Shown: piece by piece, positions 1 to 24,896 of the stretch
Layout of the letters: each line of letters opens with the position of its first letter
Position numbering within the stretch: position 1 is the stretch's first letter
Virus record (IMG/VR): IMGVR_UViG_3300048837_002345
Span: 1-24,896 of that record
Length of the DNA stretch: 24,896 nt
Direction: 5' to 3' (one strand)
Source of the DNA: a virus
The notes under the pieces: model-generated
Seen by the model: only the letters and a program-made list of their open reading frames with translations
Told to the model about the DNA's origin: nothing
The model's database searches: none
Position numbers and translations under genes: made by a program

Positions 1-741
1 CTATTTAACATTAAACAGGCGCTCACTGGCTACCTGAAAGTAGTGCCCGCTAATCTCGACGCCAGTGAAGCGCTTGCCCTGTTTCAGGGCCGCCACGGCG
101 GTGGTACCGGAGCCCATGAACGGGTCGAGGATGTGGCCGTCGGCGGCGGCGACCAGTTCGGCCATGAGGGCTTCGGGCTTGCCTACCTGGTGGAACTTGC
201 CGCCGGCAGTTGGCGGGACGCGAAACAGGCCGGGGTTGTAGCGCTCGCCGGCCAGGCTGCCTTTGGAGCCCCAGACGATGTACTCGCACTGGCTGCGGAA
301 ACCGCCCTTGTAGGGCCGGGCGCCGCCGGTCTTGTCCCAGACGGCGATGCCGCGCCAGATGAAGCCGGCGGCCTGCAGGGCGTCGGTGGTGACCGGGAGC
401 TGCCGCCAGTCCGAGAAGACGGCGATCAGCCCGCCGTCGGCCATCCTAGCGTGGCACAGGGCCATCCAAAGGGCGCTCCAGTGCAGGTAGGAGCGCTGGT
501 CCTTGGTGTCGCCCAGGAAGTCCGGGAAGCGCGTCGCGCCGGAGTTGAGGTACTTCTTTCCGGTGGATCGCGCCCGGTCGCCCTTGGACTGGCCGCCCGA
601 GCTGTAGGGTGGGTCGGTGATGACCGCGTTAAACGGGCCGGCCAGGGTCGGCAGCACCGCCAGGGCGTCGCCACGGTGGAGATCGGCGCCGCCGCCCGTT
701 AAATGATCCGGATTGTTAAGGAACTTTTTTCGAGTTGCCAT
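1..741 (-). CDS. DNA adenine (N6) methyltransferase in the mom position
   Basis: A complete 246-residue protein whose stop codon is the first three bases of the window. The catalytic motif IV, DPPY, is at residues 43-46, and the AdoMet-binding motif I, DPFMGSGTT, is at 206-214. The order IV before I is that of beta-class amino methyltransferases. DPPY fits N6-adenine methylation, although N4-cytosine enzymes cannot be fully excluded. It directly follows a Com-like gene and overlaps it by 26 bases, as mom follows com in phage Mu. Mom itself is an acetyltransferase-fold protein making a different base modification, so this enzyme replaces it. Mu-like prophages of Haemophilus and Neisseria are known to carry low-specificity adenine methyltransferases in this place, so a broad anti-restriction role is likely but inferred. 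The start codon lies inside a predicted hairpin (731-779), suggesting translational control by Com. Confidence 0.93.
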   Translation of the reverse strand: MATRKKFLNNPDHLTGGGADLHRGDALAVLPTLAGPFNAVITDPPYSSGGQSKGDRARSTGKKYLNSGATRFPDFLGDTKDQRSYLHWSALWMALCHARMADGGLIAVFSDWRQLPVTTDALQAAGFIWRGIAVWDKTGGARPYKGGFRSQCEYIVWGSKGSLAGERYNPGLFRVPPTAGGKFHQVGKPEALMAELVAAADGHILDPFMGSGTTAVAALKQGKRFTGVEISGHYFQVASERLFNVK

Positions 742-943
742 CGGGTCTTCCCTTTCGGTCTGACGCTCGATGGCGCTCGGGTGAGAGGCTCTTGGCCTTC
801 ATCACGTTCAGCGCCCCACACCTGGGGCACTTGATGGCCAGGCGGCGATAGTCCGCCTCGGCCAGTTTTCTGTTGCAGTTACCGCATCTGATCTCTTCCA
901 ATTCCAGCTGCCTCGCGTGGTAGGCTTGGCCCGCCGTGTGCAC
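716..943 (-). CDS. com: Com-like zinc-finger translational regulator
   Basis: A 75-residue protein with two CxxC pairs, C20/C23 and C39/C42, in the arrangement CGNC-x15-CPRC. This is the rubredoxin-like zinc knuckle of the Mu Com family. Mu Com binds the com-mom messenger and opens a hairpin so that mom can be translated. Here the 3' end of the gene overlaps the start of a DNA methyltransferase by 26 bases and a start-codon hairpin lies in the overlap region, so the same job is expected. Mu Com begins only a few residues before its first CxxC. The GTG start at 943 gives a longer N-terminus and has only a weak AAGG upstream; a TTG at 901 with GAGG nine bases upstream is a credible alternative. 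The C-terminal tail is basic, as expected for an RNA binder. Confidence 0.85.
   Translation of the reverse strand: MHTAGQAYHARQLELEEIRCGNCNRKLAEADYRRLAIKCPRCGALNVMKAKSLSPERHRASDRKGRPDGNSKKVP
731..779 (-). promoter_or_regulatory. RNA hairpin sequestering the methyltransferase start codon
   Basis: In the minus-strand transcript GCCATCG (774-768) is perfectly complementary to CGATGGC (743-737), which contains the ATG of the methyltransferase (741-739). The stem extends outward through CGAG (779-776) pairing with CTCG (734-731), across a small internal loop. The purine-rich GGGAAG ribosome-binding stretch falls in the 24-base loop. In Mu, mom translation is blocked by a similar structure until Com binds the RNA. 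The pairing is read directly; the Com link is inferred from gene order. Confidence 0.7.
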
Positions 944-985
944 GGTGGCGGCGCCTTGGCCTGACGCAGGCTCTATCTGCCGAGG

Positions 986-1023
986 GCGACCGGGTCGGGT
1001 GTTCGCGCACCTTGCCCGGTCGC
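986..1023 (-). promoter_or_regulatory. Strong stem-loop between fibre-assembly gene and com
   Basis: GCGACCGGG and CCCGGTCGC form a perfect 9-bp stem (1023-1015 with 994-986). Inside it, across a CAA/CGA internal loop, GGTG pairs with CACC around a six-base loop. It fills the 90-base gap between the fibre-assembly gene (stop 1034) and com (start 943). No U-run follows on the minus strand, so it is not a standard intrinsic terminator in the direction of transcription. On the plus strand a short T-run (1030-1033) lies a few bases beyond the stem. It could be a protein-binding RNA element, an attenuator or a site near a com promoter. Confidence 0.55.
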
Positions 1024-1033
1024 GTCGTCTTTT

Positions 1034-1582
1034 CTACAGCGCCCCCAACTCCGCAATCGCCGCCGCACGCGCCGCATCCACGGCCGCCGCGTCGGCGGCG
1101 TTGCCGGCGGCGACCTTGCCGCGCCGGCGGGCGCTCTCGATCTGTGCCGCCTTGTAGGCCCAGGTGGCTTCCTGCGCGAGGATGTCGTCGGCGGCCTGCT
1201 GGGCGGTGGCGCCGGTGGCGTCCATCTCGGCCTGCACCAGGCCGGGCACGGCGCCGGCGTAGCCTCCCGCCTTGAAGGCAGTGGCCTGCTGCGCCTTGAG
1301 GATGTAGGTGGCCTCCTGGCCTGGAGCGACGGTGATGTAGCGGGCACGCGCGACGCCGGCCTCGGCGTCGATGGCGGCCAGGGCGGCGGCCTTCAGATCG
1401 GCGAGCGTCATCGGAGGTGGCAACGGGTCGTGCTCAAGCACTCCGGCAATCATTCGAAGATCGAATCGACGGTTCCAGTCCGCCTCGCTAAGTTCGACAG
1501 CGCCGGCAGGGACAGCCCTGCATCTTTCGTCGTTGACTGCAAGCTCAACGCGGCCGTCGGAATTGAAAAATGCATACCTCAT
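1034..1582 (-). CDS. Tail-fibre-assembly-like protein (DUF4376-like C-terminus)
   Basis: A 182-residue protein directly downstream of the tail fibre gene. The chosen ATG at 1582 follows a consensus AGGAGG (1595-1590) by seven bases; the fibre stop codon (1589-1587) lies between them. The N-terminus (MRYAFFNSDGRVE...) resembles the short beta-rich head of phage fibre-associated proteins. The C-terminal half is a helical, alanine-rich segment with an A.K...I...R.RGKVAA-type ending, reminiscent of DUF4376 in phage tail-fibre assembly proteins. The family usually helps fold or trimerise the fibre, or forms part of it. The role is inferred from position and weak similarity. Confidence 0.6.
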   Translation of the reverse strand: MRYAFFNSDGRVELAVNDERCRAVPAGAVELSEADWNRRFDLRMIAGVLEHDPLPPPMTLADLKAAALAAIDAEAGVARARYITVAPGQEATYILKAQQATAFKAGGYAGAVPGLVQAEMDATGATAQQAADDILAQEATWAYKAAQIESARRRGKVAAGNAADAAAVDAARAAAIAELGAL

Positions 1583-1586
1583 CTTG

Positions 1587-2627
1587 TTACCTCCTGTCGA
1601 TGACAACCTTCGTGTACTGCTCGACGTACCCGGAAATATTCATGGCAACACCAAGACCATGTGTGGCTTCGGCGCCGCCGGTGTAATGGCGGATCTCAAA
1701 AACCTTTGTGGCCGCGATGGTGATGTCCCCGATAATTTCGCTCCACGTCTCGACGCTATCGCTCGTTGCTGGAGCGGTTGCGTTCTCGCATGTGCCGAGG
1801 ATGGAGACGGCAGAGTCCGTCACGTTGTACAGATGCGCGCGATGCGCGTTGACGTTGATGGCGGGCACTTGGGCAAACACTCTGTATGTGCCGGCAGGGA
1901 GCGTGATCTGATTTGAGGATACGGAAGCGCCGGCGATGGTGTTTTTGTCGACGGTGTTCAAGGTTCGGGTTTGAACCCCGACACTCGATCCGCCAGCGGC
2001 AGTGCCTTGAGCTTTCTGGTCGCTGACGATCAATGTTTGCGCCGGCGGCGCTTGCGCCACATCCACGTCCACCCACAGCACCGTCGCGCTCTTGGCGATG
2101 CCGATCTGCACCGCGTCGGTCGGCGCGGTGGCGGTGATGGCGCCGGCGGTGCTGGCATCGAGGTAGTAGCGGCTGCCGGGCGTGAGGCCGCTGAAGAGCG
2201 GGCATTCGCCGTAGAGGTAGACGCGGCTGTTGGTCACGTCGGCGATGCCGACGGCGCGGTTGTTGGCGGTGCCGTCGGCGATGGCTTCGTCGAAACGGCT
2301 GTTGCCGCTGTCCCAGCGCACCGCTTCGCCGTCGGCGACGCTGGCCTCGAAGGTGACGCCGTTGATGATGACGGCCTTCTGCGCGCCGACGATCATGGCC
2401 TGGATGGCGTCGCGCAGCTGCGTGAGCACGGTACTGTCGGGCGTGAGGCCAGCCGCAGCGATGACGGCGCGGATTTCCTCCCCCACCTGGTGGAACCAGC
2501 GCGCGCCGGGGATGGTGGCCGGCGTCGGCGTGCTCGGGTTGCCGTCGGTCGGGTAGCCGCTCGAGGGCGAGGCCTCGTCGGCGGGGGGCGTGGCGCTGGC
2601 GGCGGCCTGCCATTTCCTGTTATCCAT
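1587..2627 (-). CDS. Tail fibre / receptor-binding protein
   Basis: A 346-residue protein placed, as in Mu, directly after the gp48 baseplate gene. The N-terminal part (about residues 1-80) carries a low-complexity Pro/Ser/Thr segment and then WFHQVGEEIRAVIAAAGL...LTQLRDAI, a motif common at the baseplate end of phage fibres. A middle beta-rich region (about 85-205) includes SGLTPGSRYYLDASTAGAI, typical of shaft or spacer modules. The C-terminal part (about 215-346) with LPAGTYRVFAQVPA, SILGTC and FEIRHYTGG looks like a C1q/TNF-like jelly-roll tip, a plausible receptor-binding head. No second fibre set or invertible segment is seen, so Mu-style host-range switching appears absent here. AGGAG at 2640-2636 serves the ATG at 2627. 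Confidence 0.85.
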   Translation of the reverse strand: MDNRKWQAAASATPPADEASPSSGYPTDGNPSTPTPATIPGARWFHQVGEEIRAVIAAAGLTPDSTVLTQLRDAIQAMIVGAQKAVIINGVTFEASVADGEAVRWDSGNSRFDEAIADGTANNRAVGIADVTNSRVYLYGECPLFSGLTPGSRYYLDASTAGAITATAPTDAVQIGIAKSATVLWVDVDVAQAPPAQTLIVSDQKAQGTAAGGSSVGVQTRTLNTVDKNTIAGASVSSNQITLPAGTYRVFAQVPAINVNAHRAHLYNVTDSAVSILGTCENATAPATSDSVETWSEIIGDITIAATKVFEIRHYTGGAEATHGLGVAMNISGYVEQYTKVVIDRR

Positions 2628-2639
2628 TCACGGATCTCC

Positions 2640-3221
2640 TTATGAGTAGGCGAAAAGCACCTTGGTGTGCGCCGGCGCGAAGCGCCGGATGACGCATTCG
2701 AGCAGCTCGTTACCCCAGGCGGCGAGCGGCTCGTTCACGCCGGCATTGACGGTGAAGCGCCGCACGGTGTTGAGCGCGGCGTTCACCTGCCAGACGAAGG
2801 TCCATAGCTCGCTGTTGAGCGGGTCGTTGACGTGGCTGTTCACGTGGTAGGGCCGGTATTCGGTGATCGTCACCGTGTAGCCGAGCGACGCCGCCAGGGC
2901 GATGAAGTAGGCGCGCGACTGGCCGCCGATGCTGGTCAGGCGCGCAACCAGGGCGGCGCGGCGCTGGGCGAGCGTGGGCAAGGGGCCGGTGCAGGCGTCT
3001 GGCAGGCCGGCGACGCGTTCCCAGTCGGTGAGGAGTTCGGTGGTGGTGCGGGGGTCGGCTTCGTCGAGAAGAGCGTCGACGCGCTGATCGATGCGCGCCA
3101 GCTCCTCGGCCAGCGCCGCGAGAAATTCCGTGAGCGCCGATCCGGCATCGCGCCGCCAGGCCGCTCCGGGCGGCAGGAGCGCCTGCAGCTGGGCGAGGTA
3201 CTCGGCGGCCGTCAAAGCCAC
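2640..3221 (-). CDS. Baseplate protein, Mu gp48 family (DUF2313)
   Basis: A 193-residue protein beginning ALTAAEYLAQLQALLPPGAAW, the characteristic opening of the Mu gp48 / YmfQ family. It then carries a helical stretch and the conserved LLTDWERVAGLPD...LAQRRAALVARL segment. gp48 joins the baseplate wedge to the tail fibre in contractile phages. It starts at a GTG that overlaps the gp47 stop by 10 bases, implying coupled translation, and is followed by the fibre gene after 12 bases. The usual gp47-gp48-fibre order supports the call. Confidence 0.9.
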   Translation of the reverse strand: MALTAAEYLAQLQALLPPGAAWRRDAGSALTEFLAALAEELARIDQRVDALLDEADPRTTTELLTDWERVAGLPDACTGPLPTLAQRRAALVARLTSIGGQSRAYFIALAASLGYTVTITEYRPYHVNSHVNDPLNSELWTFVWQVNAALNTVRRFTVNAGVNEPLAAWGNELLECVIRRFAPAHTKVLFAYS

Positions 3222-4264
3222 GTGATGCTCCCGAAGGTCGCCATCTGTCCGGTGGTGTGGGTGACATCCGCCGCCGGCGACACCAGGTCGTGGTCGGTTT
3301 CGCCCGCCGCGATCGAGATCGCCTCGCGGATATGCGACAGTAGGATCGTTGCGCCCGGCTCGGCTTCACGCAACAGCAGATCGCGCAGCTCGGCCTCGAC
3401 GGCGGCCTTGACGGCGGCGGTGCCGGGCGTGAGCTGGATCTGGAAATCCATCGGCACGGCGACAGGCGCGACGACCGTCACGGCGGCTGTGACCGGACGC
3501 AGGGTGTCGATATGCGCCTGCACGGCGGCGACCTCGCCGGCATCCGGGATCGGCGAGACATCATCGTCGCGCACGAAGCGCACGGTGACGGTGCCCAGGC
3601 CAAGCTCGGCCGAATACGACCAGGCGCGCGTGACGCCCTCGATCTCCAGCGCCCAGGCGACGTAGTCGTGCGCCGCGCCGCCGTGCGGCGGCTGCCGGAT
3701 GCGCGCGAGGAAGCGGGCGCGCAGCAGATCGTCCGCCTCGATGTCGGCGCCGCCCGTCAAGCCTCCGGCGGCGACGGTAGCATCGGCCGAGATGCCGGCG
3801 ATGGGCGTCGCCAGGCTGAGTGCCGATCCGGCGGCCGTATTGCCGGCCTGGCCGGCCACATCGGCGGTGAGCAAAACGCCGGCGGTCCCGCCGGACACGG
3901 TGGCCTCGGCGTCCACCAGAAATTCGGCGGCGTCCGATCGCACCAGGCGCGTGCCGGCGGGGATGACCGTGCCGTTTGTGCCTGTCAGCGTCGCGGCGCC
4001 CGTCGCCGGCGCCGCAGGCTTGCGCCCGATACCCCAGATGCCCGCCCAGCGCTCCAGCAGCTCCGTCTCGGCGGTGTCATAGATCACCTGGCGGGCGATC
4101 CAGTCGAGATAGCCGTACAAGCCGTGCGCGGCGCCGGAATGCACCCGCGCCAGCACGTTGAGGTTCGAGCGGCGCAAGCGAGCATCCGCGCCCGGCAGGC
4201 GGGTCTCGATGTCGGCTTCCGCGCGGGCGATCAGGGTGGCTAGATCAGGGCGTGAGAATGGCAT
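3212..4264 (-). CDS. Baseplate wedge protein, Mu gp47 / Baseplate J family
   Basis: A 350-residue protein of normal family length. It shows the hallmark stretch GGADIEADDLLRARFLARIRQPPHGGAAHDYVAWALEIEGVTRAW, conserved in P2 gpJ, Mu gp47 and T4 gp6-type wedge proteins (roughly residues 165-210). An N-terminal helical part (FSRPDLATLIARAEADIETRLPG) and a middle Ig-like beta-rich part precede it. The protein forms the ring of wedge subunits around the central spike and drives sheath contraction. It starts 12 bases after the gp46 stop and overlaps gp48 by 10 bases. Confidence 0.94.
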   Translation of the reverse strand: MPFSRPDLATLIARAEADIETRLPGADARLRRSNLNVLARVHSGAAHGLYGYLDWIARQVIYDTAETELLERWAGIWGIGRKPAAPATGAATLTGTNGTVIPAGTRLVRSDAAEFLVDAEATVSGGTAGVLLTADVAGQAGNTAAGSALSLATPIAGISADATVAAGGLTGGADIEADDLLRARFLARIRQPPHGGAAHDYVAWALEIEGVTRAWSYSAELGLGTVTVRFVRDDDVSPIPDAGEVAAVQAHIDTLRPVTAAVTVVAPVAVPMDFQIQLTPGTAAVKAAVEAELRDLLLREAEPGATILLSHIREAISIAAGETDHDLVSPAADVTHTTGQMATFGSITWL

Positions 4265-4276
4265 GTGTTCTCTCGT

Positions 4277-4726
4277 TCAGAGCGATGCCCACAGGGCCTC
4301 GAATTGGTAGCGGGTGATCCGGCCGTCCGGGCGTGCGATGGCGATGGACAGGCCGAGCATTTCGTCGCGGGGTATAAACGCCTCAACCTCGACGCGGCTG
4401 GCCACGCCATCCCTAACCATCCATGCGAGGGCCTCTTCGGCGTAGCTTCTGGCCTCGACGAGCACAGAGGGCAGCTGCTTGCGGCGACCAAGCAGCCACA
4501 GGCGCGATCCGAAGCGGTCGCCCGGGTTGGCCAGGTAGGCATCGCCCCACCAGCCGCGCACGTCGCTCGGCGACGGCAGCGCGTCGCTGTCGCGGGCACG
4601 CGCGTCCGTGAACAGCGAGAGGATGACGGCGGTGTCGAGGCCGTCGTCGTCCGCCAGGCCGGGCGACTGGAGGAGCCATTCGGCGCCGCGTTCGAAGCTG
4701 ATGAAGTGGGTGCGGATGTCACTCAC
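4277..4726 (-). CDS. Baseplate protein, Mu gp46 family
   Basis: A 149-residue protein with the LDTAVILSLFTDARA...RGWWGDAY...GSRLWLLGR..Q sequence that defines the phage GP46 family (residues 30-85). It corresponds functionally to the gp25-like wedge component of T4 and P2. It uses a GTG start in a GTGA overlap with the upstream PAAR gene and lies directly before gp47, as in Mu except for the inserted PAAR gene. Confidence 0.92.
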   Translation of the reverse strand: MSDIRTHFISFERGAEWLLQSPGLADDDGLDTAVILSLFTDARARDSDALPSPSDVRGWWGDAYLANPGDRFGSRLWLLGRRKQLPSVLVEARSYAEEALAWMVRDGVASRVEVEAFIPRDEMLGLSIAIARPDGRITRYQFEALWASL

Positions 4727-4992
4727 TCGCTGATCCTCATCGATGCGCTGCCGGTGGCCGGGTGGCCGCAGTTAGCCAAGTGGCCTTCGCGGCATACGGG
4801 GATGCCGTTGATGCGGATGAACGGGCTGCCCTCGGCCATCACCGGTCCGCTATGAATGCCGCCGGGCGGGTGCGGCTGCACCGAGTCGCCCAGCACGGCC
4901 CACAGCGTGCCCTCGACCATCACGAAGTCCTGCAGCGCGCCGACGATCAGTCCGCCGGCGGTGTCCTGGTTGATGCGTGCGATGCCGTGCAT
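4723..4992 (-). CDS. PAAR-motif spike-tip protein
   Basis: An 89-residue protein built like a stand-alone PAAR domain. The opening ARINQDTAGGLIVG, a central turn LGDSVQPHPPGGIHSGPVMAEGSP, and a late REGHLANCGHPATGSASM with histidines and a cysteine fit the metal-binding cone that caps VgrG/gp45-type spikes. PAAR proteins sharpen the membrane-piercing tip of contractile tails. It begins two bases after the gp45 spike gene and overlaps gp46 by four bases. Mu itself has no gene here; its gp45 carries the tip. The gp45 homologue in this window is short, consistent with the tip being a separate protein. Confidence 0.85.
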   Translation of the reverse strand: MHGIARINQDTAGGLIVGALQDFVMVEGTLWAVLGDSVQPHPPGGIHSGPVMAEGSPFIRINGIPVCREGHLANCGHPATGSASMRISE

Positions 4993-4994
4993 GG

Positions 4995-5450
4995 TCAGAC
5001 CTTCACGATATCGAGGCTCGGCGTGGTGATGGTGATGCCCGTCGGCGTCATGACGATGCTGGATGCGCCGGCTGTGATGTGGATCTCCTTGCCGCGCTTG
5101 AAAACGATGCGGTGATCCGCCGCCGCCTTGTCCTCGTCGGTGTAGATCGCCACCTCGCCGCTCTGAAGGCCCTTGATGCGATAACGGCGATCATCCGCAA
5201 CGATGATGACGCCGTGATCGCGATCGGCACCGAGAGACAGATAGATACCCTCTGCGCCAGGCAGCGGCACCGACGTGAAGCCGTACTGCTGATAACGCTC
5301 AATGCCGTTGCGTACCTCACCATTGAGCAGCTTGACCTGCACAATCTGCATGCCGGACGCGTCAGAGATCAGACTCAGCACGGCGCGCGAAGCCATCAGG
5401 CGCAGGCGGCGCGAGAGCGGAGAGAGCAGCTTCATGAATTCGCGGCTCAT
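4995..5450 (-). CDS. Baseplate central spike, Mu gp45 family
   Basis: A 151-residue protein with the gp45 pattern: N-terminal helix, then an OB-fold-like region (VQVKLLNGEVRNGIERYQQYGFTSVPLPGAEGIYLSLGADRDHGVIIVADDRRYRI) and a short beta-helix C-terminus (TAGASSIVMTPTGITITTPSLDIV). The family forms the trimeric spike that punctures the outer membrane. It is shorter than Mu gp45, as I recall that protein, with loss at the C-terminal spike. The next gene encodes a PAAR protein that could complete the tip. It starts in an ATGA overlap with the gp44 gene. Confidence 0.92.
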   Translation of the reverse strand: MSREFMKLLSPLSRRLRLMASRAVLSLISDASGMQIVQVKLLNGEVRNGIERYQQYGFTSVPLPGAEGIYLSLGADRDHGVIIVADDRRYRIKGLQSGEVAIYTDEDKAAADHRIVFKRGKEIHITAGASSIVMTPTGITITTPSLDIVKV

Positions 5451-6550
5451 AGAGCGCTCCAGTCGTCGCCCTTTTTTTTCTTCTCTCGCTGCTCCTTGTC
5501 GTTGAGCTTGCGGGCAAGTTTCGAGCGGCCGGTGCCGGCGATCAGGTCGAATGCCTCGCGCCTGGCGATCGAAAGAGTGGTCATGGTCCCGCTGTCGTCG
5601 AGCGTGTAGGTGCAGCCGACGATCAGCATCTCGGCCGCGTTAAGCCACAACATCGGCGATGTGACCGTGATCAAAGTGTTTGGCTGCCAGAGCGCGCCCG
5701 AACCATCGCGCCAGCCCTGTACTGTGATCGAGCCGCGATTACCGCGCCCCATGCGCACGTTGCGCTCCCACTCGGCGCGGTCGCGCAGCGTGGCACCGGC
5801 GCCGTGGGCCTCAGCCAGCACAATCAGCGGCCGGTAGCGCGAAATGGTCTCGTCTTTAACGCTGGCGGACGGGCCGGCAGCGTGCTCGCCGAAAAAGTCG
5901 TCGGTGCCGCGCTCCTGCCCCTTGACGGTGATGATCGAATAGCGGTCCTTCCAGCCAAACTGCCCGCGCGCCTTGAGGATGTTCTCGCCTTCGGTCAGCG
6001 CCGTTGCGCTGCGGCGCGTGCCGGCTCGGGTGATGACCAGATTCCCTTCGCCGTCGGACACGAGCAACACAGCCTTCAGCCGCGCGGCTCGCTCGATGCA
6101 CTCGAAGACGGACTCTCCTTCCTGAATGTTGTAGCTGGAGAAGGCGGCGCCGACATCCGTTTCGACCTTGACCTTGATGCCGAACGGCGCGCACAGATCC
6201 CGCGCAATGCGGTCCAGCGTAGCGTTCGCCCACTGCCCCGTCTTGTAGATCGCCGAACAATCAACCAGGTCGCCAGTGGCATCGCGTCCCTTTACGGACA
6301 GGCTATGGCTTTGTTGGTCGTACTCCGGCTCCGAATCGTCGACGTGGCCGGTGATGACCGCCTCGCCGTCGAGCTTGAGCTGGCATTTGTCACCGGGCTT
6401 GATCGGGCGGCTCACGGACTGGCCCGGCCAGCGCTCGGTCACGCTCAGCTCGAAGCCGTTGGCGATTTGCTCGATCGAGCGCTGCGCGCTTGTGCGCCGC
6501 CAGCCGCCGTAGATCGTGCCGTTGACGTGCAACTCAGCGCGGCCGGACAT
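5447..6550 (-). CDS. Baseplate hub protein, Mu gp44 (gpP) family
   Basis: About 367 residues with the late-control-D / gp44 hub pattern: AELHVNGTIYGGWRRTSAQRSIEQIANGFELSVTERWPG near the start, CQLKLDGEAVITGHVDD and HSLSVKGRDATGDLVDCS. These domains form the trimeric hub that links tube and spike. The ATG at 6550 is preferred because GAGG lies just upstream, within the tail of the gpN gene. An ATG at 6565 would add five residues and overlap gpN by eight bases. In Mu a late promoter (PP) lies before this gene; no copy of the motif found at 16623 and 23271 is seen here. Confidence 0.92.
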   Translation of the reverse strand: MSGRAELHVNGTIYGGWRRTSAQRSIEQIANGFELSVTERWPGQSVSRPIKPGDKCQLKLDGEAVITGHVDDSEPEYDQQSHSLSVKGRDATGDLVDCSAIYKTGQWANATLDRIARDLCAPFGIKVKVETDVGAAFSSYNIQEGESVFECIERAARLKAVLLVSDGEGNLVITRAGTRRSATALTEGENILKARGQFGWKDRYSIITVKGQERGTDDFFGEHAAGPSASVKDETISRYRPLIVLAEAHGAGATLRDRAEWERNVRMGRGNRGSITVQGWRDGSGALWQPNTLITVTSPMLWLNAAEMLIVGCTYTLDDSGTMTTLSIARREAFDLIAGTGRSKLARKLNDKEQREKKKKGDDWSAL

Positions 6551-6557
6551 GTTCGCC

Positions 6558-7790
6558 TCAGGCATCGGCCAGCACCTCCAGCGACATGCCGCCGGTCACG
6601 AAACCGGGATGACGGATAGGGTTGCGCGCCACCAGGTCGGTCTCGCGCCTGGCGTCGCCCAGGGCGCGATACGCCACCACCAGCGCAGGCAGCGTGGCCG
6701 GCATGGAGATTGTCGCGAGGCGCGGAAGATCCGCGCAGCGAGCGGTGATATCGCGCACCATCGCGGTGCGCAGATCCATCAGCGTACTGAACACCGGCAC
6801 TGGCGCATCGGCCGCCTCGTCGTCGAGCGCGTCAGCGATCCGCTCGCGCAGTGTGGCCGCCTGCTGATAGCTCATCCGTCGCGCCGGATCGGCCGTGCTG
6901 GCCGATCCGAAATCGAGCCGGGCCGCTGCCCGCGCGGATTCGATCACTGCCGTCCGGCGCAGCAGCGAATCGACCGCCGCTCGATTCGCAGCCTGGGCGC
7001 GACGCGACGGCGTCGTCGTCGGGACCGGCGGGCGGCTTGAGCTGTAGCCGTACAATCGGCCCAGGGCGCCGACCGAATCGGCCGGCCTGGACAGGGAGCC
7101 GGAGAGGCCAGCCATTAGGCCGGCGATGCGCGAGGCAAGCGTCAGCGGGGTGCGGACCAGGCCCGACAGCGAAGATGTCACGCCAGTCAGCTCGGAGGCG
7201 AAATCACCCAGCACGGAGAGGTCCGGCGCCAATCCGGCGCGCGCCGCATCAAGCGCCGCCATCGCCTCGCCCAGCACCGCGACGGCATCGGTAGAGACCC
7301 ACTCCGGCAGGCCATCGACGCTGAACACGTTGCCGAAATCGGCGATGGCGGAATCGGTGGCCGTGCCGGCGGCCGAATCGACGAGATAGGCGGTATCCGC
7401 CCTGGTTGAGGGCTGGAGATTGTCGCCGGTCTGGGTAAACCGGAGCGTGAAGCGCGCCACTCGGCCTTCGTCGACGAGATCCTCGGTGAACCTGAACGGC
7501 GCCGTCAGCGCCACATTCAGACGGCCGAGAGTCGGATGCACCAGCTCGCCTGGGCCTGGCTTCTTGAGGGCATCGCGCAGGGCGTCGCGCGCCTTGGCGT
7601 AATCGTCTCCGAGGACAAAGGCATTGAGAGTAAATTCTCCTGCCTTGAGCCCCATGTCCTCGACGAACGGCTCGTCGCGCTGCGGGTACTCGAACAGCAC
7701 GCCGCGCCGGCCTTCCTCGGTATCGGCGGTCCTGACATGGAAGGGCGCGCCACGGAAGCTCGCGCGCTGCAGCTGATCACGCCAGGTCAC
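6558..7790 (-). CDS. Tail/DNA-circularisation protein, Mu gpN (gp43) family
   Basis: A 410-residue protein whose first 120 residues match the DNA-circularisation N-terminal family: WRDQLQRASFRGAPFHVRTAD...GRRGVLFEYPQRDEPFVEDMG and later DALKKPGPGELVHPTLG. This is the Mu gpN pattern. In Mu, gpN is a tail protein and is also described in connection with joining phage DNA ends after injection. The remainder is helical and alanine-rich with YRALGDARRETDLVARNPIRHPGFV near the end. It uses a GTG start in a GTGA overlap with the tape measure gene. Confidence 0.92.
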   Translation of the reverse strand: MTWRDQLQRASFRGAPFHVRTADTEEGRRGVLFEYPQRDEPFVEDMGLKAGEFTLNAFVLGDDYAKARDALRDALKKPGPGELVHPTLGRLNVALTAPFRFTEDLVDEGRVARFTLRFTQTGDNLQPSTRADTAYLVDSAAGTATDSAIADFGNVFSVDGLPEWVSTDAVAVLGEAMAALDAARAGLAPDLSVLGDFASELTGVTSSLSGLVRTPLTLASRIAGLMAGLSGSLSRPADSVGALGRLYGYSSSRPPVPTTTPSRRAQAANRAAVDSLLRRTAVIESARAAARLDFGSASTADPARRMSYQQAATLRERIADALDDEAADAPVPVFSTLMDLRTAMVRDITARCADLPRLATISMPATLPALVVAYRALGDARRETDLVARNPIRHPGFVTGGMSLEVLADA

Positions 7791-9613
7791 GGCATCACCA
7801 TCGTCTGTCCGCCGTCAACCGAAAACGGCACGTTGCGGTTGTCGGATCGAGCGAAGATCGACGCGCGACCGTCCTGGTCGATGCGGATGCGCACTTCGCC
7901 GCCGACATTGGCCTGTTCCAGCTTGGCGCTGATCTCGACGGCGCGGCGCGCCTCCTCGTTGCCGAAGAAGGCCAGCACCTTGGCCACGCTCGCGCCGATT
8001 TTGTCACCCACGGCGGTGCCTTCGATGAAAGCCTTGTTGATGCCGGTGCCGACGGCATAGCCGGCGCCACCGGCGGCGAGCACGCCGGCGCCAGCTGTGG
8101 CGAGCCCGGTTGCACCCATCGAGCCCCAGGCGGACAGCGGCAGCCCGCCTGCCAGCACGGCCAGCGACTTGGCGCGGCTGGCGACCTTGCCGGCCGTGCC
8201 GGCGCCGGCCGCACCGGCGGCAGTCGATGCCGCCAGGTCGCCGACTCCGCCCATCGAGCCCGGCCAATTCACAACGAAGACCGGCGTCACGCCGGCCGCC
8301 TGCTCAAGCACCTTGCCCTCGGCCACACCAGCAGCCGTGCCGCCGAAGCGCTTGGCCAGGCCGCCGATCGCCATGCCGCCGTAGCGCGCGGCGGCGAAGG
8401 TTCCCAGGGCGGCCACCGTGCCGCCCACGATCATTTCCTTGCCGGAGAGCCCGAGCCCGCCGTTCTCCTTCTTGTCCATCCCCCACTTGATGACCTGCGA
8501 CACCGCATCGTTGATCGGCTTTGCGAAATCGTCGGCCGCCTTGCGCAGCTCGGCCTTGAGCCTTCCGGTCTGGTCGACGGCGTTGGCGATGGCTTCCGGA
8601 AGGTTTTTCTCGATGGTGCCGCCGGCGTCGGCGATCGCCTTGGCGAACTCATCAACCTTGCCGAGCATGTCGCCGCCGAGCAGCGTCTTGAGGCCCTTGA
8701 TGGTGTCGAGGTCGGCCTTGCCGAACGCTTTTTGAAGGAAGACGGCGCGCTCCTTGTCGGTGCCGAGCTTGTCGTATTCCTTCTTGATGTCGCGCAGCAC
8801 GGCGACCGGATCGCGGCGCGAGCCGTCCGCCTCGAAGAAGCGGACCTTGGTCGCCTTGGCCGCTTCCTTCATGTAGTTGAGGTTGGTGAACAGCCGCAGC
8901 GTCGAATCCGCCAGCGTGGCCAGGCGCTCGGGCGAGCGCTCCACCAGCGAGAGCGCCTCGATGAAGCCGAGCGTCTTGTCGAAACTCAGGCCGGCGCTGG
9001 CGGCATTGACGCCGACGCGGCCGAAGATGTCGGAGAGGTTTTGCAGCTCGGCGTTGCCTTGGCGGCCGGCCACCGTCATCTTATCGAGCAGGGAAATCGC
9101 CAGGCCGGGCCTGGACAGGTCGAACTGGTATGCAGTACTGGCCACGGACAGGCTGGCGGTGAGCCGGTCGGCGCTGGCTCCTGTGACGGCCATCGCCTTG
9201 TTGGTCGCGTCGATCACCGGGAGGGCTTCGCGGAACTTGAGGCCGGACTGCACGGCATTGTTGAAGCCGACCTGAAGGTCATCGACCTGCTGGCCGGTGT
9301 CGCCGGCCATGCGGAACAACTCGCGGCGCAGCCCATCCACCTCGGCGCGCGTCATTCCGGCGGTCTGGCCGATCTGGGTGAGCCCCTTGTCCATGCGCGC
9401 CGACTGCATGATCGAGGCGACCGTGCCGGTGGTCAGCCCGAGCGCGGCGAGCTGCCCCCGGACAGATCCGAGCGCGCCCTTGAGCGCGTCGAATTCCCGC
9501 TTCGCGCCCTGGGAGAAGCGACGCACTCCGCCCTCGGCCTGCGTGAGGCCGGAGACGAAGCGCGCCGCATCCGCATAGAGACGCAGCGCCAGGGTGAGAT
9601 CACGGTTGCCCAT
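7787..9613 (-). CDS. Tail tape measure protein
   Basis: A 608-residue protein. The N-terminal region is helical (LALRLYADAARFVSGLTQAEGGVRRFS...). A central TP901-type tape-measure core follows: LTQIGQTAGMTRAEVDGLRRELFRMAGDTGQQVDDL...NKAMAVTGASADRLTASLS...FDKTLGFIEALS. Hydrophobic Gly/Ala segments occupy about 400-430 and 485-530, which may insert into the host inner membrane during injection. Tape length sets tail length, and 608 residues implies a moderate contractile tail. It starts at ATG 9613, inside the end of the frameshifted chaperone reading frame, so the two are translationally linked. Confidence 0.92.
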   Translation of the reverse strand: MGNRDLTLALRLYADAARFVSGLTQAEGGVRRFSQGAKREFDALKGALGSVRGQLAALGLTTGTVASIMQSARMDKGLTQIGQTAGMTRAEVDGLRRELFRMAGDTGQQVDDLQVGFNNAVQSGLKFREALPVIDATNKAMAVTGASADRLTASLSVASTAYQFDLSRPGLAISLLDKMTVAGRQGNAELQNLSDIFGRVGVNAASAGLSFDKTLGFIEALSLVERSPERLATLADSTLRLFTNLNYMKEAAKATKVRFFEADGSRRDPVAVLRDIKKEYDKLGTDKERAVFLQKAFGKADLDTIKGLKTLLGGDMLGKVDEFAKAIADAGGTIEKNLPEAIANAVDQTGRLKAELRKAADDFAKPINDAVSQVIKWGMDKKENGGLGLSGKEMIVGGTVAALGTFAAARYGGMAIGGLAKRFGGTAAGVAEGKVLEQAAGVTPVFVVNWPGSMGGVGDLAASTAAGAAGAGTAGKVASRAKSLAVLAGGLPLSAWGSMGATGLATAGAGVLAAGGAGYAVGTGINKAFIEGTAVGDKIGASVAKVLAFFGNEEARRAVEISAKLEQANVGGEVRIRIDQDGRASIFARSDNRNVPFSVDGGQTMVMP

Positions 9614-10036
9614 TGTTCGCAGCTTTCGTCAGCACTTCCAGGTAGTGGTTGAACTCGTGCGGCGGGAGCGACAGGATCTCGGCGCGGCTCCAGCCCGTCT
9701 TCAGGGCCAGGAGCAGCACCTTGTTCAGGAAGCTTGTCCTGCGCTCCCTTCGACTTCCCCCTGCATGTCCAGCTCCATCTGCTTCGCCCGCAGCGCACGG
9801 TAGTCGGCCGGCTTGAGGCCGCGCAGCATGCCCATCGTGAACGGCCCCTTGAAGGTGCCGACCGAGACGAGCTGCCGCAGCATCATCTGGCCGTTAAAAG
9901 CGATCGGCCGGTTAACGTCCGCCTCGAACTCTGCGTCGAGCATGTCGCCGGTGCTGGCCTCGCGCATCTCGAAGTCGCGGTGCGTGACGCCGTCGATCAC
10001 CAGGCCGTGCGGAAGAGTTCCCTTCACGGTGTTCAT
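9600..10036 (-). CDS. Tail assembly chaperone, frameshifted long form
   Basis: The zero-frame product (10036-9725, 103 residues) ends soon after GEVEGSAGQAS. A second reading frame one base back has no start of its own but reads NKVLLLALKTGWSRAEILSL, then PPHEFNHYLEVLTKAANNGQP, and stops at 9602-9600. This content (W-S-x-x-E-I-L-x-L...E-F) is typical of the downstream half of phage tail-assembly chaperones. Lambda G/GT-type genes, including Mu 41/42, make such fusions by programmed ribosomal frameshifting. The frame needed here is -1. A candidate slip site is G-GGG-GAA at 9761-9755; slipping there gives about 145 residues. The slip position is inferred, the reading frames are seen. Confidence 0.8.
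9725..10036 (-). CDS. Tail assembly chaperone, short form (Mu gp41-like)
   Basis: A 103-residue protein starting in an ATGA overlap with the tail tube gene. It carries NRPIAFNGQMMLRQLVSVGTFKGPFTMGMLRGLKPADYRALRAKQMEL, the Mu gp41 / tail-assembly chaperone pattern in which the end of the domain is RxLxxxDYxxL. Located between tube and tape measure, it is expected to coat the tape measure protein while tube subunits polymerise and to be absent from the virion. A minority of ribosomes probably shift frame to make the longer form described separately. Confidence 0.88.
   Translation of the reverse strand: MNTVKGTLPHGLVIDGVTHRDFEMREASTGDMLDAEFEADVNRPIAFNGQMMLRQLVSVGTFKGPFTMGMLRGLKPADYRALRAKQMELDMQGEVEGSAGQAS
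9755..9761 (-). other. Candidate -1 frameshift slippery site
   Basis: The minus strand reads GGGGGAA here, in zero-frame phase G-GGG-GAA (codons GGG at 9760-9758, GAA at 9757-9755). The P-site codon GGG re-pairs perfectly after a -1 slip; the A-site codon GAA would read GGA and pairs less well. The -1 frame is open from here through 9600. It is the best G-run in the overlap but not a textbook XXXYYYZ heptamer. Confidence 0.5.
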
Positions 10037-10389
10037 GCGCCGACCTCTTCGCACTTGACGCCCTGGAACTTGAGCTTGACCTCGCCCTTCGACAGCTCCA
10101 GCGCGCCGGCGCACCAGGCGTTGCGCAGCACGTAGCTGGTGCCGGTATCGCAATCGAAGGACACAGTCTCATCCTTCATCGCCTCGAAGTCGGCCAGGCG
10201 CGTGGCGCCCGTGTGGGCGACGACGCACTCGATCTCCGGGATGGCGGTCTTCTCGGCGAAGCCGATAGGACCGGCGTCCCCGGCGACCCCCTCGCGCTCG
10301 AAGGTTGAATACTTCAGCGTCGCGCCTTCCTTCGAGGTCAGGCGCGAGCCCTTGACGTTGATGGCCACTCGGCCGGTAACTTGCGGCAT
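10033..10389 (-). CDS. Tail tube protein, Mu gpM (gp40) family
   Basis: A 118-residue protein with the Mu tail tube pattern: GRVAINVKGSRLTSKEGATLKYS at residues 5-28, then ECVVAHTGATRLADFEAMKDETVSFDCDTGTSYVLRNAWCAGALELSKGEVKLKFQG. Tube proteins stack as hexameric rings inside the sheath. It lies directly after the sheath gene and directly before the chaperone gene, the standard sheath-tube-chaperone-tape order. The length equals the family norm. Confidence 0.94.
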   Translation of the reverse strand: MPQVTGRVAINVKGSRLTSKEGATLKYSTFEREGVAGDAGPIGFAEKTAIPEIECVVAHTGATRLADFEAMKDETVSFDCDTGTSYVLRNAWCAGALELSKGEVKLKFQGVKCEEVGA

Positions 10390-10400
10390 CGCTTATCTCC

Positions 10401-11879
10401 TCAGAGGATGTACTGCACGGCGGCAGCGAACACGTCGAATTGGTTGACCAGGTTCGGCGGGATGACGGCATTGACGCGGCATTCGTCGGCCTCGGAGCGC
10501 AGCACGATCAGGTCGCGCTTGAACTGCGCCAGGTCTTCGAGCAGGCCAACCTCCACCAGTTGGCCGGCCGCCGCGATCAGCGTGTTGCGGATCAGCTTCG
10601 GCGTGGCGATCTTCTGCCCCGGACTGATGTACTGCAGCACATCGTCGTTCGCCAGTTTGTGGGCCGGGTAATCGCGCACCACGGCGAAGCGGAAGACGTA
10701 GCGCATGTAATCGACCGTCCACTTGGTGTTCAACTTGAGCAGGCTGCGATCGTCCATGTTGAAGGTGTTGGTCTGGTAGGTCGTGATGACCTGCTCGACC
10801 ATCGCCGCGCCGGAAGGATCGAAGATGATGGTGCTGATGCCGTCATGCAGCAGCAGGTTGCGCTCGGCGTCGGTGAAGCGGTCGGCCTCGGCAGGCGCCA
10901 TCACGTCTGGCAGGCGCAGCCCCCTGAACGGGATCGCCGGATCGTTCGCGCCGGAGAATTCCACGGCGGCGGCGAACTGCGCCGCCACCACCCAGGGCAG
11001 CGTCGGGCAGCCCTTGAGTCCGGGAAAGGTCGTGTGCGGGCTGTTGCGCGCGGCGCCGTAGGCCGACAGAGCGGCGAAGGTGCCCGACTTGAAGCCGAAG
11101 CTGTGGCCGGTGCGCATGTCCAAGCCGCCCCAGCGGCTTTGCAGCTCGCTCTCCATCGCCGTGACGTTGGCCACGTCCGTCCAGGGCATCACGATGGTGT
11201 AGAAGGCCCCGGTGCTCATGGCGGCGATCGCGTCGAGCACGTCCGGGTTTCCCGTTCCGCCTGACATGGCCACGATGGTGGCTGTCATGCCCTTCGGCGT
11301 GAACTCGCCGGTGTAGTAGTTCAGGCGAACGTCGATGCCGTTGCCTTCTTCGCCCTTGTGGCGTGCCGTCAGGGTCACCACAGCGGCGTTGGCGGCTGCG
11401 GTAACGGCCAGATCGGGCAGCGCGGTGATGGCGGCAGCCACGGCCGTGGCGATCGCCGTCGCCGTCTGCGAGGCGGTGATGCCGACGCGCACCGGCTTGC
11501 CGCCGATGTAGAGGTTCAACGTGCCGGCCTCGGTCGGAGATCCGCCGAAGGTGATGGTGCCGCTCGCCTGCACGCCAGCCACCAGATCGTCGAGCGCGAT
11601 CGCCCACAGGTCGGCGGTCGGGTGCACCTTGAGCGCAGCCGGGATCATCTGCGCCAGCATCGAGCCGCGCCCGAAGTAGTTGACCCCGTCGGCCTCGCGC
11701 GAGACGCGCGTCAGCACGCCCTCGGCAACGGTGCCGGTGGTCAGGCGCTGGCCAAGCAGCAGGACGCGGCGCGGCATGTTCGGCAGCCCGCGCACGGCTT
11801 TGGTGTGGTCGATCTCCAGCCAGGCGCCGGGAATGCGCCAGTCGGTCGGAATCGTCATGAACGTAATGTTGTCGGGCAT
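10401..11879 (-). CDS. Contractile tail sheath protein, Mu gpL (gp39) family
   Basis: A 492-residue protein, essentially the length of Mu gpL. It opens FMTIPTDWRIPGAWLEIDHTKAVRGLPNMPRRVLLLGQRL, which is diagnostic of the family. Later blocks include LQSRWGGLDMRTGHSFGFKSGT, NSPHTTFPGLKGCPTLPW and the C-terminal NVMDDRSLLK-like segment NTFNMDDRSLLKLNTKWTVDYMRYVFRF. The sheath makes this a myovirus-type phage. It has its own strong AGGAGG in a leader CCACAGGAGG (11893-11884), shared in core with the capsid and gp35 genes, in line with high expression. Confidence 0.96.
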   Translation of the reverse strand: MPDNITFMTIPTDWRIPGAWLEIDHTKAVRGLPNMPRRVLLLGQRLTTGTVAEGVLTRVSREADGVNYFGRGSMLAQMIPAALKVHPTADLWAIALDDLVAGVQASGTITFGGSPTEAGTLNLYIGGKPVRVGITASQTATAIATAVAAAITALPDLAVTAAANAAVVTLTARHKGEEGNGIDVRLNYYTGEFTPKGMTATIVAMSGGTGNPDVLDAIAAMSTGAFYTIVMPWTDVANVTAMESELQSRWGGLDMRTGHSFGFKSGTFAALSAYGAARNSPHTTFPGLKGCPTLPWVVAAQFAAAVEFSGANDPAIPFRGLRLPDVMAPAEADRFTDAERNLLLHDGISTIIFDPSGAAMVEQVITTYQTNTFNMDDRSLLKLNTKWTVDYMRYVFRFAVVRDYPAHKLANDDVLQYISPGQKIATPKLIRNTLIAAAGQLVEVGLLEDLAQFKRDLIVLRSEADECRVNAVIPPNLVNQFDVFAAAVQYIL

Positions 11880-11903
11880 GGTGCCTCCTGTGGCGGGTTC
11901 GCG

Positions 11904-12101
11904 TTACGACTTCTTGGTCTTGGCGCCGGCTTCCGCAGCCGGCTCCTGGGCGGCGATCGCTTCGAGCGTTACGTCCCCGTCCTTCTCGCGACGAAGCCAG
12001 AACGAGGTGCGCTCGACCGGCTCGCCGGCGGCGTTGAGGATGGCGCCGTCCGGCTTGCGGACACGGGCGCCGTTGATCGGCGTGGCTTTGACTTGCGGCA
12101 T
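11904..12101 (-). CDS. Small protein, Mu gp38 family (DUF2635)
   Basis: A 65-residue protein reading VKATPINGARVRKPDGAILNAAGEPV then ERTSFWLRREKDGDVTL, the signature of DUF2635. Members sit directly before the sheath gene in Mu-like phages, as here. A basic, alanine-rich tail (PAAEAGAKTKKS) follows. AGGAGG at the correct distance precedes the ATG. The molecular role is unknown. Confidence 0.88.
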   Translation of the reverse strand: MPQVKATPINGARVRKPDGAILNAAGEPVERTSFWLRREKDGDVTLEAIAAQEPAAEAGAKTKKS

Positions 12102-12114
12102 GTTGGCTGGCCTC

Positions 12115-12714
12115 CTACGGTTGAATGGTTACGGTCTCGGACACCTCGGGCGCCGAGGTGGTGTGATCGGGCGGATCGCCGGCCCACTTGGCATGCTCAA
12201 CGGCGCTTTCGTGGGGGTCGCTGTCGTAGCTGGCGCGGAAGGTCTTGAAGAGCGCCAGGGCGGCAGTGTCGAGCGGATTAGGCAGCGTGCATTCGCCGTC
12301 CATCTCGACCTGCACCACGCCGGCGTAGACGCCCGCCTGGTAGAGCTTCTCGTCGACGACGAAGTCGCCGGAGGTGACACGCCAGCTGCCGCCGGAGATG
12401 ATCGAGCCGTCGATCAGGCCGGCGACGGTCTCCATGATCTCGTAGAGGCCGATGAGCTTGCCGTCGCCCTGCCGGGCAGCGGAATGCCCCCGGCTGTTGC
12501 GCGCGACGCACACCAGGCCGAAGCGAAGCCTGGCGGCACGATCCTTGACCGGGAACGAGGCGGCGACGACATACACGGCCGGCGCGTCGGCGCCAAAGCG
12601 CTTGACCAGGTTCTCGCCCTCCAGGTCCGGCAGGCTCTCGACCAGGCGCAGCTTGTCGCCGACCGGAGCGTTTTTAACGAGGGCGATGAATGCGTTTTCG
12701 GCTTCGGTGATCAC
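12115..12714 (-). CDS. Tail terminator-like protein, Mu gp37 (gpK) family (DUF1834)
   Basis: A 199-residue protein with ITEAENAFIALVKNA...VESLPDLEGENLVKRFGADAPAVYVV near the start and FGLVCVARNSRGHSAARQGDGKLIGLYEIMETVAGLIDG in the middle, matching the Mu gp37 family. Position between the gpG-like gene and gp38/sheath fits a tail completion or head-tail joining role. It begins with GTG in a GTGA overlap with the upstream gene. The acidic tail after residue 175 looks variable and disordered. Confidence 0.88.
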   Translation of the reverse strand: MITEAENAFIALVKNAPVGDKLRLVESLPDLEGENLVKRFGADAPAVYVVAASFPVKDRAARLRFGLVCVARNSRGHSAARQGDGKLIGLYEIMETVAGLIDGSIISGGSWRVTSGDFVVDEKLYQAGVYAGVVQVEMDGECTLPNPLDTAALALFKTFRASYDSDPHESAVEHAKWAGDPPDHTTSAPEVSETVTIQP

Positions 12715-13196
12715 GCTGCCGTTCCCTCGATGCGCCGCTGCAGGATGTTCAGGATGTCGCCGGCGTCGTCATCCGACACGCCGAGCGACGGGCGGGCCGG
12801 CATGAGCACCTTTTGGACGGTAGCGAAAGCCCCCGAGGCCAGCTTGAAGCGCAGCGCGCCGGCACCCTTGGCGCGGATCTCGCCGCCGAACTGGTGGATG
12901 GCCGCATAGATGCGGTTGAGACCCCACTCGGCGAAGTCCTTGCCGTAGCCGGAGCTGATCGAGCCGGCCAGGTGGCCGTCTTTGGTGAGCGTGCGTCCGC
13001 CGTGGATCTGCGCGCGCAGGCTCGGCTTCCAGCGCCGGCCGTCCGGGCCGGTCTCGGTGCGAAAACGCAGCCTGGTGGAACCCTCGCCGAGCATGGCGAT
13101 CTCGCGCATGGTCGGCGTCGGGTTGCGGCCGAATGCCAGCAGCCGCAGCAGCTCGGCGCGAATCCGGGCGTCTTCGACCTTGATCCCGAAGTCCAT
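12711..13196 (-). CDS. Virion morphogenesis protein, Mu gpG (gp31) family
   Basis: A 161-residue protein with the family pattern TGPDGRRWKPSLRAQIHGGRTLTKDGHLAGSISSGYG (about 62-98), YAAIHQFGGEIRAKG (about 108-122) and a late VLMPARPSLGVSDDD (about 136-150). Homologues act in tail completion or head-tail joining. In Mu this gene lies between F and I; here it sits after gp36, seven genes later. It begins in a TGATG overlap with the gp36 gene. Many Mu-like phages place it here, so the position is a known variant rather than a rearrangement within this isolate. Confidence 0.92.
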   Translation of the reverse strand: MDFGIKVEDARIRAELLRLLAFGRNPTPTMREIAMLGEGSTRLRFRTETGPDGRRWKPSLRAQIHGGRTLTKDGHLAGSISSGYGKDFAEWGLNRIYAAIHQFGGEIRAKGAGALRFKLASGAFATVQKVLMPARPSLGVSDDDAGDILNILQRRIEGTAA

Positions 13197-13696
13197 CAGA
13201 TGAACCCCGTGTCCTTGCGGCCGAAGACGGAGCCGCCGGAGCCGATCTCGACCGTGCCGCCGGCAGGTTGGCTGGCTGCGCCGAGATCGGCCCCGAGCGA
13301 CACCTTGCCGGCGCCGACATCGCGGAAGAACCGCTCGGCGATGTCGTAGCGCTTCTGGATCGTCTCGGTGGCCTGGTCGTCGTAGAGGAAGTAGCGGGCG
13401 AGGTCGCACGCCAGACGCTTGACCACCAGGGGCGGGTTGGCCAGCGGCACGGCGTGGCGCACCGCGACGTAGCCGTCGATGGTGTTGTCGGCGTCGGCCA
13501 GCGCCTGGTTGATGCGCACCAGGGCCTCCGCTGCCGCCGCCTGCTCCCCCGCCGTCCAGCCGGACAGGTCGCCGCCAGCCGCCGCCGCGCGCATCAGCGC
13601 GGCGGTGACCAGCCGGGGGGTGCCCCGGTCGGCACGCTGCGCGATCTCTTCAGCGTCGAAGCGGTCGAGCAGCTCGGTGGCGGTGACGTAGGGCAT
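13196..13696 (-). CDS. Head-tail connector, Mu gp36 family (DUF1320)
   Basis: A 166-residue protein opening PYVTATELLDRFDAEEIAQRADRG, the start of DUF1320 proteins, with LVRINQALADADNTIDGYVAVRHAVPLANPPLVVKRLACDLARYFLYDD in the middle. The family resembles head-completion or connector proteins of tailed phages. It starts six bases after gp35 and overlaps the gpG-like gene by one base. A glycine-rich C-terminal end (GGTVEIGSGGSVFGRKDTGFI) is usual. Confidence 0.93.
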   Translation of the reverse strand: MPYVTATELLDRFDAEEIAQRADRGTPRLVTAALMRAAAAGGDLSGWTAGEQAAAAEALVRINQALADADNTIDGYVAVRHAVPLANPPLVVKRLACDLARYFLYDDQATETIQKRYDIAERFFRDVGAGKVSLGADLGAASQPAGGTVEIGSGGSVFGRKDTGFI

Positions 13697-13702
13697 GGGG
13701 CG

Positions 13703-13942
13703 TTACTCGGCCTTGGGTTCTACCTCAACCTCGATCTCGATCGCGGCCACGGTCAGGGACGGGTCGGCCTTGAGCTGGGCGATCTGCTCCTTGGTGAACT
13801 CCGACGCCGGAACATCCTCGGGCGTGGCGCTCCAGGCGCGGCCGGCGCGGCGGAAGCCCGCGACCTTGGCGCTCACGCGCAGGCCCGGCACTTTCTCGGT
13901 CTTCGGTTTCTGCTCTGTCTTCGTTTTTTGCTCGGCTGCCAT
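13703..13942 (-). CDS. Small head protein, Mu gp35 / HI1506 family
   Basis: A 79-residue protein. After a lysine- and glutamate-rich leader, residues 24-66 read SAKVAGFRRAGRAWSATPED, then VPASEFTKEQIAQLKADPSL, the motif of the HI1506 (FluMu) family related to Mu gp35. The ending is acidic. It follows the capsid terminator and has the strong leader CCACAGGAGGG (13957-13947) six bases before its ATG. Function unknown; position suggests a head-associated protein. Confidence 0.87.
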   Translation of the reverse strand: MAAEQKTKTEQKPKTEKVPGLRVSAKVAGFRRAGRAWSATPEDVPASEFTKEQIAQLKADPSLTVAAIEIEVEVEPKAE

Positions 13943-13976
13943 CGTTCCCTCCTGTGGTTAGGTGCTGCGGGCTTAC

Positions 13977-14004
13977 AAAAGGCGGCTGGAGATCCAGCCG
14001 CCTT
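13977..14004 (-). terminator. Intrinsic terminator after the major capsid gene
   Basis: A perfect 11-bp stem AAGGCGGCTGG / CCAGCCGCCTT around a four-base loop is followed on the minus strand by a U-run (the stem's last UU plus two more, then GU). It lies 17 bases after the capsid stop codon. It is the clearest intrinsic terminator in the window and lies inside an otherwise continuous late gene block. Confidence 0.85.
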
Positions 14005-14021
14005 CAATCAGCCAGCTGCTA

Positions 14022-15059
14022 TCAGCCCGCGCCGGTCGAGCCGCAGGAGAGTTGCCAGAAGCCATACACGCCGGTGGCGCGCGCCTCGGCGCCGAACTTG
14101 TATTCGGCACGATTGAACACGTCGTCGTTCTCGGTGCTGGTCTGCGAGACAAACACCGGCCGCTTACGCATCTGCACGATGAACGGCTTGACCGACTGCT
14201 TGCTGGTTACATGCAGGAACCAGGCGGTCGAGCTGGTGAGGCCGGGGTTCACAATCACCTTGGCCGTACCGCGGAACGGGTTTGTCGCGCCGTCGGCGAG
14301 CTTCTCGCCTTCGCACAGCAGGCGGGCGGTCGCCTCCAGCGCCGGCGGCACCTCCAGCGTGTCGGGCACCAGGCGCAGCGGCATGCCCTCTTCGTCCTTG
14401 AAGCTCATGATGGCGGCGCGGGCGGCGCCGTAGCTGGCCGTGGCGGCGGCGACCGATGCGGCGGACAGGGCGACGGTCAGCTTGTTGCTGACGCTCGACA
14501 CGCTGCCGTCGCTGCTCTTCACCGGGTGGTCGGTGTCGTAGAAGTACTGGCCATCCATGCAGTTGCTGGCGAAGGCGCCGTTCTTCAGATCGTCGACGAT
14601 GATGTCGTGCAACTCGCCGGCCGACTCTCCGGCGCCCAGGGCCTGGGTGTTGTAGATGCCGAGCCGATCATCCTCGATGTCGTTGCGTTTAACCGCAATG
14701 GTGGCCTCCCAATCCTCGTTCTTGCGGTAGTACTTGCCGGCTTCGATGTTCTTGATCTGCTTGTCGCCGACCCACTTGCGGAACTTCGGGAAGCGCGACA
14801 GCCAGGCGTAGTCCTCGCCTTGAGCGGTAGAGGAAACCTCCATCGCCGTCTTCTGCCAGTCGCCGGAGGCGGCCTTCAGGGCATTGTTGAAGATCGTCTT
14901 GAGGCCGGTGAACAGCGAATCGAGCGACGCCTTGTTCACCAGCATGCCGGCCATCATCACGGCCGGCACGGTGTCGCCGCCCGCCGCTCCGGCGGGGACG
15001 GCCAGGGTCGCCAGCTCGGCCAGGCCGATGCAGGCGAAGATCTTGAGCATGGATTTCAT
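14022..15059 (-). CDS. Major capsid protein, Mu gpT family, with N-terminal extension
   Basis: A 345-residue protein. From residue 39 on (MLVNKASLDSLFTGLKTIFN...WLSRFPKFRKWVGDKQIKNIEAGKYYRKNEDWEATIAVKRNDIEDDRLGIY) it is a clear Mu-like major head subunit. Later blocks FYDTDHPV and NPGLTSSTAWFLHVTSKQSVKPFIVQMRKRP also fit. The first 38 residues are unusual: KSMLKIFACIGLAELATLAV, then PAGAAGG, resembling a secretion signal or a membrane helix. The ATG at 15059 has a strong CCACAGGAG leader, whereas the ATG at 14945, where Mu-type proteins normally begin, has none. The extension is therefore probably translated and might be removed during head maturation by the neighbouring protease. The gene is followed by a terminator. 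Confidence 0.93.
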   Translation of the reverse strand: MKSMLKIFACIGLAELATLAVPAGAAGGDTVPAVMMAGMLVNKASLDSLFTGLKTIFNNALKAASGDWQKTAMEVSSTAQGEDYAWLSRFPKFRKWVGDKQIKNIEAGKYYRKNEDWEATIAVKRNDIEDDRLGIYNTQALGAGESAGELHDIIVDDLKNGAFASNCMDGQYFYDTDHPVKSSDGSVSSVSNKLTVALSAASVAAATASYGAARAAIMSFKDEEGMPLRLVPDTLEVPPALEATARLLCEGEKLADGATNPFRGTAKVIVNPGLTSSTAWFLHVTSKQSVKPFIVQMRKRPVFVSQTSTENDDVFNRAEYKFGAEARATGVYGFWQLSCGSTGAG

Positions 15060-15104
15060 GTATTTCTCCTGTGGATGTGGGAGGGGTTGTCGATGCCTGG
15101 CCGC

Positions 15105-15512
15105 TTAGAACTCGACCCAGACGCCGGCGGCATCCACGTCGCGGACCTTGCCGGCCACCGAGCGGGTGTTGGTGCCGTTCGTCTTGGCCACGGTCTGGTC
15201 GTCGACGATGTAGCAGTCGGCGTTCAGGTCGGCCAGGGTGATGGCATCGCCGGCGGATGAGTTGGCGAAGCGGTACACGCCGCGCCGGACCTTCACGTTG
15301 ATGGCGCCGTCGGCGCCGCTGGAGTTGTCGGCCAGCTCCTGGGCGACGCCGGCGGCCTTCAGGGTGGTGGAGGCGGCGCCCTTGGTGGCGTAGGCGTTGG
15401 CGCTGTCGATGGCGACAATGGAGCCGGCGTAGATCTTCGTCGCGGCCTTGACGGGGAACTCGAAGTCATCCCCCTTGCGGCTCACGGTGTTGCGGTCGGC
15501 GGTCAGTGGCAT
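15105..15512 (-). CDS. Capsid decoration/cement protein (DUF2190-like)
   Basis: A 135-residue beta-rich protein between scaffold and capsid genes. The sequence EFPVKAATKIYAGSIVAIDS...ATKGAASTTLKAAGVAQE...NVKVRRGVYRFANSSAGDAITLADLNADCYIVDDQTVA has the spacing of small head decoration proteins found next to capsid genes in Mu-like phages. Members bind capsid surfaces and stabilise the expanded head. It has its own AGGAG. The exact family is recognised by pattern and position only. Confidence 0.78.
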   Translation of the reverse strand: MPLTADRNTVSRKGDDFEFPVKAATKIYAGSIVAIDSANAYATKGAASTTLKAAGVAQELADNSSGADGAINVKVRRGVYRFANSSAGDAITLADLNADCYIVDDQTVAKTNGTNTRSVAGKVRDVDAAGVWVEF

Positions 15513-15537
15513 TGCGTTCTCCTAGTCGATTGATGGA

Positions 15538-16053
15538 TCAGGCCGCAGCGGCTTCGCCGGCCTTGCTCTTGAGGAATTCCTCGGCGCTGATGCCGAGCTG
15601 GCGGCACACGGCAAGCTCGGTTTCGCTGAGCTTGCCGTCGCCGCCGCCGCCCCCGGCCGGCGGCCTGCCGCCGGTCTGGCCGCCAGGTGCGACGACGACG
15701 GGCTGCGCGTCGATGAAGCCCTTGAGCGCGGCCAGATCGCCGGCCAGCTTGCGGGCGTGCGGCTCGGTCGCCGGGGTGAGCTTGCCGGCAGCCAGGCCGT
15801 CGGCGATCACCTTGTCGACCTCGGCTTGCGCCTTTTCGGCTTTCAGCGCGGCCAGCTCGGTGGTGGCGGTGGCCAGCTCGTTGCGCACGCCGGTGAGCAC
15901 GCCAACCTCGACGTACTTGGCCGGATCGGGCGCTGCGCCCTTGAGCGCCGCAACTTCGCCCTGGTGGGCGGACTTCACGGCGTTCAGCGCGGCGAGCGCC
16001 TCGGCCTCGGTGGCGGTTTCGGCCAGGCCGAGCGCCTTCAAGAGTTCCTTCAT
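15538..16053 (-). CDS. Nested scaffold protein, Mu gpZ-like, from an internal start
   Basis: Inside the protease gene, in the same frame, an ATG at 16053 (residue 180) is preceded by a perfect AGGAGG (16064-16059) at five-base spacing. Translation from it yields 171 residues, MKELLKALGLAETATEAEAL..., which is just the coiled-coil scaffold half. Mu is known to make a scaffold (gpZ) from an in-frame start within gene I, as lambda makes Nu3 within C. The ribosome site is seen; production of the short form is inferred. Confidence 0.8.
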   Translation of the reverse strand: MKELLKALGLAETATEAEALAALNAVKSAHQGEVAALKGAAPDPAKYVEVGVLTGVRNELATATTELAALKAEKAQAEVDKVIADGLAAGKLTPATEPHARKLAGDLAALKGFIDAQPVVVAPGGQTGGRPPAGGGGGDGKLSETELAVCRQLGISAEEFLKSKAGEAAAA

Positions 16054-16590
16054 GGTTTCCTCCTGGGTGGGTTGGTCGGGGAAAAGCTTTGCGGCCAGGG
16101 CGGCGAGATCCGTCAGGCCGTCGATGCCGGCAAAGTTGGTGAGCGCGGCATGGGCGACCGCCAGCACGCGGCCGGTGCGTTTGTCGTAGTTGAAAACAGG
16201 GCTGATGTAGCGGTACTGCTTTGCGGCGATCATCGCGGCAGCCTCCGCCGTCCACTCGACGTCGACGGCATAAAGACCGTCGTCGCGCGCCTCCAGCTTG
16301 CCGATCCAGCCGGCTGCCGGAGCCGGCCTGCCGTTGACCTCGGCATGCAGGGTCTGGTGTTCGTAATCGATCACACGCGCATCGCCACGGGCATTGAAGG
16401 CGGCGGCGACAGCCGCCGCGCCTTCACGCTCAAGCAACCAGCCGTCCGGGACGCCGACCGGGCGGCCGGAGCCGTCGGCGGCCTTGAAGCGACCATAGGG
16501 CAGCAGGCGGAAAGCCTTGGGCGGCGTGACGCCGCCGGCCGTCAGATCGACGGAGAGGGCGGCAATGGCAAAGTCGGCGCGGCGTTTCAT
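15538..16590 (-). CDS. Head maturation protease/scaffold, Mu gpI family
   Basis: A 350-residue protein of Mu gpI type. The protease half (about 1-175) shows FRLLPYGRFKAADGSGRPVGVPDGWLLEREGAAAVAAAFN, VIDYEHQTL, GWIGKLEARDDGLYAVDVEWTAEAAAMIAAKQYRYISPVF and AALTNFAGIDGL. All are conserved in Mu-like head proteases; the histidine of DYEHQ is a likely catalytic residue. The C-terminal half is a coiled-coil scaffold, with a glycine-rich linker near 303-322 before a final helix. Its 3' half can also be made alone from an internal start (16053). The ATG is an ATGA overlap with a doubtful 82-codon frame upstream, and the proposed late-promoter motif ends 33 bases upstream. Confidence 0.93.
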   Translation of the reverse strand: MKRRADFAIAALSVDLTAGGVTPPKAFRLLPYGRFKAADGSGRPVGVPDGWLLEREGAAAVAAAFNARGDARVIDYEHQTLHAEVNGRPAPAAGWIGKLEARDDGLYAVDVEWTAEAAAMIAAKQYRYISPVFNYDKRTGRVLAVAHAALTNFAGIDGLTDLAALAAKLFPDQPTQEETMKELLKALGLAETATEAEALAALNAVKSAHQGEVAALKGAAPDPAKYVEVGVLTGVRNELATATTELAALKAEKAQAEVDKVIADGLAAGKLTPATEPHARKLAGDLAALKGFIDAQPVVVAPGGQTGGRPPAGGGGGDGKLSETELAVCRQLGISAEEFLKSKAGEAAAA

Positions 16591-16835
16591 GCCCAGAATC
16601 CTGCCGGTTTCGGCCTGGCCGATCCGCTAAAGCGTTTTACTAATTCAGGCGCCCGAAAACCGGGGAAACCGGCTTTCCCTGCAAACCGGCCCGACCGAAG
16701 CCCGCAGGACCGGCCCACCGACCCCGTTAAACCCCCGTTAAAAACCGCTGACGGAAATTTTCCGGGGGTAGATAGCCATCCGGGGCTTCCAGCGGCACAC
16801 AGGGCCTGTATCGCGGCCGGCGCAAAAAGCCTCAT
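16587..16835 (-). CDS. Doubtful 82-codon frame in the F-I gap
   Basis: An open frame starts in an ATGA overlap with the F-like gene, after GGAGG, and ends in an ATGA overlap with the protease gene, so its layout looks like a real gene. Against this, its third codon positions are far less GC-biased than in neighbours, its sequence (Gly/Arg/Ser/Phe-rich, no motif) resembles nothing I know, and it contains tandem repeats, a palindrome and the 21-bp motif. It is kept as an open question; noncoding DNA seems more likely. Confidence 0.25.
   Translation of the reverse strand: MRLFAPAAIQALCAAGSPGWLSTPGKFPSAVFNGGLTGSVGRSCGLRSGRFAGKAGFPGFRAPELVKRFSGSARPKPAGFWA
16623..16643 (-). promoter_or_regulatory. 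Proposed late-promoter/activator site, copy 2 (PI-like)
   Basis: On the minus strand TTAGTAAAACGCTTTAGCGG, plus one further matching base, is the near-exact repeat of the site at 23271-23291 (20 of 21 identical). The core TAAAAC-GCTTTA is an imperfect dyad. It lies 33 bases before the protease/scaffold ATG, the place of the Mu PI late promoter. Recognition by the Mor/C-family protein encoded at 24268 is inferred. Confidence 0.65.
16722..16743. repeat. Tandem 11-bp repeat in the F-I gap
   Basis: Two adjacent units, CCCCGTTAAAC and CCCCGTTAAAA on the plus strand, match at 10 of 11 positions. They lie about 80 bases upstream (minus-strand sense) of the 21-bp motif, near the palindrome at 16752-16764. 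Possible protein-binding repeats. Confidence 0.5.
16752..16764. repeat. AT-cored palindrome CGGAAATTTTCCG
   Basis: CGGAAA and TTTCCG arms form a near-perfect 13-base palindrome. It is in the short low-GC gap between the F-like and protease genes. Too short for a terminator and without a U-run; a protein-binding site is possible. Confidence 0.4.
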
Positions 16836-17599
16836 GCCGACCCCTCCAATCCGGCCCGCGCGACCTTCTCGGCCAGCATCCGGTCCAGGTTGGCCTGCCG
16901 GCCGCCGGGCGGATAGGCGAACTCGGGGTCGACGCCGGCCGGCACGCGGCTGGTCTCGCCTGTGCGCTTGTTCACGTAATCCTGGTAGCGCTCGGGCGGC
17001 GCGGCGCCGACCTTGGCGCCCATGCGGTCGAGCTGGCGGCTGCCGAGCTGGATCACCCGGCACTTGCAGCCCCAAGCGCGCACCGGGTAGTGCGACTGCC
17101 ACCACGGATCGTCGGCGGGCAGCACCATGCCGTCCCAGGCGGCGTGCTCCTTGCGCTCGTGCGCCGATGGCGTGTGGTCGTACATGAGGTACGGCGCCTC
17201 GGCCTTGGTTTCCTGGATGCGCACCCACTGCCCCTCGCTGTGCGCCTGGCGCAGGTTGGTGTCGTAGATCACCTTGAGGCGGCGCGTGCTGCCGAGCTGC
17301 ACTTCCTTCGCCTCGCCTGTGGCCGGATCGGTCATCACGGCGCGCCCCCACCAGCCGCGCCTGACCAGGTTCGGTTTGAGGGTTTCACGGAAGGTCTCGA
17401 AGGTGGTGCCCAGCTCGATGGCGGCATCGACCTGCTCGCGGATGTCGGCCAGCAGGTCGAGCTGCATGGCCTTGGCCACCGTGAAGGCGGCCTGGTGTTC
17501 GGCCTGCCACACGTCGCGATGGTCGAAGCCGATCTTGAAGCCTTTGCGGCGGAAGAAGGCGATCGCTTCCTCGGGCGGCAAGGAGAGCAGGCGCAGCAT
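16832..17599 (-). CDS. Minor head/morphogenesis protein, Mu gpF (SPP1 gp7) family
   Basis: A 255-residue protein. The pattern KVIYDTNLRQAHSEGQWVR (about 109-127), YLMYDHTPSAHERKEHAAWDGMVLPADDPWW (about 138-168) and HYPVRAWGCKCRVIQL (about 170-185) is that of the phage Mu F / SPP1 gp7 head morphogenesis family. It sits on the portal, usually a few copies per head, and may be co-injected. It is shorter than Mu gpF as I recall that protein. It starts in a TAATG overlap with the portal gene. It is followed by a gap with altered composition instead of Mu's gene G. Confidence 0.92.
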   Translation of the reverse strand: MLRLLSLPPEEAIAFFRRKGFKIGFDHRDVWQAEHQAAFTVAKAMQLDLLADIREQVDAAIELGTTFETFRETLKPNLVRRGWWGRAVMTDPATGEAKEVQLGSTRRLKVIYDTNLRQAHSEGQWVRIQETKAEAPYLMYDHTPSAHERKEHAAWDGMVLPADDPWWQSHYPVRAWGCKCRVIQLGSRQLDRMGAKVGAAPPERYQDYVNKRTGETSRVPAGVDPEFAYPPGGRQANLDRMLAEKVARAGLEGSA

Positions 17600-19149
17600 T
17601 ACCGGCCGTCCTCCGGCGGCTCGGCGCGGCCGAAGATCGCGGCGGCGAACTGCGCCTGCGCCAGCGCCTCGGTCAGGGCGGCCGTGTCCATCTGCTCCAG
17701 CAGCTGCGGCAGGCGAGCCTTGAACTCCTCCAGGCTGCGACACTCGGCGGCCAGGCGCTCGATCGGGGAGACCAGCGGGGCGGTGACGTGCTCCCAGTCG
17801 GACGCCAGATCGTCGGAAAACACGTCGAATTCGTCCTGGGCCGGTGCGCCGGCCTTGAGGGCGGCGCGGGCGGGAACAACCTCCGGCGATGCGGCGGCCG
17901 GCAGCGCAAGCACCTTCTGCCCATCCTTCGGCGGCGGGATGCGCAGCTTGTCGTGCACATAGTCGGCCGGGATCTCGAAGCCGACCTTGACCAGCTTCGG
18001 CAGCGCATCGGCGTACAGCTTGAGATCCTCCGGCTCGCGCGTGTCGAAGGAGAAGCGCGGCAGGCGGCGCGGATCGCGTGCGCCCCGATTGATGGCGAGT
18101 AACGGATAAACCAGATCGCGCGACAGCGTGGCGGCGAGCTGGATGGCGTCCGACACCAGCAGGTCGTGGCGCACCTCGTTGTGCACGTTGCCGAGCGCGT
18201 TGGTGCTGCTCTTGCCGTCGGCCTGGCTGGTCAACGTGCCGCCGAGGATGGCCTTGCTCTGCGTGCGCTCGCACCAGTTGATCATGGCCTCGAAGGGGTC
18301 GTGCTGGCCCTTCGCCGCTTCCTCGAACTCGATCATCATGCCTTCGGGGATGATGCCGGCGGCGTTGTGGCCGATGCCGGAGACTGCGCGCAGCAGGGTG
18401 AGCTTCTCCTGGTCGGAGGCGCCCGACGGGTATTTGCCCAGGCGCAGCGGCAGACCGTAGATCTCCAGGAACTCGGCGAGATCCCGCACCGAGTAATTTT
18501 TAAACAAATACGGCCAGGCCAGCACGCGGTGGAGGCCGCCGCGCGCGATGTAGCCGCTCTTCGCCCGGTGGGTGTGCAGAATCCAGCCGAAGGGGCGCAG
18601 CTCCGCGCCGTCCGGCGTGTTGTCGCGCAGGCGCAGCTCGTTGCGGTTTTCGCGGCCGGGCTGGAGCCAGCTCTGCGGCCGGTGGGTAATCGCCTTCGGC
18701 AGCCACTCGCGGCCGGAGAGCTGCCACTCCAGCTCCAGGGCGGCGAAGCCGTGGCCGATGCCGTCGAGGCAGTCGAGCAGCACGTCCTCGAAGTTCGGCA
18801 CATCGAGCAGCATCTCGCGCAGCCAGGCGGCGTCGTCTTCCTCGGCCTTGCTCGGATTGCGCGGCGGCAGGATGTCCCAGTCGAGCGTCAGCAGGGCGCG
18901 CTTGCGCTTGCTCATCTCGGCATAGACGTGGCCGTCCTTTTCCTCCATGTCGAGGAAGAGGTCGTGCTGCGCGGCGATGTCGCCCTGCTCGGCATCGGCG
19001 AGGATGCGCGCCAGCTTGCCCGGCGTGAGGCCGCGCGACGGATGCGAGGCGAACTCCTGCGCCAGGTGGCCGAGGCGGGAGGTTTGCGGTTCTCTCAGGG
19101 CGGCGCGCTCGATCGGGCGGCCGAACTGGTCGAGGATCTGTTGTGCCAT
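17599..19149 (-). CDS. Portal protein, Mu gp29 family (DUF935)
   Basis: A 516-residue protein with the DUF935 hallmarks: PSRGLTPGKLARILADAEQGDIAAQHDLFLDMEEKDGHVYAEMSKRKRALLTLDW at about 37-92, LLDCLDGIGHGFAALELEW, a PRNP-type connector, and MINWCERTQSKAILGGTLTSQ. It forms the dodecameric ring at the head vertex through which DNA is packaged. Its start is a TAATG overlap with the large terminase gene, which fits the standard terminase-portal-F order. Confidence 0.95.
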   Translation of the reverse strand: MAQQILDQFGRPIERAALREPQTSRLGHLAQEFASHPSRGLTPGKLARILADAEQGDIAAQHDLFLDMEEKDGHVYAEMSKRKRALLTLDWDILPPRNPSKAEEDDAAWLREMLLDVPNFEDVLLDCLDGIGHGFAALELEWQLSGREWLPKAITHRPQSWLQPGRENRNELRLRDNTPDGAELRPFGWILHTHRAKSGYIARGGLHRVLAWPYLFKNYSVRDLAEFLEIYGLPLRLGKYPSGASDQEKLTLLRAVSGIGHNAAGIIPEGMMIEFEEAAKGQHDPFEAMINWCERTQSKAILGGTLTSQADGKSSTNALGNVHNEVRHDLLVSDAIQLAATLSRDLVYPLLAINRGARDPRRLPRFSFDTREPEDLKLYADALPKLVKVGFEIPADYVHDKLRIPPPKDGQKVLALPAAASPEVVPARAALKAGAPAQDEFDVFSDDLASDWEHVTAPLVSPIERLAAECRSLEEFKARLPQLLEQMDTAALTEALAQAQFAAAIFGRAEPPEDGR

Positions 19150-20723
19150 TACCAGGCTCCTGCGGCGCCGGCCAGGGCGTCGGCGTCGATGTCGTCATTG
19201 CCGTCGCCGTCCCAGCGTGCGGTCGAGGACGGCGCCGGCGTGTATTCGATGGGCGCCACTTCGCGCTTCATGGCGTAGTGGGCGAGAAACAGGGAGATCG
19301 CGAAGTCGCCGTGGCGCTGCACCTTCTTGCCGTCGGCCGCCTGCGTCTTGGCGCGGCCGAGCTTCGGCACGCCGTCGATCTTCTTGATCGCGCGCAGATC
19401 GTCGCGGCACTGATCGTCTCTCGGCAGGTTGTCGAGGGTGGCGTCTTCCAGCGCCGCCTTGAAGCGCGGCATGTTCGCCAGGTAGAAGGCGTCGGAGAGC
19501 TTCACCTGCTCGACGCGGGAATGGCCGAAGGTGTCGGCGGCGAACTCGGCGAGGTCCGCGCCGTTGCCGGTGGCGTCCATCGCGGCCGAATGGAAACGCG
19601 GAAGGTTATCGCCGATGAACTTGACGATCTGGCGCTGCTGGGCGAAGGGGCAGTTGCCGATTTCGATCACCAGGCGCGAGCGCTCGACGAGATCGGTGCC
19701 TTCTTCAAGCACCGTAATGACAGAGAGGTCGCCGACGCGGGCGAAGTCCTGCCCGAAGCCGTGGCGGCGATTCTTGTCGAGCCTGGCCAGCTCCGGCGCC
19801 ACCACCTCCCGCAGCCAGGCGTCGACCTCGGCCGCGCGCACGGGCTCGGGCAGCAGGCCGAACTCGTCCGGCCAGCGCTGGCGGATGATCGGCTGATCTG
19901 ATCCGACAGGCGCCATACGCGCCTCGACCAGGGCGAGCGGCAGGTAGACGCCGCCGCCCTTTGCCGGGACAACGTCGAGTTCCTCGGCCGCGTCGTCGCC
20001 GTAAAAGTCGCGCACGTCGGCCACCCAGGCGTCCTCGGCCTCCTGGCTCCAGGGCCTGCCCTTGCGCAGGCAGACGCGGCGGAATAGCCCGTCGGCCACG
20101 GCATTCCCGAAGGCGATGCGATGCACGCTGCCCTTGCGCTTGCCGGCGCGGATCTCGTTGATGAGTTCGTTGAAGACGTTGTCCTCGCCGTTGTGCGTGC
20201 TGATGATGCGGACCTTGTCTCCCCACATCAGCATGGCCATCGCGGCCTTGATGAGGCCGGGTAGATCCGGCGCGAAGGCCGCCTCGTCGATGACGATCAC
20301 GCCCTGCTTGCCGCGCAGGTTCGCCGGCCGGCTGGACAGCGCGACGATACGCTTGCCCGACTTCGGGAAGTCGATGCGGTAAGTCTTGATCTCCTTGTCG
20401 CCATCGTCGAGGAAGATGCCCTCCTCGACCTCGCCGGCGGCGAGGTCGTAGGCGCGCGCCCACATGGCGCATGCCTCGATGTACTCCAGCGCCATGTCCT
20501 GCGTGGCGGAGATGTAGAAGACGTTGGAGCCGCCCTCCCCGGAGGCGATCAGAACGTCGTCGGCAGCCTCGGCCCAGGTGAGGCCGATGCGGCGGCTTTT
20601 CTCGGCAACCTTCAGCGGGGAATCGTCGGCCACCCAGCGCTGCTGGTAGCCGAGCAGCACGGGAGGCGGCGCGTCGTCCTGGAATGCCGCCGACAGCGCG
20701 GAGGCGAGCGGATTCAATTTCAC
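19149..20723 (-). CDS. Terminase large subunit, Mu gp28 family
   Basis: A 524-residue packaging motor. ATPase part: a Walker A-like EKSRRIGLTW at 41-50 in the variant form used by Mu-like terminases, Walker B VIVIDEAAF at 142-150 with D146-E147, and coupling motif ISTH at 174-177. Nuclease part (RNase H fold): D325 in GFGQDFAR, D382 in AMDATGNG and D472 in HGDFAISL as the acidic metal-binding set. Mu-type phages package by headful from integrated copies, cutting into host DNA. It starts with GTG in a GTGA overlap with the small subunit gene. Confidence 0.95.
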   Translation of the reverse strand: MKLNPLASALSAAFQDDAPPPVLLGYQQRWVADDSPLKVAEKSRRIGLTWAEAADDVLIASGEGGSNVFYISATQDMALEYIEACAMWARAYDLAAGEVEEGIFLDDGDKEIKTYRIDFPKSGKRIVALSSRPANLRGKQGVIVIDEAAFAPDLPGLIKAAMAMLMWGDKVRIISTHNGEDNVFNELINEIRAGKRKGSVHRIAFGNAVADGLFRRVCLRKGRPWSQEAEDAWVADVRDFYGDDAAEELDVVPAKGGGVYLPLALVEARMAPVGSDQPIIRQRWPDEFGLLPEPVRAAEVDAWLREVVAPELARLDKNRRHGFGQDFARVGDLSVITVLEEGTDLVERSRLVIEIGNCPFAQQRQIVKFIGDNLPRFHSAAMDATGNGADLAEFAADTFGHSRVEQVKLSDAFYLANMPRFKAALEDATLDNLPRDDQCRDDLRAIKKIDGVPKLGRAKTQAADGKKVQRHGDFAISLFLAHYAMKREVAPIEYTPAPSSTARWDGDGNDDIDADALAGAAGAW

Positions 20724-21259
20724 GACGCGATCCCCAGGATGCTCTTGCGGATCTCCGACACGGACGAAGCGGACAGCCCGCCCTTCTTGGCGATGCGCTC
20801 CGCCGCCTCGGCCGCCGCCTTGACCTTCGCGTTAACCTCGGTTTCCCATTTCTTCTGATTAACGGAGGCGCGCGACAGCTTGGCGATCGCCTCCGCCGCC
20901 TTGGCCAGCAGCTTGAGGCGGGCCTCCGGCTTGGCCTCCTCGGCCTCCTGCAGGGCGACCAGTACGTTGAAGGTCTCGGTCTGCACCAGGCTCATCACGG
21001 CGGCGCTGCGCTGGTCGGCGTCGTCGGGCGCGGCGGCGGCGATCGCGCGGGCCGCCTCGGTGGATGCCTTCACGGCGGCAAGCTTCTTCTCCAGCTGCTG
21101 GCCGTAGCGGTGAATGCTCGAGCTGCTGATGCCGAATCCGCGTCTCGCCAACTCGGCCTCGAAGGCCTCGTAGCCGGAGAAGTTGCCCTCCGCGAGCGCC
21201 TGGTCGAGCCAGGCGCGCACCTCCGGGGGCAATCCGAGAACCTTGGATCTGCGCGCCAT
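20720..21259 (-). CDS. Terminase small subunit-like protein, Mu gp27 family (DUF3486)
   Basis: A 179-residue helical protein. ARRSKVLGLPPEVRAWLDQALAEGNFSGYEAFEAELARRGFGISSSSIHRYGQQLEKKL at 2-62 is the DUF3486 pattern, containing a helix-turn-helix. Members lie directly before the large terminase in Mu-like phages and probably recognise the packaging start. The rest is coiled coil (about 62-160). ATG 21259 overlaps the preceding stop (TGATG); in-frame TTG and GTG codons just upstream would add only two residues. Confidence 0.92.
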   Translation of the reverse strand: MARRSKVLGLPPEVRAWLDQALAEGNFSGYEAFEAELARRGFGISSSSIHRYGQQLEKKLAAVKASTEAARAIAAAAPDDADQRSAAVMSLVQTETFNVLVALQEAEEAKPEARLKLLAKAAEAIAKLSRASVNQKKWETEVNAKVKAAAEAAERIAKKGGLSASSVSEIRKSILGIAS

Positions 21260-21567
21260 CACCAATACTTCGCCGGACGGGCGATGCCGGGATCGCAGTC
21301 AACCGTGTATTCGGCGACATCGACGCCATAGCGCGTCAGCTCGCCGTGCCAGCGGCCGGATGGCTCCTTGTGGATCTCGACCAGGTCTCGGTCGCCCAGG
21401 TAGTCCAGCTCGCGCCGAAGTTCCAGCGGCGTGGCGTCCGGGTAGCTCGCCTGGACGACGGAGAGCACCACGTCCTCCCAAGCGCCTATCGGCCGAGCGT
21501 TGTTGAGCGTGAGAATGATCTGCCAGCGGATGGTTTCGCGCCGGACTTTCGCAAGGTCAACCGCCAT
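21259..21567 (-). CDS. Small winged-helix-like phage protein (Mu gp26 position)
   Basis: A 102-residue protein reading VRRETIRWQIILTLNNARPIGAWEDVVLSVVQASYPDATPLELRRELDYLGDRDLVEIHKEPSGRWHGELTRYGVDVAEYT. Its helix-helix-helix-strand pattern with RYG and a late DYL..R.LV looks like a winged helix. Similar proteins of about 100 residues lie between DUF2730 and DUF3486 genes in many Mu-like phages (VpaChn25_0724 family). ATG 21567 is preferred over 21579 because GGAG lies eight bases upstream. DNA binding and a role in packaging are inferred. Confidence 0.78.
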   Translation of the reverse strand: MAVDLAKVRRETIRWQIILTLNNARPIGAWEDVVLSVVQASYPDATPLELRRELDYLGDRDLVEIHKEPSGRWHGELTRYGVDVAEYTVDCDPGIARPAKYW

Positions 21568-21916
21568 GTTTGGCTCCATTCAGTTGCACCAGTTTGAGTT
21601 CGCTGTAGAGCGCGTCGAGCTTCGCCTCGATGACGCTCTGCCCCCGGATGTAGTCTTCGCGGCGCACGTAGTTGAGCGGAAGGTCGGCCTTGAGCGTGAG
21701 AACCTCGCGCTCGGTGTCCCGGCTGATCTTCTCCAGCTCGTTGAGGCGCTTTTCCCATTGCGCCTGGCCGGATTGGCGCAGCAGCTCCTGCGCCTTGAAG
21801 CGCTCGCCGAGACGTTTCTCGAACTGATCGAGCAGCACCTTGCCGAAGGCACCGAGAGCGCCGAAAAATGCCAGCAGCAGCACGATGAGCTGCCACAGTT
21901 CGAGCTGTACCGTCAT
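21557..21916 (-). CDS. Small membrane/coiled-coil protein (DUF2730-like)
   Basis: A 119-residue protein with one membrane segment at about 7-27 (LWQLIVLLLAFFGALGAFGKVLL) followed by a long charged coiled coil (about 30-75) and the tail LPLNYVRREDYIRGQSVIEAKLDALYSELKL. This tail motif is usual in DUF2730-type proteins of Mu-like phages at this locus. The topology, with a short outside end, a membrane helix and a long cytoplasmic or periplasmic helix, could also suit a lysis accessory protein, and no other spanin is seen. It starts in an ATGA overlap with the DUF1353 gene. Confidence 0.75.
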   Translation of the reverse strand: MTVQLELWQLIVLLLAFFGALGAFGKVLLDQFEKRLGERFKAQELLRQSGQAQWEKRLNELEKISRDTEREVLTLKADLPLNYVRREDYIRGQSVIEAKLDALYSELKLVQLNGAKHGG

Positions 21917-22395
21917 GCGCCCTCCGGGGAAAATACGACCGGGTTGTCGTCCGGCACGTCCGGGTCGCCGCCCCGGCCGACAACCACGCCGGCATGCCAC
22001 AGCGAGGCGCGCAGCTTCCACATGCCGTCCTCGATGCAGTGTTCGTAGAATTGCCGATGCACCGTCGCCGACCACGTGCTGTAGCCGATCTGCCGCTCCT
22101 TCATCATCTGGCAGAAGCAGTCGTGAATGAGCGAGGGGCGCATCGACGAGTCGGTGTCCCAGGTCGGGCCGCTTGCACCGTCCCAGGCATAACCCTTCAT
22201 GACGTAGAGGACGCCGGCGGCGGTCAGGACAAACCAGTCATGCAGGATGTCGCGGCCCGGCCTGACCGGCGTGCGCACGACATAGTCGGCGACCAGCTGG
22301 TACTTGTAGCCGCGCTTGTAGGCGATGCGGCGCATCGAGGGCATCGCATCGATCTCCGCGATCTGCGGCATGCCGATCATGCAGACGCCCGTCAT
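21913..22395 (-). CDS. DUF1353 family protein
   Basis: A 160-residue protein showing the family core YQLVADYVVRTP...FVLTAAGVLYVMKGYAWDGASGPTWDTDSSMRPSLIHDCFCQMMK. The block YAWDGASGPTWDT followed by L.HD is conserved in DUF1353, which is common in tailed phages. Function is unknown; the histidine and aspartates could bind a metal. It lies in the lysis/accessory block, joined by ATGA overlaps to the HNH gene before it and the membrane protein after it. Confidence 0.82.
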   Translation of the reverse strand: MTGVCMIGMPQIAEIDAMPSMRRIAYKRGYKYQLVADYVVRTPVRPGRDILHDWFVLTAAGVLYVMKGYAWDGASGPTWDTDSSMRPSLIHDCFCQMMKERQIGYSTWSATVHRQFYEHCIEDGMWKLRASLWHAGVVVGRGGDPDVPDDNPVVFSPEGA

Positions 22396-22736
22396 TTGGC
22401 GTACACCTTTCGTTCCCAGCGGTCTTTGCAGACCGTGCCCGAGCACGACTTGATTGCGGAGGGCAACCACTGCAGGTTGCGCACGGCGTCGCAGCCGCCG
22501 ACGGCGAGCGGGATGACGTGGTCGATGGCCCAGCCTGGGCACGATCGTTGCGGCAGGCCGGTGGCCGGACAGGGATAGCGGCTGGCAAAGGCATTCAGCA
22601 CGTCGGCGCGGCGCAGGATGCGCCCCCTGGCGTCACGCTTCGGCTCGCCGCAATAGCGCGTCTCCTGCAGCGGATCTGGCGCCGCCTGGGCGCCGCAGGC
22701 GAACAGCAGGACGGCCAGCGCAAAGAGGAGCTTCAC
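22392..22736 (-). CDS. Exported HNH-motif protein
   Basis: A 114-residue protein starting at GTG 22736 (GTGA overlap with the endolysin gene). Residues 1-18 (KLLFALAVLLFACGAQA) are a typical Sec signal peptide, possibly ending AQA/A. The mature part has an HNH-type motif: D72-H73-V-I-P-L-A-x-G-G and N87-L-Q-W-L-P, with six cysteines (29, 56, 66, 82, 98, 103) that could form disulfides or bind metal. Similar signal-bearing HNH proteins occur near lysis genes of other phages. HNH proteins inside cells can aid packaging, but export suggests a periplasmic act such as digesting DNA. Function not established. Confidence 0.78.
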   Translation of the reverse strand: MKLLFALAVLLFACGAQAAPDPLQETRYCGEPKRDARGRILRRADVLNAFASRYPCPATGLPQRSCPGWAIDHVIPLAVGGCDAVRNLQWLPSAIKSCSGTVCKDRWERKVYAK

Positions 22737-23239
22737 GCCAGATCCTCCAGGACGCCGCCCTTCGGCGGCACCATGTCGGCGCGGAGCCAGGCCGCCACGT
22801 CGAAACCGGGGCAGGTCTTCAGCCACTCCCACGGCTCGACCAGGCCGTCGTTGTCCCTGTCGGGCGAGAGATCGCGGTGGCCGGTGACGCGAGCGTTGGG
22901 AAAATCCTTGCGCAGCCGATCAACCAGGGCGGCCAGGCTGCTCCATAGCGCGGCGGTGTATTTGTCCGTGCCGACGACGCAGATGCCGATGGATTTGCGA
23001 TTGTTGCCGACGACGTGGGCGCCGATCTCGTCGAGGTGCCGCCCGGTGGCGATGGCGCCGTTCGTATAGAGGACGAAGTGGTAGCCGATGGCGCCGAGCT
23101 GCGAATTCTGCCGCGCGCGCCACTCGCCAAGACGTTTGAAGCCGCGCGCCGCGTGCCACTGATCGATGTCGAGCGTGGAGACCCAGCGGCCGTTCGGCGT
23201 GGCCGAGCAATGAACGACGATCAGATTGATTTCCCGCAT
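22733..23239 (-). CDS. Endolysin: N-acetylmuramoyl-L-alanine amidase (Amidase_2)
   Basis: A 168-residue T7-lysozyme-like amidase that cleaves the bond between MurNAc and L-Ala in peptidoglycan. Zinc ligands appear to be H10 (VVHCSA), H121 (VTGHRDL) and C143 (KTCPGF), with Y53 (IGYHF) near the active site. IGICVVGTDKY and DNDGLVEPWEWL complete the family pattern. There is no signal peptide, so a holin would be needed; none is certain in the window. The ATG at 23239 has no good ribosome site and lies within a strong hairpin, suggesting limited or delayed translation. It is the first gene after the proposed late promoter. Confidence 0.94.
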   Translation of the reverse strand: MREINLIVVHCSATPNGRWVSTLDIDQWHAARGFKRLGEWRARQNSQLGAIGYHFVLYTNGAIATGRHLDEIGAHVVGNNRKSIGICVVGTDKYTAALWSSLAALVDRLRKDFPNARVTGHRDLSPDRDNDGLVEPWEWLKTCPGFDVAAWLRADMVPPKGGVLEDLA

Positions 23240-23267
23240 GCGCGTAGGCTACGCATGCGTGCGGGGA
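23233..23267 (-). promoter_or_regulatory. Hairpin over the endolysin start codon
   Basis: The minus-strand RNA reads CCCGCACGCAUGCGUAGC then CUACGCGCAUGCGGG. The inner arms GCGUAG and CUACGC are perfectly complementary, as are the outer arms CCCGCA and UGCGGG, separated by a small internal loop. The endolysin ATG (23239-23237) is in the 3' arm. It could hide the start codon, or act as a DNA operator because the centre is also a DNA palindrome. Confidence 0.6.
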
Positions 23268-23270
23268 GGT

Positions 23271-23291
23271 TCCGCTAAAGGGTTTTACTAA
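23271..23291 (-). promoter_or_regulatory. Proposed late-promoter/activator site, copy 1 (Plys-like)
   Basis: The minus strand reads TTAGTAAAACCCTTTAGCGG plus one more shared base, identical to 16623-16643 at 20 of 21 positions. It sits 31 bases before the endolysin ATG in a 70-base noncoding gap, the place of the Mu Plys late promoter. It is the first promoter-like position downstream of the Mor/C-family gene. Confidence 0.65.
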
Positions 23292-23309
23292 CGATCGGCG
23301 ACTGGAAAG

Positions 23310-23531
23310 TCAGTCTGGAGAGCGCGGCGTTACAACAGCGCGCCCTTTGTCGCCGATCTGGAGGCACAGCCGCGAGATGTAGCCGTCGCCGTAATCGACG
23401 CGCCACTGATCTCCTGGGCTGGTTTCGTTCGGCAAAAACACAACCGCTCCGCGCTCGCCTGACGGATGCTCGATCATGTCGCCTTCGTGAATGCCTTGCC
23501 CCGCGAAGTCTGTCCAGGGTGCTTTGTTCAT
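23310..23531 (-). CDS. Small unknown protein, possible SH3-like fold
   Basis: A 73-residue protein (MNKAPWTDFAGQGIHEGDMIEHPSGERGAVVFLPNE...WRVDYGDGYISRLCLQIG). Alternating short strands with GDMIEHPSG and a WRVDYGDG turn look like a small SH3 or KOW-like barrel. It begins two bases after the exported protein gene and ends just before the proposed late promoter, so it is probably the last gene of the middle operon. I do not recognise a named family. Confidence 0.65.
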   Translation of the reverse strand: MNKAPWTDFAGQGIHEGDMIEHPSGERGAVVFLPNETSPGDQWRVDYGDGYISRLCLQIGDKGRAVVTPRSPD

Positions 23532-23533
23532 CT

Positions 23534-23902
23534 CTACCCCTTCACCGGCGACCACTCGCCGCAGTGCTCGGACTTCCTGCCCTTCACCTTCGAGCAGGTG
23601 CGCTCGACCTCGACGCCGTCCGGCCGCGTGGTGCGCATCTTGATGAACACGCCGCCCTCGGCGAGGAAGGCGTCGATGGCCTGGCGCGTGGCGGCCTTGG
23701 CCCTGGCGACGCGGGCCTCGTCGTCGCCCTTGCGGGCGTGCACTCGGATCAGCAGCGTGCTGCCGAGGCCGTCGATGTCGCTCACGCGGCACTTGACGCC
23801 GTCCTGCTCCGCCGTCAGTTGGCCGCACAGGCCGGCGGTGGAACCGGCGACAGATGCCGTCGAAAGCAGCGCGGCGACAAAGGCGGTGATGAGCTTCTTC
23901 AT
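23534..23902 (-). CDS. Exported cysteine-containing unknown protein
   Basis: A 122-residue protein with a clear signal peptide: KK near the start, hydrophobic LITAFVAALLSTASVAG, and probable cleavage after about residue 20. The mature part has cysteines at LCGQL, VKCRV, RTCSK and EHCGEW, a count of four that allows two disulfides. A central stretch is helical (RAKAATRQAIDAFLAEGGVFIKM). It has AGGAGG four bases before the ATG. Not recognised. It might act at the cell envelope, such as in superinfection exclusion or lysis timing, but this is speculative. Confidence 0.72.
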   Translation of the reverse strand: MKKLITAFVAALLSTASVAGSTAGLCGQLTAEQDGVKCRVSDIDGLGSTLLIRVHARKGDDEARVARAKAATRQAIDAFLAEGGVFIKMRTTRPDGVEVERTCSKVKGRKSEHCGEWSPVKG

Positions 23903-23911
23903 GATGCCTCC

Positions 23912-24268
23912 TCAGAAAAGAGACCCCTGGCGCTTGCGGATCATCTCGGCGCGGACGGCTTTGACGATTTGGTAGATGCGCATGACGGTCAGATTGTACT
24001 CGCGGGCGAGCGGCTCGTGGTTGGTGCCGTTGAAGCGCTCGAAGATCTCCAGGTCGCGGCGCGACAGTTCGTAGCGCTCACCCTTCGGCAGGTACAGGCT
24101 CTGCCCGGACCAGTTGCTGCGCACGTGCTCGGCGACCGCCAAGCCAATGTCGGCCGCGCGCTCCAGCTCGATGCCGTTCTCGGCCAGCTTGGCGGCAACC
24201 TGGTCGGCCAGGTCGGCCAGTAGCTCCGGGTAGCCGCGCTCCACAAGGCTGGGCTGGGCTTCGCTCAT
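23912..24268 (-). CDS. Mor/C-family transcription activator
   Basis: A 118-residue protein with the Mor family pattern: LLADLADQVAAKLAENGIELERAADIGLAVAEHVRSNWSGQSLYLPKGERYELSRRDLEIFERFNGTNHEPLAREYNLTVMRIYQIVKAV. The N-terminal dimerisation part and the YLPKG strand are conserved; residues about 85-105 form the helix-turn-helix. Mu Mor activates the middle promoter and C activates four late promoters, among them Plys and PI. Only one such gene is in the window, directly before the late block, so it could serve as the late activator. ATG 24268 overlaps the previous stop (ATGA); starts further upstream lie inside the preceding gene. Confidence 0.9.
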   Translation of the reverse strand: MSEAQPSLVERGYPELLADLADQVAAKLAENGIELERAADIGLAVAEHVRSNWSGQSLYLPKGERYELSRRDLEIFERFNGTNHEPLAREYNLTVMRIYQIVKAVRAEMIRKRQGSLF

Positions 24269-24498
24269 CGTGTTTTCCCCTTGACGATCTTCTCTACGCC
24301 CATCGGCATCCACACCAGGCCGCGCGAATCGAGCCAGCCCATGACGATGCGCTCGTCGATCTTCCTGGCCAACTCTTTGTCGATGACGATCTTGATCTCG
24401 CGCGGCCGGCCGCAGCGCTCGAACCAGGCCCAGGCAACCACCGCGCCGAAGCCGGCGCCGGCGAGGAAGGCGAAGGCGAGCATGGCGTGGCCGCTCAT
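24265..24498 (-). CDS. Small membrane-anchored unknown protein
   Basis: A 77-residue protein. Residues about 5-24 (AMLAFAFLAGAGFGAVVAWAW) form one membrane helix with a Gly-rich face; the remainder is a basic cytoplasmic tail (REIKIVIDKELARKIDERIVMGWLDSRGLVWMPMGVEKIVKGKTR). It begins in an ATGA overlap with the GemA gene and ends in an ATGA overlap with the Mor/C gene. I do not recognise a family. One helix plus a charged tail could suit a small lysis or inhibitory protein, but this is only a topology guess. Confidence 0.7.
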   Translation of the reverse strand: MSGHAMLAFAFLAGAGFGAVVAWAWFERCGRPREIKIVIDKELARKIDERIVMGWLDSRGLVWMPMGVEKIVKGKTR

Positions 24499-24896
24499 GC
24501 GCGGCCTTCCCGGCGCTGCAGGTGCTTGTTGAGCGCCGCCGTGATGCGCCACAGCTCGGTGTAGCTGCACAGCTCCAGCGGCTTCATGACGGCGCCACCG
24601 TGCTCGATGCCGGTCATCTGGCGGGCGATGCCCTCGACGTAGCGCTTCTGTTTGCCGCGCTCGATGCCCAGCTCACGGCACAGAACGCAGATCTTGCGCA
24701 GCATGGGGCGGCAGTCTTCGGCGGCGCGGTCGATGAAGGCCCATTCGTTCGGCCGCGCCGGGCGGCCGTTACCGATCTTCGCCCCCCGGCTGGACAGGTG
24801 ATCGAGCACGCTCTTCCGGCCGGCGAAGTCGAGATCCGCCGCCGAGCGCACACGGGCGATCACCCACAGCATGTCGCGGTAGGTGCCGTCGTCCAT
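24495..24896 (-). CDS. gemA: GemA (Mu gp16) family protein, N-terminus beyond the window
   Basis: The 133 residues seen match the Mu gp16/GemA (DUF1018) family: DDGTYRDMLWVIARVRSAADLDFAGRKSVLDHLSSRGAK, RPMLRKICVLCRELGI and KRYVEGIARQMTGI. In the family, D-x-TYR is preceded by about 15-20 residues (an AKIHIAKKQLG-like opening), so the Met at 24896 is probably internal and the true start lies outside the window. GemA is reported to affect host gene expression and DNA supercoiling in Mu. It heads a run of overlapping genes ending in the Mor/C activator. Confidence 0.88.
   Translation of the reverse strand: MDDGTYRDMLWVIARVRSAADLDFAGRKSVLDHLSSRGAKIGNGRPARPNEWAFIDRAAEDCRPMLRKICVLCRELGIERGKQKRYVEGIARQMTGIEHGGAVMKPLELCSYTELWRITAALNKHLQRREGRA

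Follow-up and report, generated by a model that had tools for sequence, protein, structure and literature searches.

The com/mom operon of phage Mu is a model system in which Com, an RNA-binding protein, activates the translation of mom; Com selects the sequence CC(N)2-3GAG in vitro (SELEX), protects its GA dinucleotide and binds RNA carrying two such motifs better than RNA carrying one (PMC6483171). This switch has become a textbook case and is usually taken to be specific to Mu. Additionally, com genes lying next to genes for adenine methyltransferases were known before in phages B3 and KS5. Adenine methyltransferases reportedly also replace Mom in FluMu-like prophages, and the work on Hin1523 and Hia5 is said to concern these enzymes and not a conserved RNA leader. 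A related principle operates in leaders of the antitermination type, where a hairpin stabilised by a protein competes with an overlapping inhibitory hairpin.

The DNA analysed here, a stretch of 24,896 nucleotides termed the window, belongs to a Mu-like phage. An earlier note on this sequence had proposed that the start codon of a methyltransferase located behind a com-like gene is concealed by a hairpin; both genes lie on the minus strand (Table 1). The identity of the two genes could be established: the com-like gene is com (PF10122), and the enzyme behind it is indeed an effector other than Mom, scoring 93.9 bits against PF01555 for a gathering cut-off of 26.7, with a DPPY catalytic motif that can be read in its translation. 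Adenine-specific models of the CcrM type match the methyltransferase as well, but below their cut-off, and adenine is its likely target base. Com displays the traits of its family, namely a CCCC zinc-ribbon, the conserved R and the CPRC sequence; residues R4, C5, C8, C24, P25, R26 and C27 are invariant in 18 Coms including that of Mu, and the tail is fairly conserved as PERxxAS. The listed com reading frame begins at GTG 943; however, the alignment of relatives points to TTG 901-899, a position at which some of them directly carry a stop codon or a Met, and this TTG is probably the true start. The gene overlaps the start of the methyltransferase gene by 26 nt, and overlaps between the two genes are common among relatives. 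The mRNA of the leader, transcribed from the minus strand, reads 5'-CCGAGCGCCAUCGAGCGUCAGACCGAAAGGGAAGACCCGAUGGCAACUCG-3'. An Rfam search covering the window, this leader included, and the Mu com/mom region returned no family above the gathering score, and a sequence search for a solved structure of any Com relative returned none. Two further features of the window were recorded: a 9-nt inverted repeat (89%, 4-nt loop) at positions 810-831, in the zinc-ribbon part of com and upstream of the hairpin termed H1 in Table 1, and a reading frame of 254 aa in the head region (16587-17351) that has no PHROG match.

Table 1. Features of the com-methyltransferase locus and second leader copies in related loci. 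Coordinates are those of the window unless a related locus is named.
Feature	Position	Strand	Remarks
DNA methyltransferase (effector)	1-741	-	246 aa; PF01555 N6_N4_Mtase, E 1.8e-26; DPPY motif
com (from the probable start)	716-901	-	PF10122 Zn_ribbon_Com, E 1.4e-15; listed ORF 716-943
Start-hiding stem, 5' arm GCCAUCG	768-774	-	inside H2 loop and stem; perfect inverted repeat
Start-hiding stem, 3' arm CGAUGGC	737-743	-	contains AUG 741-739; perfect inverted repeat
4-bp extension, 5' arm CGAG	776-779	-	kept only in closest relatives
4-bp extension, 3' arm CUCG	731-734	-	kept only in closest relatives
Ribosome-binding site AAAGGGA	749-755	-	in stem loop; read from sequence
H1 hairpin AGGC-CAAGA-GCCU	786-798	-	arms 795-798 and 786-789; motif CC(N)2GAG
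H2 hairpin GCGC-CAUCGA-GCGU	763-776	-	arms 773-776 and 763-766; motif CC(N)3GAG
Second H1-H2 copy	L110: 2423-2499; L142: 2424-2499; L365: about 11110-11180		

The hairpin over the methyltransferase start is present as the earlier note had described it, with seven perfectly paired bases covering the ATG, the ribosome-binding site in the loop and the upstream arm inside com, and it is formed by the only perfect 7-nt inverted repeat at that spacing within positions 690-960. Relatives retain both the 7-bp core and the occlusion of the start, a lack of conservation of the arms having been named beforehand as an outcome that would tell against the proposed switch. The extension of the stem by 4 bp fared less well: it does pair in this phage and is present in L001, L002, L004 and L005, but it is absent from L006, L007, L010, L085, L090, L091, L163, L164 and L170 and, being confined to the closest relatives (at least 90%), it was rejected as a conserved part. 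The start-hiding stem is included in the MFE fold (-32 kcal/mol, 111 nt). The free energy of the leader fold is ordinary (z -1.47, with 16 of 200 shuffled sequences equally stable). The position of the start codon in this fold is, however, exceptional, with a predicted probability of being unpaired of 0.00 vs 0.36 in shuffled sequences (rank 0 of 60). The accessibility of the start averaged 0.35 vs 0.45 in shuffles for 187 Com-controlled genes, whereas no drop was observed for 150 control genes (0.50 vs 0.47 shuffled; p = 1e-6 when compared to the Com-controlled genes). For leaders with the start at +76, the stem register of this phage was the best among all registers, and the same register was preferred in the N6/N4, D12 and other groups when each was judged separately, a single rival register tying on the longest run in the small group of other effectors. 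The longest helix in this register measured 4.72 bp on average, as compared to a maximum of 3.38 among 1000 shuffles and to 4.64 after the 3' sides had been swapped among leaders. Covariation between the two arms in homologues, a check suggested in the earlier note, was too weak to serve as proof (59.0% of cells paired vs 57.5% in shuffles) and was dropped as such. We also discarded chance as an explanation: stability alone is unremarkable, yet occlusion, register and covariation reject it.

While the start-hiding stem is real, the RNA logic put forward in the earlier note had overlooked the better-supported part of the leader, two tandem hairpins termed H1 and H2. Both are situated downstream of the codon for the last cysteine of Com and ahead of the effector start, and the published Com target, CC(N)2-3GAG, is found in their loops. 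Scanning viral contigs and GTDB genomes yielded 315 Com loci with 205 distinct leaders. When only stems of at least 3 bp with the strict CC(N)2-3GAG motif were counted, at least one Com-motif hairpin could be detected in 185 of the 205 leaders and at least two in 114, as compared to 2.5% and 0.02%, respectively, of control windows from the same loci. Unconstrained RNAalifold folding of an ungapped alignment of 52 leaders produced exactly H1 and H2, whose pairs are formed in 97.1% of cases across these leaders, with 39 compensatory (double-change) cells, some of them at silent codon positions, where 5.0 +/- 2.3 were expected. When the 1378 column pairs from 159 leaders were all ranked, H1/H2 pairs took ranks 1, 2, 3, 7 and 10, although only the first clears the all-pairs threshold alone. 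Mapping onto the tree placed 52 double-substitution branches over the eight H1/H2 pairs vs 15.6 +/- 3.7. Furthermore, the third base of a com alanine codon tracks its partner in H2 (CG 74, GC 12, AU 10, UA 4, others 8), and since this site is silent for Com, it is the pairing of the RNA that is under selection.

The predicted folds connect the two elements. The 5' arm of the start-hiding stem consists of the H2 loop and part of the H2 stem, so that H2 and the start-hiding stem are mutually exclusive, while H1 forms with a probability of 1.00 in the free leader and is compatible with the stem. When H1 and H2 were fixed as a stand-in for Com binding, the accessibility of the start rose from 0.00 to 0.43 in the leader of this phage; the corresponding values were 0.30 and 0.49 for 129 leaders, vs 0.44 and 0.47 for their shuffled counterparts (p = 2e-7). 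This gain was strong in the N6/N4 group; there was nearly none in the start+70 D12 group (0.127 vs 0.103 in shuffles), and the start of the Mom locus L073 stayed closed (0.00 to 0.01). Folding with the stem is favoured over folding with H2 by 13 kcal/mol, which makes an equilibrium displacement by Com at H2 alone unlikely and from which we infer that Com would act co-transcriptionally, before the 3' arm is made.

The following chain of events can be proposed. In the free mRNA, GCCAUCG would pair with the start-codon region and the methyltransferase would be poorly translated. Com, produced from the overlapping upstream gene, would bind H1 and H2 at their CC(N)2-3GAG loops and keep H2 closed, so that the inhibitory stem would lose its 5' arm and the AUG would be exposed. 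This would most likely take place during RNA synthesis, when H1 and H2 emerge ahead of the 3' arm, and H1, which is already complete in the free RNA, would serve as a docking site for Com; the better binding of two-motif RNA by Com fits such a tandem site. The H1-H2 leader is a portable part placed ahead of various methyltransferases or Mom and sometimes repeated for a second methyltransferase, and the biological end might be the late modification of phage DNA against restriction. Taken as a whole, we consider it likely that the locus encodes a translational switch that responds to Com, governs a phage DNA methyltransferase and is carried by a portable H1-H2 leader.

The inhibitory helix itself differs between lineages, and one conserved stem register for all relatives was rejected, as the Burkholderia P2-like and the start+70 D12 leaders differ. 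In the Burkholderia P2-like leaders (e.g. L018, L181 and KS5, which is L344), the start is open and the ribosome site is hidden by a CCCUU/AAGGG pairing. The CCCUU lies at the H1 3' arm, and H1 itself may thus compete with the inhibitory pairing. In 20 out of 29 start+70 D12 leaders (e.g. L012, L048, L056 and L066), UCAGCU immediately ahead of H1 pairs with AGCUGA immediately ahead of the start, and L053 has a compensated variant, UCAGUU/AACUGA; this pairing may represent a third design of the inhibitory structure. Since these lineages hide the start or the ribosome site by different helices, the inhibitory function seems to outlast any one helix.

The identity of the gene placed behind com varies as well. 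Among 89 diverse effectors we counted 52 D12 adenine methyltransferases, 23 N6/N4 methyltransferases, 5 C5 cytosine methyltransferases and 3 Mom. In L073, L177, L382 and L407, the H1-H2 leader stands before Mom or a protein resembling it, the assignment of the last two being based on the resemblance of their translations only; a helix of about 10 bp sequesters the start region in L073 and L382. Counted from the last Com cysteine codon, the next gene begins at a distance of 70-79 nt in most loci, of 52 nt in Mu and of 61 nt in an E. coli group. A strict pattern of the element matched viral contigs 80 times, and a com zinc-ribbon could be recognised upstream of 72 matches by a simple pattern. 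The other 8 correspond to five variant com genes, one cut by a contig end and two chance-like matches, and the existence of stand-alone elements was rejected. The earlier suggestion that the regulatory cassette and the modifying enzyme can be exchanged separately is borne out: in many phages, the same RNA cassette stands before several unrelated DNA-modifying enzymes (D12, N6/N4 and C5 methyltransferases and Mom), so that switch and enzyme behave as separately exchangeable parts. It is to be noted that the effector slot of L033, L202, L210, L230, L233, L014, L043 and L071 is occupied by a protein of about 50 aa (GKNGFKY..YGVIILC..) belonging to no Pfam family. In L008, L023, L180, L242 and L332, a P-loop ABC-ATPase-like frame is found after com, with a small reading frame between the two in at least some of these loci; it is a candidate for an unusual modification or accessory gene.

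Three loci, L110, L142 and L365, display the order com, C5 methyltransferase, second H1-H2 copy and second methyltransferase, the latter being of the N6/N4 type in two loci and D12-like in the third. The second H1-H2 copy is found past the stop codon that ends the C5 methyltransferase gene, and the com zinc-ribbon is absent there, although in L365 this copy is also readable as part of the frame of the second methyltransferase. Residual tail-like sequence suggests that the second copies derive from duplicated com ends. These loci are likely to be two-enzyme Com regulons, and such operons predict one Com serving two enzymes.

These operons bear on other explanations of the locus. Ribosomes translating com could open the stem themselves and pass on to the methyltransferase start, in which case binding by Com would be unnecessary. 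Such translational coupling accords with the 26-nt overlap, with the frequency of overlaps among relatives, with the location of the upstream arm within com and with a stem too stable for simple displacement. However, coupling does not require Com motifs to be kept as covarying hairpins, and the second-copy operons argue against pure coupling because their second leader follows the stop of the preceding methyltransferase, where com is not translated. Additionally, Com of Mu is reported to be an RNA-binding protein that activates the translation of mom (PMC6483171), and we regard coupling as an unlikely explanation. H1 and H2 might otherwise be Com sites used for com feedback, RNA stability or transcription, the start-hiding stem being independent of them. 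The coexistence of H1 with the stem in the free leader, the location of both hairpins inside com and the starts that are not exposed by fixing H1/H2 in some lineages would all be compatible with this explanation, but the hairpins also occur ahead of the second methyltransferase without the com zinc-ribbon, their spacing to the effector start is near-constant and the stem uses the own strand of H2; we give such a separate purpose a slim chance. Finally, the proposal that the pairings are a by-product of the Com-tail amino-acid sequence and chance, for which the conserved tail and the lack of exceptional stability of the fold could be invoked, was rejected as very improbable in view of the silent compensation at the alanine codon, the excess of double-substitution branches, the persistence of H1/H2 outside com in L110, L142 and L365 and the near absence of two such hairpins from control windows.

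We thus retain the Com-responsive switch and, on balance, lean towards the broader proposal that a portable two-hairpin leader lets one Com switch any modifying enzyme that a phage carries, sometimes two of them, probably in a co-transcriptional manner. The comparison of these loci points to a general, modular means by which temperate phages would time DNA modification. The exact bases that Com should hold are now named, the natural two-target operons permit direct testing of the action of Com in trans, and a covariance model of the leader can find Com-controlled genes of unknown type.

Among described phages, com had already been annotated beside a DNA methyltransferase gene in B3 and KS5, and we also found this arrangement in Bise, TJ1, Smp131 and Chuche; com lies directly upstream of the methyltransferase gene in all of them, as it does here. 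For pairs of the B3/KS5 type, the genes are annotated, whereas no RNA element is recorded. Our covariance model R1 matches B3, KS5, Bise, TJ1 and Smp131; the leader of Chuche and of the E. coli group is shorter, resembles that of Mu and gives no R1 match. Pseudomonas phage Bise (L343) carries a gene of the reverse-transcriptase family (272-1303) immediately ahead of com and the adenine methylase gene. In the open-licence literature, we came across no account of the two hairpins in tandem or of their covariation, nor of their exclusivity with the stem, the modularity of the leader or its second copies. FluMu-like prophages of the Hin1523/Hia5 type likewise carry an unrelated adenine methyltransferase in the place of mom. 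As compared to leaders of the antitermination type, the switch in this phage would act on the start of translation, and its leader RNA itself codes for the regulator.

The closest parallel is Mu. In Mu mom, with which the earlier note had drawn the parallel, the GUG pairs with CCCAC and the SD lies in the loop. Both loci have a Com zinc-ribbon gene upstream of and overlapping the effector, a hairpin with a CC(N)2-3GAG loop shortly before the effector start, and a start codon placed in a stem with the SD in its loop. By analogy with Mu, Com would activate translation of the methyltransferase by opening this stem. The likeness drawn to the Mu switch is in substance supported and holds for the start-hiding architecture, but the layout is not quite identical: one Com hairpin is described in Mu, with the inhibitory stem beside it, whereas this phage has two in tandem and its stem borrows a strand of H2. 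Since the effector is an N6/N4-type methyltransferase (PF01555) and not Mom (PF25680), the locus would work like com/mom, yet it is no com/mom operon.

Follow-up and report, generated by a model that had tools for sequence, protein, structure and literature searches.

Putative Mor/C-type late promoters of a Mu-like phage, with predicted leaderless lys and I mRNAs and a predicted hairpin over the lys start codon

Introduction

Two near-identical short sequences precede the lysis gene and the head protease gene of a Mu-like phage. Do they mark its late promoters, and where would transcription from them begin? The window analyzed here (the whole 24,896-base virus record IMGVR_UViG_3300048837_002345) encodes on its minus strand a Mor/C-family activator (23912..24268; its ATG is at 24268 and the protein probably begins MSEAQPS; match to phrog_532, a late transcriptional activator family, at 1e-35), lys, an amidase gene (22733..23239; phrog_822, 6.9e-46), and gene I, a head maturation protease (15538..16590; phrog_328, 1.7e-98). 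A GemA-like gene (24495..24896, minus strand; PF06252, 2.3e-15) is cut by the record end. A sequence-only reading had proposed a two-promoter late regulon served by a Mor/C-family activator encoded upstream of lys, and the family assignment is borne out by the match to PF08765 (E=1.1e-33).

Results

The 20-mer TTAGTAAAACSCTTTAGCGG is present on the minus strand at both 16624-16643 and 23272-23291, and gives by sequence match a putative activator site upstream of lys (TTAGTAAAACCCTTTAGCGG, 23272..23291, minus strand) and another upstream of gene I (TTAGTAAAACGCTTTAGCGG, 16624..16643, minus strand). With one flanking base added, the 21-mers mismatch at a single position, as the sequence-only reading had it. 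At up to three mismatches the window holds two matches and 100 shuffles hold none; the pair is confirmed as real and beyond chance. These two are the only matches across the whole record, in line with the earlier failure to see a third copy. A promoter profile agrees; its training set excluded both window copies, though close relatives of each were in it. The profile scores the two promoters at 55.0 and 42.0 bits, the next-best position at -5.1, and finds nothing ahead of the gpP-like gene at 6565. Since the record is a fragment, further copies may lie outside of it.

The surroundings of the two copies are unrelated, as had been claimed: between lys and I identity is 95% across the site, 20% across the 40 bases upstream of it and 40% across the 20-bp spacer. 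The Plys site is 90-100% identical in three relatives, whose upstream 40 bases are just 25-35% identical. At gene I the upstream 40 bases are also conserved in relatives (68-93%), and therefore site conservation is weakly informative there. The site sequence is indeed unlike the Mu C site. The distance to the ATG is 33 bases at gene I, as stated before, and 32 bases from the 20-mer at lys rather than 31; the dyad symmetry noticed earlier is present, although the exact dyad is TAAA-N4-TTTA and not TAAAAC-GCTTTA. A plain sigma-70 promoter was also considered and rejected, since the motif is too short to contain both a -35 and a -10 box; a scan of 23150-23700 found no such pair at lys.

Among loci found via the Mor protein, TAAARNNCTTTA lies downstream of mor in all 14 (two of them the same DNA). 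In a larger set from the Mor alignment, 41 of 80 loci are without a match, many of them with little DNA beyond mor. Five viral contigs that match the pattern (L024, L025, L026, L030 and L032) were left out because the piece holds no Mor gene, while L004, a contig of 6,750 bases on which gene I but no Mor was seen, was retained. Some relatives carry the site also ahead of protease I and gpP, the places of Mu late promoters. A composite pattern gave nine matches in four host genomes, located before lys (3), I (4) and gpP (2), versus one match for the reversed control pattern; the genes behind three of the matches (L035, L037, L039) were assigned by family search and the other six by translations, and in all nine a long ORF begins with an ATG at offset 52 or 53. 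A stricter pattern matched one of 395 genomes of a host's family, within a prophage (reversed control, one). A scattered host repeat is rejected, the pattern being absent from the other 394. The proposed two-promoter regulon describes the window, but the clade as a whole is not covered by it: two relatives have a gpP site. Other repeated words occupy comparable places in JBD5, JBD25 and MuM16-1. Hairpins occur near lys or I in JBD25, MuM16-1 and MuM16-2, where the -10 box and the start could not be fixed. The repeated-word search is not sensitive: it found no pair in SHP3, or at lys and I of Mu itself.

A -10 box lies 20 bp downstream of the site, and the start codon follows 6-7 bases beyond it. 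At Plys the box is TAGCCT (23246..23251, minus strand), assigned from the profile and from TAnnnT enrichment in 79 representatives. The PI candidate at the same offset is CAGGAT (16598..16603, minus strand), which includes an SD-like AGGA; the PI promoters of three relatives have TAAGCT or TATCTT there. The representatives were retrieved with the site alone as query, and TAnnnT is present at offset 40 in 22 of the 79, as compared with a mean of 0.8 and a maximum of 4 elsewhere. The first ATG of an ORF falls at offset 52 or 53 (+1 or +2) in 13 of the 79, against 0.9% at random positions; it falls at 54-65 in two, at 66-97 (at least 14 nt further on) in 22 and at 51 in one, with none in 41. At locus L015 the ATG at offset 52 opens a short frame only, and L016, L017 and L023 have no ATG at that offset.

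The dyad is centered 30.5 bp ahead of the -10 box and hence near -42.5 from the predicted +1, so leaderless mRNAs are expected for lys and I, a prediction made from the -10 position alone; the placement of the dyad at about -43 likewise follows from a +1 predicted in this way. The predicted +1 of lys is the A of its ATG, at 23239. For gene I it is 16591, which puts the ATG at +1/+2. No SD was found ahead of the window lys (score 0), a score shared by 3 of the 23 other starts in the window. The -10 box, the predicted start at the AUG, the lys hairpin described below and the gpP site in two relatives had gone unremarked in the sequence-only reading.

An inverted repeat surrounds the Plys -10 box (23235..23259, minus strand). 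In the predicted fold the AUG is paired in the hairpin, under the 3' arm (23235-23243), and the whole 5' arm (23251-23259) is upstream of the predicted +1, and would therefore be untranscribed from Plys. Folding of the 26-nt stretch gives this hairpin a predicted energy of -15.0 kcal/mol and a z of -2.86, and the leaderless RNA has -2.8 kcal/mol; the lys region as a whole is not unusual in a 101-nt read-through RNA (z -1.41, 19 of 200 shuffles as good). At the window PI there is no stable hairpin (z 0.22), and the arrangement known from T4 gene e is absent there.

Hairpins of this kind coincide with most such promoters: the 5' arm consists for the most part of promoter sequence that is not transcribed, and the 3' arm contains the SD or the AUG or lies directly against it. 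Significant hairpins were found at 27 of 38 promoters (the scored sites include training sites) versus 11 of 426 control windows. The median hairpin z is -2.72 in the leaderless class (n=16; p<0.05 in 10) and -3.32 in the SD class (n=22; significant in 17), and for 213 control starts the medians are 0.31 and 0.20, with 5/213 and 6/213 significant. AUG pairing showed no difference between the leaderless class and controls (p 0.11), and 5 of the 38 promoters change in the wrong direction. Control starts, 191 for AUG pairing and 213 (the window's added) for hairpin z, were collected from annotation tables as well as gene calls, and cover part of the genes of those phages; L046:833 and L050:24019, which are holin sites read backwards, were dropped from 36 representatives. 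In Mu itself the PI hairpin is significant (p 0.006) and the lys hairpin borderline in a longer stretch (z -1.92, p 0.052), in a fold whose +1 is off by 2 nt. The Mu lys stretch folded in the 38-promoter test ended short of the pairing partner (z +0.19) and enters the 22 as a miss.

Discussion

The earlier view of the two sites as activator sites of late promoters, with predicted binding of Mor, is supported by their position and orientation at lys and I, the link to a Mor/C gene, the dyad, the specificity for prophages and the -10 box at a fixed distance. We consider it probable that the phage's own Mor/C-type activator binds both dyads, that the lys and I mRNAs are leaderless, and that the lys hairpin masks read-through RNA. 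Each dyad, with its center some 42.5 bp ahead of the start, would replace the -35 box, its partner being the TAnnnT-like -10 box 20 bp downstream, and this spacing would start transcription at the A of the ATG or one base earlier. At lys the -10 box would sit in the loop of the inverted repeat and the AUG under the 3' arm; transcripts that run on from the mor operon would form the hairpin and bury the start codon, whereas RNA from the Mor-activated promoter would lack the 5' arm and be translatable.

The chances are about even that the Mor/C late promoters of Mu-like phages, Mu included, carry such a built-in check on transcript origin. The promoter stretch between about -12 and +1 would serve as the 5' arm, the 3' arm would abut or carry the SD or start codon, and lysis, head and tail genes would consequently be translated well only from late-promoter RNA. 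A start at the AUG would be the end point in one large class, which may comprise the window's relatives, JBD5-like Pseudomonas phages, and baseplate genes of enteric and Pasteurella phages.

Alternatively, the inverted repeats could serve the upstream unit, mainly as terminators (or DNA operators), and overlap the late promoter by chance. In favor of this, a T-run precedes the ATG in 6 of 20 SD-class representatives, and by eye L012, L013 and L020 each have a terminator of their own a short way ahead of the site. Against it, a T-run is absent from all 14 leaderless representatives, a terminator scan near the window lys found none, and at least three SD bases pair with the untranscribed arm in 13 of the 20 SD-class representatives. 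A protein operator was rejected: compared by eye, the promoters of a single phage have unlike arms, which makes it unlikely that they share an operator. Altogether we regard the terminator explanation as unlikely. Somewhat less likely still are ordinary Mor/C late promoters with a leader, in which transcription would start further upstream and the hairpin would lie in the 5' UTR and act in mRNA stability or control. At lys and I of Mu the leaders are about 21-25 nt long, and the AGGA of the window PI stands 8 nt ahead of the ATG; however, PI promoters of three relatives hold the ATG offset without AGGA, which weakens its reading as an SD. The single-offset -10 peak, start-codon distances in two groups, a mere 6-7 nt between -10 and ATG, and a window lys that lacks an SD also speak against a leader. 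Finally, it is very improbable that the 20-mer is bound by a host factor or another phage regulator: site type does track Mor relatedness loosely (the Bise Mor, 35% identical to the window's, goes with TAAAGCACTTTA, and the JBD25 Mor, at 39%, with another word), but the site is downstream of mor in all of the 14 loci described above, its matches in the host genomes searched are before phage late genes only, and JBD5, JBD25 and MuM16-1 carry their other words at comparable places.

The preferred account, a Mor-type late promoter with a predicted start at or next to the AUG, would give such promoters a searchable sequence-level definition. On this account, leaderless mRNAs of lysis and structural genes are to be expected in phages of proteobacteria, which is checkable in Mu and JBD5-type phages, and SD-dependent gene callers may misplace starts of this kind. 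We propose that a textbook phage family may prevent premature lysis by the trick of T4 gene e. Among the papers listed by a literature search, which covered titles and abstract openings and few subscription papers, none reports a late promoter of a Mu-like phage that is leaderless or carries a hairpin.

In Mu, the C-activated promoters Plys, PI and PP and the Mor-activated Pm share with the window a Mor/C-family activator. Mu Mor is described as binding a dyad centered at -43.5 that replaces the -35 box (PMC4390567). The predicted arrangement here is alike, with a dyad at about -43, a TAnnnT-like -10 box (TAGACT at Mu lys) and the same genes, lys and I, as well as P in some relatives. Unlike Mu, the window piece encodes one Mor/C gene, and its lys and I have no predicted leader, whereas the Mu leaders at these genes carry an SD. 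The P site abuts its gene in two relatives, while Mu PP is about 350 bases upstream of P.

In T4, the SD and/or AUG of genes e, soc, 49 and I-TevI is reported to be buried in an RNA helix (PMC3014915, PMC2988022). At e and I-TevI the 5' strand of the helix is overlain by a late promoter, with the result that late RNA is translated and the longer RNA is not (PMC3014915, PMC2988022). By fold prediction the window lys resembles this, with a hairpin that hides the start codon region and a 5' arm upstream of the late start. T4 late promoters differ in their use of the phage sigma factor gp55, and here the arrangement is tied to many Mor-type late promoters in many phages, including predicted leaderless cases.

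Leaderless mRNAs are exemplified by lambda cI. Kasugamycin reportedly leaves the translation of such transcripts unaffected (PMC5230787). The leaderless mRNAs of Deinococcus-Thermus are described with a -10 box directly before the ATG, as is seen here (PMC12340547). The present candidates differ from these in being activator-dependent late genes of phages with proteobacterial hosts, and in the addition of a hairpin.

Probable activator sites in the window and among relatives

The window, a virus record of 24,896 bases, is a fragment of a Mu-like phage; read on the minus strand, it encodes GemA, Mor/C (the late activator family), an amidase (lys), the Gp27 terminase small subunit, terminase, portal, a gpF-like protein, protease I, major head protein, neck, sheath, tube, tape measure, two baseplate hubs, a baseplate wedge and a tail fibre. 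The sequence-only reading had proposed near-identical activator sites before two late genes, and both are present, far above chance, at 23272-23291 before lys (Plys) and 16624-16643 before the head maturation protease gene I (PI). They score 55.0 and 42.0 bits under a 46-column profile of 16 relatives' promoters, which excluded the window's own two and kept close relatives of both; with this profile no other place in the whole window scores above -5.1 bits.

The motif also recurs in related prophages, where that reading had suggested looking: TAAARNNCTTTA lies downstream of mor, on the Mor strand, in 14 of 14 loci found via the Mor protein, L012 and L019 being identical DNA. Ten of these are in viral contigs and four in species genomes (titled Rhodocyclaceae, Betaproteobacteria, Propionivibrio and Burkholderiales); the site of one locus, L017, is the perfect palindrome AGCTAAAGCGCTTTAGCT. 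Across three relatives, identity to the window is 90-100% in the lys site and 25-35% in the 40 bases before it; the contrast is weaker at I, where the 40 bases before the site reach 68-93%. Judged by sequence comparison, both sites are conserved promoter parts, and we infer Mor binding, 5' ends and translation at these promoters alike.

A composite pattern matched nine places in four host genomes, before lys (3), I (4) and gpP, the product of gene P (2); its reversed control matched once. A family search identified L035 as gpP (1.1e-85) and L037 and L039 as protease I, and the remaining six were assigned from their translations; two of the three lys cases have an in-frame GTG 6 nt upstream of the ATG. 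A stricter pattern gave one match, inside the G001 prophage, across an even sample of 395 genomes of that host family with G001 among them, and its reversed control likewise gave one.

Among named phages, examples of the architecture are found at four sites each in Pasteurella phage AFS-2018a and Klebsiella KP12, three in Escherichia PhiKM and one in Pseudomonas Bise, where the endolysin begins at +1. Phages with a Mor 57-78% identical to the window's carry TAAARNNCTTTA; the Bise Mor is 35% identical, yet has TAAARNNCTTTA, and JBD25 (39%) has another word; site type tracks Mor relatedness only loosely. In Pseudomonas JBD5 the repeated word is a different one, GTTGAACCCCTTC; it occurs twice, and each copy precedes a hairpin ending at the ATG. 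The I promoter of JBD5, which has a leaderless-type hairpin, directly follows annotated anti-CRISPR genes (L128:18396-19814). In Shewanella phage MuM16-1 the gpG-like gene is separated from protease I by an annotated reverse transcriptase gene (L051:13568-14524).

Position of the -10 box and start codon

Searching with the site alone (score at least 16) gave 116 matches and 79 representatives at <80% similarity, chosen without using the -10 box or start codon. TAnnnT occurs at a single offset from the site in 22 of these 79, which include training sites, chance matches and palindromes read backwards (other offsets: mean 0.8, maximum 4), and nAnnnT at that same offset in 40 (elsewhere mean 4.4, maximum 11). 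We assumed +1 at offset 52, 7 bases past the last -10 base, which therefore puts the dyad centre at about -42.5.

Among ORFs of at least 75 aa, the first ATG falls at offset 51 (1), 52 (8), 53 (5), 54 (1), 59 (1) or 66-97 (22), and 41 of the 79 have no such ATG; random positions have an ATG at 52/53 in 0.9%, at 54-65 in 4.1% and at 66-87 in 6.8%. The offset-51 case is AFS ORF32, whose annotated start is at 87, and in the offset-54 case, L021, the -10 is one base later. If +1 is at offset 52, the genes would form two groups, leaderless or with a leader of at least 14 nt, enough for an SD. In AFS-2018a and KP12 the leaderless type also includes baseplate wedge genes. At four loci (L015, L016, L017, L023) the site is present and the long ORF does not start at +1. 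In L015:2657-2740 the ATG at the predicted +1 opens an 8-codon frame only, possibly a 5'-terminal uAUG, and the long ORF begins at offset 97. In L005:11044-11130 gene I is extended by ~27 nt after the promoter: a new ATG sits precisely at offset 53 and GTG stands at the former start, which would fit a constraint on where the AUG lies.

Within the window, an SD-like word is absent at lys and three others of 24 starts examined. PI has no hairpin, a weak -10 and an SD-like AGGA; we favour a leaderless reading there too, with less confidence, because in three relatives (L037, L039, L040) the PI promoters have the ATG at the same offset and no AGGA, their -10 being TATCTT or TAAGCT.

Predicted hairpins over late gene starts

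The -10 box of the window's lys promoter falls inside a loop closed by a 9-bp stem over the AUG, with a folding energy of -15.0 kcal/mol and a z of -2.86 (3 of 200 shuffles did as well). The best fold of a 101-nt read-through RNA again places the AUG region within a stem, an RNA unremarkable overall (z -1.41, 19 of 200 shuffles as good), and RNA begun at the ATG has a predicted fold of only -2.8 kcal/mol.

A profile scan of loci gave 90 matches, 62 after rules on site, -10 and ORF start, and 36 representatives, with ATG at 52/53 in 14 and further on in 22. Of the best 80 of 259 Mor-alignment loci, 39 had a profile match and 41 had none, many of the latter with little DNA beyond mor. In folds from -20 to just beyond the start codon, 24 of the 36 representatives were more stable than shuffles (p<0.05), with a median z of -3.0. 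We tested 38 promoters (34 of the 36, two of JBD5 and two of Mu) against 213 other gene starts from AFS-2018a, KP12, JBD5, MuM16-2, Mu and the window. Hairpins reached p<0.05 in 10 of 16 leaderless promoters vs 5 of 213 controls (Mann-Whitney 5e-8), and in 17 of 22 SD-class promoters vs 6 of 213 (5e-11). From read-through to late RNA, the drop in start-region pairing exceeds that of 191 control genes in the SD class (p 9e-7); in the leaderless class the drop at the first six bases is not larger than in the 191 controls (p 0.11). In 5 of the 38 promoters start-region pairing changes in the opposite direction.

In 13 of 20 SD-class representatives the untranscribed arm pairs with three or more bases of the SD. 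By eye, the promoters within KP12 and within AFS-2018a have arms of different sequence, which favours pairing over a shared protein site. A T-run precedes the ATG in 6 of 20 SD-class and 0 of 14 leaderless representatives, and SD-class elements with a T-run may also terminate transcription. In AFS-2018a and two similar viral contigs (L052:3249-3345, L071:9142-9220, L117:8321-8400) the order is hairpin, T-run, ATG; here one element could combine a terminator with an SD hairpin and a late promoter. Elsewhere (L012:10990-11036, L013:10590-10631, L020:10770-10812) a terminator-like G+C hairpin and T-run, seen by eye, end right at the lys activator site.

Comparison with T4 and Mu

An RNA helix hides the SD and/or AUG of T4 genes e, soc, 49 and I-TevI, and for e and I-TevI the 5' strand is absent from late transcripts (PMC3014915, PMC2988022). 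By analogy, a Mu-like hairpin would act in the T4 style, late RNA that lacks the 5' strand freeing the SD or AUG, which presupposes read-through RNA from upstream. Literature searches at the level of titles and abstract openings gave no report of such a switch for Mu-like phages.

In Mu itself, Mor binds a dyad centred at -43.5, replacing the -35 box (PMC4390567); the dyad centre of window-type promoters would be at about -42.5 from the predicted +1. By Mu oligos reported to contain 20 nt past the start (PMC4461284), lys transcription begins ~6 nt downstream of TAGACT, with 21-24 nt separating this point from the ATG codons of lys. Relative to this oligo-derived +1, accurate within about 2 nt, bases -8..+1 at Mu lys pair with its start codons (p 0.052), and at Mu PI CTGCTCAC pairs with bases adjoining its SD (p 0.006). 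Mu PP differs in lying about 350 bases upstream of P.
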